DNA of 64,000 nucleotides from Kaistia hirudinis (GTDB lineage Bacteria > Pseudomonadota > Alphaproteobacteria > Rhizobiales > Kaistiaceae): contig NZ_JACIDS010000001.1 of assembly GCF_014196455.1 (NCBI RefSeq), positions 806,001 to 870,000 on the forward strand, in the 5' to 3' direction. This document shows positions 1 through 64,000 of the stretch, in pieces. Within the stretch, counting starts at the first letter, position 1, and each line of letters begins with the position of its first letter. Under the pieces are notes generated by a model, which was given only the letters and a program-made list of their open reading frames with translations, was not told the origin of the DNA and made no database searches. A program made the position numbers and the translations under genes.

Positions 1-215
1 ACGACATCGATCCGCTCGGCGGCGCCGGGCTCGCTCGCCGCGGCCTCACGGATCATCGCGACGCGTTCCTCAAAGGTGAACAGCGGCGTCTTGCCAGGAT
101 GAACGCCGATCGCCACGATCAGACGGTCAGCGATGGCCAGGGCGGAATGCACCATCTCGACATGGCCGTTGGTCGGCGGATCGAAAGATCCGGGGAAGAA
201 GGCGATGCGAGTCAT
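1..215 (-). CDS. coaD: Phosphopantetheine adenylyltransferase, N-terminal part (runs off the window)
   Basis: This is the penultimate enzyme of coenzyme A synthesis, which joins ATP and 4'-phosphopantetheine to give dephospho-CoA in the cytoplasm. Only the first 71 residues are present. The start is the ATG at 215. The protein opens with the nucleotidyltransferase signature [12 protein letters not shown], with the T/HxxH-type ATP-binding pattern, and continues into the Rossmann-fold stretch [15 protein letters not shown] typical of bacterial CoaD. In Rhizobiales coaD commonly lies downstream of gyrA, as it would here on the minus strand. The C-terminal substrate-binding half lies outside the window. 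Confidence 0.93.
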
Positions 216-402
216 GCCGGATGTAAACGCCGTATCGCGAAAGTGTTACCGGACGCCGGTTGGAATCTTGGGGGAACCAACTGGCAGGAAAGGCATTGAT
301 TAACCACCTGAACAAGTAGTGGACGGCGCGTTGTGATGCCGTTCATAGCCGTTAAAGCAGTTTGTGTCCAAGTTCAATCCGAACAAGACACGGAGTTCGG
401 TC

Positions 403-630
403 ATGACCACGTGGTTTCATGCAGCGATCCTGGCGACTGGTGTCGTAGCGACGGCCGCGGTCGGACTGGCCAGCGCGAGCGCCTACAAGGACGAGCACTT
501 CCCGCTGGCCCAGAAGACCGACCGTCTGGCCTATGTCGCGAGCAGCGCCGCCTCGAATGAAATAACCATCGAGAAACGTATCGACGGTATCTCGATCCTG
601 ACCCGCGTACCGACACCGGTCGCGGACTGA
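403..630 (+). CDS. Small exported protein of unknown function (75 aa)
   Basis: I do not recognise the family. The chosen ATG at 403 has a GGAG ribosome-binding site seven bases upstream; an in-frame GTG at 364 would add 13 residues that look uncoded. Residues 5-27 form a hydrophobic, alanine-rich signal peptide (HAAILATGVVATAAVG) with a probable AxA-type cleavage site near SASA, leaving a mature chain of about 50 mostly polar residues without cysteines. It stands alone between divergent and convergent neighbours and is followed directly by a strong terminator, which supports a separate transcript. Export is inferred; no function is claimed. Confidence 0.6.
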   Translation: MTTWFHAAILATGVVATAAVGLASASAYKDEHFPLAQKTDRLAYVASSAASNEITIEKRIDGISILTRVPTPVAD

Positions 631-659
631 CCTCAAGACCCCACCCCCTCGACCTCCAA

Positions 660-686
660 GCGCCGGCCTCTGGCCGGCGCTTTTTT
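660..686 (+). terminator. Rho-independent terminator
   Basis: A perfect 9-bp GC stem (660-668 with 672-680, 3-nt loop) is followed by six T residues. It lies 30 bases after the small exported protein gene and faces the convergent GFA-domain gene. Confidence 0.9.
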
Positions 687-763
687 ATTGGCACCGCCAT
701 CCTTCGGATGCCCATAAGCCTGAAAGCGTGTGCTTTCGCATGCCGGTCTTCGAAGCAGCCCGC

Positions 764-1156
764 CTAGTCTTCGAAGCGCCCGGCGCCTTCCCGATCGCGC
801 TCATAGTGCCGTGCCAGCTCGAATGGCGGCAGCCAGGATTCCCGGCGGATAGTCCAGTTCTCATAGGTGGGCGCAAGCTGGTTCGGGGCATCGAGCGAAC
901 CGAGATTGACCTCGATCTCGTCATCGGAACGCGAGAACACCGAGGAGCCGCAGCGAGGGCAGAAGAACCGACCTGCATAATCCCGCGTCTCGCCGGCGAT
1001 CGTCACCGCATCCTCAGGGAAGATCGCCGAAGCGTGGAACAGCGCCCCATGATGCTTGCGGCAATCGAGACAATGGCAGAGACCGACCCGATAGGGGCGT
1101 CCGGATGCCACAACGCGGACGTTGCCGCACACGCAGCCGCCTTCGAATCGATCCAC
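764..1156 (-). CDS. GFA-domain (CENP-V/GFA fold) zinc protein
   Basis: This 130-residue protein has the cysteine pattern of the glutathione-dependent formaldehyde-activating (GFA) fold: GGCVCGNVR at residues 7-14, CHCLDCRK near 27-33, and a CPRC knuckle near 66-69. These cysteines bind structural and catalytic zinc in the family. The start is a GTG at 1156. It lies four bases after the gyrA stop on the same strand, so it is probably co-transcribed as the last gene of that unit. Many GFA-domain proteins do not act on S-hydroxymethylglutathione, and the substrate here is unknown. Confidence 0.85.
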   Translation of the reverse strand: MDRFEGGCVCGNVRVVASGRPYRVGLCHCLDCRKHHGALFHASAIFPEDAVTIAGETRDYAGRFFCPRCGSSVFSRSDDEIEVNLGSLDAPNQLAPTYENWTIRRESWLPPFELARHYERDREGAGRFED

Positions 1157-1160
1157 GCCC

Positions 1161-3914
1161 CTACCCTTCCGCGCCCGCCTCGCCCTCGGTCTCCGCCTCG
1201 CTCAGCCGATCGACCGACACGACCTTCTCGCCCTCGTTGGTATCGAAGACGATCACGCCCTGCGAGCCGCGGCTGACGATGCGGACCGGCTTGTCGCCAC
1301 CCACCGGCATGCGGATCGTCTGGCCACCATCGGTGACCAGCATGATCTGGTCGCTATCCTCGACCGGGAACGACGCGACGAGGCGGCCATTGCGCTCATT
1401 GACCGCCATGGCGACGATGCCCTTGCCGCCGCGATTGGTGATCCGGTACTCGAACGACGAGGTCCGCTTGCCGTAGCCATTCTCGGAAATCGTGAGCACG
1501 AACTGCTCGGCGAGGCTCATGGCGATGTAGCGATCCTGCGGCAACTGCTCGTTGCCGCTGACGGCCTCGGCATCGCTCTCGACGCCGGCTTCCTCTGTCT
1601 CGGCCTCGCCGCGCACCGCACGGCTCATCTTGAGATAGGCCGAGCGTTCGTCGCCGGAGGCATCGAAATGGCGCAGGATCGCCATCGAGATGACCTCGTC
1701 GCCCTCAGCGAGCTGGATACCACGCACGCCCGTCGAATCGCGGCCCTTGAAGACGCGCACGTCGGTGGTCGCGAAGCGGATGCACTGGCCGGCCGCCGTG
1801 GTCAGCAGCACGTCGTCGCTTTCCGAGCAGAGCTGGACGTCGACGATCGCGTCGCCCTCCTCGTCGAACTTCATCGCAATCTTGCCATTGCGGTTGACGT
1901 TGACGAAGTCGGACAGCTTGTTGCGGCGGACCGTGCCGCGCGTCGTCGCGAACATGACGTCGAGCGTCGACCAGCTCTCCTCGTCCTCGGGCAGGAGGAG
2001 GATCGAGGTGATGCGCTCGCCATCCTGCAGCGGCAGCAGGTTGTTCAAGAACTTGCCGCGGGCCTGCGGCGCCGCGAGCGGCAGCCGCCAGACCTTCATC
2101 TTGTAGGCGATGCCGCGCGAGGAGAAGAACACGACAGGCGTGTGGGTGTTTGTCACGAAGAGGCGCGTGACGAAATCCTCCTCCTTCGTCGCCATGCCGG
2201 CGCGGCCCTTGCCGCCGCGATGCTGGGCGCGATAGGTCGCGAGCGGCACGCGCTTGATGTAGCCCTCATGGCTGACCGTGACGACCATGTCCTCGCGCTG
2301 GATCAGGTCCTCGTCCTCGAAATCGGCACCGCCGTCGAGGATCTCGGTCTTGCGCGGGGTCGCGAACTCGTCGCGCACGGCGACCAGCTCGTCATGGATG
2401 ATCGCGACGATGCGGGCGCGGGAGCGCAGGATCTCGAGATAATCGGCGATCTCGATGCCGAGCTTTGTGAGCTCGTCCGCGATTTCCTCGCGTCCGAGCG
2501 CGGTCAGACGCTGCAGGCGCAGATCGAGGATCGCGCGCGCCTGCGTATCGGAGAGCTGGTAGGTGCCATCCGCCGCCAGCTTGTGCCGCGGATCGTCGAT
2601 CAGCGCGACGAGCGGGGCGATATCGGCCGCCGGCCAGTGCCGCGCCATCAACTGCTCGCGCGCGGTGCCCGGATCGGGCGCATGGCGGATCAGATAGATG
2701 ACCTCGTCGATATTGGCGACGGCGATGCCGAGGCCGACCAACACATGCGCGCGGTCGCGCGCCTTGTTGAGCAGGAAGCGGGTGCGCCGCGCGACCACTT
2801 CCTCGCGGAAGTTCACGAAGGCCTGGATCAGGTCCTTCAGATTCATCAGCTGCGGACGGCCGCCCGTGAGCGCGACCATGTTGACGCCAAACGACGTCTG
2901 CAGCGGCGAGAAGCGGTACACCTGGTTCAGGACGACATCGGCGACGGCATCGCGCTTCAGCTCGATCACGACGCGCATGCCCTGGCGGTCGCTCTCGTCG
3001 CGGATGTCGGCGATGCCCTCGATGCGCTTGTCGCGAACCAGCTCCGCGATCTTCTCGATCATCGTCGCCTTGTTCACCTGATACGGGATCTCGGTGATGA
3101 TGAGCGCCTCGCGCTCCTTGCGGATCGTCTCGACCGCCACCTTGCCACGCATCAGGATCGAGCCGCGGCCTTCCGAATACGCCGCACGAATGCCGGCGCG
3201 TCCGAGAATGAGGCCACCGGTCGGGAAATCCGGCCCCGGAATGATCTCCATCAGATCCTCGATCGAGATCGACGGATCCTTCAGATAGGCGATGCAGCCG
3301 TCGATCACCTCGCCGAGATTGTGCGAGGGGATGTTGGTCGCCATGCCGACGGCGATGCCGCCCGCGCCATTGACGAGGAGGTTCGGGAACCGCGCCGGGA
3401 GGACGACGGGCTCGCGCTCGGAGCCGTCATAGTTCTCCTGGAAGTCGACCGTGTCCTTGTCGATATCGTCGAGCAGCGAGCGAGACGACTTCGCGAGGCG
3501 CACCTCGGTGTATCGCATCGCGGCCGGGCTATCGCCGTCGACCGAGCCGAAATTGCCCTGGCCGTCGACCAGCATGACGCGCATGGAAAAATCCTGCGCC
3601 ATGCGGACGAGTGCGAAATAGACCGACTGGTCGCCATGCGGATGGTACTTACCGATGACATCGCCGACGACGCGGGCCGATTTGCGATACGGCTTGTTCC
3701 AGTCGTAGCCGTTCTCGTTCATCGAATGCAGGATGCGGCGGTGAACGGGCTTCAGCCCGTCGCGCGCATCGGGCAGCGCGCGGCTCACGATCACGCTCAT
3801 CGCGTAATCGAGATAGCTCCGCTTCATCTCTTCGGTGATCGAGATGCCTTCAAACTCAGGGGGCCGGCCGTCACCCGCACCATCGGGGCGAGGCGGCTCG
3901 TTGATATCGGACAA
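1161..3914 (-). CDS. gyrA: DNA gyrase subunit A
   Basis: GyrA is the breakage-reunion subunit of DNA gyrase, acting with GyrB to introduce negative supercoils. The protein is 917 residues. The catalytic tyrosine is Y135 in [10 protein letters not shown], and the winged-helix motif [11 protein letters not shown] and the C-terminal DNA-wrapping beta-pinwheel (GyrA-box-like QRGGKG and related repeats) are present. The only start near the expected position is a TTG at 3914; the next in-frame ATG is residue 30, inside conserved sequence. The quinolone-resistance region reads [11 protein letters not shown], so the positions equal to E. coli Ser83 and Asp87 are Gln96 and Phe100. The acidic tail (GEAGAEG) is usual for the family. 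Confidence 0.97.
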
Positions 3915-4176
3915 GGGGTGTTCCGGAATCAGTTTCGATTGGTCGCCATCATAAGGATGGCATTGTGGCGGTTCAAGGAAACCCGGCGGCCGACGCCCTC
4001 AAAGGGTCGCAAATCGGCTTCTTTCCGCGCTTTTCCCGCCGGCGAAAGACCCCGGCGCTGCGCATGCGACCGGACAAGTGGCAATTTGCGCTATCCGATG
4101 TGATCGTCCTCCACGATAAAGTCCCACGCTCGCTGCCGACAGGTGAGCGATTCGCCTTTGACGATGCGCGCCACCG

Positions 4177-5601
4177 ATGCTCTTTTCCTCCCCTGAATTC
4201 ATCTTTCTTTTCCTGCCGGCAACTCTTGCCGTCACGTTCCTTGTCGGGCGCTATTCCGACCAGGGCGCGAAGCTCTTTCTCATCCTCGCATCCGCGGTTT
4301 TCTATATCGTCTCGGGCCCGGAGGACCTCGTCGTCCTCGCCCTCGCCCTCGTCGCGAATTTCTCGCTCGCCCTCGCGATCGAACGTGGCCATTACACGCG
4401 GCTCCTGCTCACGATCGGCATCACGCTCGACGTTCTGATCCTCGGCTATTTCAAATATTTCGACTTCGTCACCGATACGATCAACTCGGCGTTCGGCCAT
4501 GAGGTGTCGCATGGCGAGTTCCGCCATCTGCCGCTTGCCATCTCCTTCTTTACGTTCCAGCAGATCGCGTTCCTGGTCGACGTGGCGCGGAAGCGCATCC
4601 GCCGGCCAAACCTCGTCAACTACATCTTCTTCCTGTTCTTCTTCCCGCATCTGATCGCCGGTCCGATCACCAGCTATCTGCCAATCAGCCGGCAGATCGA
4701 GCTGAAGCGCGTCTTCACACCACGCGTGCGCAATCTCTGCTTCGGCCTGGCGCTGTTTTCTGTCGGTTTCGCCAAGAAGGTTACGCTCGCCGATCCGCTG
4801 GGCGCCTACATCATCCCGTTCTTCGACAAGCAGTCGGAACTCGGCTTCCTCACGGCCTGGCTCGCCGCCTTCGCCTATTCGTTCCAGATCTATTTTGATT
4901 TCTCGGGCTATAGCGACATGGCCATCGGCCTCGGCATGATGTTCAACATCCGCCTGCCGCTCAATTTCGCCTCGCCCTACAAATCCTTCTCGATCCAGGA
5001 ATTCTGGCGGCGCTGGCACATCACATTGTCGAACTGGCTGCGGAACTATCTCTACATTCCGCTTGGCGGAAACCGGCATGGCACCGGCCGAACCTATGCC
5101 AATCTGATCCTGACCATGGTGATCGGCGGCATCTGGCACGGCGCGGGCTGGGGCTTCGTGCTCTGGGGCCTGGCGCATGGCGTCGGGCTCGCCGTCAATC
5201 GCTGGTATGGACGCTCCGGCCTGCCGAGCCTGCCGCGCTGGTTCGCCTGGCTGCTGACCTTCCTGTTCGTCACCGCCGTCTGGGTTCTTTTCCGGTCGAC
5301 GACCCTCGCCGGCGCGCTCACCCAGCTTCAGGTCATGGCCAACCCGCTCACCGCCCTGACGGACAGCTATCGCCCGTTTGCACGCCCGGCCGAACTCAAC
5401 CGCATGCTCGTCCTCGTCGGCATTTCCGGCGCGATCGCGTTGCTCGGACCGCCGGCCTACCGGATCGCCCGGGCGACGATCGGCCCGAACCATGGACTGG
5501 CGCTGCGAACCGCGCTCTATTGCGGCGCCCTGTTCGCTCTGGCCCTGATCGGCCTCACAGGCGGAACATCGAAGAATGCCTTCATCTATTTCCGCTTCTA
5601 G
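4177..5601 (+). CDS. MBOAT-family membrane O-acyltransferase (AlgI-like)
   Basis: This is a 474-residue polytopic membrane protein of the membrane-bound O-acyltransferase family, which moves acyl groups (often acetyl) across the inner membrane onto extracellular polysaccharides. The family signatures are clear: PHLIAGPIT, the FSGYSDMAIGLG segment, FWRRWHITLSNWLRNYLYIPLGG and the catalytic-His segment GGIWHGAGWGFVLWG. It starts with the usual MLFSSPEFIFLFLP; no strong ribosome-binding site is visible. Its last 26 bases overlap the next gene, an SGNH-like partner, which is the typical two-component arrangement. The polymer acetylated is not known, and no exopolysaccharide cluster is next to it. 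Confidence 0.92.
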   Translation: MLFSSPEFIFLFLPATLAVTFLVGRYSDQGAKLFLILASAVFYIVSGPEDLVVLALALVANFSLALAIERGHYTRLLLTIGITLDVLILGYFKYFDFVTDTINSAFGHEVSHGEFRHLPLAISFFTFQQIAFLVDVARKRIRRPNLVNYIFFLFFFPHLIAGPITSYLPISRQIELKRVFTPRVRNLCFGLALFSVGFAKKVTLADPLGAYIIPFFDKQSELGFLTAWLAAFAYSFQIYFDFSGYSDMAIGLGMMFNIRLPLNFASPYKSFSIQEFWRRWHITLSNWLRNYLYIPLGGNRHGTGRTYANLILTMVIGGIWHGAGWGFVLWGLAHGVGLAVNRWYGRSGLPSLPRWFAWLLTFLFVTAVWVLFRSTTLAGALTQLQVMANPLTALTDSYRPFARPAELNRMLVLVGISGAIALLGPPAYRIARATIGPNHGLALRTALYCGALFALALIGLTGGTSKNAFIYFRF

Positions 5602-7060
5602 CAGCCGGCAGGCGATCCGCGACGGCCTGACGACGCGGGCACGGCGCGCCATCGCGATGATGGCGCTCGGCGCCGTGCTGGCCCTGCTGGCCTATGCGGG
5701 CCTCGTCGTCCTCCAGATGGGAAGCTGGGCAGGCGCCGAATGGTGGCTGAGGGACATCACCGAGCTCCGCCGGATGCTCTACAAGGAGCGTCTGGCCGCC
5801 CTGCCGCCGGACCAGCCCAAAGTGGTGATGTTCGCCGGCTCCGCCTCTCTTTTCGGTGCCAACACCCCGGTCATCGCCGAAGAATCCGGACTTCCCTTCC
5901 TGAATTTCGGCCAGCATGCCGGCCTCGACATCGATCTCATCGCCCTCAGCGCGAGCGATTTCATCCAGGCCGGCGACAAGGTAGTGGCGCCCTTTGAATT
6001 CGAGCTCTATGCCCGCGACAAGCCGTCAGAGCTCACGCCCGCGAATTTTCTCGCGATCTATTATCGCTACGCCGCGCCGCTTCCGCTGGCGCGAGATATC
6101 GAAATTCTCAAGGCGACTTCACCGTTTCGCATTTTCGAGGGCCTCAAGGACGCGCTGCGCTATCGCCTGTCCGGCGTTCGATCTTATCCGGTGCGCGAGG
6201 GAGAAGCGCTTCGGCAGGCGTGGCATGAGGAATCTGCGGATCCCGAGGCAGCCCCTCAATGGCCCTACAGCATTTCGTCTGTCTCACCGGACGGAGATCT
6301 GATCGTACCGGAGAACACGCCCGCCTCCCGGCTCGCCGGCCTCTCGAAGCTGACGACCCCCAATAGTGCAAGCATCTCGCCGTTCGCGCTGCGCCAGCTC
6401 ACCGGCTGGCAACGCTTCATCGATGCGCGCGGCGCCCATTTGTACATGACCTGGCCCGTCATCGTGGAGGACGACCACGGCACGATCTTCACGCCGGAAT
6501 ACTGGCAGACCCTGATCGACCTCGCGCGCCGCGCCGACGCGGAGGGATTCCCGATCCATTGCGACCCGATCTCCATGATCGTGCCACGCCAATATCGCTA
6601 CGACACGGTCTATCATGTGAACGTCAAGGGTCAGTTCCTCTATTCGAAGGCGCTTGGCGCCTGCATCAGGAGCATCGCCGATGAGCCGTTCGATTTCGCG
6701 CATGCCGACCCCGAGGAACTGGCCAAACGCGCCCGCGAACGGGTCGACAGCCTGCGCCAGCCCGTCGCCCCGTTCCTGCTGCCCTATGAGCGAAACCTCG
6801 ATCGCCTCGCCACCCTCGCCGCAACGCTCGCCGCGGACAAGGCCGCGAACGGCGCCTTCCCGGCAGAGCTTTCCTCGGGCTCCGACCTGCCGGACATCTG
6901 GTATCGCAGCGACGGGCGCGACTACAAACTGCTGATCGAGGACCCGGAAGAGTGCTACACGGTGGCGATGGCCATGCCGGAGCGTGCCGATCCGGTCCGC
7001 AGCAAGGATGGCCGTTGCGCCGCCTATGGCTATTGGAGCGCAGGCGCGAAAGACTGGTAG
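5576..7060 (+). CDS. Membrane-anchored SGNH-like protein, partner of the MBOAT
   Basis: This 494-residue protein has an N-terminal membrane anchor at about residues 24-46 and a large periplasmic part. Near residues 85-97 it carries MFAGSASLFGANT, resembling block I of SGNH/AlgX/AlgJ-type acetyltransferases (Gly-x-Ser), and a C-terminal HVNVKGQFLYSKAL segment in the place of the catalytic Asp/His block. It overlaps the MBOAT gene by 26 bases, so the two are translationally coupled. In alginate-type systems the MBOAT carries the acyl group across the membrane and the SGNH protein places it on the polymer. The catalytic triad is not certain from sequence reading alone. Confidence 0.7.
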   Translation: MPSSISASSSRQAIRDGLTTRARRAIAMMALGAVLALLAYAGLVVLQMGSWAGAEWWLRDITELRRMLYKERLAALPPDQPKVVMFAGSASLFGANTPVIAEESGLPFLNFGQHAGLDIDLIALSASDFIQAGDKVVAPFEFELYARDKPSELTPANFLAIYYRYAAPLPLARDIEILKATSPFRIFEGLKDALRYRLSGVRSYPVREGEALRQAWHEESADPEAAPQWPYSISSVSPDGDLIVPENTPASRLAGLSKLTTPNSASISPFALRQLTGWQRFIDARGAHLYMTWPVIVEDDHGTIFTPEYWQTLIDLARRADAEGFPIHCDPISMIVPRQYRYDTVYHVNVKGQFLYSKALGACIRSIADEPFDFAHADPEELAKRARERVDSLRQPVAPFLLPYERNLDRLATLAATLAADKAANGAFPAELSSGSDLPDIWYRSDGRDYKLLIEDPEECYTVAMAMPERADPVRSKDGRCAAYGYWSAGAKDW

Positions 7061-7090
7061 CGGCCGCGACGGGCCTGCGGGGAGCCGTGA

Positions 7091-7741
7091 ATGGCCGACT
7101 ATCTGCTGAACGCGCTGGTGACGCTGTTCGTGACGATGGATCCGATTGGACTCGCGCCGATCTTCGTCGGGCTGACGCGCGGCATGTCGCCGGACCAGCG
7201 GCGCAGCACGGCGATCCGGGCCACGACCACCGCGGCGGCCATCCTGTTCGCGTTCGCGCTGGGCGGCCAGGGCCTGCTCGGCTTCCTCGGCATTTCGCTG
7301 CCGGCCTTCCGCATCGCCGGCGGCCTGCTTCTGTTCTGGATCGCCTTCGAGATGGTGTTCGAGCGCCGCACCAAGCGGAAGCAGGCGAGCGCCGACCGCG
7401 TGATCGAGGAAGACGTCTTCACGCGCGACGACGTGCACCACCTCGCGGTGTTTCCCCTCGCCATACCGCTGATCTCGGGACCGGGCGCCATCTCGGCCAC
7501 GATCCTGACCGCCTCCTCCGCGCCGGGCTTCGTCGGCCTGCTGGGGCTGCTGGCGATCATCCTGCTGCTCATCGGCAGCTGCCTTGCCGTCTTTCTGCTG
7601 GCGGGCCCGCTCGACCGGGCGCTCGGCGATACCGGCCGCATGGTGCTGACGCGGCTGCTCGGCGTGCTGCTCTCCGCCCTCTCGGTGCAGTTCGTCGCCG
7701 ACGGCGTCGTCGCGATCGCGCGGACCGTGTCCGCCCCGTGA
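7091..7741 (+). CDS. MarC-family inner-membrane protein
   Basis: This 216-residue protein has six predicted membrane helices and the MarC-family landmarks: an N-terminal TLFVTMDPIGLAPIF segment (family pattern xDPxGxxPxF) and the central FPLAIPLISGPGAIS motif. The name comes from the E. coli mar locus, but later work found no role in multiple antibiotic resistance, so the function is open. A GGGGAG ribosome-binding site precedes the ATG. The gene follows the SGNH partner by 30 bases and may be read with it. Confidence 0.9.
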   Translation: MADYLLNALVTLFVTMDPIGLAPIFVGLTRGMSPDQRRSTAIRATTTAAAILFAFALGGQGLLGFLGISLPAFRIAGGLLLFWIAFEMVFERRTKRKQASADRVIEEDVFTRDDVHHLAVFPLAIPLISGPGAISATILTASSAPGFVGLLGLLAIILLLIGSCLAVFLLAGPLDRALGDTGRMVLTRLLGVLLSALSVQFVADGVVAIARTVSAP

Positions 7742-7805
7742 TGGTGCATGCGTGCGGTGTTATGATGCGCCTGCCGCCGGACCTCGGCGGCCGGAGGAAA
7801 AGATC

Positions 7806-8126
7806 ATGTTCATCGCACGTTGGCAGATCGACGCCCGTTTCGGCTACAAGCAGCAGGCGATCGAGTTGATGCGCGAGTGGGAGCGCGAGATCGGTCCGAA
7901 GGCAGGGATCGATCCGAGCCGCTCGACGGTGGTGACCGGATCGATCGGCGCGCTCGAGGCGACGATCGAGAACAATATCAGCGTCGAAAGCCTCGCCGAG
8001 CTCGAAGGCTTCTTCCAGAAGATCGGCAACATCCCCGCCCATGCGGAATGGGGCAAGAAGCTTGAGCCGCACGTCGTGTCGGGGACGTCGCGCTGGAACA
8101 TCTTCCGCGTGATCCCGCACAGCTGA
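7806..8126 (+). CDS. Small conserved cytoplasmic protein, probable dimeric alpha/beta-barrel fold
   Basis: The protein has 106 residues. The ATG at 7806 is chosen because a GGAGG site ends eight bases upstream; an earlier in-frame start at 7752 has none. The sequence begins MFIARWQIDARFGYKQQAIELMREWEREIG and ends SRWNIFRVIP. This pattern of two beta-alpha-beta units with a conserved SVESLAELEGFFQKI helix resembles NIPSNAP or ABM-type ferredoxin-like dimers. That fold assignment is an inference. No catalytic residues can be named, and the 3' end converges on the DUF2306 gene. Confidence 0.7.
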   Translation: MFIARWQIDARFGYKQQAIELMREWEREIGPKAGIDPSRSTVVTGSIGALEATIENNISVESLAELEGFFQKIGNIPAHAEWGKKLEPHVVSGTSRWNIFRVIPHS

Positions 8127-8147
8127 GCGACCCGCGCAGCGCCGCGT

Positions 8148-8564
8148 TCACGCTCCCGGCACGGCTGCCGTCCCGAAGACGACCTCATGCATGATGCGGC
8201 CGGGCGCAAGCGTGAACGCGCCTGCAATGCCGAGCGCAGCGACGAAAAGGATGAGCATCGCACGCTGGTGCGCTGCCACGCGGTGGCGGCGGGCGTGCAA
8301 CACTGCGCCCGGCAGCGCCAGCAGGGTCACGATCGAAAGGATATGGATGGGGCTCCAGTCGCCCCATGTCCGGATCGAATGGATGAGGAAGGACGAGCCG
8401 GCGACGACAACCATCAGCGCCACCCAGGCCCAGCCGAAGGCGCGATGCGGGATCGTGCCCTTGGGCGCCGCGATCTGCACCGCACCGAGCACGAAAGCCG
8501 CCATGGCCGCAAAGGCATGGATGCGGATCGCCAGCGGGGCCGCGAGCAGCGGCTCGAGGCTCAC
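8148..8564 (-). CDS. DUF2306 family membrane protein
   Basis: This 138-residue protein has four membrane helices and the DUF2306 features: IRIHAFAAMAAFVLGAVQ, the HRAFGWAWV loop and the HQRAMLILF segment, where the conserved histidines may bind a cofactor. The start is the GTG at 8564, whose last two bases form part of the stop of the upstream TPR/glycosyltransferase gene (GTGA overlap), a strong sign of translational coupling. The longer open frame to 8720 is antisense-like arginine-rich sequence and is rejected. The function of DUF2306 is not established. Confidence 0.8.
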   Translation of the reverse strand: MSLEPLLAAPLAIRIHAFAAMAAFVLGAVQIAAPKGTIPHRAFGWAWVALMVVVAGSSFLIHSIRTWGDWSPIHILSIVTLLALPGAVLHARRHRVAAHQRAMLILFVAALGIAGAFTLAPGRIMHEVVFGTAAVPGA

Positions 8565-10561
8565 GCCGGCTCGGCCGCGCTGGTTGCAACGGCGATGCGC
8601 TCGGCCACCGCGCCGGCGATGCGCTCCAGCACCTCGTTCCATTCGCCCTCGCGCTTCTGCAGGAAGAGGCGCGCCGTCGGATACCAGGGCGAATCCTCCC
8701 TGCCCTCCATCCAGCGCCATTCCGGCGAGCGCTTGAGCGCCACGAAGAGCGGGCGCCCGAGCGCGCCGGCGAGATGCGTCACGGCCGAGTCGATCGACAC
8801 GATCAGATCGAGATTGGCCATGACCGCGGCCGTGTCCATGAAGGAATCCGGGCCGGTCGCGAAATCCTCCGGCAGCGTCTCGACCCGCATGCCCTCCGGC
8901 AGGCTCTCGAGTTGCTCGGTGCCATGGCCCTTCTGCAGGCTGACCAGCGTGACGCCGGGTAGCTTCGCCAGCGGGGCGAAGGCGGCGAGCGGCACGGACC
9001 GGACGCTGTCGACGCGCGCATTGGGATTGCCCTGCCAGGCGATGCCGATGCGGAAGCCGCTGCCGGGCAGGCGGTCCTTCCAGGCCTCGACCTTCGCCGG
9101 ATCGGCGAAGAGATAGGGCACGCCGCCGGGGCGGATGTCGCCGCCGGCATGCAGCGCATTGGGCAGGCTCATCAGCGGCACATGTGCATCATGCAGCGGC
9201 ACCTTCTCGGAGCGCGCCACCACGGTGACGTTGCCGAGCGTCGCGAGCAGCGCGCGCAGCGACTGCGGCACTTCGAGGATGATCTTGCCGCCGCGCCCCT
9301 GCAGCAGTTTCACGAAGCGGCAGAACTGGATGGTATCGCCGAGCCCCTGCTCCGCATGGACGAGCAGCGTACGGCCGAAGATCTCCGAACCGTCCCATTC
9401 GGGCGTCGTGAATTCGCGCTTCTCCCAGCCGCCCATGGTGCGGCGCTTCTCGAAATCCGGCCAGCCCTCCTGGAAGCGGCCGAGCGAGAGGAGCAGCGTG
9501 CCACGGCCGTAGACGGCCTCGTTCGAACCGGGCTCGGCGCGCAAAGCGGCCTGATAATCGGCGAGCGCCTCTTCCTGGCGGCCGACGACGCGCAACGCAT
9601 TGGCGCGGTCGGTGCGCGCGCCGGCATAGCCCGGCGCAAGCGCCAGCGCCCTGTCATAGGCGGCGATCGCCTCCTCGTAGCGATCGAGCTCGTAGAGCGC
9701 ATTGCCGCGCAGCGCGTGATATTCCGCGCTCGCGCCCGGCTTGCCGGCGCCGCGATCGAGCGTCGCCAGCGCATCGGCGGGGCGGCCGGCGACGATCTCC
9801 GCGCTGGCACGGCTGACCAGGATGCCGACATCGTCGGGGCGGAGCGCCAGAGCGCGATCAAAGCTCGCCAGCGCATCCTCCGTGCGACCCAGATCCTGCA
9901 GCGCCACGGCGCGGCTGATCCAGATTTCCGGGAAGGCGGCGCCGGTATTGATCGCGCGGTCATAGACCGCGATCGCGTCGAGCTGGCGGCCGAGATTGCG
10001 CAGCAGGCGGCCCTTATTGTGCAGGAAGGCGACGTGACGCGGCGCGATCGACAGCGCGCGATCGAAGCTCGCCAGCGCCTCCTCGCTCCGTCCCATCTCC
10101 TGCAGGCGGATGCCGCGATTATTATAGGCTTCGGCAAAGTTCGCCCGCGCGGCGATGGCGCGGTCATAGCTCGCCAGCGCCTCGTCGTTGCGCCCCAGCG
10201 CCTCCAGCGCCGTGCCGCGATTGAACCAGCCCTCGGCGAAGACGGGCTTGGCGGCCAGCGCCTTGTCATAGGCCGCGACGGCATCGGCGAAACGGCCGAG
10301 TGCCTGCAGGCTCGTCGCCTTGGCGCTCAGCACCTCGGCAACGCCGCCCTTCAGCGCGATGGCCTTGTCAAAGCTCTCGACGGCCTGCTTGTGCTGCCCG
10401 AGCCCGGCCAGGATCAGCGCCATCAGATAGCGCGCATCGAAGACGTTCGGCTTGGCGGACAGTACGAGGCGGCAGGCGCGCTCGGCTTCCGCGAGGCGCC
10501 CGGCATTATAGGCCGCGACGGCGTTCGCGAAGGTCGCCTGCAAGGACGACGGGGTGTTCAT
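8561..10561 (-). CDS. TPR protein with C-terminal GT9-like glycosyltransferase domain
   Basis: This 666-residue protein has about ten to eleven tandem tetratricopeptide repeats (residues 1-360), including many copies of the ALASFDRALALRP type. A C-terminal domain of about 300 residues follows, beginning LLVHAEQGLGDTIQFCRF and ending with IVSIDSAVTHLAGALGRPLFV. This resembles the ADP-heptose:LPS heptosyltransferase (GT9) fold with the conserved D-S-A-x-x-H-L-A-G-A-L sequence. Such TPR-GT proteins are common in alphaproteobacteria and are thought to glycosylate surface or protein targets, though the acceptor is unknown. It lies 19 bases after the mug-like gene and overlaps the DUF2306 gene. Confidence 0.85.
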   Translation of the reverse strand: MNTPSSLQATFANAVAAYNAGRLAEAERACRLVLSAKPNVFDARYLMALILAGLGQHKQAVESFDKAIALKGGVAEVLSAKATSLQALGRFADAVAAYDKALAAKPVFAEGWFNRGTALEALGRNDEALASYDRAIAARANFAEAYNNRGIRLQEMGRSEEALASFDRALSIAPRHVAFLHNKGRLLRNLGRQLDAIAVYDRAINTGAAFPEIWISRAVALQDLGRTEDALASFDRALALRPDDVGILVSRASAEIVAGRPADALATLDRGAGKPGASAEYHALRGNALYELDRYEEAIAAYDRALALAPGYAGARTDRANALRVVGRQEEALADYQAALRAEPGSNEAVYGRGTLLLSLGRFQEGWPDFEKRRTMGGWEKREFTTPEWDGSEIFGRTLLVHAEQGLGDTIQFCRFVKLLQGRGGKIILEVPQSLRALLATLGNVTVVARSEKVPLHDAHVPLMSLPNALHAGGDIRPGGVPYLFADPAKVEAWKDRLPGSGFRIGIAWQGNPNARVDSVRSVPLAAFAPLAKLPGVTLVSLQKGHGTEQLESLPEGMRVETLPEDFATGPDSFMDTAAVMANLDLIVSIDSAVTHLAGALGRPLFVALKRSPEWRWMEGREDSPWYPTARLFLQKREGEWNEVLERIAGAVAERIAVATSAAEPA

Positions 10562-10580
10562 GCTTGGCGCTCCCTGCCCC

Positions 10581-11138
10581 TCATGCGGGAATTTCCTGCG
10601 TCTTAGACAGTCGCCCGTTGGAGATCAATCGTTCGCGCGGCCCGCGGCCCACACGGGCCGCCAGATCGGACCATGGCGCGATCGACCAATGCGACGTGGC
10701 CGCGCCCGAGGGCGAGGTCAGCACGAAGAGGCGGCTCGCGCCGATCCGCTCCGCCTGCTCGCCATAGGGGATCGCCGCCGTCGGCCGGCCGAGCGCGAGG
10801 CTCGCCGCGCGCTTCGAGGTGAAGGCCAGCCAGAGCGGGGCAAAAGCGGCGATCTTGGCATGCAGAGCAGCCGCATCGACACGCGCCAGATCGATCGCCT
10901 CGTCCTGCCCGACATGCTCCTTGGCGACATCCGTCAGGCCGAGCCCGAACGCCGTCACGTCCGCAAATTCCGTCGGATCAAGCCGCCGCGGCGTCAGGCC
11001 GATCGCATGAAGTGTCGGCCAGAACCTGTTGCCGGGCTTGCCGTAATAGGCGCCGACGCGCGCCGACCACGCCCCCGCTCCCGTCCCGCAGAACACGATG
11101 TCGAGACCGGGCACAAGGACATCGGGGAGGATGGGCAT
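10581..11138 (-). CDS. Mug/TDG-type uracil-DNA glycosylase with a divergent active-site motif
   Basis: This 185-residue protein matches the mismatch-specific uracil/thymine DNA glycosylase fold: DVLVPGLDIVFCG, the YYGKPGNRFWPTLHAIGLTP segment, and a C-terminal SPSGAAT (residues 142-148) in the position of the DNA-intercalating NPSG motif. E. coli Mug has GINPG as motif A, with catalytic Asn18; here it is GTGAG (18-22), so that asparagine is absent. I recall divergent rhizobial uracil glycosylases with a similar motif, but cannot check this. The ATG at 11138 is chosen over upstream arginine-rich frame. It follows ssb by 19 bases, under the shared SOS box. Confidence 0.82.
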   Translation of the reverse strand: MPILPDVLVPGLDIVFCGTGAGAWSARVGAYYGKPGNRFWPTLHAIGLTPRRLDPTEFADVTAFGLGLTDVAKEHVGQDEAIDLARVDAAALHAKIAAFAPLWLAFTSKRAASLALGRPTAAIPYGEQAERIGASRLFVLTSPSGAATSHWSIAPWSDLAARVGRGPRERLISNGRLSKTQEIPA

Positions 11139-11157
11139 GGAGGCGAGCGGCCCGCGC

Positions 11158-11664
11158 CTAGAACGGGATGTCGTCGTCGAGATCGCCGCCGAAGGAGCTC
11201 GATGCCGGCGCCGGCTGGCGTCCGGCTCCGCCGCGCGGGCTCTCCATCGGGCTCGAACGGCCGAAATTGCCGCCGGCGCTGCTGCCATAATCGTCGCCCT
11301 CGCCCGGACCGCCGCGGCCATCGAGCAGCGTCAGCTCACCACGGAAACGCTGCAGCACGATCTCGGTCGTGTATTTCTCCTGGCCCGACTGGTCCTGCCA
11401 TTTGCGGGTCTGGAGCTGGCCCTCGACATAGACCTTCGAGCCCTTCTTCAGATATTGCTCGGCGATCTTCGCGAGGTTCTCGTTGAAGATGACGACGCGG
11501 TGCCACTCGGTCTTTTCCTTGCGCTCCCCGCTCGCCTTGTCGCGCCAGCTCTCCGACGTCGCGATGTTCAGATTGACGATCGGATCGCCCGACTGCGAGC
11601 GGCGCACCTCCGGGTCGCGGCCGAGATTTCCAACCAGAATGACCTTGTTGACGCTGCCGGCCAT
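11158..11664 (-). CDS. ssb: Single-stranded DNA-binding protein
   Basis: SSB coats single-stranded DNA during replication, repair and recombination. The protein has 168 residues: an OB fold at 1-112 (opening [21 protein letters not shown] and containing [31 protein letters not shown]), a Gly/Ser/Pro-rich linker, and the acidic tip DDDIPF that recruits repair and replication partners. It is divergent from uvrA, as in many bacteria, and a LexA-type box lies about 95 bases upstream of its start. It heads a probable minus-strand unit with the mug-like glycosylase. Confidence 0.97.
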
Positions 11665-11758
11665 GATGACTTCCTTCTATCGTCTTTGTCCCAGAATAGA
11701 CCGAAACGGCCGGGCCAGCCCGGCGCATTGTGGCTTGTCCACACGCAAAGACCAGCCT

Positions 11759-11773
11759 GTTCACTTTTCGTTC
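11759..11773. promoter_or_regulatory. SOS (LexA) box between ssb and uvrA
   Basis: GTTC at 11759-11762 and GTTC at 11770-11773 are separated by exactly seven bases. This is the direct-repeat LexA operator of alphaproteobacteria (GTTC-N7-GTTC). It lies 95 bases from the ssb start and 160 from the uvrA start, so LexA could control both directions. Confidence 0.85.
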
Positions 11774-11932
11774 TAGACAATGACAGGCGTTCTGGCAACA
11801 TGATCCCGTGGAATCGCGGATGCGGACCCGGCAGGCGCGATCACGGGCGGCACGGTTCTTGTTTCGGCGGGTCGATTGCCTAAATTTGCTTGTCGGCCGG
11901 GCGCCGGCCCCTCCTCCGACGGATAGGTTCTC

Positions 11933-14848
<2,916 letters not shown>

Positions 14849-14993
14849 GGAAGGGCGGCGAGGGCTTCGGGCTACCTGTTCCGGAAGGGGGCGGCGTGCG
14901 CGCCGCAGCACTTGCTGTGCGCCTGCCGCTTCATGGACCGAGCGCGCTGGCCCGCGCTCGGCTGCACCGACAGTCCGTCCCCGCACACGGCCG

Positions 14994-16925
14994 TCAGAAC
15001 CAGAAACGCCGCTTACGCCTCGGCGCAGTCGTCATCGCCGATTGCAGTTCGCCGAACTCGTCCGGAGCGTTGGCGGGCACCGGGAAGGAGAAGCCGCAGG
15101 TGAGCGCCTTTTCGTCCTTCAGCGTCGCGACCACATCCGGCCTCGGGATGAAAGTCAGCCCACCCGACGCGACCGAGGCATCGACCGACAATCCGAATGC
15201 GATCCCCGCTCTGTTCTTTGGATCATGGGCCCATCCATTGACCCATCTGAGACCCGTGAGCGACGTCGTCACGGATTCGACATAGCAATAGCTCGGCCGA
15301 TCGGCCTGCCAGCCAAGCGCCTGGACCGCCTCGCCGATCGCGCGGGCGAGACGAATCGAAACGATCTCCACCCTGCGCAGCGTGAGCGGAAAGCCGCCCG
15401 GCGCGGAAAGGGTGGAGAGGCCAGGCAGGCGCCAGACACCGGGCAGAGGCGGATCCTCGGCCTGGGCCGCGAGTGCGCCCCGCGCGGCTGCAGCCGGCTT
15501 GTCGTCGAGTTGCCCGAGCCAGTGCAGCGCGGCGAGCTGGAAGCGCAGATTGAACAGCACGTCCTGATGGTGGATCTGATAGGGCACCATCGCTTCGCAG
15601 CGAACCAGCTGTGCGGAGAGCCCGTCCAGTGCCTTCGCCTGGCGCATGGACTGCGACCGTCGATCGCGGCGCATCAGACCCCAGGCCGAGTCGCCCCGCG
15701 CCGTCCGACCAAATTCCAGGGCCTCGGAAGATATCGCCGTCGCCAGGCTGTCCACCGTGGGATCGGCGTGGATGCGGCTCGCGCCTGCCGCGGCGAAGGC
15801 GCGGAGCGATGCGGTCCGCGCGCCCATGGCGTCGCCGGCGAACGCCCTGGCGAAGGCAAGGCTGTTGAGCGCACCCGAAAAGTCCGGCTCGCACGCGACG
15901 GCCTTCTCGGACAGGCGCAATCGTTCACCGAGCGGCACGCTGTCGCCGAACACGCCGATATACCAAGCGATATCGCGCGCCAGCAGCGCGCGGCGATGGC
16001 GCTCGGATGGGTGCTCGGCAATCGCGCTCTCGATCGCCCGCGAGAGCGTCACCCGTGCTTCCTCGCTGCTCAGCGTCTCGTGGGTTCCGCGCATCACCAC
16101 GCCGGACAGATTGCCCGCGAGACGGCTGAAGGCGCTGGTGGTCGGGCCCAGGATGCGCGTCGCGCGCGCCAGGAGCCAGATGTCGGCCAGAGCGCGCTGT
16201 GCGGTCGTCAGCTCGACATAGTTCGGCAGCAATTCCTGCGGTCGCCTAACGCGGTCGAAACGCTGGCGGAGCTCGCGCGCATAGTCCTCATTGTCCGACA
16301 GGATCAGGACGTGGCCGGCGCCTTCGGCCAGCAGCCGCTGGATCGCGAATTCAACAAAGGCCCGCGGCGTGTACTTCTCCACCGGCAGGAACTGCCGCCA
16401 GTCTCCCTCGACGATGTCGCCGGCGCGCACGTGAATCGCAGCATACGGGCCGATGGAGAAGCCCGCATTGATCATCGCGATGACGCGCGCGACGTCCGGG
16501 CTCCAGCCGATCCGCTCCGATGCGGCACGGAAACGACGACCGGTGGTGAGGTGGCTCTCGTCCCGAAAGCCGAGAGTCGACGCATACTCCACCACATCGA
16601 TCATCGTGTTTCGGCTGGCCCGAGCCAGGTGCCGCCGCGCATCCGCGAGCGACTGCTCCGTCGGGTCCGGGAGTACCTCGCGGCTATCCAGTTCGTCGAT
16701 GGCGATGGCGTGCGCCGCGAGGAAATCGGAGGAGAACAGCTCTTCCGCCGCCCCGGGGATGCTCGGACCGCCCGGCCAGGCGAACCGAAACTCCGCGTCG
16801 AGAGCCGAGGCAAGCGCCATCGCATTGATAATCGCGTTCAGGCGGCCGCCGAGCCCGTCCCAACGCCGGGCAACAACCGCCGGGCGCGGCAACGCTTCAA
16901 GATGCGAGAGCGACAAGAGCGACAT
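14994..16925 (-). CDS. Fucosyltransferase-like glycosyltransferase with TPR-like middle and C-terminal surface-polysaccharide domain
   Basis: The predicted protein has 643 residues. The N-terminal 300 residues carry RWDGLGGRLNAIINAMALA and AIHVRAGDIVEG, which match the GDP-fucose-binding style of O-/alpha-1,6-fucosyltransferases (POFUT or NodZ superfamily, HxRxGD). Residues of about 330-420 look TPR-like (SEKAVACEPDFSGALNSLAFARA). The C-terminus has a beta-rich domain with WVNGWAHDP and RPDVVATLKD...CGFSFPVP, of a type seen at the ends of alphaproteobacterial glycosyltransferases. The ATG at 16925 is preferred to 16985 because conserved sequence begins there, though no strong ribosome-binding site is visible. 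The sugar and acceptor are unknown. Confidence 0.72.
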   Translation of the reverse strand: MSLLSLSHLEALPRPAVVARRWDGLGGRLNAIINAMALASALDAEFRFAWPGGPSIPGAAEELFSSDFLAAHAIAIDELDSREVLPDPTEQSLADARRHLARASRNTMIDVVEYASTLGFRDESHLTTGRRFRAASERIGWSPDVARVIAMINAGFSIGPYAAIHVRAGDIVEGDWRQFLPVEKYTPRAFVEFAIQRLLAEGAGHVLILSDNEDYARELRQRFDRVRRPQELLPNYVELTTAQRALADIWLLARATRILGPTTSAFSRLAGNLSGVVMRGTHETLSSEEARVTLSRAIESAIAEHPSERHRRALLARDIAWYIGVFGDSVPLGERLRLSEKAVACEPDFSGALNSLAFARAFAGDAMGARTASLRAFAAAGASRIHADPTVDSLATAISSEALEFGRTARGDSAWGLMRRDRRSQSMRQAKALDGLSAQLVRCEAMVPYQIHHQDVLFNLRFQLAALHWLGQLDDKPAAAARGALAAQAEDPPLPGVWRLPGLSTLSAPGGFPLTLRRVEIVSIRLARAIGEAVQALGWQADRPSYCYVESVTTSLTGLRWVNGWAHDPKNRAGIAFGLSVDASVASGGLTFIPRPDVVATLKDEKALTCGFSFPVPANAPDEFGELQSAMTTAPRRKRRFWF

Positions 16926-17485
16926 GAGGGTTTGGGACTCGATACATGGCCGCCCGTTGTCGCCGAGCGGCCTCACAGCGGCCACCGCCGATCGCGCAAT
17001 CGCGTCGTGCGGTGCTCACACGTGCCGCGGCTGTTGGCTGCACATGATCCGAGGCGCGGCGCAACAACCGCTCCCCGAAACCGAAACTCAGAGACATACA
17101 TGTCTCCCCTGGCGCGTTTCGCTCACACCAAGACATCTGGCGCACGTCCGACTTTGCGCGACGCACGTCATCGGATGCGGACCACAACGATCCGCATTCC
17201 GGTCAGGCCTGGTGAAGATCGTCCCGTGCCGTTCGACCCAAGATGAGCGGCCTCGCCAAAAACGGCGGGCCGCCTGCTGCTACCTTGCGCCGAGGCCCAT
17301 GCCCCAAATGAGCCGCCGCGCAAGAGCCTGCTCGCGTACATCCCGAAGCAGCCTCTGCGAGTCAGAATAGCGTCCGATTTCGTGGTCGACAATCCCACAG
17401 ATTCCGGTGCCGACAGACTGCATTCATCAAAGTCGCGCGATCAGCGTTGAATTGACGGCATCGCGGGACCGATAGTCACGGGATC
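16926..17485. other. Gene-free divergent intergenic region with two inverted repeats
   Basis: About 560 bases lie between the minus-strand glycosyltransferase and the plus-strand LOG gene. I find no convincing coding frame. Two inverted repeats stand out: GAGACA-taca-TGTCTC at 17091-17106, and ATGCGGA-N9-TCCGCAT at 17175-17197. Neither is followed by a T-run, so operators are more likely than terminators. No regulator can be assigned. Confidence 0.5.
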
Positions 17486-18301
17486 ATGACCATGGATTCG
17501 CCTTCAAAATCACCGCCTTCGGACAACGCAGCGCAACTCGCCTCGCCGTCCTATCGCCTGCCCGCGCTCGACACTGATTTTCTGCTCGGCGATTCGATGC
17601 GCGGGGTTCGTTTCCTGCTCGAATATGCGAAGGCCGAAGAGGTTTTGCGCGCGCACCACATCCGCTCGACAATCGTCGTATTCGGATCGGCGCGGAGCGC
17701 GGAGAATGCCGGCGGGAATCGCGGGCGCTGGTATGCGGAGGCGCGGGCCGTCGGACGGATCGTCTCGGAACGCGGCGGCGCGCTGCAGAACCATTCCGGC
17801 TTTCGCGACAATGTGATCGCGACCGGCGGCGGCCCCGGCATCATGGAGGCGGCCAATCGCGGCGCGCGCGAGGCCGGCGCGCCGTCGATCGGCTTCAACA
17901 TCACGCTGCCGCACGAGCAGGAGCCCAACGCCTGGACGACGCCGGATCTCACCTTCCGCTTCCACTATTTCGCGATGCGCAAGATGCATCTCGCCATGCG
18001 CGCCAACGCCCTCATCGTCTTCCCGGGCGGGTTCGGCACCTTCGACGAATTGTTCGAGCTGGTCACGCTGCGCCAGACCGGCAAGGCGCCGCCGATCCCG
18101 ATCGTTCTGGTCGACCGCGCCTATTGGGATCGCGTCGTCGGATTCGAGACGCTGGTCGAGGAAGGCATGATCGGCCGGCAAGACCTCGACCTGTTCGCCT
18201 ATGCCGACAACGCGGAAGGCGTCTGGGACGAGCTGGTGGCCGGCGGTGTCGGGCGACATCGCGGCGAACATGACGATCCGCTCGCCGCGGGTCCCGGCTG
18301 A
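17486..18301 (+). CDS. LOG-family protein (cytokinin riboside 5'-monophosphate phosphoribohydrolase type)
   Basis: This 271-residue protein has the two LOG signatures: GGGPGIMEAANRGA near residue 115 and PGGFGTFDELFE near 182. In characterised members these form the nucleotide-binding and catalytic site that hydrolyses the N-glycosidic bond of nucleoside 5'-monophosphates (LOG or PpnN-type activity). An N-terminal extension of about 60 residues before the Rossmann core (STIVVFGSARS) resembles the longer bacterial type II LOGs. Either ATG (17486 or 17492) could start the protein. It is single and is followed by a hairpin shared with the convergent lipoprotein gene. Confidence 0.9.
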   Translation: MTMDSPSKSPPSDNAAQLASPSYRLPALDTDFLLGDSMRGVRFLLEYAKAEEVLRAHHIRSTIVVFGSARSAENAGGNRGRWYAEARAVGRIVSERGGALQNHSGFRDNVIATGGGPGIMEAANRGAREAGAPSIGFNITLPHEQEPNAWTTPDLTFRFHYFAMRKMHLAMRANALIVFPGGFGTFDELFELVTLRQTGKAPPIPIVLVDRAYWDRVVGFETLVEEGMIGRQDLDLFAYADNAEGVWDELVAGGVGRHRGEHDDPLAAGPG

Positions 18302-18319
18302 GGGCGCCTGTCGGCGCCC
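18302..18319. terminator. Hairpin between convergent genes, probable bidirectional terminator
   Basis: A perfect 7-bp stem GGGCGCC/GGCGCCC with a 4-base loop starts one base after the LOG stop codon and lies 21 bases from the lipoprotein stop. There is no T-run, so its strength is uncertain. Confidence 0.5.
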
Positions 18320-18340
18320 CTCCCGTCGGTCAGACCGCTA

Positions 18341-18685
18341 TCAGTAGCCCGCCTGGCGGCGATACTGCTCGGCCGTCGCGGCCGCCTGCGAGGCGGGAAC
18401 GAGGACGTAGCCGCGCTGCGACATGCAGGATTCGGAGGCGCGAAGGGCTGCGTTGGTCGCTTCCGTCATCGGCGGAACTCCGCACGCGGCGCTATCGGCG
18501 ACGAACTGATCGGCGAGGGCCGGATTGGCGCGCCCGCTCTGGCCGTCCGTCCGCACCCAGCGCAGAGGCTCCTCGCGCGCCATCGGCGCGGACGGCGCGG
18601 CAACCTGCACGGGCGGACTGGTCTGGCAGCCGGCGAGGGTCACGAGGGCTGCGAGGGCGAAGAGGGAAGCGCGTGGGGTCATCAT
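18341..18685 (-). CDS. Small lipoprotein of unknown function
   Basis: This 114-residue protein has a short basic N-terminus, a hydrophobic stretch and the lipobox LAGC at residues 18-21, so it should be lipid-anchored after cleavage before Cys21. The mature part has two further cysteines (in SAACGVPP and SESCMSQRGYVLVP), which could form a disulfide in the periplasm. The CMxxRGY pattern appears in many small alphaproteobacterial lipoproteins of unknown role. It converges on the LOG gene. Confidence 0.75.
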   Translation of the reverse strand: MMTPRASLFALAALVTLAGCQTSPPVQVAAPSAPMAREEPLRWVRTDGQSGRANPALADQFVADSAACGVPPMTEATNAALRASESCMSQRGYVLVPASQAAATAEQYRRQAGY

Positions 18686-18872
18686 CCAATCACAATCTCA
18701 AACATCGAATAAGGTTCCTGCCGATATGTCGGCGGCGAGTCCAGAAGTAATTCTAACAATTGTGACCCGATCCCGCGACAGGGCGCCGTCCTTTGTCGCT
18801 TAGACGTGGCGGTAAAGCCGCACTTTCATCATTCGCCCGGCGGCTTGTATGCGCCTTTCGACAAGGCGGTGA

Positions 18873-19316
18873 TCAAACACCCTGCCCCAGTTGGCGCATC
18901 AGGCCCGCCTCGTCGAAGACGTGCCAATGCTCGGCGATCCATCCGTCGGCGACGCGATAGAGATCGAAGAAGGCGATATCGATCGCGCGGCCGCTCGCCG
19001 GCAGCGGCCCGAATGGACCGGCCTGCGTGCCACTGAGGCGGGATCTGACCGCCACCCTATCCCCGGCGGCCACGATTTCGATCGGCTCGAACCGCCCGTC
19101 GGGAAAAGCCAGCCAGAGCGCCGCCAGCTTGGCGGCGACGCCTTCCGGCCCCGTGTCGTCGCCGGCCGGGTCGTGATCGCGGAATTCGGCGGCGAGGAAG
19201 CGTTCAGCGCCCTCGCCAGAAGGCCCGCACAGCACGCTCGCGAAGAAGGCGGCGAGCAGCTCCGCATTAGCGCTTGCCGCCAGACTGTCCGCGAAGATGC
19301 TCGGCCCCTCCGCCAT
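18873..19316 (-). CDS. SnoaL-like (NTF2-fold) protein
   Basis: This 147-residue cytoplasmic protein has the SnoaL polyketide-cyclase-like pattern: an early helix, FRDHDPAGDDTGPEGVAAKLAALWLAFPDGRFEPIEIVAAGDRVAVR, then GRAIDIAFFDLYRVADGWIAEHWHVFDEAGLMRQLG. In this large family the fold forms a small hydrophobic pocket that may act as isomerase, cyclase or hydrolase. It lies ten bases after the sugar ABC ATPase gene and is probably the last gene of that operon, suggesting a role with the imported compound. The substrate is unknown. Confidence 0.82.
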   Translation of the reverse strand: MAEGPSIFADSLAASANAELLAAFFASVLCGPSGEGAERFLAAEFRDHDPAGDDTGPEGVAAKLAALWLAFPDGRFEPIEIVAAGDRVAVRSRLSGTQAGPFGPLPASGRAIDIAFFDLYRVADGWIAEHWHVFDEAGLMRQLGQGV

Positions 19317-19326
19317 GGCGCCGTCC

Positions 19327-20109
19327 CTAATGCGCGTGGGCGCCGCCGGTCAGTTCCGACATGCCGGTGATCACGTCCTCGACGGCCGCGACGCTGGTCG
19401 TCTTCGGATCGATATTGTCGGCGACCACCTTGCCCCGCCGCATGACGACGATGCGGTCCACCACCTGGAAGACATGGTGGATGTTGTGCGCGATGAAGAT
19501 GCACGAATGCCCGGAATCGCGCGCATTGCGGACGAAGGAGAGCACGCCCTGCGTCTCCGCGACGCCCAGATTGTTGGTCGGTTCGTCGAGGATGATCAGG
19601 TCGCTGTCGAAATACATCGCGCGCGCAATGGCGACCGCCTGCCGCTCGCCGCCGGAGAGCGAGCCGATCGGCGTTGTCGGCGGGATGTTCTTCGAGATGC
19701 CGACCTGCTTCAGCAGATCGCGCGCCACGCGATTCATCTCGTCCTGATCCATGCGGTTCAGGAAGCGCGGCCCCTTGATCGGCTCGCGGCCGAGAAAGAG
19801 GTTGCGGGCGATCGAGAGCTGCGTGACCAGCGCCGAGTCCTGGTAGATGGTCTCGATGCCGGCGGCGATGGCGTCGCTGGTCGAATGGAAATCCACCTTC
19901 TTGCCGCGGACATGGATGGCGCCGCTGGTCAGCGGCACCGCGCCCGAAAGCACCTTGATCAGCGTCGACTTGCCGGCGCCATTGTCGCCGAGCAGGCCGA
20001 CGATCTCGTTGTGATTGACCTGGAAATCCACGCCGTCGAGCGCCGTGACGCGGCCATAGGACTTCCGGATCTTCTCCATCTTGATCAGAGGTTCGACCAT
20101 ATCCGTCAC
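19327..20109 (-). CDS. Sugar ABC transporter ATPase, single-domain CUT2 type
   Basis: This 260-residue ATPase has Walker A GDNGAGKST, Q-loop IYQDSALV, signature LSGGERQAVAIARA and Walker B LIILDEPT followed by H-loop FIAHN. Unlike RbsA-type proteins of about 500 residues it has one ATPase domain, as in the rhizobial FrcA. A homodimer would energise the permease encoded just upstream. The start is a GTG at 20109 overlapping the permease stop (GTGA), or the ATG nine bases later. The order binding protein-permease-ATPase matches frcBCA, but the substrate is not fixed by sequence. Confidence 0.9.
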   Translation of the reverse strand: MTDMVEPLIKMEKIRKSYGRVTALDGVDFQVNHNEIVGLLGDNGAGKSTLIKVLSGAVPLTSGAIHVRGKKVDFHSTSDAIAAGIETIYQDSALVTQLSIARNLFLGREPIKGPRFLNRMDQDEMNRVARDLLKQVGISKNIPPTTPIGSLSGGERQAVAIARAMYFDSDLIILDEPTNNLGVAETQGVLSFVRNARDSGHSCIFIAHNIHHVFQVVDRIVVMRRGKVVADNIDPKTTSVAAVEDVITGMSELTGGAHAH

Positions 20110-21092
20110 GTCCCCGCCTGATGCCGGCGTTCGAGCCAGGAGTGCAGCGCCATCATGCCGAGGATGATCGCACCGATGAAGATGTTGTAGGCGAGGCCCG
20201 GCACGCCGATCAGCACGATGCCGTTGCGCATGATGCGCAGGATCAGGATGCCGAGCACGGTGCCGATGATCGTGCCGCGGCCGCCCGTGAGCGCCGTGCC
20301 GCCGATCACCACCATGGCGATGACCTCGAGCTCATAGCCCGTGCCGCTGTTCGGATTGGCGGCTGAGGTACGGATCGAGGAGATGATGCCGGCGAGCGCG
20401 GCCATGGTCGAGGACAGCATGAAGAGGCCGACCTTCACGCGGTCGACCTGCACGCCGCGCGCCCGTGCAGCGCCGGGATTGCCGCCGGCCGCCTGGATCC
20501 AGTTGCCGGTCCGCGTCTTGGTCAGCAGATAGCCGAGGATGATGACCGCGGCGATGAACCAGAACAGCGAGGCATAAATGCGGAAGGGGCCGACATAGAA
20601 ATCGCCCACCAGAATGGTTGCGAGCCAGTTGCCATCCGCCTTCCAGGTCCGCTGCGGGAAGCCATCGGTGACGAACAGCGCGGTGCCGCGCACGACGAGC
20701 AGCATGCCGAGCGTGACGAGGAAGGACGGGATCTTCAGCCGCGTGACGAACCAGCCATTCACATAGCCGATGATCGCCGCAACGATGAGCGCGACCACGA
20801 AGGCGAGCGGCAGCGAGACGACGCCGGCGTTGAACAGCGTCCACATCAGCACCGGCGAGAAGCCGAACAGCGAGCCGACGGACAGATCGAACTCTCCCGA
20901 CGTCATCAGCAGCGTCATGGCGAGCGCGATGAGGCCGAGCTCGACCGTGAAGGCGAGTGTGTTGGAGATGTTCAGCGGCGACAGGAAATCGGGGTTTATC
21001 GACCAGAAGACGGCGACCTCGACGACCAGCAGGACGAAGGGGCCGAATTCGGGCTTGGCGACCAGGCGTTGAATCAGGGATCGATGTTCCAC
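20106..21092 (-). CDS. Sugar ABC transporter permease, CUT2 (RbsC/FrcC-like)
   Basis: This 328-residue inner-membrane protein has eight to ten predicted helices. It carries the CUT2 permease landmarks SGEFDLSVGSLFGFSPV near residue 65, IPSFLVTLGML near 125 and the EAA-like GGTALTGGRGTIIGTVLG near 260. It begins at a GTG (21092), 117 bases after the binding-protein gene, and overlaps the ATPase gene by four bases. With its neighbours it forms a complete importer for a simple sugar or related compound. Confidence 0.92.
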   Translation of the reverse strand: MEHRSLIQRLVAKPEFGPFVLLVVEVAVFWSINPDFLSPLNISNTLAFTVELGLIALAMTLLMTSGEFDLSVGSLFGFSPVLMWTLFNAGVVSLPLAFVVALIVAAIIGYVNGWFVTRLKIPSFLVTLGMLLVVRGTALFVTDGFPQRTWKADGNWLATILVGDFYVGPFRIYASLFWFIAAVIILGYLLTKTRTGNWIQAAGGNPGAARARGVQVDRVKVGLFMLSSTMAALAGIISSIRTSAANPNSGTGYELEVIAMVVIGGTALTGGRGTIIGTVLGILILRIMRNGIVLIGVPGLAYNIFIGAIILGMMALHSWLERRHQAGT

Positions 21093-21209
21093 GGTGGACC
21101 CGCATCATGTTGGAAATGATCGACGCGCCGCGCATCCGCGATCGGGCGCGAATGGAGCGAACGGACGAGAGGCGCAGCGGCGAGGCCGCCGCGCCGGTCG
21201 ATCTGCGGG

Positions 21210-22142
21210 TTACTTGCCGGACAGGATGTTGTCGTAGACCTGCGCGGTGTCCTTCTCGTAGAGCGCGCCGGTGATGACGTTGAAGCCCGGAGGAATGCCG
21301 CTGGCCGCCATATTGGCGAGCGACAATGCGACATAGCTCGTCGCCTGCGGGTCCTGCCACTGCGCGGCGTTCACATAGCCGTTCAGCACTTCCTGCGTGG
21401 TGTCGAGCGAGTTGCCCCAGCCAACGACCGGGATTTCGCCCGGCTTGACGCCGACCTGGTCGAACACGCGCTTGATCGAGCCGGTGACGAGGTCGCCGAG
21501 GCCGATGATCGCGTTGATCTTCTGGCGGTTGGTGGTGAGGTAGTCGACCATGCGGTTGATCACCTCGGCCTGGTCGAGCGTAGCTTCGGTCACCTCATAG
21601 GTGATGCCGAGCGGCTCGAACACGCTCTTGATGCCCTCTTCTTCCTGCACGCCATAGGTGGCGCCCGGAATCTCGACCGGCATCCAGACGTGATCGCCCT
21701 TCTTCACCAGGCCCTTGTCGACGAGGTACTGCGCCCAGTTGCGGCCGAAGACCACGTTGTTGCCGCCGACATAGGCGTTGAACGACGCCTTCGGGTCCGG
21801 CGTGTTGAAGTTGATGATCGGAATCTTGGCCACGTTGGCTTCCTTGGCGATCTCGATCAGGCTGCCCGGATCCGGGCTGGTGGTCACGATGCCATCGGCC
21901 TTGGCGGCGATGGCGGCGCGGACGGCCTCCTGCTGCGAGGCGACGTCGCCATTGTGGAACGAGGTGTTCACCGTGTTGCCGGTGTCGCTCGCCCACTGCT
22001 TGGCGCCCGCGAGGAAATAGGTCCAGACCGGATCGGCCGGACCGCCATGCGAAACCCAGTAGAACGTCTTGGCTTCGGCCGCGATCGGCATGGCAATGGC
22101 CAGCACGGCAGCGGACAAAGCGAGAGTCAGCTTCTTGAACAC
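21210..22142 (-). CDS. Periplasmic sugar-binding protein of the CUT2 ABC importer
   Basis: This 310-residue protein has a signal peptide (FKKLTLALSAAVLAIAMPIAAEA, cleavage near AEA-KTF). It then has a two-lobed periplasmic-binding fold of the RbsB type, with KADGIVTTSPDPGSLIEIAKEA and PIINFNTPDP in lobe one and VVGWGNSLDTTQEVLNGYVNAAQWQDPQATSYVA in lobe two. The start is a GTG with a good GGGAGGC site eight bases upstream. It heads the four-gene unit. The set of pocket residues does not let me name the sugar. Confidence 0.9.
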   Translation of the reverse strand: MFKKLTLALSAAVLAIAMPIAAEAKTFYWVSHGGPADPVWTYFLAGAKQWASDTGNTVNTSFHNGDVASQQEAVRAAIAAKADGIVTTSPDPGSLIEIAKEANVAKIPIINFNTPDPKASFNAYVGGNNVVFGRNWAQYLVDKGLVKKGDHVWMPVEIPGATYGVQEEEGIKSVFEPLGITYEVTEATLDQAEVINRMVDYLTTNRQKINAIIGLGDLVTGSIKRVFDQVGVKPGEIPVVGWGNSLDTTQEVLNGYVNAAQWQDPQATSYVALSLANMAASGIPPGFNVITGALYEKDTAQVYDNILSGK

Positions 22143-22334
22143 GTCAGACGCCTCCCATTTGATCTTTTCTTTGCGCCGGCGTCGTCCCCCTCGGGCGCAG
22201 AGCGGCTGAGACGCGCTGCACCGGACGATCTTCCGGTTCTTCCTCCCGGACCGGCATCAAGGTGCCGGCCACGAGGGCAGACTGACACAAGCGGAACGCG
22301 CACTCAACGCCGCTTCGGTCGACTATCGAAGAAT

Positions 22335-22357
22335 TTCAATCGATTTATGGAATTGAA
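22335..22357. promoter_or_regulatory. Inverted repeat upstream of the sugar ABC operon (possible operator)
   Basis: TTCAAT and ATTGAA are separated by 11 bases in an AT-rich island, about 190 bases upstream of the binding-protein start. It could be a regulator site, but none can be named and arms of this size can arise by chance. The rest of 22143-22404 shows no gene. Confidence 0.3.
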
Positions 22358-22404
22358 TCGTATGATGATTTCGTTATCGCGACCGCGCCGCGCATCGCGG
22401 CCGA

Positions 22405-23034
22405 TCAGCCGCTCAGTCCGCCCTCTTCCTTCCAGACCGAAAGCGGCTTGATGTCCGGCGGCTGCGCATTGGCGCGCACCCAGCTGTCGACCACCCAGAC
22501 CTCGCCCGTCGCCGTGTCGCGGATGGTCGCTGTGTGATGCGGATAGCGGCCATCGACGAGGAAGCCGCGCCGCTCGATCCGGCCGACGGTGTGATAGCGC
22601 AACCAGCCGCGGCTCGCGGCGAGCTTCAGCAGCGTGGTGGCGTTCTCCGCCTCATCGACGCAGTCGATCTCGGAGGGCGGCGTGAAGAGCTGGTAGACAT
22701 CCTTGGCGCCATCCGCCGAGGTTCCGGTCTGCGCGCCCGCGATGCGCTCGAACCACTGGTCAGCACGGCTGATCGCCGCCCGTTCGGCAGCGGCGCTCTT
22801 CGCCCCGCTGGCCAGGATGCGCTTCAACGTCTGCATGTCGGACGCGGAGAAGCGGACGAGCGAGCGCAGCGAACAGCCATAGCCATGGCAATAGCGCACC
22901 GTCGCCGGCGCGGCGCCCGATCGTTCGGCCGAGAAGGCGGGCGCGACGGGCGCGGCGCTCATCCCGGCAAAGGCGAGGGCCAACGCCAGACCCATGGCGC
23001 CCCCACGTCGCGACACGCGGCTTGTTGTCGTCAT
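22405..23034 (-). CDS. Secreted protein with a possible Cys-His-Asp (transglutaminase/papain-like) triad
   Basis: This 209-residue protein starts at the ATG at 23034, which has a GGGAGGAGG site just upstream; the frame to 23064 has no such site. Residues 1-36 form a signal peptide with an SRRGG motif before the hydrophobic core, so Sec or Tat export is possible. In order along the mature chain are Cys125 (IDCVDEAENATTLL), His166-167 (PHHTATIRD) and Asp183 (VWVVDSWV). This spacing and the helix-strand-strand context match the transglutaminase-like cysteine peptidase core. The enzyme class is inferred; the family is otherwise unknown to me. Confidence 0.65.
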   Translation of the reverse strand: MTTTSRVSRRGGAMGLALALAFAGMSAAPVAPAFSAERSGAAPATVRYCHGYGCSLRSLVRFSASDMQTLKRILASGAKSAAAERAAISRADQWFERIAGAQTGTSADGAKDVYQLFTPPSEIDCVDEAENATTLLKLAASRGWLRYHTVGRIERRGFLVDGRYPHHTATIRDTATGEVWVVDSWVRANAQPPDIKPLSVWKEEGGLSG

Positions 23035-23182
23035 GGCCTCCTCCCAGCCTTGATCAGGGATCATCCCCCTGCCGAGAGGGCCTCATTTTCGCCGCAGACG
23101 TCAATGTTGCGACGCACCAAATCGCAGTCCTGCCATGCTGCTCTGCATCAAGCGCATCGCTGCCATGCGATTTTTCGGTCTC

Positions 23183-23211
23183 CTCATGAAATGCCCCCTC
23201 TCCTATCTTCG
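23183..23211 (+). promoter_or_regulatory. Candidate heat-shock-type (RpoH) promoter of the DUF1127/cuckoo RNA unit
   Basis: The decamer CCTATCTTCG at 23202-23211 fits the alphaproteobacterial RpoH -10 pattern CYTATNTNNG at every fixed base. CTCATGAA at 23183-23190 resembles the CNCTTGAA -35, but with one mismatch and a spacer that is a few bases short. The R. sphaeroides relatives of this RNA are RpoH-controlled, which makes the match worth noting. The call is weak. Confidence 0.28.
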
Positions 23212-23283
23212 CATCATCAAGAGCGTTCGAAATCAGAAGAGCAGCCGCTCTTCTCCGGTTAGATAAGTTGAAGGAAGACGATC

Positions 23284-23436
23284 ATGGCCCTGAACCTCAT
23301 GGCTAACTACAAGAACTGGCGCAAGTACCGCGAGACGTACAACGAGCTGAGCCGCCTGACGGCTCGCGAGCTGAGCGACCTCGGCATCAACCGCGCCGAT
23401 ATCGGCCAGATTGCCAAGCAGTCGGCTGGTTACTAA
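23284..23436 (+). CDS. DUF1127 small protein (50 aa)
   Basis: The gene encodes 50 residues: a basic, aromatic N-terminal half (NYKNWRKYRETYNELSRLT) followed by the DUF1127 core ARELSDLGINRADIGQIAKQ. A ribosome-binding site AAGGAAG lies eight bases before the ATG. DUF1127 proteins are small, positively charged alphaproteobacterial proteins. Those studied affect phosphate and carbon metabolism in Agrobacterium, and the Rhodobacter sphaeroides member CcaF1 binds RNA and is encoded directly upstream of the CcsR small RNAs. Here too the gene is followed at once by three CCTCCTCCC stem-loops, which supports the same kind of protein/sRNA unit. Confidence 0.92.
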   Translation: MALNLMANYKNWRKYRETYNELSRLTARELSDLGINRADIGQIAKQSAGY

Positions 23437-23451
23437 GCGAATTCATATTCG

Positions 23452-23567
23452 CCCCGGACGAACCTCCTCCCTCGTCCCGGCGATCTGGCGGAAAGCGAAC
23501 CTCCTCCCTCGCTGACCGCCCCTTAAGAGAAACGCCCGTCGACCTCCTCCCCGACGGGCGTTTTTCT
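23452..23567 (+). ncRNA. CcsR/cuckoo-type small RNA with three anti-Shine-Dalgarno hairpin loops
   Basis: The 3' region of the DUF1127 transcript folds into three consecutive hairpins. Each presents the identical ten-base loop ACCTCCTCCC: stem GGACGA/TCGTCC at 23456-23477, stem AGCGA/TCGCT at 23494-23513 (extended by GCGG/CCGC across a small internal loop), and the long terminator stem at 23531-23562. CCUCCUCCC is complementary to the GGAGG ribosome-binding site and is the hallmark of the CcsR RNAs of Rhodobacter sphaeroides and the wider alphaproteobacterial cuckoo RNA family, which are processed from DUF1127 mRNAs. Three loops with the last used as terminator is the arrangement seen. Processing is inferred. 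Confidence 0.85.
23531..23567 (+). terminator. Rho-independent terminator formed by the third cuckoo hairpin
   Basis: The 11-bp perfect stem AACGCCCGTCG/CGACGGGCGTT (23531-23541 with 23552-23562) carries the CCTCCTCCC loop and is followed by a T-run (TTTTTCTTT, overlapping the stem end). It ends the DUF1127/sRNA transcript before trmFO. Confidence 0.92.
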
Positions 23568-23617
23568 TTGTCTGCGCATGGTTGCCGCCGCGCGGCACGC
23601 GCCATAATGTCCGCGCC

Positions 23618-25021
23618 ATGATGAAACCGATCCATATCGTCGGCGGCGGACTCGCCGGCTCCGAAGCTGCCTGGCAGATTGCGCGCCGCGGCGTTCCCGT
23701 CGTCCTGCATGAAATGCGCCCCGTGCGCGGGACCGAGGCGCACAAGACAGAGAGCCTCGCCGAGCTCGTCTGCTCCAATTCCTTCCGCTCCGATGATGCC
23801 GAGGCCAATGCCGTCGGCCTGCTGCATGCCGAGATGCGCATGGCGGATTCGCTGATCATGCGCATGGGCGACAGCCATCAGGTGCCGGCCGGCGGCGCGC
23901 TCGCCGTGGACCGCGACGGCTTCGCGGCGGCGGTGACGGCGGCGCTCGAAGCCCATCCGCTGGTTTCGATCGAGCGCGGCGAGGTTGCCGGCCTGCCGCC
24001 GGAAGAATGGGACAGCGTCATCGTCGCGACCGGCCCGCTGACCTCGGCGGCGCTCGCCGATTCGATCCGCGCGCTCACGGGCGAGGAATCGCTCGCCTTC
24101 TTCGACGCCATCGCGCCGATCGTGCATTTCGATTCGATCGATCGCTCGATCGCCTGGTTCCAGTCGCGCTACGACAAGCCGGGGCCGGGCGGCACGGGCG
24201 CCGACTATCTGAACTGCCCGATGACGGAGGCGGAATATAACGCCTTCGTCGATGCGCTGCTTGCCGGCGACAAGACCGAGTTCAAGGACTGGGAAGCCTC
24301 GACGCCCTATTTCGACGGCTGCCTGCCGATCGAGGTCATGGCGGAGCGCGGCCGCGAGACGCTGCGGCACGGGCCGATGAAGCCGGTCGGGCTCACCAAT
24401 CCGAACAATCCGACCGTCAAGGCCTATGCAATCGTCCAACTGCGCCAGGACAATGCGCTCGGCACGCTCTACAATATGGTCGGCTTCCAGACGAAGCTGA
24501 AATATGGCGCGCAGACCGCGATCTTCCGAATGATCCCGGGTCTGCAGAACGCTGAATTCGCCCGGCTCGGCGGCCTGCATCGCAACACCTTCCTGAACTC
24601 GCCGAAACTGCTCGATCCGTCGCTGCGCCTCAAGGCCATGCCGCGGCTGCGCTTCGCCGGCCAGATCACCGGCTGCGAGGGCTATGTCGAATCGGCCTCG
24701 GTCGGCCTGCTCGCCGGACGCTTCGCGGCGGCGGAACGGCTCGGCGAAGCGGTCTCGCTGCCACCGCCGACGACGGCTTTCGGCGCGCTGCTCGGCCATA
24801 TCACCGGCGGACACATCGTTGCCGAGGACGGGCCGACGCGCTCGTTCCAGCCGATGAACGTCAATTTCGGCCTGTTTCCGCCCATCGAGGTGCCGAAGGA
24901 GCCGGGCAAGCGGCTGCGCGGCGCCGAGAAGACGCTGGCCAAGAAGAAGGCCCTCACCGGCCGGGCGCGCGCCGATGCGGCCGCGTGGCTCGGGCTGCCG
25001 GTGGCCGAGGCCGCAGAATAG
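23618..25021 (+). CDS. trmFO: tRNA (uracil-5-)-methyltransferase TrmFO
   Basis: TrmFO makes ribothymidine at position 54 of tRNA with methylenetetrahydrofolate as carbon donor and FAD as reductant. The 467-residue protein begins with the FAD-binding motif [17 protein letters not shown]. It contains the family cysteines, one in [12 protein letters not shown] near residue 50 and one in the C-terminal [20 protein letters not shown]. The ATG at 23618 (or 23621) is chosen because the conserved N-terminus starts there; upstream in-frame sequence overlaps the cuckoo terminator region. It is preceded by the DUF1127/sRNA unit and appears to be transcribed separately. Confidence 0.96.
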
Positions 25022-25330
25022 GCCGCTGGACGGGACGGAGCCTCGTCCCGCCAGTCCCCCTACCTCACGGAACTACCGCGCGCCCACGTGGGCGCGCAGA
25101 TGCCGGACCGGACGCGTGTGCTTCCGGCATGTCATCGCCAAGATGGCGCAAGTCGATCTGTCGTGAAATGGCAAGTCGGCATTGAATTGCGGCCGTCAGG
25201 CCGATGAAAATCTTCATGGGCTTTGGCTGGTTGCCGTGAGCCCGGTCAACCCGTACACTCGAATTGTCGCGCCCCACAGCGGCGCCCTGTTTCGAGGGTC
25301 TCGCATGAGCCATGCCGGACGGGTGAATTC
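25022..25330. other. Intergenic region between trmFO and the B12/radical SAM gene
   Basis: About 309 bases without a convincing gene. An imperfect hairpin of GGGACG/CGTCCC type lies at about 25032-25052 after the trmFO stop but lacks a T-run. No riboswitch-like cobalamin box was recognised in front of the B12-binding gene. Confidence 0.45.
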
Positions 25331-27085
25331 ATGAATCGCGTCTTCAAGCTCGTGCTGATCAAGCCGTCGCATTATGACGACGACGGCTATGTCATTCGCT
25401 GGTTCCGCTCGATGATCCCGTCCAATTCGCTGGCGAGCCTCTACGGCCTTGCGCGCGATGCCGACGAACGACATGTGCTCGGCGAGGACGTATCCATCGA
25501 GATCTCGGCGATCGACGAGACCAATACCCGCGTCGACGTTCCCGCGCTGATCAAATCCTTCAAGGACAATGGCAATTTCGGCATGGTCGGGCTGGTCGGC
25601 GTGCAGTCGAACCAGTATCCGCGCGCCCTCGACCTGGCGCGCCCCTTCCGCGATGCGGGCATCCCCGTCGTGATGGGCGGGTTCCACGTGTCCGGCTGCC
25701 TCGCCATGCTGCCCGACAAGAACGTCGACCTGCAGAAGGCGGAAGACCTCGGCGTCAGCCTCTTCGCCGGCGAGGCGGAGGATCGGCTCGACCGCGTCCT
25801 GGTCGACGCGGCGCGCGGCACGCTGGAGCCGCTCTACAACTATATGAACGACCTGCCGAGCATCGAGGGCACCCCACCGCCCTTCCTGCCGGCGAGCTAT
25901 GTGACGAAGACGCTTGGCGGCAACACTTCGTTCGACGCCGGGCGCGGCTGCCCGTTCCAGTGCTCCTTCTGCACCATCATCAATGTGCAGGGACGCAAGT
26001 CGCGGCGCCGTTCGCCGGACGACATCGAGAAGCTGATCCGCGACAACCTCGCCCAGGGCATCCATAACTACTTCATCACGGACGACAATTTCGCCCGCAA
26101 CCGCGATTGGGAGATCATCCTCGACCGCATCATCCAGATGCGGGAGCAGGAGGGCCTGTGGATCGGCCTCATGGTCCAGGTCGACACGCTCTGCCACAAG
26201 ATCCCGAACTTCATCGAGAAGTGCAAGCGCGCCGGCGTCAGCCGCGTCTTCATCGGGCTCGAAAACATCAATCCCGACAATCTGATGGGCGCCAAGAAGC
26301 GCCAGAACAAGATCACGGAATATCGCTCGATGCTGCTCGCCTGGAAGGGGCAGGGCATCATCACCTATGCGGGCTATATTCTCGGCTTCCCAGCCGACAC
26401 CGCCGAGAGCATCCGTCGCGATATCCAGATCGTACAGCGCGAGCTGCCGCTCGACATCCTCGAATTCTTCTTCCTGACTCCCCTCCCCGGCTCCGAGGAT
26501 CACCAGACCCTGTTCCGCAAGGGCGTCGCCATGGATGCCGACCTCAACAAATATGATCTCGAGCACGCGGTCACGGCGCATCCCAAGATGAGCCAGACCG
26601 AATGGGAGGAGATCTACAAGGAAGCCTGGTCGCTCTATTATACGCCCGAGCACATGCTGACGGTGCTGAAGCGCGCCGCCGCGACGGGCGTGCGCACCAA
26701 GAGCATCGGCAAGCTGCTGATCTGGTTCTCGACCTCGGTCGCGATCGAAAAGGTGCATCCGCTGCAGGGCGGCGTGATCCGCTTCCGCAACCGGCATGAC
26801 CGGCGGCCGAACATGCCGGTCGAATCCCCGCTCCTCTTCTATCCGCGCGAGGCGTGGAACCTGGTGGCGAAGACCACGAAGCTGGTCTTCCTGCTCTGGC
26901 GGCTGGAGCGCCAGCGCCGCGCGATCGAGGCCGATCCGAACCGCAAGAGCTACACCGACGCCGCGCTCACGCCGGTCTCGGAAGGCGACGAGGAGACGCT
27001 CGAACTGTTCACGCAGAACGACGCCGCCAAGCACGCCGTCCAGCACGCGCACCGCATCGACGAGCTGACGCACCGCGTGGCGTGA
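25331..27085 (+). CDS. B12-binding-domain radical SAM protein
   Basis: This 584-residue protein has an N-terminal cobalamin-binding-type Rossmann domain (about 1-165, with VGLVGVQSNQYPRALDLARPFRDAGIPVVMGGFHVSG). A radical SAM TIM barrel follows with the cluster motif C207-x3-C211-x2-C214 (RGCPFQCSFCTI), and then a C-terminal helical part of about 180 residues. The DxHxxG motif of base-off/His-on cobalamin enzymes is absent, as in many class B radical SAM methylases. The ATG at 25331 is taken because the 36 upstream codons lack conserved features. Neighbours give no pathway clue; a lipid or cell-surface methylation role would be speculation. Confidence 0.87.
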   Translation: MNRVFKLVLIKPSHYDDDGYVIRWFRSMIPSNSLASLYGLARDADERHVLGEDVSIEISAIDETNTRVDVPALIKSFKDNGNFGMVGLVGVQSNQYPRALDLARPFRDAGIPVVMGGFHVSGCLAMLPDKNVDLQKAEDLGVSLFAGEAEDRLDRVLVDAARGTLEPLYNYMNDLPSIEGTPPPFLPASYVTKTLGGNTSFDAGRGCPFQCSFCTIINVQGRKSRRRSPDDIEKLIRDNLAQGIHNYFITDDNFARNRDWEIILDRIIQMREQEGLWIGLMVQVDTLCHKIPNFIEKCKRAGVSRVFIGLENINPDNLMGAKKRQNKITEYRSMLLAWKGQGIITYAGYILGFPADTAESIRRDIQIVQRELPLDILEFFFLTPLPGSEDHQTLFRKGVAMDADLNKYDLEHAVTAHPKMSQTEWEEIYKEAWSLYYTPEHMLTVLKRAAATGVRTKSIGKLLIWFSTSVAIEKVHPLQGGVIRFRNRHDRRPNMPVESPLLFYPREAWNLVAKTTKLVFLLWRLERQRRAIEADPNRKSYTDAALTPVSEGDEETLELFTQNDAAKHAVQHAHRIDELTHRVA

Positions 27086-27141
27086 GGAATGGCCCGCGAG
27101 CGCGCTTGGGGCTGGGCTCGGAGGTTGCCGGCTCTACAATG

Positions 27142-27293
27142 GCGTCATCCCGGCGAAAGCCGGGATCCATGCAGCCGTGCAGTCTGACGCGCCTGGCCGT
27201 TTCGCCAGCACGATACTCTTCGCCGCGCCGTTCCAACGCATGATATCCCGCGCCTCAGGCTGTATGGACCCCGACTTGCGTCGGGGTGACGCC
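27142..27293. repeat. Intergenic palindromic repeat, long form
   Basis: The ends are inverted copies of one another: 27142-27177 reads GGCGTCATCCCGGCG then AAGCCGGGATCCATGCAGCC, and 27258-27293 is its near-perfect inverse, with about 80 bases between. The same arms occur at 36015-36110. This is a short interspersed palindromic element of the kind scattered through rhizobial genomes. It carries no coding capacity. Confidence 0.75.
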
Positions 27294-27365
27294 GGAGTGT
27301 GGTGGGTCGCCGGTGGGATACTATGACGGCTCCAAGAGGCGGCCTCCGCCCATGCCGCGTCAGTC

Positions 27366-28208
27366 CTACACCCGCCCCCGCCGTGCGGCGCGCCAGAGAA
27401 GCCATTGGCTGCGCCAGGGCGCGAGGTCCGTCATGTCCTTGAGCGGGTCGTGGCTCGAGCGCTCCATGCGGGCCAGCAGCGGCTCCACGAGCGCGAGCGG
27501 CAGGAAGGCCGGCAGCACGATGCGGTCTGCCGCGTCGAGCCGGCGCCGCGCCTCGGCGAGATGGCCGCGCGCGACGGCGCGCAGATCCGCGAGCAGCGTG
27601 CGCAGCCCCGGCGTCACCCGGCCGGCGAAGATATCCTCGGCCGACACGCCGGCCGCCTGCATCATGTCGCCGGGCAGATAGAGCTGCTGGCGCTGCGCAT
27701 GGGTCGGCAAGGCCCGGAGCAGCCCGACGATCGCCAGCGCGACGCCGGCATGGCCGGCCGCATCGGCGGTGCCGGGGTCTTTCCCGCCGGCCAGGATCAT
27801 CGCCGCGAACTGGATCAGGACCGAGTTCGTCTCGCCGGCATAGCCTTCGAGATCGGCGAGGCTGGGCATCGGATCATTGTAGAGATCGAAGATGCGCGCC
27901 TCGATCAGGTGGTCGAGCGCGGTGGCCGGCAGCCCGTTGAGCGACAGCGTCTCGATGATCGCCGCGGCGACGGGATTGCCGGCCGCATCGCCCGCCGCCT
28001 TGCCGTCCAGCACGTCGCGCCACCATTGCAGGCGAATCTCGCCGGGCATCGGGCTCGAGACGAGTTCGCGTACGCGGGCGATTTCGAGATTGAAGGCGTG
28101 CAGCGCGAAGAGATGCCGGCGGGCCGGCTCGGGCGCGAACAGATCGGCGAGGAAGCGGTCGCGATCATGCCGGCGAACCTCCTCGGCGCAGAAGGCGAAG
28201 GCGTCCAT
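27366..28208 (-). CDS. Squalene/phytoene synthase-fold protein, NDUFAF6-like
   Basis: This 280-residue protein has the squalene/phytoene synthase fold (HLFALHAFNLEIARVRELVSSPMPGEIRLQWWRDVLDG; TNSVLIQFAAMILAG; YLPGDMMQAAGVSAEDIF). The aspartate-rich DxxxD catalytic motifs of true prenyl synthases are replaced, for example NLEIARVRE where DDIVD would stand. This is the pattern of the NDUFAF6 branch, a mitochondrial complex I assembly factor. It follows a Mth938-domain gene (NDUFAF3-like) and secDF, a gene order kept in alphaproteobacteria. The role in NADH dehydrogenase assembly is inferred from those homologies. Confidence 0.78.
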   Translation of the reverse strand: MDAFAFCAEEVRRHDRDRFLADLFAPEPARRHLFALHAFNLEIARVRELVSSPMPGEIRLQWWRDVLDGKAAGDAAGNPVAAAIIETLSLNGLPATALDHLIEARIFDLYNDPMPSLADLEGYAGETNSVLIQFAAMILAGGKDPGTADAAGHAGVALAIVGLLRALPTHAQRQQLYLPGDMMQAAGVSAEDIFAGRVTPGLRTLLADLRAVARGHLAEARRRLDAADRIVLPAFLPLALVEPLLARMERSSHDPLKDMTDLAPWRSQWLLWRAARRGRV

Positions 28209-28224
28209 CGGGTGGTCTCCTGCC

Positions 28225-28626
28225 TCAGCGAATCGCGATCAAGGCTGCCGCGACGGGGCGGCCCTCGGCGAGCAGGATATTATAGGTGCGAATTGCCGGC
28301 CGGGTCCCCATGACTTCGAGCCCGATGCCGACCTCGCGCAGACTCGCCCGCAGCCCGGCCGGAAGCGCCGCGATGTCGCTGCCCGTGCCGATGACGAGCA
28401 CGTCGATCGCATCCGACTGGTCGAACACGGCGGCGAGCGAATCGCGGTCGATGTCGGCCGCCGTTGCCGCGTCCCAGCCATGGATGCCGCTCGGCAGGCA
28501 GAGCAGCGAGCCCGGATGGGTCATCTCCGAGAAGCGGAAGCCATAATCGCCATAGGCGTCGATCGGCACCTGCTGCGGCAGATGCTGATCGCGCACGACG
28601 AGTGGCGGCCGCCTGAAGAAGGCCAT
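28225..28626 (-). CDS. Mth938-like (DUF498) domain protein, NDUFAF3-like
   Basis: This 133-residue cytoplasmic protein consists of one Mth938 domain: IDAYGDYGFRFSEMTHPGSLLCLPSGIHGWDA, then VLVIGTGSDIAALPAGLRASLREVGIGLEVMGTRPAIRTYNILLAEGRPVAAALIAI. The GTGxxxxxLP and TxxAxxTYNxLxxExRxVAAALI patterns are those of the human complex I assembly factor NDUFAF3. The gene starts six bases after secF and 16 before the NDUFAF6-like gene, so the two probable assembly factors are co-expressed with the Sec translocon subunits. Confidence 0.87.
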   Translation of the reverse strand: MAFFRRPPLVVRDQHLPQQVPIDAYGDYGFRFSEMTHPGSLLCLPSGIHGWDAATAADIDRDSLAAVFDQSDAIDVLVIGTGSDIAALPAGLRASLREVGIGLEVMGTRPAIRTYNILLAEGRPVAAALIAIR

Positions 28627-28632
28627 GACGGA

Positions 28633-29589
28633 TCAGGCCTTCTGCGCGCCCTTGGTCGGGGACTTCGTGTCGTCCGTCTTCTTGTCGTTCATCGAATCGG
28701 TCCGAAGGCCGAAATAGATGAGGATCGGCGCGGCAACGCATACCGACGACAGGATGGCCGCGATCACGCCGAAGATCATGGCGAGCGTGAAGGCCTGGAT
28801 GACCTCGCCGCCGAAGAAATAGAGCGAGAACAGCGCCAACAGCGTCGTCACCGTGGTGATGACGGTACGGCCAAGCATGTCGTTGATGGCGCGATCGATC
28901 AGGTCGGCCAGCGATATCTTCTTGTATTTTCGCAGTGTTTCGCGAATTCGGTCATAGACCACGACCGTGTCGTTCAGCGAATAGCCGACCGTCGTCAGGA
29001 TGGCGGCAAGCGAGGTCAGGTTGAACTCGTGCTGCGTGACGACATAGAAGCCGAAGGTCACGATCACGACATTGGCGGCCGAGATGATCGAGCCGACCGC
29101 GAACTGCCACTCGAAGCGGAACCAGACATAGATCGCGATCGCCACGAAGGTGACGATCATCGCGAGCGCGCCGTTCCAGGCGAGCTCGCCCGACACGCGT
29201 GGCCCGACGATGTCGATACGGCGGAACTCCGCCTGGCCGTCGAGCGCGGTCCGGACCTTGCTGATCGCCTCCTGCTGCGCGGCTTCGCCGCCGGTCTGCT
29301 GGCCGATGCGGATCAGCACCGAATTATCGGCGCCGATCGTCTGCACCTGCACGTCGCCGAGGCCGAGGCCATTCAGCTCGCCGCGCAGCTTGCCGAGGTC
29401 CGGCTGCTGGTCCTTGGTCTGGATCTCGATGACCGTGCCGCCAAGGAAATCGATGCCGTAATTCGGACCGATGGCGATGAACAGCACGATCGACAGCGCC
29501 GAGAGCAGCGCCGCGATCGGGAACGTCCAGCGCCGCATGCGCATGAACGGGATGGTGGTGTTATCCGGGACGAGGCGAAGATGGCGCAT
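28633..29589 (-). CDS. secF: Protein translocase subunit SecF
   Basis: SecF is a membrane subunit of the SecDF-YajC complex that uses the proton gradient to help proteins out of the SecYEG channel. The 318-residue protein has an N-terminal helix followed by the SecD/SecF signature GIDFLGGTVIEI, a periplasmic P1 domain, and five C-terminal helices with VGYSLNDTVVVYDRIRE and the basic end KKTDD. It follows secD by 24 bases. Confidence 0.96.
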   Translation of the reverse strand: MRHLRLVPDNTTIPFMRMRRWTFPIAALLSALSIVLFIAIGPNYGIDFLGGTVIEIQTKDQQPDLGKLRGELNGLGLGDVQVQTIGADNSVLIRIGQQTGGEAAQQEAISKVRTALDGQAEFRRIDIVGPRVSGELAWNGALAMIVTFVAIAIYVWFRFEWQFAVGSIISAANVVIVTFGFYVVTQHEFNLTSLAAILTTVGYSLNDTVVVYDRIRETLRKYKKISLADLIDRAINDMLGRTVITTVTTLLALFSLYFFGGEVIQAFTLAMIFGVIAAILSSVCVAAPILIYFGLRTDSMNDKKTDDTKSPTKGAQKA

Positions 29590-29613
29590 CCTGGAGATCT
29601 CCTCTTCAGCGCT

Positions 29614-31224
29614 CTAGAGCGTGATCTTGGTCGGACGGCGCCAGCGCACCCACATCGCGACCATGAGGCGCGTGAAGGTGAAGGCGGTGAACATGGTGGT
29701 CGCAACGCCGATCGCGTGGGTCACGGCGAAGCCGCGGATCGGACCGGAGCCGAGATAGAACAGCACAATCGCCGCAATGAGCGTCGTGACGTTCGCATCG
29801 AGGATGGTGCCGAGAGCGCGGTGGAAGCCGGAGTCTATCGATGCGATTGCGGATCTGCCCGATCGGAACTCCTCGCGTATGCGCTCATAGATCAGCACGT
29901 TGGAATCCACCGCCGTACCGACCGTGATGATGACGCCGGCGATGCCGGGCAGCGACAGCGTGGCGCCGAGCAGCGTCACGATCGAGAAGATCAGGATCAC
30001 GTTCACGAGCACGGCGATATTGGCGATCCAGCCGAGCATGCCATAGGTCGCCACCATGAAGGCGCAGACCGCCGCGGTCGCGATGATCGACGCGATCTTG
30101 CCGGCGCGGATCGAATCGGCGCCCAGGCCGGGTCCGATCGAGCGCTCCTCGACGATGGTCAGCTTGGCCGGCAGCGAGCCGGCACGGAGCAGGATGGCGA
30201 GGTCGTTCGCCGTCTGCAGCGTGAAACTGCCGGAAATCTGGCCGGAACCGCCGAGGATGGGCTCGCGGATCACCGGCGCCGAGATCACCTTGTCGTCGAG
30301 CACGATGGCGAAGGCGCGGTTGACGTTCTTCTGCGTGACGTCGCCGAAGGTGCGCGCGCCGCCCGTCGTCAGGCGGAAGGAGACCACCGGCTCGTTGGAG
30401 CGCTGGTCGAAGGTCGCCTGCGCGTCGGTCAGGTCCTCGCCCGTCAGCAGCGGCGCTTCCTCGAGCACATAGCTCGGGCCGCCGGCCTCGTTGGACGGCA
30501 GGACGATCGTGCCGGGCTTGCGGGCCTGGTCGGCGCTCTGTCCCGGCGCCACGGTCGCATCGACGAGATGGAAGGTGAGCTGCGCGGTCTGGCCGACGAG
30601 CGATTTCAGCCGCTCGGGATCGCCGAGGCCGGGCGCCTCGACGAGGATGCGGTCCGCGCCCTGGCGCTGGATCGACGGCTCGGTCGTGCCGAGCTGGTCG
30701 ATACGGCGGGCGATGACCTCGATCGACTGATCGACGATCGAGCGCACGCGCTGGTCGAGACCGGCCTGCGTATAGGTCATCTGGACGAGGCCGTCATTGG
30801 CGACGGAAAGATCGAACTCGTTGACCGGCGTGCCGCCGAGAATCGAGTTCGACAATGGATTGCGCAGCGGTTCGAGACGCTTGCGGACGAGATCGAGCTG
30901 CGAGAGATCGCGAACGCGCAGCTGCACGCCCTGGCCCTGCACGCCGAGGCCGGAATAGCCGATGCGCGGGTCTTCCAGCATCGCCTTGCGGATCTCGCTC
31001 ACGAGCGTGCGCAGGCGCTTCTGGACATAGTCCTGCTTGTCGACCTCATAGAGCAGATAGGCACCGCCCTGCAGGTCGAGTCCGAGGACGAGCTGGCGCT
31101 TGGGCACCCAGCTCGGCCAGGAATCGACGGTTTCCTTCGAGAAAAGATTGGGCAGGGCGATGAGGATCCCGACAAGCACCGTGCCGAGGATCGCCACCAT
31201 CTTCCAACGCGTAAATTGGAGCAT
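29614..31224 (-). CDS. secD: Protein translocase subunit SecD
   Basis: SecD works with SecF in proton-driven protein export. The 536-residue protein has a first helix, the LGLDLQGGAYLLYEV signature near residue 45, a large periplasmic P1 region ending in APVIREPILGGSGQISGSF, and a C-terminal membrane bundle containing VGTAVDSNVLIYERIREE, the family motif that includes the proton-relay aspartate. It lies between yajC (57-base gap) and secF in the standard order. Confidence 0.97.
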   Translation of the reverse strand: MLQFTRWKMVAILGTVLVGILIALPNLFSKETVDSWPSWVPKRQLVLGLDLQGGAYLLYEVDKQDYVQKRLRTLVSEIRKAMLEDPRIGYSGLGVQGQGVQLRVRDLSQLDLVRKRLEPLRNPLSNSILGGTPVNEFDLSVANDGLVQMTYTQAGLDQRVRSIVDQSIEVIARRIDQLGTTEPSIQRQGADRILVEAPGLGDPERLKSLVGQTAQLTFHLVDATVAPGQSADQARKPGTIVLPSNEAGGPSYVLEEAPLLTGEDLTDAQATFDQRSNEPVVSFRLTTGGARTFGDVTQKNVNRAFAIVLDDKVISAPVIREPILGGSGQISGSFTLQTANDLAILLRAGSLPAKLTIVEERSIGPGLGADSIRAGKIASIIATAAVCAFMVATYGMLGWIANIAVLVNVILIFSIVTLLGATLSLPGIAGVIITVGTAVDSNVLIYERIREEFRSGRSAIASIDSGFHRALGTILDANVTTLIAAIVLFYLGSGPIRGFAVTHAIGVATTMFTAFTFTRLMVAMWVRWRRPTKITL

Positions 31225-31281
31225 GGAAACCGCTTCTTCCGTGAGGTCCGGCCGTTGAAGCGGCCGTTATTGTGAGAAGGA

Positions 31282-31623
31282 TTATTCGCCTTCCTTGACG
31301 GGCTCGCCCTTCGCCCGGACGTCGGCGATCGAGCCGCGCGAGACGCGGACGCGGACATTGTCGCCCACTTCCAGCAGCAGCTCGCTGTCGTCGACGACCT
31401 TGGCGATCTTGCCGATCAGGCCGCCCGTCATCACGATCGTGTCACCGCGGCGCACGTTCTTGATCATCTCCTGGTGCTGCTTCGCCTTCTGGCGCTGCGG
31501 GCGGATCATGAGGAACCACATGATCGCGAACACGAAGATGAACGGCACGAACTGAATCAGCATGTCCACGCCGCCCGGAGAAGAAGCACCGGCGGCCTGG
31601 GCGAAAGCTTGCGTCACGAACAT
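31282..31623 (-). CDS. yajC: Preprotein translocase subunit YajC
   Basis: This 113-residue protein has one N-terminal membrane helix (FVPFIFVFAIMWFLMIRPQRQKAKQHQEM) followed by the small cytoplasmic YajC domain with GDTIVMTGGLIGKIAKV and VRVRVSRGSI. It is the accessory subunit of SecDF-YajC and heads the yajC-secD-secF unit. The promoter should lie in the 155 bases up to the divergent DUF815 gene, though I cannot point to boxes. Confidence 0.95.
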   Translation of the reverse strand: MFVTQAFAQAAGASSPGGVDMLIQFVPFIFVFAIMWFLMIRPQRQKAKQHQEMIKNVRRGDTIVMTGGLIGKIAKVVDDSELLLEVGDNVRVRVSRGSIADVRAKGEPVKEGE

Positions 31624-31778
31624 CTCTAATCCCTATGAACTGCGACCCGAGGGGTGGCTTGATGAAGCGCATCGACCGGCGCCGGTCCTCACATAGGGCG
31701 AGACAGCGGCCTTCGAAACGGCGCGGACTATAGCGGCGCCGGCCCCCTTTGCAAATGGCGCGTCAAGCGTGATACCGC

Positions 31779-32714
31779 ATGCCTCCCGCCCCCGACTTCC
31801 GCGCAGCGAAAAAGAGGACCGCGATCGTGACGGCCGAAACCGACTGGAAGCCCCTCGCCGACCGGCTGGACCGCCTCATCGCGCTCATCGAGCGCGCGGT
31901 GCCGCCGGCCCGCCCGCCGCTCGATGTGGACGTCGCCGACGCCTTCGTCTGGCACGCCGCCAGCGGCACGCTTCTGCCGGTCAGGAAGGTCAACCGCGTC
32001 GACATGCTGCTGCTGAAGGGCATCGACCGGGTCCGCAACATTCTCGTCGACAATACGGACCGCTTCGCGCGCGGCCTGCCGGCCAATAATGTGCTGCTGT
32101 GGGGCGCGCGCGGCATGGGCAAGAGCTCGCTCGTCAAGGCGGCGCATGCCAGCGCCAATGCCGATCCGGCGGCGCTGCCGGGCGGCCATCCGCTGAAGCT
32201 CGTCGAGATCCACCGCGAGGACATCGACAGCTTGCCGGAGCTGATGGTGCAGCTGCGCGATCTCGACCGGCGCTTCATCCTGTTCTGTGACGATCTGTCC
32301 TTCGACAATGACGACACGTCCTACAAGTCACTCAAGGCGGCGCTGGACGGCGGCGTCGAGGGGCGGCCGGACAATATCGTCTTCTATGCGACGTCGAACC
32401 GGCGCCACCTGCTGCCGCGCGACATGATGGAGAACGAGCGCTCCACCGCGATCAATCCGCATGAGGCGGTCGAGGAGAAAGTGTCGCTGTCCGACCGCTT
32501 CGGCCTCTGGCTCGGCTTCCACAAATGCAGCCAGGACGACTATCTCGCGATGGTGCACGGCTATGCCGAGCATTTCGGCCTGAGCGTCGACCAGGCGCAA
32601 CTCGACGCCGAGGCGCTCGAATGGTCGACGACCCGCGGCGCCCGCTCCGGCCGCGTCGCCTGGCAGTTCATCGTGGACCTCGCCGGACGGCTGGGCGCCC
32701 CGCTCGCACGCTGA
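31779..32714 (+). CDS. DUF815 family P-loop ATPase
   Basis: This protein of up to 311 residues has an AAA-like P-loop core: Walker A GARGMGKSSLVKA near residue 110, Walker B-type ILFCDDLSFD near 170, and sensor-like VFYATSNRRHLLP near 205. The family (DUF815) is common in alphaproteobacteria and often lies near yajC or surE, but its cellular role is not established. The ATG at 31779 has no visible ribosome-binding site. A GTG at 31827, preceded by AGAGGA, would give 295 residues and may be the true start. Confidence 0.88.
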   Translation: MPPAPDFRAAKKRTAIVTAETDWKPLADRLDRLIALIERAVPPARPPLDVDVADAFVWHAASGTLLPVRKVNRVDMLLLKGIDRVRNILVDNTDRFARGLPANNVLLWGARGMGKSSLVKAAHASANADPAALPGGHPLKLVEIHREDIDSLPELMVQLRDLDRRFILFCDDLSFDNDDTSYKSLKAALDGGVEGRPDNIVFYATSNRRHLLPRDMMENERSTAINPHEAVEEKVSLSDRFGLWLGFHKCSQDDYLAMVHGYAEHFGLSVDQAQLDAEALEWSTTRGARSGRVAWQFIVDLAGRLGAPLAR

Positions 32715-32719
32715 AAAGC

Positions 32720-32753
32720 ATTCGGGCGAAGCGCTGGTGCGCTTCGCCCGAAT
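32720..32753 (-). terminator. Strong hairpin terminator of the dipM gene
   Basis: A perfect 15-bp stem (32720-32734 with 32739-32753) has a four-base loop. Read on the minus strand it is followed by TGCTTTTC, so it should mainly stop dipM transcription; on the plus strand it sits five bases after the DUF815 stop and may act in both directions. Confidence 0.8.
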
Positions 32754-32780
32754 CCATTGTCCATATAAGGCCGCCGTCGA

Positions 32781-34187
32781 TCAGCTCTGCAGGTAATCCA
32801 GCGGATTGACCGGGCGCGAGCCGCGGCGGAGTTCGAAGTGGAGCTGCGGCGCGCTGACCGAACCCGTGGCGCCGGCCCGCGAGATGATCTGGCCGCGGCG
32901 GACCGTGTCGCCGCGCTTCACCAGGATCTGGCTGTTGTGGGCATAGGCCGAAACCCAGCCATCGGCATGGCGGATGAGCACGAGCTGGCCGTAGCCTTCG
33001 AGCTCGTTGCCGGCATAGATGACCGTGCCGGCCTCGACCGCCTTGATCGACGTGCCTTCGGGCACGGCGAGGTTGATGCCGTCATTCTTGTCGCCGGTCG
33101 GCGAGGTGCCGAACGAGCCGATGATGCGACCGCGCACCGGCCAGCGGAAGGTGGTGCCGTTGGTCGAACCCGGATCGGCCGCCGCATCGGCGCTCGTGTT
33201 GCCGCTCGCCGGCGCATAGGCCGCGGCCTGCGTGCCGGCAGCCGGAGCGCCGGCCATTTCCTTGGCCGCATCGGCCGCACCGCCGCCTGAGGCGGGCGCG
33301 ATGGACGCGGTGGTCTCCGGGCCGTCCTTGGACGCGCCGGCCGTGGACTGGTCGGCAGCGAGCTTGCCGTCGCCGGTGTTCTCGCCCTTGGCCTGCTCCT
33401 CGCGCCGCGCCGGATCCGGAAGCGTCGCAACCGGAGCACCCTGCGTATGGCCGGGGATCTTCAGCTTCTGCCCGACCTGCAGCGCATTGTTCGACGCCAT
33501 GTCATTGGCGGCGGCAAGCTGGGTCGGCGTCACATTATAGAGGCGCGCGATCGACGAGATCGTCTGGCCGGGCGTGACCATATGCACGCCGCCGAGCGGC
33601 GCAGCCTCGCCGGAATTGGCAGCCGCGGTCGCGGCGGTCTTCGTCTCCTGCGCGACGGCACCGGAGGCGGCGGCGAAGGTCGGGATCGTGACCCGCATGC
33701 CGGCGACGACCTGCGACGGGTCGGAGATGCCATTAGCCTTGGCGAGTTCCTTGACCGGCACGCCATAGCGGCGCGACAGCGAGGAGAGCGTCTCGCCCGG
33801 GCCGAGCGTCACGACGCTGCCACCCTGGGCGTTCCACGTCCCCTTGCCCACCGCGCTCTGGGCCGCGGATGCCACGGCGGTGGAGGCCTGCGCACCGGCC
33901 GCTGATGCGGCGGCACTGGCGGCAGGCGCCACGCCCGGCAGCAGAGGCTGCGAGGAGGGCGGCGGCAGGGCGGAACTCTGGATCGGCGGGGAGTAGGGAA
34001 CCGGCTGCGGCGGCATCGGCTGTGCGCCGCCGATCGCTGCCTTCTGCCCGGTCGTACTGCCCGTAATCATGGGCAGCCCGAACTTGGAAGCATCGCTGCC
34101 GCAGGCGGCCAGCAGACCCGCCATCAGGGAAATCGCAGCAACCTGACTGAGGGTCCGGGTCCGAAGAGAAATAACGCTGTTACGCAT
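32781..34187 (-). CDS. dipM: LysM/LytM lipoprotein, DipM/NlpD-like division factor
   Basis: This 468-residue envelope protein has a lipobox LLAAC with Cys29, an Ala/Pro/Gly-rich linker, two LysM peptidoglycan-binding domains (about 125-169 and 202-245) and a C-terminal M23/LytM domain (347-462). Three of the four zinc-site residues are changed: HxxxD reads N368-D-G-I-N372 and HxH reads Q-L-H450. It is therefore probably not a peptidase but an activator of cell-wall amidases, as NlpD and Caulobacter DipM are. The start at 34187 gives a proper signal peptide. The order serS-surE-pcm-dipM matches the Caulobacter locus. Confidence 0.87.
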   Translation of the reverse strand: MRNSVISLRTRTLSQVAAISLMAGLLAACGSDASKFGLPMITGSTTGQKAAIGGAQPMPPQPVPYSPPIQSSALPPPSSQPLLPGVAPAASAAASAAGAQASTAVASAAQSAVGKGTWNAQGGSVVTLGPGETLSSLSRRYGVPVKELAKANGISDPSQVVAGMRVTIPTFAAASGAVAQETKTAATAAANSGEAAPLGGVHMVTPGQTISSIARLYNVTPTQLAAANDMASNNALQVGQKLKIPGHTQGAPVATLPDPARREEQAKGENTGDGKLAADQSTAGASKDGPETTASIAPASGGGAADAAKEMAGAPAAGTQAAAYAPASGNTSADAAADPGSTNGTTFRWPVRGRIIGSFGTSPTGDKNDGINLAVPEGTSIKAVEAGTVIYAGNELEGYGQLVLIRHADGWVSAYAHNSQILVKRGDTVRRGQIISRAGATGSVSAPQLHFELRRGSRPVNPLDYLQS

Positions 34188-34239
34188 CAAAGCCACTCGC
34201 GACACCACAAAACTAATTGAAGCGAGTAGACAGCAGTAA

Positions 34240-34251
34240 CGTTTATAAACG
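34240..34251. promoter_or_regulatory. 12-bp perfect palindrome upstream of dipM
   Basis: CGTTTATAAACG lies 53 bases upstream of the dipM start in an AT-rich stretch, where a promoter is expected. It could be an operator; no regulator can be assigned. Confidence 0.3.
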
Positions 34252-34335
34252 CTTAAGCGGCTCAGATTGCCGTTCGGAATTCGAAGGAATTGCCTGAACA
34301 TGGCGCATTGCCGCTCTTTCGCGGCCGCGCTCTCT

Positions 34336-35028
34336 TCAGAGCGTCTGCGCCTTTCCGGCGATCAGCGGCAGCAGGCGAACCTCGCAGATCGGGCTCGCGC
34401 GCAGCTGGCGGTCGACGCGGTCGAATCGCGTCAGCATCTGCACGCCGTCGGCCGGACCGATCGGCATGACGAGGATGCCATTGGTCGTGAGCTGCTCGAC
34501 GAAGGGGGCCGGCACCTTCTCCGCCGAGGCGGTGCAGACGATGCGATCGAACGGCGCCTTGCCCGGCCAGCCGGCGGTGCCGTCGGCGAAGATCGGCGTG
34601 ACGTTCTCGACGCGGATCGACAGGAGGCGCGACTGCGCCGCGCCGACCAGCGTGCGGAAGCGATCCAGCGTGTAGACGCGCCGCGCCAGGCGCGACATCA
34701 CCGCCGCGAGATAGCCGGTCCCCGTCCCGATTTCGAGCACGCGGTCGCGCTCGGTGAGATCGAGCGAGGCAAGCAGGCGGGCGACGACGAGCGGGGGCGT
34801 GGAGAGCTGGCCGCAGGCGATCGGCTGCGGCCGTTCGGCGAAGAGCGGGCCATGCCGCGTGTCGCCGTCGAGGAAGATGGCGCGGGGAACGGACTCGATG
34901 GCGCCGAGAATGCGCCGATCCATGATGCCGAGCTGCCGCGCACGAAGCAGGAACTCGGCGATCGCGATCATTTCGCGATCACCGGCATCATGATGCAACG
35001 GGTCGAACCGAACCGCTCCGAGTGCCAT
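34336..35028 (-). CDS. pcm: Protein-L-isoaspartate O-methyltransferase
   Basis: Pcm methylates isoaspartyl residues in damaged proteins with S-adenosylmethionine so they can revert to aspartate. The 230-residue protein has the SAM motif VLEIGTGTGYLAAVMSRLARRVYTLD, the upstream ACGQLSTPPLVVARLLASL segment and FDRIVCTASAEKVPAPFVEQL. It has an N-terminal arm of about 30 residues. It sits 71 bases after surE, a classic pairing in proteobacteria, with both products acting in repair or survival of resting cells. Confidence 0.93.
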   Translation of the reverse strand: MALGAVRFDPLHHDAGDREMIAIAEFLLRARQLGIMDRRILGAIESVPRAIFLDGDTRHGPLFAERPQPIACGQLSTPPLVVARLLASLDLTERDRVLEIGTGTGYLAAVMSRLARRVYTLDRFRTLVGAAQSRLLSIRVENVTPIFADGTAGWPGKAPFDRIVCTASAEKVPAPFVEQLTTNGILVMPIGPADGVQMLTRFDRVDRQLRASPICEVRLLPLIAGKAQTL

Positions 35029-35099
35029 ACGCTACACGCCCTCGTTCCGTGAAGCGCAGTCATGCACCCATCCTGGTAAACGGGTTGTTAGCCGTCGCC

Positions 35100-35858
35100 T
35101 CAGCCGAAGAGCGCATTGAGGCCGTGCGCCTCGTCATAGGCCGTCATGTCGAGGCGGAGCGGCGTGACGGAGATCGCGCCCGCACCGATCGCATGGACGT
35201 CCGTCCCCTGCGCATGTTCCTCGACCACGCGCTGATGGCGCAGCCAGAAATAGGGATTGCCGCGGCCGTCCGAGCGCTCGTCGACCGTCAGGCCATGGCT
35301 CACCATGCCCTGCGCCGTCACCATGACGCCGGTGACGTCGCCGGGCGCGCGGTTCGGGAAGTTCACATTGTAGAGAACACCCGGCGCCGGAGGCAGGGTG
35401 AGCAGCTTGGTGATGATGCCGGGGGCGTGGGTCGCGGCCGTCTCCCAGGGGATGACGCGGCGCGCATCGGCATAGGCGAAGGCCTGGCTGAGCGCGATCG
35501 AGCGGATGCCGAGCAGCGTGCCCTCGATCGCGCCCGCGACCGTGCCGGAATAGGTGACGTCGTCGGCAGCGTTCTGGCCGGAATTGACGCCGGACAGGAT
35601 GAGATCCGGCTTGCCGCCCAGCACCTTGTGCACGGCCATGATCACGCAATCGGTCGGCGTCCCGCGCACGGCAAAGTGCCGCTCGTCGATCTCGCGCAGG
35701 CGCAGCGGCTCGTTCAGCGTCAGCGAATGGGCGAGGCCGGACTGGTCGGTCTCGGGCGCCACGACCCAGACATCGTCGGAAATCGTCCGGGCGATCTGCT
35801 CCAGCACCTTGAGGCCGGGAGCATGAATGCCGTCATCATTGGTCAGGAGAATGCGCAT
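35100..35858 (-). CDS. surE: 5'/3'-nucleotidase SurE
   Basis: SurE is a metal-dependent phosphatase acting on nucleoside monophosphates and short polyphosphate. The 252-residue protein starts with the metal-binding [16 protein letters not shown] (Asp8, Asp9), keeps [16 protein letters not shown], and has the [25 protein letters not shown] motif whose asparagine completes the site. It leads the surE-pcm-dipM group and is separated from serS by a 302-base region holding two palindromic repeats. Confidence 0.96.
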
Positions 35859-35879
35859 CGTCGCCTGCTTCTTCCTTTC

Positions 35880-35900
35880 ACCTCTCCCTGAGGGAGAGGT
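35880..35900. repeat. Perfect 10-bp inverted repeat in the serS-surE spacer
   Basis: ACCTCTCCCT-g-AGGGAGAGGT is followed by a GC-rich stretch and a GGGTGAGGG/CCCTAACCCCTCTCCC block up to about 35970. Elements with these words are common in intergenic DNA of Rhizobiales. Here it lies downstream of serS on the transcribed strand and may stabilise or end that mRNA. Confidence 0.6.
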
Positions 35901-36014
35901 CGGCGCGCCGCGCCGGGTGAGGGTTTACGGACTATCCGGAGGGTTCCCTAACCCCTCTCCCGCCGGCCCGCGGCCGGATCATTCTATCTCTCTCCGAGCG
36001 GAGGCCTTGATGAA

Positions 36015-36110
36015 GGCGTCATCCCGGGCTTGACCCGGGATCCATTCAGCCGAAGCGTAAGACGTGAAGGCCTCGGCTGAATGGATCCCGGCTTTCGCCG
36101 GGATGACGCC
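36015..36110. repeat. Intergenic palindromic repeat, short form
   Basis: This 96-base near-perfect palindrome has ends GGCGTCATCCCGG and CCGGGATGACGCC and inner arms around GGATCCATTCAGCCGA. Its arms match the element at 27142-27293, which has a longer central part. It lies between the serS stop and surE. It is a non-coding interspersed repeat able to form a long hairpin RNA. Confidence 0.8.
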
Positions 36111-36160
36111 AATCGCCACCGTTTACACGTTCACCGCGGCAACGCGCTGACAGTGCGGCG

Positions 36161-37687
<1,527 letters not shown>

Positions 37688-37773
37688 TCAAGACGGCGCG
37701 GCGGCAACCTCGCGCCGCCTTGCCGGAGGCGGGCGATGCGCGTAGAGCCCTTTGTGCAAGCGACAGGACCATC

Positions 37774-38142
37774 ATGACCGACACGACGCCCTGGCCGACG
37801 GAAATTCGCCTCTCGCCCGACAAGCGCACACTTTCGGTCCGCTTCGAGGATGGCCGCGCCTATGCGCTCGAAGCCGAATATCTGCGCGTCGTCAGCCCCT
37901 CCGCCGAGGTGCAGGGCCACGCGCCGGCGCAGCGCCAGACGGTTCCCGGCAAGCGCGCGATCACGATCAGCAAGATCGATCCGGTCGGCAACTATGCCGT
38001 CCGCCTGCATTTCGACGACGGTCACCATACGGGCCTTTATTCCTGGCGCTATCTCGACGAGATCGGCCGCGACCATGACCGGCTGTGGCAGCGCTATCTG
38101 GACGAGATCGCCGAGAAGGGCCTGAGCCGCGATCCGCATTGA
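37774..38142 (+). CDS. DUF971 protein (gamma-butyrobetaine hydroxylase-like N-terminal domain)
   Basis: This 122-residue protein consists of the DUF971 domain: WPTEIRLSPDKRTLSVRFEDGRAYALEAEYLRVVSPSAEVQGH, then ITISKIDPVGNYAVRLHFDDGHHTGLYSWRYLDEIGR. The same domain forms the N-terminus of eukaryotic gamma-butyrobetaine hydroxylase. Stand-alone bacterial copies are often near Fe-S or molybdenum-related genes, but no such neighbour is seen here. The ATG at 37774 is preferred because the domain starts directly after it. The function is not established. Confidence 0.88.
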   Translation: MTDTTPWPTEIRLSPDKRTLSVRFEDGRAYALEAEYLRVVSPSAEVQGHAPAQRQTVPGKRAITISKIDPVGNYAVRLHFDDGHHTGLYSWRYLDEIGRDHDRLWQRYLDEIAEKGLSRDPH

Positions 38143-38213
38143 GGGCCCTTCGGCGGAACCCTGCGGCGGCACGGCGGGTTGACCACGTGGAGCCGCGAGA
38201 CCGGAGACGCCGC

Positions 38214-39092
38214 ATGACCGTCCATCTGACCCATCCCGAGCGCGTCCTCTATGCCGACGCGGCGATCACCAAGGCCGATCTCGCCGCCTATCTGGAACAG
38301 GTTGCGCCGGTGATGCTGCCCCATCTCGCGCGGCGCGTCGTGAGCCTGGTGCGCTGCCCCGAGGGCGCCGCCAAGGCCTGTTTCTTCCAGAAGCACGCCT
38401 CCGCCGGCATGCCCCATGCGCTGCACACCACCCCGGTGACCGAGAAGGACGGCGAGGCGGAGGACTATCTCTTCATCGATTCCGCCGACGGCCTCGTGGC
38501 CGCAGCGCAGATCGGTACGCTCGAATTCCACATCTGGGGCTCGCATGTCGAGACGATCGAACAACCCGATCGTGTGGTCTTCGACCTCGATCCGGACCCT
38601 AGCGTCGCCTTCGAGTCCGTCAAGAGCGCGGCGATCGATATCCGCGATGCGCTGCAGGCACTCGGTCTCGAGAGCTTCCCGCTGCTCACCGGCGGCAAGG
38701 GTATCCATGTCGTCGTGCCGATCGAGCCCGAGGCGGAATGGCCGCGCATCAAGGCCTTCGCCGGCACCCTCGCCCGGCGCTTCGCCGAGGACGAGCCGGA
38801 TCGCTTCGTCGCGACGATGAGCAAGGCGCAGCGGACGGGGAAAATTTTCATCGACCATTTCCGCAACGAGCGCGGATCGACGGCGATCGTGCCGCTTTCG
38901 CCGCGCGCCCGCCCCGGCGCGCCGCTGGCCTGGTCGGTGGATTGGGACGCCCTCCCCGATTTCGACGCAGCCAACACCGTCACGATCGGCAATGTCGGCG
39001 AACACGATCCCGGCGCGAGCTGGCAGCGCTATTTCGGCATGCGCCAGCGCCTCAGCGACGCCGTGTTCGAGGCCCTCGGCGTCGAGGCGTAA
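38214..39092 (+). CDS. Stand-alone LigD-type polymerase/primase domain protein
   Basis: This 292-residue protein matches the archaeo-eukaryotic-primase-like polymerase domain of bacterial LigD, which fills gaps with ribo- or deoxynucleotides during non-homologous end joining. Catalytic aspartates are seen in VVFDLDPDP (D124, D126) and IFIDHFRN (about 215), and the nucleotide-binding loop is LTGGKGIHVVVP. No ligase or nuclease domain is fused to it, and no ku or ligase gene is in the window. Such single-domain copies often accompany a full Ku/LigD system elsewhere. The ATG at 38214 is 72 bases after the DUF971 stop. Confidence 0.92.
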   Translation: MTVHLTHPERVLYADAAITKADLAAYLEQVAPVMLPHLARRVVSLVRCPEGAAKACFFQKHASAGMPHALHTTPVTEKDGEAEDYLFIDSADGLVAAAQIGTLEFHIWGSHVETIEQPDRVVFDLDPDPSVAFESVKSAAIDIRDALQALGLESFPLLTGGKGIHVVVPIEPEAEWPRIKAFAGTLARRFAEDEPDRFVATMSKAQRTGKIFIDHFRNERGSTAIVPLSPRARPGAPLAWSVDWDALPDFDAANTVTIGNVGEHDPGASWQRYFGMRQRLSDAVFEALGVEA

Positions 39093-39104
39093 GACGGCTC
39101 GGGA

Positions 39105-40364
39105 TCAGAAGCCGTAGCGGGCCATCAGCAACACCTCATGCGCGCTCTGCGAGGATTGCGGCAGGCCGTTGGAGGTGTTCACGTAATCCCGCGCGCCGTA
39201 ATAATTGAACGCATACTGCGCGAGGAACGACAGATCCTTGGTCGCCGACCAGACGACATTGGCGCCGGCATTGAAATTGTTGCCGCCCGAGGCGCCATAG
39301 GTGAGCTGCGCGGTGGCGTCGTTGAGGTCGAAGCGGCCATAGCCGGCGAAGAGCGCCGAGTTCAGCACCGGCGACCAATTGTGCAGATATTGCGCCGTCA
39401 CGTTCCAGCCGGTCACGCGCGAAAGACTGCCGCCGAAACCGAGATAGGCGTCGGGCGGCGTGAAGTCGCCGCTCGGATTGACGAGGCCGAGATAGCTGGT
39501 GGCGCCATCGACATAGGCGGTCTGGAAATAGAGCGAATCCCCCTCCGTGATCATCGGGAGATTGACCATCACGCCCGCCTGCAGCGCATAGCCCCAGGTT
39601 TCGGGCGACGACGTCATCCAGGGCACGTCGCCATTGACCGCGACGCGGTGCAGCGCGCCGGAGACCTGGAACTTGCCCCACTCGGCCTTCTGCCCGAGGG
39701 CGGCGACGAAATCGGGCGTCCGCGAATCCTGGCCGAAGACGGCGCCGGAATAGGCGTCGGCCGCGGCGATGCCGCCCCCGCGATAATTGCCCTGCTCGGC
39801 CGCGATCGTGGCGCTCCACCCCTCGCGCATCGCCAGCGTATAGGCCGCCACGGGCAGCTTGGTGCTGTCGCCGGTGATGGCCGGATCGGTCCCCATGACA
39901 TTCGCGTTCTTGTAGAAGTCGAAGAACGAATGCCGGAAGCCGACGGTGAGGCCCGACCAGTCGATATAGAGCGTCTGCGGCTTGACCTGCAGCTCGGGCG
40001 GCCCGCCCGCGAAGGCATCGGCGCTGCGATACTGGAAGCGCACGTCGGCCACGCCCCGCAGCGGGCCGAGCGGCCCGGTGTCGGTCGTCGTGTTCAGCGT
40101 GAGGCCGAGCGTTCCGATGCCATAGAACCGGTCGGCGTCGGCGGGATAATCGGTGTATTCATTGTAGTAGCCTTCGGCCCAGAGATAGCCGCCGGGATCG
40201 ATGCAGGTCTTGAGCGCATCGACCCAGATCTGGTGCTTGCCGCCCGCCGGACAGCCGACCGCGCCGGTTGCCGGCATCGTCTCCGCGAGCGCGCCACCGC
40301 CGAGGGGGGCCGCCAGCATCATGGCAGCGGCCGTCCACCGCACCGAAACCTTCGCGCAAGTCAT
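39105..40364 (-). CDS. Rhizobial-type outer-membrane porin
   Basis: This 419-residue protein has a signal peptide (cleavage near ALA-ETM), a short cysteine-bounded segment (VGCPAGGKHQIWVDALKTCIDPGGYL) and then beta-rich sequence. It ends in phenylalanine (LLMARYGF), the outer-membrane assembly signal. The GGYLWAEGYYNEYT opening after the cysteine loop is typical of the alphaproteobacterial porin family (Omp2/RopA-like). The ribosome-binding site GGGGGAG precedes the ATG. It follows the LysR regulator by 24 bases on the same strand, which may mean joint transcription or control. Confidence 0.88.
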   Translation of the reverse strand: MTCAKVSVRWTAAAMMLAAPLGGGALAETMPATGAVGCPAGGKHQIWVDALKTCIDPGGYLWAEGYYNEYTDYPADADRFYGIGTLGLTLNTTTDTGPLGPLRGVADVRFQYRSADAFAGGPPELQVKPQTLYIDWSGLTVGFRHSFFDFYKNANVMGTDPAITGDSTKLPVAAYTLAMREGWSATIAAEQGNYRGGGIAAADAYSGAVFGQDSRTPDFVAALGQKAEWGKFQVSGALHRVAVNGDVPWMTSSPETWGYALQAGVMVNLPMITEGDSLYFQTAYVDGATSYLGLVNPSGDFTPPDAYLGFGGSLSRVTGWNVTAQYLHNWSPVLNSALFAGYGRFDLNDATAQLTYGASGGNNFNAGANVVWSATKDLSFLAQYAFNYYGARDYVNTSNGLPQSSQSAHEVLLMARYGF

Positions 40365-40388
40365 GGCTCCCCCCTCTGCTTTTTCTGA

Positions 40389-41270
40389 TCAGTTGGATTC
40401 GGATTCGCTTGCCGACCGCTTCGCGACTTCGCTCAGGACGGCGCGGAACGCGCCGGCGGCGGTATCTGTGTCCAGCGTCCCCTCGACCACATAGTCCAGT
40501 GCGCCGAGCGCCGGCAGGCCGGCCTCCTTCGGCATCTCGTCGAGCGTGGGCCGATGGAAGCTCCGGCCGATCGCCATCACGCCGAGCCCTGCCTTGGCCG
40601 CAGCCAGCTTGCCGAGCAGATTGCTGCATTCGGCGACTTCCACCCACTGACGCCGGGCGGAAAGAAGCGCGGCCTCGGCGATGCCGCGCGTAATGCTCGG
40701 CTTCAGATAGGAGATGAGCGGCACCGGCTTGGCGGGATCGATCTGCACCGACGAACTGCCGATCCACACCAGCTGTTCGCGCCAGAGCGGCACGCCGCTG
40801 CCGGCGTCGTGCCGCTTGCCGAGGATGATGTCGACTTCATGCGCGCGCAGCACGTCGCGCAGATGCTCGTTGCGACCGGTGATGAACTTCAGCCCGAAAT
40901 CGGGGAACTGCATCCGGAAGATGCCGAGCACCTCCGGCAGCCGGGTGGTCGCGAACTCGTCCTCGATGCCGACCTTGAGGATGCCTTTCAGTCCCGGCCG
41001 GGACAGGCGCAGGCGCGCCTCCTCGGAAACCGCCAGGATCGACCGGGCGTAGATCAGCATGGCCTCGCCATCGGGCGTGAGGTTCACCTGCCGGGTCGTG
41101 CGGCCCACCAGCCTCCGATTGACGCGCTTTTCGAGGCGCGCGATGCGCTGGCTGATCGTCGATTGAGAGCATCCGATCTCGGCGGCCGCCTGGCTGAAGC
41201 TGCGCCGGGTCGCCACCACGTCAAAGGCCCGCAACTCGTCGATATCGACGAGACTTCCATGCTCCTGCAT
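40389..41270 (-). CDS. LysR-family transcription regulator
   Basis: This 293-residue regulator has an N-terminal winged helix (IDELRAFDVVATRRSFSQAAAEIGCSQSTISQRIARLEKRVNRRLVGRTTRQVNLTPDGE) and a C-terminal LysR effector domain (LKVGIEDEF...). The open frame reaches a TTG at 41276, but the ATG at 41270 is the better start. It is divergent from the nickel-import operon and lies just upstream of a porin gene on its own strand, so either could be its target. The effector is unknown. Confidence 0.9.
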   Translation of the reverse strand: MQEHGSLVDIDELRAFDVVATRRSFSQAAAEIGCSQSTISQRIARLEKRVNRRLVGRTTRQVNLTPDGEAMLIYARSILAVSEEARLRLSRPGLKGILKVGIEDEFATTRLPEVLGIFRMQFPDFGLKFITGRNEHLRDVLRAHEVDIILGKRHDAGSGVPLWREQLVWIGSSSVQIDPAKPVPLISYLKPSITRGIAEAALLSARRQWVEVAECSNLLGKLAAAKAGLGVMAIGRSFHRPTLDEMPKEAGLPALGALDYVVEGTLDTDTAAGAFRAVLSEVAKRSASESESN

Positions 41271-41642
41271 TGCCAACGCCCATGCAATTCCGTGATTCCT
41301 CGATCTTTATGCCTCACGGGCGGCGCGACTGACCAGCCTTAATGCCAAAAACCGGCCAGTTATCGCCAAATATGCGCGCATTAAGAGCAATATATCCCAG
41401 ATGGGAATATATAATATTAGCCATTACTCAAAAGCCCGGCATCGACTACGATCCGAGACGCAGGGCAAGTGGTATGCCGTGCACCCGTGTGGCTGAGCCG
41501 TGCCTGCGCCGGCGCTTCGCGACGGCGAGGGTTGCGGATCGCATATGCGGTCAATTATCCGCGCATCGACCCGCCACGATGGCCGAACCGGCTCCACAAC
41601 AAATCCGTGTCATCAGGGCTTGTCGCGCGCAAAATCGCATGC
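41271..41642. other. Divergent control region between the LysR gene and the nik operon
   Basis: About 370 bases with no convincing gene; short frames here lack conserved features. It has an AT-rich island around 41340-41430, unusual for this GC-rich window, which contains the imperfect palindrome at 41390-41411. The promoters for LysR and nikK should lie here. Confidence 0.5.
41390..41411. promoter_or_regulatory. AT-rich imperfect palindrome in the LysR-nikK region
   Basis: TATATCCCA-ga-TGGGA(A)TATA forms an almost complete inverted repeat inside the AT-rich island. It is a candidate LysR or other regulator site. A role is only inferred from its position. Confidence 0.35.
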
Positions 41643-41670
41643 GTATGATCTTCGTGTTCAAAATTCATAC
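41643..41670 (+). promoter_or_regulatory. NikR operator in front of nikK
   Basis: GTATGA (41643-41648) and TCATAC (41665-41670) are separated by exactly 16 bases, identical to the nickel-dependent NikR operator of E. coli (GTATGA-N16-TCATAC). It ends 12 bases before the nikK GTG and abuts its AGGA ribosome-binding site, so NikR bound with nickel should block transcription of the importer. No nikR gene is in the window. Confidence 0.9.
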
Positions 41671-41682
41671 TCAGGATCTGCC

Positions 41683-42462
41683 GTGAAAAGCCTCATTGCG
41701 ACACTCGCCCGGAGCGCCGCCTGTCTGATCGTCGGGACCGCGCCGGCGTTTGCCCATTTCCAGGAAATCATCCCCTCGGCCGACGTGCTGCCAAAAGGCG
41801 GGAACGTGGCGCTGGACCTCGTCTTCACCCATCCCTTCGAGGGCGGCCCCGTGATGGACATGAAGCGGCCCGTGCAGGTCGGCGTCCTCTCCGGCGGCAA
41901 GCGGACCGATCTCGCGGCGGCGCTGGTCGAGAAGCCGGTGGCCGGCAGCATGGCCTGGACGCTGACGCACGAGATCGCCGAGCCGGGCGCCGAGATCTTC
42001 TATGTCGAGCCGCAACCCTATTTCGAGCCGGCCGAGAACAAGCTGATCGTCCATTATGCCAAGGTCGTGGTCGACGGCTTCGCCTCGGGCGAAGGCTGGG
42101 ACGAACTGGTCGGCCTGCCCGTCGAAATCCAGCCTTTGACCCGGCCGACGGGCCTTTGGACCGGCAATCTCTTCTCCGGCGTCGTGCTCAAGGACGGAAA
42201 GCCCGTCCCCTTCGCCGAGATCGAGGTCGAGTTCGTCAATGAGGGCAAGGTGCAGGCGCCGAACGACGCCTTCGTCACCCAGGTGATCAAGGCCGATGCG
42301 AACGGCACCTTCTCCTATGCGATGCCGCGCGGCGGATGGTGGGGCTTCGCGGCCCTCGTCGAAAGCGACACGCCCGGCAAGGCGCCGGACGGCAAGGATG
42401 TCCCGATCGAGCAAGGCGGGCTCATCTGGGTCAAGGCGACCGACATGCCCACGGCACCCTGA
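41683..42462 (+). CDS. nikK: Nickel transport accessory protein NikK (DUF4198)
   Basis: NikK is the periplasmic DUF4198 component of ECF-type nickel importers of the NikKMLQO kind. The 259-residue protein has a signal peptide (about residues 1-24) ending APAFA, so the mature chain would begin HFQEIIPS with a terminal histidine suited to metal binding. Beta-rich domains follow, with LFSGVVLKDGKPVPFAEIEVEFVNEG and the end GGLIWVKAT. The start is a GTG at 41683 with an AGGA site six bases before it, just behind the NikR operator. It is the first gene of the nik operon. Confidence 0.88.
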   Translation: MKSLIATLARSAACLIVGTAPAFAHFQEIIPSADVLPKGGNVALDLVFTHPFEGGPVMDMKRPVQVGVLSGGKRTDLAAALVEKPVAGSMAWTLTHEIAEPGAEIFYVEPQPYFEPAENKLIVHYAKVVVDGFASGEGWDELVGLPVEIQPLTRPTGLWTGNLFSGVVLKDGKPVPFAEIEVEFVNEGKVQAPNDAFVTQVIKADANGTFSYAMPRGGWWGFAALVESDTPGKAPDGKDVPIEQGGLIWVKATDMPTAP

Positions 42463-42471
42463 AGGCGGATC

Positions 42472-43086
42472 ATGGCCCATATTCCCGATGGCATCCTTTC
42501 CGCGCCGGTCCTGATCGGGGGCGGTGTCATCGCTGCGGCGGGAGTCGGGCTCGGGCTGCGCCACCTCGATGACCGCCTCATCCCCCGCGCCGGCATCCTT
42601 GCCGCCGCAATCTTCGTCGGCTCGCTGATCTCGGTGCCCGTCGGGCCGTCGAGCGTGCATCTGCTGCTGACCGGCCTGATGGGCATCATGCTCGGCGTCG
42701 TCACCTTCCCCGCGGTGCTGGTTGTGTTGCTGCTGCAGACGCTGCTGTTCGGCTTCGGCGGGCTGACGACGCTTGGCGTCAATACGGTCAACATCGCGCT
42801 GCCGGGCGTGGTGTTCGCGGCGCTGCTCGGGCCGGCTATCCGCGATGCCGGCAACGCGACGAAGCGGGCCGTGCTGGCGGGCCTTGTCGGCGCGCTCTCG
42901 GTCGCCGGAACCGGCCTGCTGGTCGCCGCCTCGCTCGCCCTCTCGTCGTCGGATTATACCCCCGTCGCCAGCGTGCTGATCGCCACCTATGTGCCGCTGA
43001 TGATTGGCGAGGCCTTTATTACCGCCGCGATCGTCGGCTTCCTGGCGCGTGTGCAGCCCGACGCCCTGCGGCCGGCCGCATCATGA
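42472..43086 (+). CDS. nikM: Nickel ECF transporter substrate-binding membrane subunit NikM
   Basis: NikM (CbiM family) is the S-component that captures Ni2+ in the membrane. The 204-residue protein begins MAHIPDG. In the family the nickel ligands are the N-terminal amine, His2 and a histidine of the second helix region, here in GPSSVHLLLTGLMGIM. The extra alanine implies removal of the initiator Met, leaving Ala1-His2. TLGVNTVNIALPGVV is also typical. It is nine bases after nikK and overlaps nikL by four bases. Confidence 0.93.
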   Translation: MAHIPDGILSAPVLIGGGVIAAAGVGLGLRHLDDRLIPRAGILAAAIFVGSLISVPVGPSSVHLLLTGLMGIMLGVVTFPAVLVVLLLQTLLFGFGGLTTLGVNTVNIALPGVVFAALLGPAIRDAGNATKRAVLAGLVGALSVAGTGLLVAASLALSSSDYTPVASVLIATYVPLMIGEAFITAAIVGFLARVQPDALRPAAS

Positions 43087-43640
43087 GACGGCTTCTCGCG
43101 GCGCTGGCCGTCGTGTTCGCACTGGCCTCGCCGGCCGAGGCCCACAAGCTCAAGGTCTTTGCCACGGTCGAGGATCATGCGATCCGCGGCTATGCCTTCT
43201 TCATCGGCGGCGGGCGCCCCGATGGCAGCTCATGGATCGCGAAGGACGCGGCCGGTGCTCAGATCGCCTCTGGGACGACGGACGCCGAGGGCCGCTTCGC
43301 CTTCGCCGTCCCCGCAGCCGTCACCTCCGATGTGATCGTCACGGTCGATACGCACGAGGCCCATATCGCCTCAGCAACGATAGCGGCGGCCCGCTTGACG
43401 GATGCACCGGCCGAGCCCGTGCCCCCGACGACGGCGACGTCCGCTTCGCCGGCGCCAGCACAGGACAACGCCAGGACCGAGGCGCTGGTGAGATCCGCGG
43501 TCCAGAAGGAGGTCGAGCCGGTGCTCGAGCGTCTGGAGGCGATGGATTCGCGGCTGCGCTACACCGATATCCTCTCCGGCATCTTCCTGATCATCGGCCT
43601 CGTCGGCATCGGCCTCTGGGCACGGGGGAGACGCCGGTGA
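43083..43640 (+). CDS. nikL: Nickel transport membrane protein NikL
   Basis: NikL is an auxiliary subunit of the nickel ECF importer. The 185-residue protein has a signal peptide ending PAEA, so the mature form would start HKLKVFATVEDHAIRGYAFFIGG. It then has a small beta-domain, a Pro/Ala/Thr-rich linker, a short helical segment (KEVEPVLERLEAMDSRLRY) and a C-terminal membrane helix followed by RGRRR. It overlaps nikM by an ATGA and nikQ by a GTGA, so the three are translationally coupled. Confidence 0.87.
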   Translation: MRRLLAALAVVFALASPAEAHKLKVFATVEDHAIRGYAFFIGGGRPDGSSWIAKDAAGAQIASGTTDAEGRFAFAVPAAVTSDVIVTVDTHEAHIASATIAAARLTDAPAEPVPPTTATSASPAPAQDNARTEALVRSAVQKEVEPVLERLEAMDSRLRYTDILSGIFLIIGLVGIGLWARGRRR

Positions 43641-44350
43641 TCGCACGGGCCGATCCGCGGATTCGTGTCGTGTCGGCCCTTCTGGCCGTCGCGGCCGTGT
43701 CGCAGCTCCGGACCCTCCCCGTCTCCGCCGCCGCCTTCGCCCTCGCCATCCTCCTCGTGATCATAGCTGGAGCCGATCGGCGCCTCTGGCGGCGGATGCT
43801 GCATGTTGAAGGCTTCATGCTGCTTCTGTTCGTCACGCTGCCCTTCACCATGCAGGGACCCGTCGTCGCCACGCTCGGCCCCCTGGCGGCCAGCAGCACG
43901 GGCATGGAACGGGCCGCGCTCATCGCGCTCAAGGTCTCGGCCTCCGTGCTGACGCTCTCCGCCCTGATCGGCGACATTGATCCGGCGCGGCTCGGCGCCA
44001 CGCTGCATGCGCTGCGCGTACCCGAGCGTTTCAACCGGCTTTTCGTCATGACGGCCCGCTATGTTTCGCTGATCCGTGACGAAGCGCGGCGGCTCAGCGA
44101 ATCGATGCGCGCCCGGGGCTTCCGGCCCGGCTCCAACCGGCACACCTGGCGCAGCTATGGCCATCTGGTCGGCATGGTCCTCGTCCGCGCGCTCGACCGC
44201 GCCGAACGCGTCGAGGAAGCGATGCTGTGCCGCGGCTATGCCGGGCGTTATCCCTATGCTGTGCTCCCTGCCCTGCTTCGCCGCGACTGGATGCTGTTCG
44301 CCAGCGTGGTCGCCTGCGGCATCCTCATTCTGGCGATGGACCGGCTATGA
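43637..44350 (+). CDS. nikQ: Nickel ECF transporter T-component NikQ
   Basis: NikQ (CbiQ family) is the transmembrane coupling subunit between NikM and the ATPase NikO. The 237-residue protein has four to five helices and the cytoplasmic coupling motifs SESMRARGF and EEAMLCRGYAGRY (the two Ala-Arg-Gly type signatures of T-components). It begins at a GTG overlapping the nikL stop by four bases; the longer open frame from 43004 is a readthrough in another frame of nikM/nikL and is not used. Its own stop overlaps the nikO start. Confidence 0.9.
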   Translation: MIARADPRIRVVSALLAVAAVSQLRTLPVSAAAFALAILLVIIAGADRRLWRRMLHVEGFMLLLFVTLPFTMQGPVVATLGPLAASSTGMERAALIALKVSASVLTLSALIGDIDPARLGATLHALRVPERFNRLFVMTARYVSLIRDEARRLSESMRARGFRPGSNRHTWRSYGHLVGMVLVRALDRAERVEEAMLCRGYAGRYPYAVLPALLRRDWMLFASVVACGILILAMDRL

Positions 44351-45054
44351 CCGCGCTGATCGAGCTTCGCGACGTCACCATCGCCCGCGCCGGCGCAACC
44401 GTGCTCTCGGGCGTCGACCTCACGCTCGAGCGCGGCGAAAGGCTGGCGCTGATCGGGCCGAACGGCGCCGGCAAGACGACCTTGCTGCGCAGCATTGTCG
44501 GGCTCGAACCCGCCGGCGGCGGCAGCATCCGCCTGTTCGGCGAGGAATGCTCGACGGAGCGCCAGTTCCGCAAGGCGCGGCCGCGCATCGGCTTTCTCTT
44601 CCAGGACAGCGACGATCAGCTCTTCTGCCCAACCGTGATCGAGGACGTCGCCTTCGGTCCGCTCAACATGGGCTGCACGATGGCCGAGGCGCGTGAGCGC
44701 GGCATCGCGGCCCTCGAAGGCCTCGGCATCGGCCACCTCGCCGAACGAATCAGTCACCGCCTTTCAGGCGGCGAGAAGCGGCTCGTCTGCCTCGCGGGCC
44801 TCTTTGCGATGCAGCCGGACGTGCTGATGCTCGACGAGCCGACCAATGGCGTGGATGTGGATAACGGTCTGCGCCTGCGCCAGGCGCTGCATGATTTTCC
44901 CGGTGCCATGGTGCTCGTCTCGCACGACACGGAGTTCGTCGACGAGCTCGCGACGCGCGCGATGGTCGTCCGCCGCGGACGGCTGATTGCGGCGGAAATC
45001 CACGAGCATGCTCATGTTCACCGCCATCGCCACGTGCATCTGGCCTCCGACTAG
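44347..45054 (+). CDS. nikO: Nickel ECF transporter ATPase NikO
   Basis: This 235-residue ABC ATPase energises the NikMLQ complex. It has Walker A GPNGAGKTT, Q-loop LFQDSDDQLFCPTV (the ECF-specific Q-helix motif), signature LSGGEKRLVCLAGLF and Walker B VLMLDEPTNG. The last residues hold seven histidines (HEHAHVHRHRHVH), a likely nickel-handling tail. It starts at an ATG overlapping nikQ by four bases and ends 244 bases before ureA, which supports its role in feeding urease. Confidence 0.94.
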   Translation: MTALIELRDVTIARAGATVLSGVDLTLERGERLALIGPNGAGKTTLLRSIVGLEPAGGGSIRLFGEECSTERQFRKARPRIGFLFQDSDDQLFCPTVIEDVAFGPLNMGCTMAEARERGIAALEGLGIGHLAERISHRLSGGEKRLVCLAGLFAMQPDVLMLDEPTNGVDVDNGLRLRQALHDFPGAMVLVSHDTEFVDELATRAMVVRRGRLIAAEIHEHAHVHRHRHVHLASD

Positions 45055-45298
45055 ACTCCTTTGATCGACGGGCCCGATCGCCCCGCCGGGAACAGCGCGC
45101 GGCCCCCGCACGTCCATTCTTCGCCGGCTAGCCAATCATCGGCACGGATTTATCTACAATCCCGATATTTAACCTCTCTGGGTTGCTAGGGGTGGTATCG
45201 GGCCGCAACTTGCTGTTATCAATTTAGGCAGTCCGGCAACGCGAGTGGCACTTCATTGCCGTGATTGCCGGGAGCTGTCTTGGCTGAGGAAACCGCGC

Positions 45299-45601
45299 AT
45301 GCATTTTACTCCAAGGGAAACCGATAAGCTTTTGATCTACATGCTGGCGCAGATCGCGCAAAAGCGTAAGGACCAAGGGCTGAAGCTGAACCATCCGGAG
45401 ACCGTGTCGCTCATTTCCGTGGCCGCCCTCGAAGGCGCGCGGGCCGGGAAGACGGTGGAAGAGGTCATGGAACTCGCGAGCAAGGCGATCACGCGGGACG
45501 ACGTCATGGAGGGCGTCGCCGAGATGATCCCCTATGTGCAGGTTGAAGCCGTGTTCACGGACGGCAGCCGTCTCGTCACCGTTCACGATCCCATCAAGTA
45601 A
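45299..45601 (+). CDS. ureA: Urease gamma subunit
   Basis: UreA is the small structural subunit of urease. The 100-residue protein opens [34 protein letters not shown], which is the standard family start, and ends [11 protein letters not shown]. The ATG at 45299 has a GAGGAAA site; a frame start at 45245 lacks one. The 244-base leader from nikO is moderately AT-rich but contains no second NikR site. The order ureA-ureB-ureC as three separate genes is the usual bacterial layout. Confidence 0.97.
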
Positions 45602-45620
45602 CCGCAGATTCGGGGCCAGT

Positions 45621-46031
45621 ATGAGCGCAGATCAGAAGAAGGCACCCGTCGGGGGTCTCGTCCTCGGCAAGGGCGACATCGAGATCAATGCCGGCTATGC
45701 GACGACGACTCTGAAGGTTCGCAATACCGGCGATCGGCCGATCCAGGTCGGCTCGCACTACCATTTCTTCGAGGTGAACGCGGCTCTCGAATTCGACCGC
45801 GCGCAGGCCTTCGGCAAGCGGCTCAACATTCCCGCGACCACGGCGCTGCGCTTCGAGCCCGGCGACGAGAAGGAGGTTGTGCTGGTCCCCTATCAGGGCA
45901 AGCAGCGCGTCCTCGGCTTCAACAGCCTAGTCGATGGCTGGGTGGGTGACGAGAGCTACAACGACTACCGGCCCCGTCTGGCGGACGCGCTCGAGCGCGT
46001 GAACCGCTACGGGTTCAAGAACAAGTCGTAG
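45621..46031 (+). CDS. ureB: Urease beta subunit
   Basis: UreB is the second structural subunit and packs against UreC. The 136-residue protein has the family pattern [50 protein letters not shown] and [38 protein letters not shown]. The C-terminus (about 105-136) is longer than in short UreB forms, as is usual in rhizobia. It is 19 bases after ureA. Confidence 0.97.
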
Positions 46032-46068
46032 TTAGCCACCTCAACAAATTCGGGAATGGAGCTCTGAG

Positions 46069-47787
46069 ATGGCAAAGATCTCGAGGCAGCAATATTCGGA
46101 CCTCTATGGGCCGACGACGGGCGACAAGATCCGCCTCGGCGACACGGATCTCTACATCGAGATCGAGAAGGACCTGCGCGTCTATGGCGAAGAGGCCGTC
46201 TATGGCGGCGGCAAGACGCTGCGCGACGGCATGGGCTATGACAACGAGCTCACCAGCGCTGCCGGCGCGCCGGATCTGGTGATCACGAACGTCACCATCC
46301 TCGACGCGGTCCAGGGCGTCATCAAGGCCGATGTCGGCATCAAGAACGGCCTCGTCTGCGGCATCGGCAAGGCCGGCAACCCGTCGACCATGTCGGGCGT
46401 CACGCCGGGCCTCGCGCTCGGGCCGGGCACCGACGCCATCTCGGGCGAGCACCTGATCCTGACCGCGGGCGGCATCGACGCGCACGTCCACTACATCTCG
46501 CCCCAGCAGGCGCAGGCGGCGCTGTCGAACGGCATCACCACCGTGTTCGGCGGCGGCATCGGCCCGTCCGACGGCACCAACGGCACGACGATCACGCCGG
46601 GGACGTGGAACATCGAGATGATGCTCCGCTCCTTCGACGGCTGGCCGGTGAATGCCGGCGTGCTCGGCAAGGGCAATGGTTCGGCGCCGCTTCCGCTCGA
46701 AGAGCAGATCATTGCCGGCGCGGCGGGTCTCAAGATCCACGAGGACTGGGGCTCGACGCCGGGCGCGATCCGCAATGCGCTCACCGTCGCGGACAATTAC
46801 GACATCCAGGTCTGCATCCATACGGACACGCTGAACGAGGCGGGCTTCGTCGAGAACACGATTGCCGCCTTCGAAGGCCGGACGATCCACACCTACCACA
46901 CGGAAGGCGCCGGCGGCGGCCACGCCCCGGACATTATCCGCGTGGCAGGCCTCTCCAACGTCCTGCCGAGCTCGACCAATCCGACCCTGCCCTACGGGAT
47001 CAACTCGCAGGCCGAATTGTTCGACATGACGATGATCTGTCACAATCTCTCACCGAAGATCCCGACGGACGTCGCCTTCGCCGAGAGCCGCGTCCGTGCG
47101 GAGACGATCGCGGCGGAGAACGTGCTGCACGATCTCGGCGCGATCTCGATCCTCTCGAGCGACAGCCAGGCCATGGGCCGCATCGGCGAGAACTGGATGC
47201 GCACCATCCAGACGGCCGATCTGATGAAGCAGCGCGCGGGCGCCTATGCCGGCGATACCTCGGGCAACGACAACCAGCGCGTCCTGCGCTTCGTCGCCAA
47301 GGTGACGATCAATCCGGCGATCGCGCAGGGCGTCAGCCACGTGATCGGCTCGATCGAGGTCGGCAAGATGGCCGATCTGGTGCTCTGGGAGCCGGCCTTC
47401 TTCGGCGCCAAGCCGAAGATGATCATCAAGGGCGGCATGATCTCCTGGGCGCTGATGGGCGATCCGAACGCCTCGCTGCCGACCCCGCAGCCGGTCATGT
47501 ACCGGCCGATGTTCGCCGCGCAGGGCTCGGCTCTTGCCAAGACGCGCGTGACGTTCACCTCGCATGCCGCCTTCGAGGACGGCATCGTCGATCGCTACGA
47601 GCTGAAGTCCCAGGTCGTGCCGGTCTATGGCACGCGGACGGCCACCAAGGCATCGATGGTCCGAAATTCCGCGATGCCCCGGATCGAGGTCAATCCCGAG
47701 ACCTTCGCCGTCACCGTCGACGGCAAGCACGCCACGATCGAGCCGGCGAAGCGCGTGCCGCTGAGCCAGCTCTATTTCTTCAGCTGA
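46069..47787 (+). CDS. ureC: Urease alpha (catalytic) subunit
   Basis: UreC hydrolyses urea at a dinuclear nickel centre. The 572-residue protein has all metal ligands in place: H139 and H141 (DAHVH), carbamylated K222 (GLKIHEDWG), H251 (CIHTDTLNE), H277 ([15 protein letters not shown]) and D365 (SSDSQAMGR), each five above the Klebsiella numbers. The mobile flap keeps Cys324 and catalytic His325, but the next residue, His in the Klebsiella and Helicobacter enzymes, is Asn326 (MICHNLSP). It is 37 bases after ureB and 43 before the first crcB gene. Confidence 0.98.
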
Positions 47788-47830
47788 AGCACCACATCGC
47801 CGCCGCGGGGCTCCCCTCCGCGGCGGCGCG

Positions 47831-48229
47831 ATGGCGTCGGGGCCGATGGACATAGTCGATATCCTGTTGGTGGCATTGGGAGGCGGGATCGGCTCCCTGC
47901 TGCGCTGGCAAATCGGCCGGATCATCGACCGGCATATCGGCTCGGCCTTCAAGGTCAGCACCTTCTTCATCAATGTCTCCGGTGCCTTCGTCATCGCCTA
48001 TGTGTCGGCCTCGTTGGCGATCGGTTGGCAGCATCGTTTTGGCGACGTCATCTCCTCGCTGGTCCTTACCGGTGTCCTCGGCGGATACACGACGTTCAGC
48101 ACCATGCAGCTCGATGCCGTGCAGACGGCGGGTGCGAACCGGCATGTACTCGCGATCGTCTATCTCGCGACTTCGGTCGGCGGCGGCCTTCTGGCCGCAG
48201 CCGCCGGCGTCGCGCTGGCGCGGGCATAG
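47831..48229 (+). CDS. crcB: CrcB/Fluc fluoride channel, first copy
   Basis: CrcB (Fluc) proteins form dual-topology fluoride channels that let fluoride leave the cytoplasm. This 132-residue, four-helix protein has GGGIGSLLRWQIG, the pore asparagine in STFFINVSGAFVIA and GVLGGYTTFSTM. The last segment usually reads TTFSTF; here the second pore phenylalanine is methionine, so this subunit may be the less active half of a heterodimer. It lies inside the urease operon, 43 bases after ureC and nine before the second copy. Either of two ATGs (47831, 47846) could be the start. Confidence 0.88.
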   Translation: MASGPMDIVDILLVALGGGIGSLLRWQIGRIIDRHIGSAFKVSTFFINVSGAFVIAYVSASLAIGWQHRFGDVISSLVLTGVLGGYTTFSTMQLDAVQTAGANRHVLAIVYLATSVGGGLLAAAAGVALARA

Positions 48230-48238
48230 GAGGCGTCG

Positions 48239-48622
48239 ATGTGGCAGGCGCCGGTCATCGTTTTCGTGGGAGGTGGGCTCGGGGCCGTCACGCGCGAGTT
48301 TCTCGTGCTCGTGCTGGGCAGTTACAGCAGCGCGTTTCCGGTCGACATCTTCGCGGCGAACATCCTCGCGTCGTTTTTGCTCGGACTCGTCTTCGGTCTC
48401 CACCAGGCGCATCGTGCGTCGGACCATGTCGCACTTCTGATCTCGACCGGGTTCTGCGGCGGCATGTCGACCTTCTCGACCTTCATCTTCGGAGCCTTTT
48501 CGGAAATGACGAGACCCGGCCAGCTGGGGCTTTCGCTCCTCTACATCATCGCCAGTCTCGTCGTCGGCTACAGCGTTACATGGCTTGGACTTCGCACCGC
48601 GGCGCAATTGCGTCGCGCCTGA
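48239..48622 (+). CDS. crcB: CrcB/Fluc fluoride channel, second copy
   Basis: The second Fluc subunit has 127 residues and four helices with GGGLGAVTREFLV, the pore asparagine in IFAANILASFLLG and GFCGGMSTFSTFIFG, retaining both pore phenylalanines. Tandem crcB genes commonly encode heterodimeric channels. The pair is placed between ureC and ureE, with 24 bases to ureE, so it is transcribed with urease. This suggests export of fluoride, which binds the nickel centre of urease and inhibits it; that link is inferred. Confidence 0.88.
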   Translation: MWQAPVIVFVGGGLGAVTREFLVLVLGSYSSAFPVDIFAANILASFLLGLVFGLHQAHRASDHVALLISTGFCGGMSTFSTFIFGAFSEMTRPGQLGLSLLYIIASLVVGYSVTWLGLRTAAQLRRA

Positions 48623-48646
48623 AGTCCGGGCGTTCGGAGGCACATC

Positions 48647-49348
48647 ATGATTCTCGTCGAAACCAAGCTCGGTAACCTCAGCGACCCCGTCTGGCGCGAG
48701 CGCGCCGCGCACGCCCGGCTGGACCCTCTGGTTCTGGAGCAGTGGGAGGCTCCGAAGAACCGGTTGCGCAAGGCCAGCGAGGGCGGGATCGAGCTCGCGA
48801 TCTCGCTGCCGCGCTCGGAGCATCTGCACGACGGCGACGTGCTCCATTTCGACGCCGCGAACAACATCATCGTCGCGGCGCGGATCGCGTTGAAAGAGGT
48901 GCTCGTCATCGAGCTGGAGGGCCTCGAATCGCTGTCTCCGGCCGAAATCCTGCGCACCTGCTTCGAGCTCGGCCACGGCCTCGGCAACCAGCATTGGCCC
49001 GCGGTGATCAAGGGCACGACGGTCTATGTGCCGCTCTCCGTCGACCAGAAGGTCATGGCCTCGGTCATGCGCACCCATGCCTATCAGCATGTGACCACCC
49101 GCTTCGCACCTGGCGAGGAAATCGCAGCCAAGCTCGACGCCAAGGAGGTTCGGCTGCTCTTCGCCGGCGCCGACGCGACGCCGCACCACCATCTCGGCGA
49201 TCACGCGCGCGGGACCCATACGCATAGCCACGAGCATGGCGCGGCGCACGATCACACGCATGTCCACGACCATGATCACGACCACCATCATGACCATGAT
49301 CACGGTCACTCGCATTCCCACAGCCATTCCCATTCCACGGTGAAATGA
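48647..49348 (+). CDS. ureE: Urease accessory protein UreE with long histidine tail
   Basis: UreE is the nickel metallochaperone that delivers Ni2+ to UreG and the apo-urease complex. The 233-residue protein has the N-terminal peptide-binding domain, the metal-binding domain with CFELGHGLGNQHWPAVI (conserved His) and YVPLSVDQKVM, and a C-terminal tail of about 55 residues with 24 histidines in DHDHDHHH-type runs. Such tails bind several nickel ions and act as stores. Its stop overlaps the ureF start (ATGA). Confidence 0.95.
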   Translation: MILVETKLGNLSDPVWRERAAHARLDPLVLEQWEAPKNRLRKASEGGIELAISLPRSEHLHDGDVLHFDAANNIIVAARIALKEVLVIELEGLESLSPAEILRTCFELGHGLGNQHWPAVIKGTTVYVPLSVDQKVMASVMRTHAYQHVTTRFAPGEEIAAKLDAKEVRLLFAGADATPHHHLGDHARGTHTHSHEHGAAHDHTHVHDHDHDHHHDHDHGHSHSHSHSHSTVK

Positions 49349-50070
49349 TGCCCGGCGGCGGGAGCACAAAGCGCGGCGCGCCATCGGGGATGGCGCATCT
49401 CGCGAGGCTGTTGCAGTTCTCGGATTCGACGCTGCCAATCGGCTCGTTCGCCTTTTCGAACGGGCTCGAATCCGCACTGCAGACCGGCGTGGTCTCGAAC
49501 GCGGACAGTCTGCTGCGCTATGTCGAGCTGATCCTGCGCCAGACGTCGCGGATGGACGGCATCGCCCTGCTCCACGCCCACCGCGCCGCGCTTTCCGGCG
49601 ATTATGACGGCATTCTCGAAGCCGACCAGGAGATCTTCTGCCGTCGCGTCGGCGAGGAGCAGCAATTGATGCTGACACGGGTCGGCAAGAAGTTCGCCGA
49701 ACTGGTCCTGAAGATCTCCCCTTCACCGGTGCTGGAACGCTGGCTCGGCGACATCAAGGCCGGCAACACGCCCGGCTGCTATCCCGTCGGCCAGGCGATC
49801 GCTCTCGCGCATATGGGCGCGGACGAGCGCGAGGCCTTCGTCATGCACCAATATGGCGTCGCCTCGATGATCCTCTCGGCGGCGCTCCGTCTGATGCGGA
49901 TCGACCATCTCGATACGCAGCGCATCCTGTTCACGGCGCAGGGACGCGTCGAAGGCGACTATTCCGCCGTGCGCGAACTGACGCTCGACGAGATGGCGTC
50001 CTTCGCGCCGGTCTTCGACGTCCTCGTCGCGCATCACACCACCACCCATGTCCGCCTGTTCATGAACTGA
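49345..50070 (+). CDS. ureF: Urease accessory protein UreF
   Basis: UreF joins UreD and UreG in the complex that activates urease and acts as a gate for GTP hydrolysis. The 241-residue helical protein has LLQFSDSTLPIGSFAFSNGLE near the N-terminus, GNTPGCYPVGQAIALAH and the end APVFDVLVAHHTTTHVRLFMN, all characteristic. It begins at the ATG overlapping the ureE stop. The first 15 residues vary in the family, and M16 is an alternative start. Confidence 0.95.
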   Translation: MMPGGGSTKRGAPSGMAHLARLLQFSDSTLPIGSFAFSNGLESALQTGVVSNADSLLRYVELILRQTSRMDGIALLHAHRAALSGDYDGILEADQEIFCRRVGEEQQLMLTRVGKKFAELVLKISPSPVLERWLGDIKAGNTPGCYPVGQAIALAHMGADEREAFVMHQYGVASMILSAALRLMRIDHLDTQRILFTAQGRVEGDYSAVRELTLDEMASFAPVFDVLVAHHTTTHVRLFMN

Positions 50071-50097
50071 ACGGGACATCGGCAAAGGAAACGGCCC

Positions 50098-50745
50098 ATG
50101 AAGAAGATCACCCGTATCGGCATCGGCGGCCCCGTCGGCTCCGGCAAGACCGCCGTCATCGAGACCATCACCCCCCGCCTGATCGATCTCGGCATCAAGC
50201 CGCTGATCATCACCAATGACGTGGTGACGACGGAGGACGCGAAGCAGGTTCGCCGTACGCTGAACGGCATCCTGATCGAGGAGAAGATCGTCGGCGTCGA
50301 GACCGGTGCCTGTCCGCACACGGCCGTGCGCGAGGATCCGTCGATGAACATCGCCGCGGTCGAGGAGCTCGAGGAGAAATATCCCGACAGCGACGTGATC
50401 CTGATCGAATCCGGCGGCGACAATCTCACGCTGACCTTCAGCCCGGCGCTCGCGGACTTCTACATCTACGTGATCGACGTCGCCGCGGGCGACAAGATCC
50501 CGCGCAAGAACGGCGCCGGCGTCTGCCAGTCCGACATCCTCGTGATCAACAAGAAGGATCTCGCGCCCTATGTCGGCGCCAGCCTCGAGGTCATGGACCG
50601 CGATTCGAAGCTGATGCGCGGCAAGAAGCCGTTCCTGTTCACCAACTGCAAGACCGGCGAAGGCATCGACGAGCTCATCCGTCTGATCCTCGACATGGCG
50701 CTGTTCGACGTGAAGGTGAACGAGCCCGCACCGGCGAGCGCCTGA
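50098..50745 (+). CDS. ureG: Urease accessory GTPase UreG
   Basis: UreG is the SIMIBI-class GTPase that carries nickel to urease. The 215-residue protein has the P-loop [12 protein letters not shown], the metal-binding CPH motif in [27 protein letters not shown] and the guanine-specificity NKKD. It is 27 bases after ureF and four before ureD. Confidence 0.97.
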
Positions 50746-50749
50746 GCCC

Positions 50750-51685
50750 ATGTCGCTTCACGAGCAGCTCGGCCGCCTGGATGCGGCGCGTGAGGTCAGC
50801 GGCTTCAAGAGCGAGCCGGCGCAGATGCGCGCGGCTGCGCCCGGCAAGGTCGGCGAGCTTCGGCTCGGCTTCTCGCTCCGCGGCGGGCGTTCGGTGCTGC
50901 ACGACCTCTATCGCGTGGCACCCCTGCTGGTGCAGCAGGCGCTCTATTTCGACGAGGCGATGCCGGAGCTGCCGATCTGCCCGATCATTTCGGTCGGCGG
51001 CGGCATCCTGCAGGGCGACCGCTACAAGATCGACATCAAGGTGGAAGCCGGCGCCTCGGCGCAGGTCACCACCCAGAGCGCGAACCGCGTCCACCAGATG
51101 GATGCCAACTACGCCTCGCAGCACCAGACCGTGACCGTCGAGAGCGGGGCCTATCTCGAATATCTGCCCGACTTCACGATCCTCTATCGCGACTCCCGCT
51201 TCATCAACCAGACCGACATCGTCATCGCCGCGGACGCGACGCTGATCTATGGCGAGATGATCCTTGCCGGACGCAAGCATCATCATGCCGACGAGCGGTT
51301 CGGCTTCGACCTCCTGTCTATGGCCGTCACGGCTCGGCGGCCGGATGGGAAGAAGCTGTTCACGGAGAAGCTCCTGATCGAGAAGGGCGATCCGACCATC
51401 GACGATCCGGCCGTGATGAAGGGTTTCGACGCCTTCGCCAACGTCCTCTGCCTCACGCCGCCGGACGTGGCGACGCGGATCAAGGAGCGGTTCGGCACGA
51501 ATTTCCCGGATGAGGCGCCGCGCGCGATTTCCGGCGTCAGCCGCCTGCCCAACGGCGCGGGGCTGATGCTGCGGGCCGTCGGCGTCGAGAGCTACGACGT
51601 GCGACGCGAGGTGCGACGCTTCTGGCAGATCGTCCGCGAAGAGGCTCGCGGTCGAACGCTCCCGCAAGAATTCCTTTGGCGCTGA
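50750..51685 (+). CDS. ureD: Urease accessory protein UreD (UreH)
   Basis: UreD binds the apo-urease and, with UreF and UreG, provides a tunnel for nickel. The 311-residue beta-rich protein contains PIISVGGGILQGDRYKIDIKVEAGASAQVTTQSANRVHQM, AYLEYLPDFTILYRDSRFINQTDI and YGEMILAGRKHHH, typical of the family. Here ureD is the last accessory gene rather than the first of the urease operon, as in Brucella ure-2. It ends 16 bases before the urea transporter gene. Confidence 0.95.
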   Translation: MSLHEQLGRLDAAREVSGFKSEPAQMRAAAPGKVGELRLGFSLRGGRSVLHDLYRVAPLLVQQALYFDEAMPELPICPIISVGGGILQGDRYKIDIKVEAGASAQVTTQSANRVHQMDANYASQHQTVTVESGAYLEYLPDFTILYRDSRFINQTDIVIAADATLIYGEMILAGRKHHHADERFGFDLLSMAVTARRPDGKKLFTEKLLIEKGDPTIDDPAVMKGFDAFANVLCLTPPDVATRIKERFGTNFPDEAPRAISGVSRLPNGAGLMLRAVGVESYDVRREVRRFWQIVREEARGRTLPQEFLWR

Positions 51686-51701
51686 CGGAAAGACCAAAGC
51701 C

Positions 51702-52709
51702 ATGGCCGAGCAGAAAAGCAATGTCCTGACGGAATCCCTCAAGGGAACGAGCCAGGTGTTCTTCATGGAGAACCCGATCACCGGCGTTCTCTTCTTTGTC
51801 GCCATGGCCTATGCGTCCTACGTGTCCGGCGTCTGGGCGACCACGATCGGCGCCGCGATCGGCGTCGTCGTCGCGACGCTGACGGCGCGGCTGCTCGATT
51901 GCGACGAGAAATCGGTCGCGTCCGGCCTGTTCGGCTTCAACGGCGTTCTCGTCGGCGCGGCGCTGCCGACCTTCATCGCAGCCTCGCCCCAGCTCTGGGT
52001 CTATGTCGTGGTGGGCGCCGCCGCGAGCACGGTGATCACCGCCGCGTTCAGCGCGACGCTGACGGCGAAATGGGGCATTCCCGGCTCGACCGGCCCGTTC
52101 GTGCTCACCGGCTGGCTGATGGTCGCGGGCGCGTATTCCTTCGGCGGGCTGCATGTCACCGGCGACACGCCGAAGCTCGCCAGCGATTATGTGCAGGGCC
52201 TCGTCGCCATTCCTGCGCCGCTTGAACTCGTGCAGATCTTCTTCCGCAATATCGGGCAGGTCTATCTGCTGGGCAGTGAGATCTCCGGCGCGATTATCCT
52301 TGTCGGCATCTTCATCGCCTCGGTGCCGGCCGGCATCGCCGCCGCCATCGGCTCGCTGATCGCCATGATCGTGTCGATCGGCATGGGCGCCGATCCCGCC
52401 ATTGTGAGCCAGGGCCTCTACGGCTTCAGCCCCGTCCTGACGGCGATAGCCGTCGGCGTGATCTTCCTGAAAACCTCGCCGCGCGTCGCGATCTATGCTG
52501 CGCTCGCCACCGTGGTGACCGTATTTGTCCAGGGTGCGCTGGACGTCATGGTATCGCCGGCCGGTATACCATCGTTCACCGCTCCTTATGTGTTGACGAT
52601 GTACCTTTTCATTGCGCCGAAGAAGCTTCTGGCGCCGCATCCGCACAAGCCGGTTGCCGGCCATATGGTCGACAAAGCCAGTGCAAAGGCTCACGCGGCG
52701 GCCAGCTAG
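51702..52709 (+). CDS. ureT: UT-family urea transporter
   Basis: This is a 335-residue polytopic protein of the urea transporter family (UT/Yut). The two-fold repeat is visible: FFMENPITGVLFFVAMAYAS with GLFGFNGVLVGAALPTF in the first half, and FFRNIGQVYLLGSEISGAIILVGIFIAS with GLYGFSPVLTAIAVGV in the second, each carrying the LxxGxxGFNxxL-like filter motif. It lets urea enter the cytoplasm for the urease encoded upstream. A transporter of this type follows ureD in Brucella ure-2. It is 16 bases after ureD. Confidence 0.92.
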   Translation: MAEQKSNVLTESLKGTSQVFFMENPITGVLFFVAMAYASYVSGVWATTIGAAIGVVVATLTARLLDCDEKSVASGLFGFNGVLVGAALPTFIAASPQLWVYVVVGAAASTVITAAFSATLTAKWGIPGSTGPFVLTGWLMVAGAYSFGGLHVTGDTPKLASDYVQGLVAIPAPLELVQIFFRNIGQVYLLGSEISGAIILVGIFIASVPAGIAAAIGSLIAMIVSIGMGADPAIVSQGLYGFSPVLTAIAVGVIFLKTSPRVAIYAALATVVTVFVQGALDVMVSPAGIPSFTAPYVLTMYLFIAPKKLLAPHPHKPVAGHMVDKASAKAHAAAS

Positions 52710-52836
52710 GGCCGCGGTACCGACCGAGACCGCCGGCCGGAGACCGTCCGGCGGCTCATTCCTGACACATGCTTCACGCGGCATCCCCGGGGGCTCGGGC
52801 TGAACCGAAGTCGGGGGAGAGATCAAGGGAAGTCCG

Positions 52837-54078
52837 ATGCAAAACATCAATGCCGGCGATACCGCCTTCGTCCTGATGTGTACCGCGCTGGTATGCATGA
52901 TGACCCCAGCCCTGGCGCTCTTCTATGGAGGGCTCGTGCGGCAGCGCGACATGCTGTCGGTCATGATCCAGAACTTCGTCTGCATTGGCGTCGTCGGCCT
53001 GATCTGGGTCTTCGGCGGCTTCAGCCTGGCGTTCGGCCCCGACATCGGCGGCGTGATCGGCAATATCGTGCCCTATTTCGGCATGTATCAGGTCGGCATC
53101 GAACCCAACCCGACTTATGCGCCGAACGTGCCGTTCATGCTGGTCTTCGCCTATCAGATGATGTTCGCCATCATCACGCCGGCGCTGATGACCGGCGCCT
53201 TTGTCGGCCGCTTCCGCTTCGGCGCCTATCTGTTCTTCATCGCGCTGTGGACCATTCTCGTCTACCTGCCGGCCGCGCACTGGATCTGGGGCGGCGGTTT
53301 CCTGGCGAAGCTTGGCGTCGTCGACTTCGCCGGCGGTATCGTCATCCACACCGCGGCGGGCTTCTCGGCTCTGGCGACGGCGAAATATCTCGGGAAGCGC
53401 AAGATGCCGGCCGGCGAGTCGGAATCCTCGCCTGCAAGCCTGCCGCTGGTTGCGCTCGGCGCGGGGCTGCTCTGGTTCGGCTGGTTCGGCTTCAACGCCG
53501 GCGGCGCCTATGCCGCCGATGCGCTCGCCGCCTATGCCTTCACCAACACCATGCTGGCCGGCTCGATCGCCATGCTGGTCTGGATGTTCTGGGAATGGCG
53601 CGAGAGCGGCCGCACGACCTTCTCGGGCGTGCTGGTCGGCGCCGTCGCGGGCCTCGCGACGATCACGCCGGCCTCCGGCTATGTCGAACCCATGGCGGCC
53701 CTCGCCATCGGCGCGATCGGCGCCACCGCCTGCTACCACGCCAAGCATGTGCAGAAGGCGCTCGGCGTCGACGACACGCTTGAGGTCTGGCGCGCCCATG
53801 GCGTCGGCGGCATGACCGGCGCGCTGCTGATCGGCATTCTGGCGAGCTCGAGCATCAACAAGGTGGCGGCGAGCGCCGGTCAGTTCGGCGTCCAATTGCT
53901 GGCTGTCGTCATCGTCGCCGTCTACGCGTCGGTGGTCACCTTCATCCTGCTGAAGATCCTCGATATGCTCGGCATCCTGCGCGTCTCGCCCGACGTGCAG
54001 TTGAAGGGCCTCGACGAGGTGCAGGTCGGCGAAAGCGCCTATCATCTCTGGGGCATGGATCGCACGCTGCCGAAATAG
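52837..54078 (+). CDS. amt: Ammonium transporter, Amt/MEP/Rh family
   Basis: This 413-residue protein has eleven predicted helices. The twin pore histidines are in GIVIHTAAGFSAL and WRAHGVGGMTGA, and the signature segment is FAYQMMFAIITPALMTGAFVGRF. It has no signal peptide-like extension and no glnK next to it, unlike the main glnK-amtB pair of most proteobacteria. Lying last in the urease island, it may recover ammonia lost after urea hydrolysis. It is 127 bases after the urea transporter, so it may have its own promoter. A terminator follows. Confidence 0.94.
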   Translation: MQNINAGDTAFVLMCTALVCMMTPALALFYGGLVRQRDMLSVMIQNFVCIGVVGLIWVFGGFSLAFGPDIGGVIGNIVPYFGMYQVGIEPNPTYAPNVPFMLVFAYQMMFAIITPALMTGAFVGRFRFGAYLFFIALWTILVYLPAAHWIWGGGFLAKLGVVDFAGGIVIHTAAGFSALATAKYLGKRKMPAGESESSPASLPLVALGAGLLWFGWFGFNAGGAYAADALAAYAFTNTMLAGSIAMLVWMFWEWRESGRTTFSGVLVGAVAGLATITPASGYVEPMAALAIGAIGATACYHAKHVQKALGVDDTLEVWRAHGVGGMTGALLIGILASSSINKVAASAGQFGVQLLAVVIVAVYASVVTFILLKILDMLGILRVSPDVQLKGLDEVQVGESAYHLWGMDRTLPK

Positions 54079-54134
54079 CCTCGCGCATCGCGGGCGCCGT
54101 ATGGTCAGCCCGCCGGTCCGCCGGTTCGAATGAG

Positions 54135-54172
54135 AGCACGCCCGGTCTCGATGAGGCCGGGCGTGCTTTCTG
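54135..54172 (+). terminator. Terminator after amt, end of the urease island
   Basis: An 11-bp perfect stem AGCACGCCCGG/CCGGGCGTGCT (54135-54145 with 54157-54167) is followed by TTCTGTCTT, a weak T-rich tail. It lies 57 bases after the amt stop. Confidence 0.8.
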
Positions 54173-54271
54173 TCTTCTGTTCATCCGCATGCGGCCTGGC
54201 GGGGCCAAGCGCCGACGCATCGGAACCAAGCCTGGAGAGTGACGGCCGAGGCCCGGCCGTGCGCGGTGGTC

Positions 54272-55519
54272 ATGGACATTACGCTCGCGATCTTCATCCT
54301 CGTCTATCTGGCCATGGCCGTCGGGCACCTCCCCGGCTTTCGCCTGGACCGGACCGGCGCGGCCGTCGTCGGCGCGATGATCCTGATCGCCTCGGGCCGG
54401 ATTTCGCCCGCCGACGCCTGGGCCGCCGTCGACTATCGGACCGTCGGCCTGCTGTTCGGGCTGATGGTCGTGTCGGCCGCCTTCATGGTCTCCGGCTTCT
54501 ATGACCGCGTCGCACAGAAGGTCGGCGACATTGACGTCGGGCCGAAGACGCTGCTCGCCATCCTCATCGCCGTCTCGGGCGTCATGGCCGCCTTGCTGAA
54601 CAAGGACGTTGTCGCCGTCGCCATGACGCCGATCTTCTGCTCCATCTGCCTGCAGCGCCGGCTCAATCCCCTGCCCTTCCTGCTCGGCTTCTGCTTCGCG
54701 GCCAATTTCGCATCCGCGGCGACCATCATCGGCAGCCCGCAGAACATGATCGTGGCCGAGACGCTGCATCTTTCCTTCATGGGCTTCATGGCGGCGGCGG
54801 CACCGCCCGCCCTGCTCAGCCTGCCCGTGGTCTGGGGCGTCATCGTCCTCTGCTATCGCGGAAGATGGGCGCTCACCGAAGTGCCGCAGGCTCCGAAGGC
54901 CGGCCCGGTGCCGGCCGACACTCCGGCGATTGCGTTCAACGCCGGCGAGACGATCAAGACGGCCATCGTCGCCCTCGCGGTGGTCGCTGCGTTCATCTTC
55001 ACGGATCGCCCCCATATGCTGATCGCGCTCGCCGGCGCCAGCGTCCTGCTCATCAGCCGCCGTCTCTCCTCGGGCAAGCTGCTGCACCACGTGGACGGCG
55101 ATCTCCTGCTGCTGCTGTTCGGCCTGTTCGTCGTCAATGCGGCCCTCACCGCGACCGGCCTCCCCGAGCAGGTGCTGGCGCTGTTACGCGGCATCGGCCT
55201 CGACCTGCATGACCCGATCTCGATGCTGGGCGTCATGGCGATCCTCAGCAACATCGTCGGCAACAACCCCGCCGTCATGCTGGTCGCGCCCTTCATCGGC
55301 GGCGCCCATCGGCCGGAGGCGCTCGGCGCGGCCATCGCGCTCGGCACCGCGCTCTCGTCCAGCGCCGTGATCTTCGGCAGCCTCGTCGGCATCATCGTCT
55401 CGGAGGAATGCCGCAAACGCGGCATCGCGCTGAGCTTCGGCGAGTTCGCGCGCGCAGGCTTGCCGACCTCCCTCATCTGCCTCGCCATGGGCGCGCTCTG
55501 GATCCTGCAGCTCCACTGA
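54272..55519 (+). CDS. SLC13/ArsB-type anion permease
   Basis: This 415-residue protein with about eleven helices belongs to the ion transporter superfamily that includes SLC13 (DASS) and ArsB/NhaD. Two pore loops are seen: ALLNKDVVAVAMTPIFCSIC with FASAATIIGSPQNMIVAE in the first half, and NIVGNNPAVMLVAPF with TALSSSAVIFGSLVGIIVSEE in the second. The transported anion cannot be named. The ATG at 54272 is chosen because the first helix starts there; an in-frame start at 54239 would add 11 residues. It seems to stand alone. Confidence 0.86.
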   Translation: MDITLAIFILVYLAMAVGHLPGFRLDRTGAAVVGAMILIASGRISPADAWAAVDYRTVGLLFGLMVVSAAFMVSGFYDRVAQKVGDIDVGPKTLLAILIAVSGVMAALLNKDVVAVAMTPIFCSICLQRRLNPLPFLLGFCFAANFASAATIIGSPQNMIVAETLHLSFMGFMAAAAPPALLSLPVVWGVIVLCYRGRWALTEVPQAPKAGPVPADTPAIAFNAGETIKTAIVALAVVAAFIFTDRPHMLIALAGASVLLISRRLSSGKLLHHVDGDLLLLLFGLFVVNAALTATGLPEQVLALLRGIGLDLHDPISMLGVMAILSNIVGNNPAVMLVAPFIGGAHRPEALGAAIALGTALSSSAVIFGSLVGIIVSEECRKRGIALSFGEFARAGLPTSLICLAMGALWILQLH

Positions 55520-55528
55520 AAGGCGGCT

Positions 55529-55560
55529 GAGGCGCACGCCTCTGCCCGGCCTTCGGCCGG
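55529..55560. terminator. Two short hairpins between convergent genes
   Basis: GAGGCG-ca-CGCCTC (55529-55542) and CCGGCC-ttc-GGCCGG (55546-55560) fill the gap between the SLC13-type gene and the channel remnant. They lack T-runs, so termination is possible but not shown. Confidence 0.4.
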
Positions 55561-55719
55561 TCAATCGCGACGGCCAATATGCGGCAGGTAGGTCTGGATC
55601 ACATAGATGAACAGCGCCGTCGACCAGCCGATCATCAGGATGCCGCTCGTCGCCGTGAGCGGCGCCATCAGGCGGGTCGCGGCATCGGCTTTGACGTCAC
55701 CCAGACCGAGCGTCACAAC
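55561..55719 (-). pseudogene. C-terminal remnant of a two-helix potassium channel
   Basis: The last 52 codons of an open frame read VVTLGLGDVKADAATRLMAP, then LTATSGILMIGWSTALFIYVIQ and a stop. This matches the selectivity filter (TLGxGD) and final helix of two-helix (Ion_trans_2) potassium channels common in rhizobia. The first helix and pore helix are missing: the sequence before the filter, in this frame, is an arginine/histidine-rich shadow of the AspT-like gene, which it overlaps by seven bases. The piece is best explained as the tail of a channel gene whose 5' part was replaced or deleted. A short functional peptide is unlikely. Confidence 0.68.
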
Positions 55720-57410
55720 AGGCTGACGATGATGATGCCGCCGATGGTCAGCAGCGTGTTCGAAACCGCATAGGGGATCGTGTAGCCGAGCGCCGGAACC
55801 TGGCTCTTCGCCCGATCGGACAGGAGGCCCAGCGCCGCGGTCGATGTGCTGGCGCCTGCACAACAGCCGAGCACCAGCGCATCGTCGAAGCGAAAGACAT
55901 ATTTGCCCAGCAGCAGGCCCAAAGTGACCGGCACGCTCGTGACGATCATGCCCCACAGGAAGAGACTCAATCCGACCTGCTGCACACCCGCAACGAAGCT
56001 CGGCCCCGCGGTGATGCCGGTCACGCCGATGAACAGATTGAGCCCGACGACATTCATGAACCAGATCACCTGCCGCGGGACATTGCCGAAGGTGGGATGA
56101 ACCGAACGCTGCCATCCGGCCGCAATGCCGGCGAAGAGCACGCCGCCGGCCATGGACAGCGTCAGCGGCACGCTTCCCAGCATCAGGACGGGCACGCCGA
56201 TCAAGGCGCCGATCGCGATCATGAGGAAGACGACGAACACGTCCGTCTCGTCATCGGAAAAATCGGCCCGGCCAATGGCTCCGATCGACGAGCGGATGCG
56301 CTGAGGCCTGCCGACCAGCGTCAGGACATCGCCGCGATGGATGGCAGTCTGCGGCAGGATCGGGATGTCGTCGCCCATCGCGCCGCGGCGGATCCGCGTC
56401 AGGAAGATGCCATGCGTGGGCTCGAGCTTCGCCAGCTCCGCCAGCGTCTTGCCATCGAAGGCACGCTTGGTGACGACAACGTCGACGCCGCCCATCGGGA
56501 CGGCGAGCAGCTCCCGATCCTCGACCTCCTCCGCCCCGACTGCGAACATTTGGCGAAGGCTGCCGCGCGTTCCGGCAACGCTGACGATGTCGCCGGTCAT
56601 CAGCACCGTCGTCTCGTGCGCCGCGATGACCTGCTCGCCGCGGCGGATCTGGTCGAAGAAGCAGCGGCTGTGCACCTCGCTCGCCTCCACCTCCCCGACC
56701 TGCCGGCCGATCTGGGGCGAATCGTCGAGCAGGCGATAGGTCCGCATGATGTAGTGATGCCAGGAATTGCCGGACCCGTGACCGGTTCCACCCATGCGCT
56801 TCTCATAGGCGCGGCAGACTCCCGGCAGGTCGATCCGCAGCAGCCAGGGCCCGACCTGCGAAATGATCAGGATCGGGCCGATGGTCCCGAAGATGTAGGT
56901 CATGGCGAAGGCGGTCGACAGCGAACCGACCATGGACCGTGTCGCATCCGCCGAAAGGCCGAGATTCTGGATGGCGCTGGTCGAAAGGCCAAGAGCCGAA
57001 GAGGCCGTCGCTGAGCCGGCGAACAATCCCGCGCTATAGCCCACGTCATATCCAGCGAGGCGCGCCACGACATAGGCGGTGCCCAAGGTCATGACGCACA
57101 CGACCACGGCAAACAGCGCCTGCAGCGCGCCATCCTGAGCAACGCCGCGGACGAATTGCGGACCGACCCGATAGCCTATCGCGAAGAGGAAGAGCAGGAA
57201 GAAGACGGTCGCGACATTGTGCGAGATCTCGATATCGAGTTGCCCGATCACGATGCCGACGATGAGCGTCGTCGCCACCGTTCCGACACTGATTCCGCGA
57301 TATTTGAACGTCCCGAGCGGATAGCCGATGGCGACGGTCAGAAAGAGCGCAATCGCGGGATGCTCCCGCAAGGCCGTCACAAGCCAGTCCCACATACTCC
57401 GACAACTCAT
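55713..57410 (-). CDS. Aspartate:alanine exchanger (AAEx/AspT) family transporter
   Basis: This 565-residue protein has two membrane halves with the AAEx duplication. The first half runs from HPAIALFLTVAIGYPLGTFKYRGISVG to DVGYSAGLFAGSATASSALGLS, and the second contains GVTGITAGPSFVAGVQQVG and VLGCCAGASTSTAALGLL. Between them lie two cytoplasmic TrkA-C domains (VVAGTRGSLRQMF-type and DVLTLVGRPQRIRS segments). It ends YTIPYAVSNTLLTIGGIIIVSLL, the usual AspT terminus, so it is complete. ATGs at 57410 and 57395 are possible starts. Its substrate may be a dicarboxylate or amino acid. The stop lies on top of the channel remnant. Confidence 0.87.
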   Translation of the reverse strand: MSCRSMWDWLVTALREHPAIALFLTVAIGYPLGTFKYRGISVGTVATTLIVGIVIGQLDIEISHNVATVFFLLFLFAIGYRVGPQFVRGVAQDGALQALFAVVVCVMTLGTAYVVARLAGYDVGYSAGLFAGSATASSALGLSTSAIQNLGLSADATRSMVGSLSTAFAMTYIFGTIGPILIISQVGPWLLRIDLPGVCRAYEKRMGGTGHGSGNSWHHYIMRTYRLLDDSPQIGRQVGEVEASEVHSRCFFDQIRRGEQVIAAHETTVLMTGDIVSVAGTRGSLRQMFAVGAEEVEDRELLAVPMGGVDVVVTKRAFDGKTLAELAKLEPTHGIFLTRIRRGAMGDDIPILPQTAIHRGDVLTLVGRPQRIRSSIGAIGRADFSDDETDVFVVFLMIAIGALIGVPVLMLGSVPLTLSMAGGVLFAGIAAGWQRSVHPTFGNVPRQVIWFMNVVGLNLFIGVTGITAGPSFVAGVQQVGLSLFLWGMIVTSVPVTLGLLLGKYVFRFDDALVLGCCAGASTSTAALGLLSDRAKSQVPALGYTIPYAVSNTLLTIGGIIIVSLL

Positions 57411-57706
57411 GCTCTGTTCAGGGGATCGATCCGCAGGGTACCGCCCCGCCAGGCCTGAAATCCACCCCTGTTTGCGCCGGATGCGCGCATTGGTAGCCGC
57501 GCCGCGGGCGCGGCACTCACCAGGGCACGGCGTGTCTCTCGCGGTCGGCTTAGCGGAACCCGCTGCTCGCCGGCGTGACGCCGATCCGCACACATGGTTC
57601 CGCGACACGGCAACGGCGGTCGCCAGTCCGGAGCACTGAGCCACCGGCGAGAGCAGCGCGGCAAGCTCAGCGCAGCCGCGGCTGGCGGATCGCCTTAGGT
57701 CGAACG
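57411..57706. other. Intergenic region upstream of the AAEx gene
   Basis: About 300 bases without a convincing gene, between the AAEx start and the terminator of the DJ-1 gene. It should contain the AAEx promoter; I see no clear boxes or large repeats. Confidence 0.4.
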
Positions 57707-57738
57707 AAAAGGGCCCGGCGCTGGTGCGCCGGGCCCTT
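57707..57738 (-). terminator. Terminator of the GntR/ABC/DJ-1 operon
   Basis: A perfect 13-bp stem AAGGGCCCGGCGC/GCGCCGGGCCCTT with a four-base loop (57709-57738) is followed, on the minus strand, by a T-run (TTTTCG). It lies 23 bases after the DJ-1/PfpI stop. Confidence 0.88.
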
Positions 57739-57761
57739 GTCTCGCGCTCGAACGGCGCGGT

Positions 57762-58355
57762 TCAGGTGTGGCGGATTTCGGTGCCGAGGACCTTGAGGCA
57801 TTCGCGGATGAAGGCGGCGAGCGCGGTCCAGCCCTTGGCCGAGACCATCGTGCCGTCGACATAGGCGTCGGTCGGCGACAGGTCGATATAGGTGCCGCCG
57901 GCCAGCGCGACTTCAGGCTCGCAGGCGCCGAGCGCCGCGACCTTCTTGCCGCGCACCACGCCGTCGACCGCGATCAGGATCTGCACGCCGTGGCAGATGG
58001 TGAAGATCGGCTTCTGTGTCTCGTGGAAGTGACGCACGATCGCCTGCACGCGCTTGTCGGTGCGGATATATTCCGGACCGCGGCCGCCGGCGCAGTAGAC
58101 GGCGTCATACTGGTCGAGCTGGCGCTCGGCCTCCGAGAAGGTCTTGTTGATGTCGGCATAGTGGCCGAGCTTCTCGGTGTAGGTCTGGTCGCCCTCGAAA
58201 TCATGCAGCGACGTCTTGATCCGGTCGCCCGCCTTCTTGTCCGGGCAGACCACGTGAACCGTGTGGCCGACCGCCTCCATCGCCTGCTGATAGACGAAGA
58301 TCTCGTATTCCTCGGTGAACTCACCGGTCAGCATCAGAATTTTCTTGCCGGGCAT
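57762..58355 (-). CDS. DJ-1/PfpI family protein
   Basis: This 197-residue protein has the DJ-1/PfpI fold. It opens KKILMLTGEFTEEYEIFVYQQAMEAVGHTVHVVCPDKKAGD and has the nucleophile elbow IFTICHGVQILIAV with the reactive cysteine followed by histidine. YDAVYCAGGRGPEYIRTDKRV precedes it. Members act as deglycases, chaperones or amidases, and longer versions like this (ThiJ/PfpI-like) often occur in sugar catabolic operons. The ATG at 58355 is used. It is the last gene of the operon, 61 bases after the binding-protein gene. Its substrate is unknown. Confidence 0.85.
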   Translation of the reverse strand: MPGKKILMLTGEFTEEYEIFVYQQAMEAVGHTVHVVCPDKKAGDRIKTSLHDFEGDQTYTEKLGHYADINKTFSEAERQLDQYDAVYCAGGRGPEYIRTDKRVQAIVRHFHETQKPIFTICHGVQILIAVDGVVRGKKVAALGACEPEVALAGGTYIDLSPTDAYVDGTMVSAKGWTALAAFIRECLKVLGTEIRHT

Positions 58356-58416
58356 AGTCCTGTCCTTCGCGTCTGGAGAGGGTGTGGGCGGGCCTGGCCC
58401 GCCCACTTCGTGCGAA

Positions 58417-59367
58417 CTAGAACGGAGAATCGGGGAAGTAGAACTCCGCGGCGTTCGCCTGCGTGATCAGCGGCGCATCGAGCTTGACCGTGCCGCGCAC
58501 CGGGGCGTGGCCGACCAGATTGGCGACCGTCATGTAGATGGCGGTCTTGATCATGGACGGCGGATAGGGCGTCTCGACCGGCGTCATGGCATCGCCGTCG
58601 ATCACCTTCTTGACGATGTCCTTCATGCCGTTGCCGCCGAGGGCGAACTTGATGTCGGTGCGGCCGGATTCCTTCACCGCCTCGAGGACGCCGAGCAGCA
58701 TGTCGTCGTCATTGGCCCAGACCGCGTCGATCTGCGGATACTTGGCGAGGTAGTCCTGCATCAGCTTGAAGGCTTCGTCGCTGTTCCAGTTGGCGTACTG
58801 GATATCGAGGATCTTGAGGTCCGAGCCGGCGATGCCGTCCTGGAAGCCCTTGATGCGCTCGTCGTCGATGACCGTCGGGATGCCGCGCAGCACGACGAGG
58901 TTGCCCTTGCCGCCGAGCTTCTCGACCAGGAACTTCGCCGTATTCTTGCCGACCGCGATGTTGTCGCCGGCGACATAGAGATCCTGGATCGCCGGATCGT
59001 TGAGGCCGCGATCGACGACCGTAATGAAGGCGCCGCTATCCTTGACCGCCTTGACCGGCATGGTCAGCTCTTCCGATGTCTGCGGCAGGATCACCAGGGC
59101 GTCGAGCTTGCGCCCGGCGGAAAGGTCTTCGAGGGCGCTGACCTGCGCGGTGGCCGAAGGCGACGTCTTGACGATCACCTCGACGTCCGGGAAGGCGGCG
59201 TTGATTTCCTTGGCCGCCGCCTGGGCGTGATAGACGACGCCCGCCGTCCAGCCATGGTCGGCCGCGGGGATCGAGACGGCGACCGTCTTCTTGTCGGCAG
59301 CGGCGGCCGAGCCGGCCATGAGCAGGGTTCCGATCGCCACGGCGGCGATCCACTTCGTACGGGTCAT
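58417..59367 (-). CDS. Periplasmic sugar-binding protein, second CUT2 system
   Basis: This 316-residue protein has a signal peptide (TRTKWIAAVAIGTLLMAGSAAAA) and an RbsB-like two-lobed fold: KTVAVSIPAADHGWTAGVVYHAQAAAKEI, DALVILPQTSEELTMPVKAVKDSGAFITVVDRGL and VWANDDDMLLGVLEAVKESG. The ATG at 59367 has a GGGAGGA site; the frame to 59406 is not used. PAADHGWT in place of the usual P-x-NxFF hints at a ligand other than ribose, perhaps a polyol or a different sugar. It follows the permease by 60 bases. Confidence 0.9.
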   Translation of the reverse strand: MTRTKWIAAVAIGTLLMAGSAAAADKKTVAVSIPAADHGWTAGVVYHAQAAAKEINAAFPDVEVIVKTSPSATAQVSALEDLSAGRKLDALVILPQTSEELTMPVKAVKDSGAFITVVDRGLNDPAIQDLYVAGDNIAVGKNTAKFLVEKLGGKGNLVVLRGIPTVIDDERIKGFQDGIAGSDLKILDIQYANWNSDEAFKLMQDYLAKYPQIDAVWANDDDMLLGVLEAVKESGRTDIKFALGGNGMKDIVKKVIDGDAMTPVETPYPPSMIKTAIYMTVANLVGHAPVRGTVKLDAPLITQANAAEFYFPDSPF

Positions 59368-59427
59368 TGAATTCCTCCCAATGATTGGACCGATCGAGAA
59401 CGACACCCGCGTGGTCCGGACGCGGGG

Positions 59428-60420
59428 CTATTTCGAGAAGCGCTGGATGAGCATCGCGATGATGATGATGACGCCCTGGACGGCGGCGACGAGGTACTCG
59501 GAGACGAAGTCCGAGAGCACCATCAGATTGGCGATCAGCTCGAGGATGACGGCGCCGGCGACGGTGCCCCAGATGTGGCCCTTGCCGCCGCGCAGCGCCG
59601 TGCCGCCGATGACGACCGCCGTGATGACCTGCAGCTCCCACAGGACACCGGTGGTCGGCGTGGCCGCGCCGAGACGCGGCACATAGCAGATGGCCGCGAT
59701 CGCGACGCAGGCGCCCTGCACCACATAGGCGATGGTACGGGTGCGAACGATCGAGATGCCGGAATAGCGCGCAACGTCTTCATTGGCGCCGGCCGCGGCG
59801 CATTTGCGGCCATATTTCGTCTTGTAGAGGATGAAGGAGGCGATCGCCGCGACGGCGAGCGACACCAGGATCGGGATCGGGATACCGCCGACCGTGCCGA
59901 AATAGACGGGGCGGTAGGCCTCGCGCAGCGTGCGGTCGATCGGGATCGTGCCGCCATCCGACATATAGGTAATGAGGGCGCGGAAGATGCCCATCGTGCC
60001 CAGCGTCGCGATGAAGGGCTCGATCTTGCCGACCGTGACGATCACGCCATTGGCGAGGCCGCAGGCGAGGCCGGTCATGAGCGCGACGACCATGCCGGCC
60101 GGAATGGCCCAGGCTCCCCAACTGGGCGCCATAGCGTTCATGAACAGGATGGTGATGCCGGTGATGAAGGCCGCCATCGAACCGACGGACAGATCGAGGC
60201 CCCCGGACGAGATCACGAAGGTCGCGCCGACGGCGATGATCGCGATGAAGGCGCTGCGCGTGATGACATTGCTGAGATTGGTCACCGACAGGAAATCGGG
60301 ATTGACCAGGAAGCCGATGACCAGCAGGGCGGCGAGCGCCAGGAACGGCCCGGCATCGGCCCAGCTGAAGGCGAAGTCGCGCGGGCGGCGGGACGGGGCG
60401 GATTGGGTGACGGTACTCAT
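59428..60420 (-). CDS. Sugar ABC transporter permease, second CUT2 system
   Basis: This 330-residue inner-membrane permease has SSGGLDLSVGSMAAFITG, IEPFIATLGTMGIFRALITYMSDGGTIPI and the coupling motif GGTALRGGKGHIWGTVAG, all RbsC-like. The ATG at 60420 overlaps the stop of the upstream ATPase gene by four bases (ATGA). A basic N-terminal segment (SRRPRDFAF) precedes the first helix. Confidence 0.92.
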   Translation of the reverse strand: MSTVTQSAPSRRPRDFAFSWADAGPFLALAALLVIGFLVNPDFLSVTNLSNVITRSAFIAIIAVGATFVISSGGLDLSVGSMAAFITGITILFMNAMAPSWGAWAIPAGMVVALMTGLACGLANGVIVTVGKIEPFIATLGTMGIFRALITYMSDGGTIPIDRTLREAYRPVYFGTVGGIPIPILVSLAVAAIASFILYKTKYGRKCAAAGANEDVARYSGISIVRTRTIAYVVQGACVAIAAICYVPRLGAATPTTGVLWELQVITAVVIGGTALRGGKGHIWGTVAGAVILELIANLMVLSDFVSEYLVAAVQGVIIIIAMLIQRFSK

Positions 60421-62024
60421 GCTCTTCCTCCCACGGCCGCTTGGCCGCCTTCTGTGTCGGCGGTCGCGAACAGCGCGATATTGGTTTCGGTCATCTGCTC
60501 GCCGGAGACTTCGCCATTGATCCGGCCCTGGCGCATGATCAGGATCCGGTCGCAAAGGCCGATCAGCTCCTGCATTTCGGACGAGATGACGATGCAGGCC
60601 TTGCCCTGGCCGACGAGCTTGCGGATGAAGGTGTAGATCTGCGCCTTGTTGGCGATGTCGATCCCGCGGGTCGGCTCGTCGATGATCACCACCGACGGGT
60701 CGGTCAGCAGGATTTTCGCGAGCAGCAGCTTCTGCTGGTTGCCGCCGGAAAGCTGGCCGGCGGTGACCTTGAGGCTCTTGAGGCGGATGTCGTATTGCGC
60801 GACCGCTTCGGCGAGCGCGGCGGTTTCCCGGCGCTTGCGGAGATAAAGTCCGGGATGGAACCGTCCGAGCGCCGAGAGCGTCAGGTTCGGCGCCAGCCGC
60901 TCCTGCAGCAGGAGCCCCTTGGCCTTCCGATCCTCCGTCAGATAGCCAATTCCGGCATCGATGGCCTCGCGCTGCGAGCGGATGTGCAGCGGCACGCCGT
61001 TCAGTTCGATCCGCGCGCTGGCGGGGCGGAGGCCGACCAGACCCTCGAACAGTTCGGTTCGGCCGGCGCCGACCATGCCGGCGAGCCCGAGGATCTCGCC
61101 CTTGTGCGCGGTGAACGAGACGTCCTCGACATAGCCCGGCACGGTCGCGTTCATCACGCGCAGCATGGGCTCGCCGGGCTTCGCGTCGCTCTTCGGCGGA
61201 TAGAGCGCGGAGAGTTCGCGCCCGACCATGAGCTCGGCCATATCCATCTGGCTGAGCGTCCGGCCGGGATAGGTGCCGACCATCTTGCCGTCGCGCAGCA
61301 CGGTGACCTTGTCGGCCAGCCGCTGCACTTCGTCGAGCCGGTGGCTGATATAGAGGACGCCGATATTGCGCTCCTTGAGGCGCAGCACGATGTCGAGCAG
61401 ACGCTCGACCTCGTTCCCCGTCAGGACCGCGGTCGGCTCGTCGAAGATCACCAGCTTGTAGTCGTCGAGCAGCGCGCGCGCGATCTGGACCAGCTGCCGG
61501 TCGGCGAGGGCGACATCGCGCACCAGCCGGTTTGGCGAAACATGGCAGCCGAGTTCGGCAAGCTTGTCCGCCGCGATCTGCTGCATCCGCCGGTCGTCGA
61601 CCACGCCGTTCCGCGTCAGCTCGCGGCCGAGGAACAGATTCTCGGCCACGGTCAGCCCGTCGGCGAGGAGGATTTCCTGGTGCACCAGCACGATGCCCGC
61701 ATCCTGGGCCTCATGCGGCGTCGCGAAGCTCACGGCATGTCCCTCGATCTCGAGGCTGCCGGCGCTCGGATCGACATAGCCGGAGATGAGGCGCATCAGC
61801 GTCGACTTGCCGGCGCCGTTCTCGCCGATGATCGCGTGGATCTCGCCGGCCTCGATCTCGATCGACACGTTCGAGAGCACAGTCACCGGCCCGTATTGCT
61901 TGGACAGGCCCCGCGTGCGCAGGAGGCAAGCTCCGGAAGCAGCCTTGGATGTGGCGTTCGCGTCGCGCGGCACCATGCGTTCCCTATCCAGATTATCTGC
62001 CATTGCGAAGGGCGCCGGGTTCAC
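60417..62024 (-). CDS. Sugar ABC transporter ATPase, two-domain RbsA type
   Basis: The protein has 535 residues with two ABC domains. The first has Walker A IGENGAGKSTLMRL, a relaxed signature DVALADRQLVQIARAL and Walker B LVIFDEPTAVL. The second has the degenerate Walker A GLAGMVGAGRTELFEG, signature LSGGNQQKLLLAKIL and VVIIDEPTRGID. This asymmetry is normal for RbsA-type proteins. The start is a GTG at 62024 overlapping the gntR stop (GTGA) or the ATG at 62003. Overlaps at both ends tie regulator, ATPase and permease into one translationally coupled unit. Confidence 0.93.
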   Translation of the reverse strand: MNPAPFAMADNLDRERMVPRDANATSKAASGACLLRTRGLSKQYGPVTVLSNVSIEIEAGEIHAIIGENGAGKSTLMRLISGYVDPSAGSLEIEGHAVSFATPHEAQDAGIVLVHQEILLADGLTVAENLFLGRELTRNGVVDDRRMQQIAADKLAELGCHVSPNRLVRDVALADRQLVQIARALLDDYKLVIFDEPTAVLTGNEVERLLDIVLRLKERNIGVLYISHRLDEVQRLADKVTVLRDGKMVGTYPGRTLSQMDMAELMVGRELSALYPPKSDAKPGEPMLRVMNATVPGYVEDVSFTAHKGEILGLAGMVGAGRTELFEGLVGLRPASARIELNGVPLHIRSQREAIDAGIGYLTEDRKAKGLLLQERLAPNLTLSALGRFHPGLYLRKRRETAALAEAVAQYDIRLKSLKVTAGQLSGGNQQKLLLAKILLTDPSVVIIDEPTRGIDIANKAQIYTFIRKLVGQGKACIVISSEMQELIGLCDRILIMRQGRINGEVSGEQMTETNIALFATADTEGGQAAVGGRA

Positions 62025-62713
62025 TCGAATGCCGGCAGCAGCCGGTCACGCGAATGCTCGATATGCGCGCGCATGGCCTTCGCCGCCGCATCGGGATCGC
62101 CGAGCGCGAAGGCGTCGAGCAATGCCTGATGCTCGTCGAGGGCTTCTTCCGTCACGCGCCAATGGAACAGGAGGCGGAAGATGTGAAAATGCGTGTGCTG
62201 GAAGCTGAGCATTTCCCGGATGAGCTGATTGCCGGCGAAATCCATGATCTTGTCGTGGAAGACGGCGTCCAGGCGCGCGAAGGTCGAATAATGGACGTGG
62301 TCGTCATTGCTCTCGCGGCCGGCCATGACGCCGGCGGCCTCGCGCAGCACGGCGAGCTTGGCCTCGTCCATGGCGGCCGCGGCCTTCGCCGCGCCGTTCG
62401 GCTCAAGCAGCAGGCGCAGCTCATAGAGTTCGTCGAAACGGCGCCGGGTGATCTGCGGCGCGGCGCGATAGCCGACCAGATGCGTCTTCTGCACCAGGCC
62501 CTCGCCTTCGAGCCGTCCTAGCGCTTCGCGGATCGGGGTCTGCGAGACGTTGAACTCCTTGACCAGGCTGTCGACCGTGATCCGCGCCCCGGGCGGGATC
62601 TTCAGCGACATGAGCTGGTTGAAAATCGCCTCATAGACGTCGTCCGCCAGACCGTTGGCGCGCACGATCGTCGTGCTTCCAGAAGTTGTGTCCGTAGGCC
62701 GCGTAGCGCTCAT
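62021..62713 (-). CDS. GntR-family (FadR/FCD subfamily) transcription regulator
   Basis: This 230-residue regulator has an N-terminal GntR winged helix (LADDVYEAIFNQLMSLKIPPGARITVDSLVKEFNVSQTPIREALGRLEGEGLVQ) and a C-terminal all-helical FCD effector domain. The metal-site pattern of FCD domains is suggested by RLDAVFHDKIMDFAGN and HTHFHIFRL...EHQALLDAF...HIEHSRDR. The ATG at 62713 is preceded by GGGAA. It is the first gene of the sugar ABC operon and divergent from the Ldh2 gene, with a palindrome between them, so it probably represses both directions until the sugar or a breakdown product binds. Confidence 0.9.
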   Translation of the reverse strand: MSATRPTDTTSGSTTIVRANGLADDVYEAIFNQLMSLKIPPGARITVDSLVKEFNVSQTPIREALGRLEGEGLVQKTHLVGYRAAPQITRRRFDELYELRLLLEPNGAAKAAAAMDEAKLAVLREAAGVMAGRESNDDHVHYSTFARLDAVFHDKIMDFAGNQLIREMLSFQHTHFHIFRLLFHWRVTEEALDEHQALLDAFALGDPDAAAKAMRAHIEHSRDRLLPAFE

Positions 62714-62780
62714 TTCCCGGCGTCTTTTCCTCTTGACATGCTGCGGTTGTAGCAAGATGTTGCGACCGATGCAATACGAT

Positions 62781-62792
62781 ATCCTATAGGAT
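62781..62792. promoter_or_regulatory. Probable GntR operator
   Basis: ATCCTATAGGAT is a perfect 12-bp palindrome in the 97-base divergent gap, 19 bases before the Ldh2 start and 68 from the gntR start. Short AT-containing palindromes of this form are typical FCD-GntR operators. A TTGACA hexamer at 62733-62738 points toward the plus-strand gene but has no good -10 at normal spacing. Confidence 0.65.
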
Positions 62793-62810
62793 TTGATATA
62801 GGGGTCGATC

Positions 62811-63842
62811 GTGAAGATCACCGAACAGGCTGCGATGGCTCTGGCCACGCAGCTCCTCATCCAGCGTAACGCATTGACGAATAACGCACCGGTGCAGGCG
62901 CGGCATTTGGTCGATGCCGAGATGAAGGGCCACCCTTCGCACGGGCTGCAGCGTCTGCCGCGCTTGCTGACCCGCATCGAGCGCGGTCTCGTCGATCCGA
63001 GGACGTCAGGACGAAGCCATTGGCGCTCTGCCTCGGTCCTGGAGGTCGATGGCCTGCGGGGGCTCGGTCCGGTTGTGGCGATGGCGGCGATCGAGCGTCT
63101 GCAGGAGCGCGCGGCGACGTCCGGCATTGCCCTCGCCGCGATCAGCAACAACAATCATCTCGGCATGCTCGCTTCCTATGTGGAGAGCATCGCCGCCGAG
63201 GGACGGATCGGCATCGCCATATCGTCGAGCGAGGCGCTGGTTCATCCCTATGGCGGCACCCGCGCCATGCTCGGCACCAATCCGATCGCCATCGCCGTTC
63301 CGACGGCCGGGCGGCCCCTGGTGCTCGATCTGGCGACCAGTACCGTCTCGATGGGCAAGATCCATCATCATGCCGCCATCGGACGGCCCATTCCCGAGGG
63401 CTGGGCGCGCGATGCCGAGGGGCGGCCGACGACCGACGCAGTCCGAGCGAAAGGCGGCGCCATCGCCCCCTTCGGCGGCGCCAAGGGCTATGGGCTCGGC
63501 ATCGCCGTCGAGCTTCTCGTGGCCGCGCTCACCGGAGCGGATCTCGCGCCGGACATCCGCGGAACGCTGGATGCCGAGGCCGTCTGCAACAAGGGCGACG
63601 TCCTGATCGTCATCGATACGGCGCGGTCGCCGGACCTTGCGCTGCGCCTCTCAGCCTATCTCGACGCCGTCCGCGCCTCCCCGCCCGCCGAGCCCGGCCA
63701 TCCCGTCTCCGTCCCCGGGGACGGAGCCGCCCGGCGCAGGGAGGCCACGCTGCAGGCCGGATTCGAGATCGATCCGGGCCTTCTCGACGAGCTCACCGCT
63801 CTCTCTCGCACCCCATCCTCTGTTCTCGAAGGACAAACATAG
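62811..63842 (+). CDS. Ldh2/malate dehydrogenase-family NAD(P)-dependent oxidoreductase
   Basis: This 343-residue protein belongs to the Ldh2 family (malate, lactate, ureidoglycolate, imine reductases), whose NAD(P) fold differs from classical dehydrogenases. Characteristic segments are MKGHPSHGLQRLPR, with the family's conserved histidine in SHG, NNNHLGMLASYVE, GTNPIAIAVPT, LDLATSTVSMGKI and PFGGAKGYGLGIAVELL. The start is a GTG at 62811. Divergent from the GntR/ABC operon and followed with a one-base overlap by an alcohol dehydrogenase, it probably oxidises the imported sugar acid or polyol. The substrate cannot be named. Confidence 0.88.
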   Translation: MKITEQAAMALATQLLIQRNALTNNAPVQARHLVDAEMKGHPSHGLQRLPRLLTRIERGLVDPRTSGRSHWRSASVLEVDGLRGLGPVVAMAAIERLQERAATSGIALAAISNNNHLGMLASYVESIAAEGRIGIAISSSEALVHPYGGTRAMLGTNPIAIAVPTAGRPLVLDLATSTVSMGKIHHHAAIGRPIPEGWARDAEGRPTTDAVRAKGGAIAPFGGAKGYGLGIAVELLVAALTGADLAPDIRGTLDAEAVCNKGDVLIVIDTARSPDLALRLSAYLDAVRASPPAEPGHPVSVPGDGAARRREATLQAGFEIDPGLLDELTALSRTPSSVLEGQT

Positions 63843-64000
63843 TGAGCCTGTTCGCTGCCCTGCGGCTTCCGCGCGAAATCCTGTTCGGCAAAGGGCAGCG
63901 CCATGCGCTCCCGACCGTGGCGGCACGGCTGGGCCGCCGGGCCCTGATCTGCACCGACTCGCGCTTCGCCGCGACCGACGTGTTCGCCGAGCTCGTGGCC
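63842..64000 (+). CDS. Iron-containing alcohol dehydrogenase, N-terminal part (runs off the window)
   Basis: The first 53 codons read VSLFAALRLPREILFGKGQR then HALPTVAARLGRRALICTDSRF. This is the N-terminal nucleotide-binding half of type III (iron-dependent) alcohol dehydrogenases, including maleylacetate reductases: the P-x-x-I/V-x-F/Y-G-x-G start followed by a first beta-alpha unit ending in T-D. The GTG at 63842 uses the last base of the Ldh2 stop, so the two are coupled. The iron ligands lie beyond the window edge. Confidence 0.85.
   Translation, partial: MSLFAALRLPREILFGKGQRHALPTVAARLGRRALICTDSRFAATDVFAELVA

Follow-up and report, generated by a model that had tools for sequence, protein, structure and literature searches.

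A DUF1127 gene and an ar14 (cuckoo) RNA of Kaistia hirudinis as a probable single LsrB/VtlR-activated transcription unit

Anatomy of the locus

The window, meaning the whole stretch of 64,000 nucleotides of Kaistia hirudinis DNA that was analysed, carries on its forward strand a short gene running from the ATG at 23284 to the TAA at 23434-23436, directly followed by three adjacent hairpins that belong to one RNA. The parts of the locus and of its surroundings are the following:

23037-23045, minus strand: GGGAGGAGG, 2 nt before an ATG of a divergent gene, a candidate target; complement of the fourth CCTCCTCCC
23144-23166, plus strand: LsrB/VtlR-type box TGCATCAAGCGCATCGCTGCCAT, made of TGCA-N6-GCAT (23144-23157) overlapping GCAT-N3-TG-N3-T (23154-23166)
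23203-23208, plus strand: -10 element CTATCT, with the transcription start predicted at about 23216
23272-23277, plus strand: likely ribosome-binding site AGGAAG, 5' of the DUF1127 start, read from the sequence
23284-23436, plus strand: DUF1127 small protein of 50 aa, by Pfam and pN/pS
23437-23451, plus strand: linker GCGAATTCATATTCG, a candidate processing site
23444-23566, plus strand: ar14 (cuckoo) RNA, by covariance model
23450-23482, plus strand: hairpin 1, loop motif CCTCCTCCC at 23463-23471
23487-23520, plus strand: hairpin 2, loop motif CCTCCTCCC at 23500-23508
23525-23568, plus strand: hairpin 3 and terminator, loop motif CCTCCTCCC at 23543-23551
23618-25021, plus strand: a gene that we take, from its 467-aa length, to be trmFO (Pfam GIDA, 327 bits; synteny), a conserved downstream neighbour outside the unit

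The 50-aa product matches the Pfam family DUF1127 (PF06568) with 57.4 bits, the cut-off being 23.3, and the sequence-only reading of this DNA, which had described a 50-residue DUF1127 gene followed by three hairpins, is borne out in this respect. Compared with its nearest orthologue (L155) over the last 46 codons, the gene has a pN of 0.056 and a pS of 0.231, indicating that it evolves as coding sequence; a mixed set of orthologue and paralogue pairs of moderate divergence, 774 in all, has a mean pS of 0.48 and a mean pN of 0.32, with pN below pS in 625 pairs.

The genome (5.26 Mb in 14 contigs) holds a second ar14 copy above the Rfam cut-off, at C8:56854 (82.1 bits, three loops), which likewise lies behind its own 50-aa DUF1127 gene. 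Three DUF1127 genes exceed the Pfam cut-off in this genome, and at the locus of the third, longer one neither a cluster of loop motifs nor an LsrB-type box was found. Three weaker ar14 matches at E≤1, far under the cut-off, score 34.9, 24.5 and 22.9 bits; two of these matches, L003 and L004, were rejected, being read as ordinary terminator regions. The 22.9-bit match (L005, 1501-1615), which lies between divergent genes and folds into three hairpins with a single CCTCCTCCC, could be a degenerate cuckoo RNA or a chance hit.

The ar14 RNA and its structure

Using the Rfam covariance model, a check that the sequence-only reading had itself proposed, the segment 23444-23566 is assigned to ar14 (RF02344) over model positions 1-123, with 73.7 bits against a gathering cut-off of 58.8 (E 2.1e-11). 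The earlier designation as a cuckoo/CcsR RNA stands for the cuckoo family but was imprecise beyond it, as the nearest relative over the Rfam cut-off is ar14/NfeR1, with three hairpins in one RNA. Each hairpin loop contains ACCTCCTCCC, adjacent hairpins each presenting an unpaired CCUCCUCCC, and hairpin 3 leads straight into the T-run TTTTTCTTT, so that identical loops, the third doubling as the terminator, had been rightly recognized. The motif CCTCCTCCC occurs four times in the window, always on the plus strand (23037, 23463, 23500 and 23543), where 0.74 copies are expected and none of 100 shuffles reached four; three of these copies are the hairpin loops and the fourth, at 23037, lies outside the DUF1127-RNA unit.

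The structure of the window copy was laid over an alignment (A1) of 31 distinct sequences from the family of the window (own-family sequences) that have at least three motifs. Pairing is found in 85.6% of the alignment cells, vs 38.6-52.4% when the structure is slid, and two-sided changes occur at 28 of the 37 pairs, a value as high being seen in 0/500 shuffles. Four of five measures gave an observed value reached by none of the 500 shuffles, the number of further pair types being reached by 4/500. Compensatory changes in the aligned sequences show that the RNA structure is under selection, as the stems vary with pairing retained while all three loops keep one motif. A gap-free, loop-anchored check was restricted to clusters having the exact motif three times, no more and no fewer; the distinct copies numbered 20 in the own family and, in other families, 46 unlinked and 16 linked, linked meaning that the RNA directly follows a DUF1127 gene. 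Of the 20 own-family copies, 17-20 are paired at each of six inner positions in hairpins 1 and 3 and at each of four in hairpin 2, the next two positions of hairpin 2 being paired in 12 and 4 copies. Among the unlinked other-family copies, hairpins 1 and 2 are paired in just 19-34 of 46 under the fixed geometry, which suggests that loop sizes there probably differ.

The hairpin loops resemble the 16S anti-Shine-Dalgarno sequence. It could then be thought that the hairpins merely end or stabilise the DUF1127 mRNA, or that they titrate ribosomes in general, since hairpin 3 is a terminator and the loops could bind many GGAGG sites. This is, nevertheless, very unlikely, considering that one motif is kept in all three loops while the stems change, that the RNA is also found without a DUF1127 gene and that NfeR1 is reported, in the available part of the source, to silence named mRNAs via its loop motifs (PMC10746234).

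Conservation, linkage and synteny

Of 28 genomes from the family to which the window belongs, 27 have an RF02344 match at E≤0.001, which exceeds the cut-off in 22; of 150 genomes sampled from the order and searched with stricter filters, 40 have one at E≤1e-4, 23 of them above the cut-off. Together with the 31-sequence alignment, the presence of the RNA in 27/28 family genomes bears out the point on which the sequence-only reading had staked its proposal, the conservation of the loops in relatives of this organism.

Among the 58 own-family loci, 49 have a DUF1127 stop immediately 5' of the RNA, namely 44 of the 47 with a cluster of at least two exact motifs and 5 of the 11 without one (L013, L015, L024, L026-L031, L167 and L181); as for the rest of these 11, the stop is 210 nt before the RNA in one, and none was found in five. 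Overall, an upstream DUF1127 gene was not found in 8/58 own-family loci. In most linked own-family loci, the stop is about 20-30 nt ahead of the first loop, the distance to the first loop motif being 27 nt at the window locus, and TTCG precedes hairpin 1 in 38 of the 39 own-family linkers listed. In a broader set of at least 120 stretches, to which chance hits outside Alphaproteobacteria and the second or further units of tandem arrays also belong, linked clusters are 38/136 among the matches listed.

The neighbourhood is also preserved: in all 27 own-family genomes that have an ar14 match, trmFO falls in the flanking sequence retrieved with it, and it shares the retrieved stretch with the RNA in at least 33 of 146 other loci, for which the flanks were short. 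The RNA exists without a DUF1127 gene directly in front as well, e.g., in L214, L215 and L218, from one family of the order, where a search of the locus at a threshold as loose as E 10 gave no DUF1127 frame; the three genomes have DUF1127 genes elsewhere. Consequently, the adjacent gene is not necessary for the RNA to occur.

The promoter region

Upstream of the gene, the box at 23144-23166 combines two published motifs. LsrB is reported to activate NfeR1 and to bind TGCA-N6-GCAT at -72 to -60 (PMC10746234, as far as the source was available), while for VtlR, which directly activates atu1667 of Agrobacterium, the box GCAT-N3-TG-N3-T has been proposed (PMC7486931, in part). At the window locus, the published box lies at about -72 to -60 of the predicted start, its position of about -72 being the value published for NfeR1 (PMC10746234, same portion). 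Among the 44 own-family promoters, 36 have the -10 element at an offset of 59 from the first position of the box. That ar14 RNAs share a conserved stretch in their promoters has already been published, according to the available portions of PMC10746234 and PMC7143759.

The motif TGCA-N6-GCAT, with at most one mismatch and within 450 nt upstream, is present in 41/44 linked own-family clusters and in 13.5% of shuffles, clusters with less than 300 nt upstream being omitted from the count. A composite box scoring at least 13/16 is found in 44 of 47 own-family clusters, 7/1830 shuffles and 4/166 distal stretches, although it was fitted to own-family loci, and the K and Y positions of the pattern used for genomes were picked after viewing the loci. 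On order-level loci outside the fit, which include relatives of fitted loci, the composite box is seen in 9 of the 12 clusters that are linked, in 10 of the 21 that are not and in 6/660 shuffles. Of the 98 unlinked clusters of the broader set, among the matches listed, 48 have no TGCA-N6-GCAT in the 450 nt upstream even when one mismatch is allowed, some of these 48 being later tandem-array members or chance hits outside Alphaproteobacteria.

In the 5.26 Mb of the genome, the widened pattern has two exact sites, one before the window locus and one before its paralogue, and with up to two mismatches it is at background (55 sites vs 51 in the control). Across 31 genomes, the exact box has 17 sites, with none in the reversed control, and 13 of the 14 own-family sites are at ar14 loci; it was not found in 7 of the 19 own-family genomes searched. 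Four of the 17 sites are away from own-family ar14 loci (L265, L266, L267 and L278): the one in L266 precedes an sRNA-like stretch, that in L267 the start of a gene and that in L278 nothing recognisable. In L265 (1501-2020), from an order-level relative, the exact box is followed by an AbcR-like RNA and then by a cuckoo RNA of 31.6 bits, under the cut-off. Of the three one-mismatch sites of the genome, the one in L237 was discarded, as an open frame of 484 codons on the opposite strand covers it. Behind the other two (L235 about 790-1060 and L236 about 510-840, both minus strand), there are frames of 51 and 72 aa with no Pfam match, which are possible regulon members.

The sequence-only reading had also pointed to a possible RpoH -10, probably CTATCT at 23203-23208, and this was not supported, no CTTG -35 being found with that element. 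A motif test covered 44 linked own-family promoters, 38 of which have a -10-like element; at the -35 distance, none of these 38 has TTG or CTTG and 37 have TGCTC or TGCAC, and a scan of 23050-23620 for the sigma-70 consensus gave no match. Thus, an RpoH promoter was rejected, as no -35 accompanies the -10; with the conserved LsrB/VtlR-type box and no TTG/CTTG at -35, the RpoH idea is unsupported, and the start is predicted at about 23216.

The candidate regulator

In this genome, a LysR gene stands in one row with trxB and with a gene that, judged by eye, is Lrp-like, and the LysR protein gives a full-length match of 431 bits to PDB 9HH1, which is LsrB of A. tumefaciens (PMC11975290); by this match and the trxB neighbour, the genome encodes an LsrB orthologue. 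About 180 nt behind the lsrB orthologue, a two-mismatch box lies ahead of an AbcR-like sequence with a terminator (L234, 235-460). This sequence has no Rfam match at E 0.5, and since two-mismatch boxes are at background, the box of this site rests on its location. This arrangement agrees with S. meliloti, where AbcR adjoins lsrB (PMC7143759, available part).

VtlR, the same regulator as LsrB, is reported to regulate positively three DUF1127 genes of Brucella (PMC12595884, in part), and atu1667 is orthologous to two small-protein genes that VtlR activates in B. abortus (PMC7486931, same portion). These genes share with the window locus a small-protein gene with a VtlR box, but in the portions of these sources at hand, they are treated as protein genes, with no mention of a cuckoo RNA behind them. 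AbcR sRNAs are similar in being LsrB/VtlR targets with CU-rich anti-Shine-Dalgarno stretches, but are another RNA family.

A probable single transcription unit and its alternatives

The arrangement of a DUF1127 gene and cuckoo hairpins is in print as the "CIN1 locus", and at the window locus a short DUF1127 gene lies directly 5' of cuckoo hairpins. We consider, with a probability of roughly three in four (0.77), that the locus is a cuckoo locus of CIN1 type forming one transcription unit, with an LsrB/VtlR-activated promoter, the DUF1127 gene and an ar14 sRNA of about 125 nt in its 3' UTR. Sequence itself establishes the pieces of this reading, i.e., the gene, the RNA, the selected structure, the conserved box, the LsrB orthologue in the genome and synteny. 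Judging from relatives, LsrB would bind the box and drive a single transcript that begins at about 23216 and ends at about 23571. An RNase, which in the Rhodobacter relative is RNase E, may then cut near the conserved TTCG linker and release the RNA. Each CCUCCUCCC loop would pair with GGAGG-type ribosome-binding sites of target mRNAs, blocking their translation, as reported for NfeR1, and the DUF1127 small protein presumably acts separately.

As the sequence-only reading had rightly seen, the position of the RNA behind a DUF1127 gene is that of CcaF1-CcsR1-4 in Rhodobacter sphaeroides, where a DUF1127 gene is followed by cuckoo hairpins with the terminator last. In that organism, the arrangement is driven by RpoHI/RpoHII (PMC10253847), and the CcsR RNAs are reported to derive from the ccaF1 3' UTR with RNase E (PMC8625941, in part). 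Besides these similarities, CcaF1 is longer, at 71 aa, and four CcsR RNAs come after it, under the control of RpoHI/RpoHII, whereas the window locus has a 50-aa protein, one three-hairpin RNA and an LsrB-type box, with no RpoH -35 seen in the motif test. An equivalent of CcaF1-CcsR, transcribed by a heat or oxidative stress sigma factor and with an RNA matured by the DUF1127 protein, is unlikely: the order of the parts is indeed the same (PMC10253847), the -10 CTATCT could fit several sigma factors and the listing of S. meliloti AbcR2 with RpoD and RpoH1/2 makes double control possible (PMC7143759, available part), but the -35 trinucleotide is missing from all 38 promoters counted above, and RNAs such as those of L214, L215 and L218 do without a DUF1127 gene in front, even though such genes exist elsewhere in their genomes. 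DUF1127 proteins have been described as RNA binders (CcaF1) and as PhoR partners, and CcaF1 can substitute for an Agrobacterium DUF1127 protein (both from portions of PMC12501420).

Compared with ar14/NfeR1 of Sinorhizobium meliloti, the window RNA has the same three CCUCCUCCC hairpins, model length of 123 and LsrB-type box at about -72, but NfeR1 is reportedly transcribed from a promoter of its own as a 123-nt RNA that does not depend on Hfq (PMC10746234, in the part available), while here the DUF1127 gene stands between promoter and RNA. By analogy with that report, the window RNA could be an independent sRNA with its own promoter within the DUF1127 gene, the two being mere neighbours. This seems quite improbable, as the boxes of linked own-family loci lie at least 291 nt before the first loop, i.e., 5' of the DUF1127 gene (41/44), and the short distance from the DUF1127 stop to the first loop is common to most of these loci.

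Linked and split states

The median distance from the box start to the first loop is 317.5 nt for the 44 own-family loci that are linked; among the listed loci, it is 354 nt for the 35 linked ones of other families and 86 nt for the 55 unlinked ones with a box of at least 13 (41 at 83-94 nt, the rest up to 418). The gap between linked and unlinked distances is about the length of the leader plus the DUF1127 frame. In L214, L215 and L218, the box is 120-124 nt before the RNA, which is then followed by trmFO. The trmFO neighbourhoods of Sinorhizobium (L067), Shinella (L060) and Endobacterium (L055) show a box and RNA, then a box and DUF1127 gene, and in Mesorhizobium (L056 and L099), a single box stands ahead of two DUF1127 genes and two RNAs.

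NfeR1-type RNAs and lone LsrB/VtlR-driven DUF1127 genes look like separated halves of one unit, the simplest reading of these distances and orders being that one unit was split and that both halves retained the promoter. Linked loci in Rhodobacterales with paired motifs like TGCA-N6-GCAT upstream suggest that linkage is the older state, from which we infer the direction of the change. A tentative proposal, given somewhat less than an even chance, is that an LsrB/VtlR-driven DUF1127-ar14 unit by trmFO was ancestral in Hyphomicrobiales, that NfeR1-type sRNAs arose through loss of the frame and lone VtlR-activated DUF1127 genes through loss of the RNA, the promoter being kept, and that LsrB would at first have controlled a single transcript serving as message and regulator alike.

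The locus links the LsrB/VtlR control of DUF1127 genes and of NfeR1 with CIN1 (CcaF1-CcsR) loci, and lends itself to telling the function of the DUF1127 protein apart from that of the RNA. If the reading is true, a single regulator drives a combined gene and sRNA unit, and the split forms show a stand-alone sRNA arising from an mRNA tail with its promoter kept. Within a partial coverage of the literature, no publication was found tying LsrB to CIN1 loci, and the novelty of the promoter link is uncertain.

Regarding the Rhodobacterales loci, L044, L061 and L110 have two TGCA-N6-GCAT motifs 40 nt apart, 5' of the DUF1127 gene. As LsrB is said to be confined to Rhizobiales, another regulator may bind these paired motifs.

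Candidate targets and minor observations

Sites of the form GGGAGGAGG-N2-9-ATG number 11 in the genome, with 0 in the reversed control, and include the divergent neighbour gene; three of the 11 precede frames of at most 47 aa. In the nearest orthologue (L155), the ATG of the divergent gene is preceded by CAGGAGGAG instead of the complete GGGAGGAGG. In the window, the divergent gene (22405-23034, minus strand) encodes 209 aa with no Pfam match at E 0.001, and it adjoins the locus in 11 of 58 own-family loci.

A lead on self-avoidance of GGAGG comes from the ribosome-binding sites of own-family DUF1127 genes, where GGAG/GAGG occurs in 1/42, the start sites of the control being unreliable. Elsewhere in the window, 46224-46519 on the minus strand matches Rfam RF02514 (5' ureB sRNA) with 63.1 bits vs a cut-off of 40, perhaps just as conserved ureB antisense.
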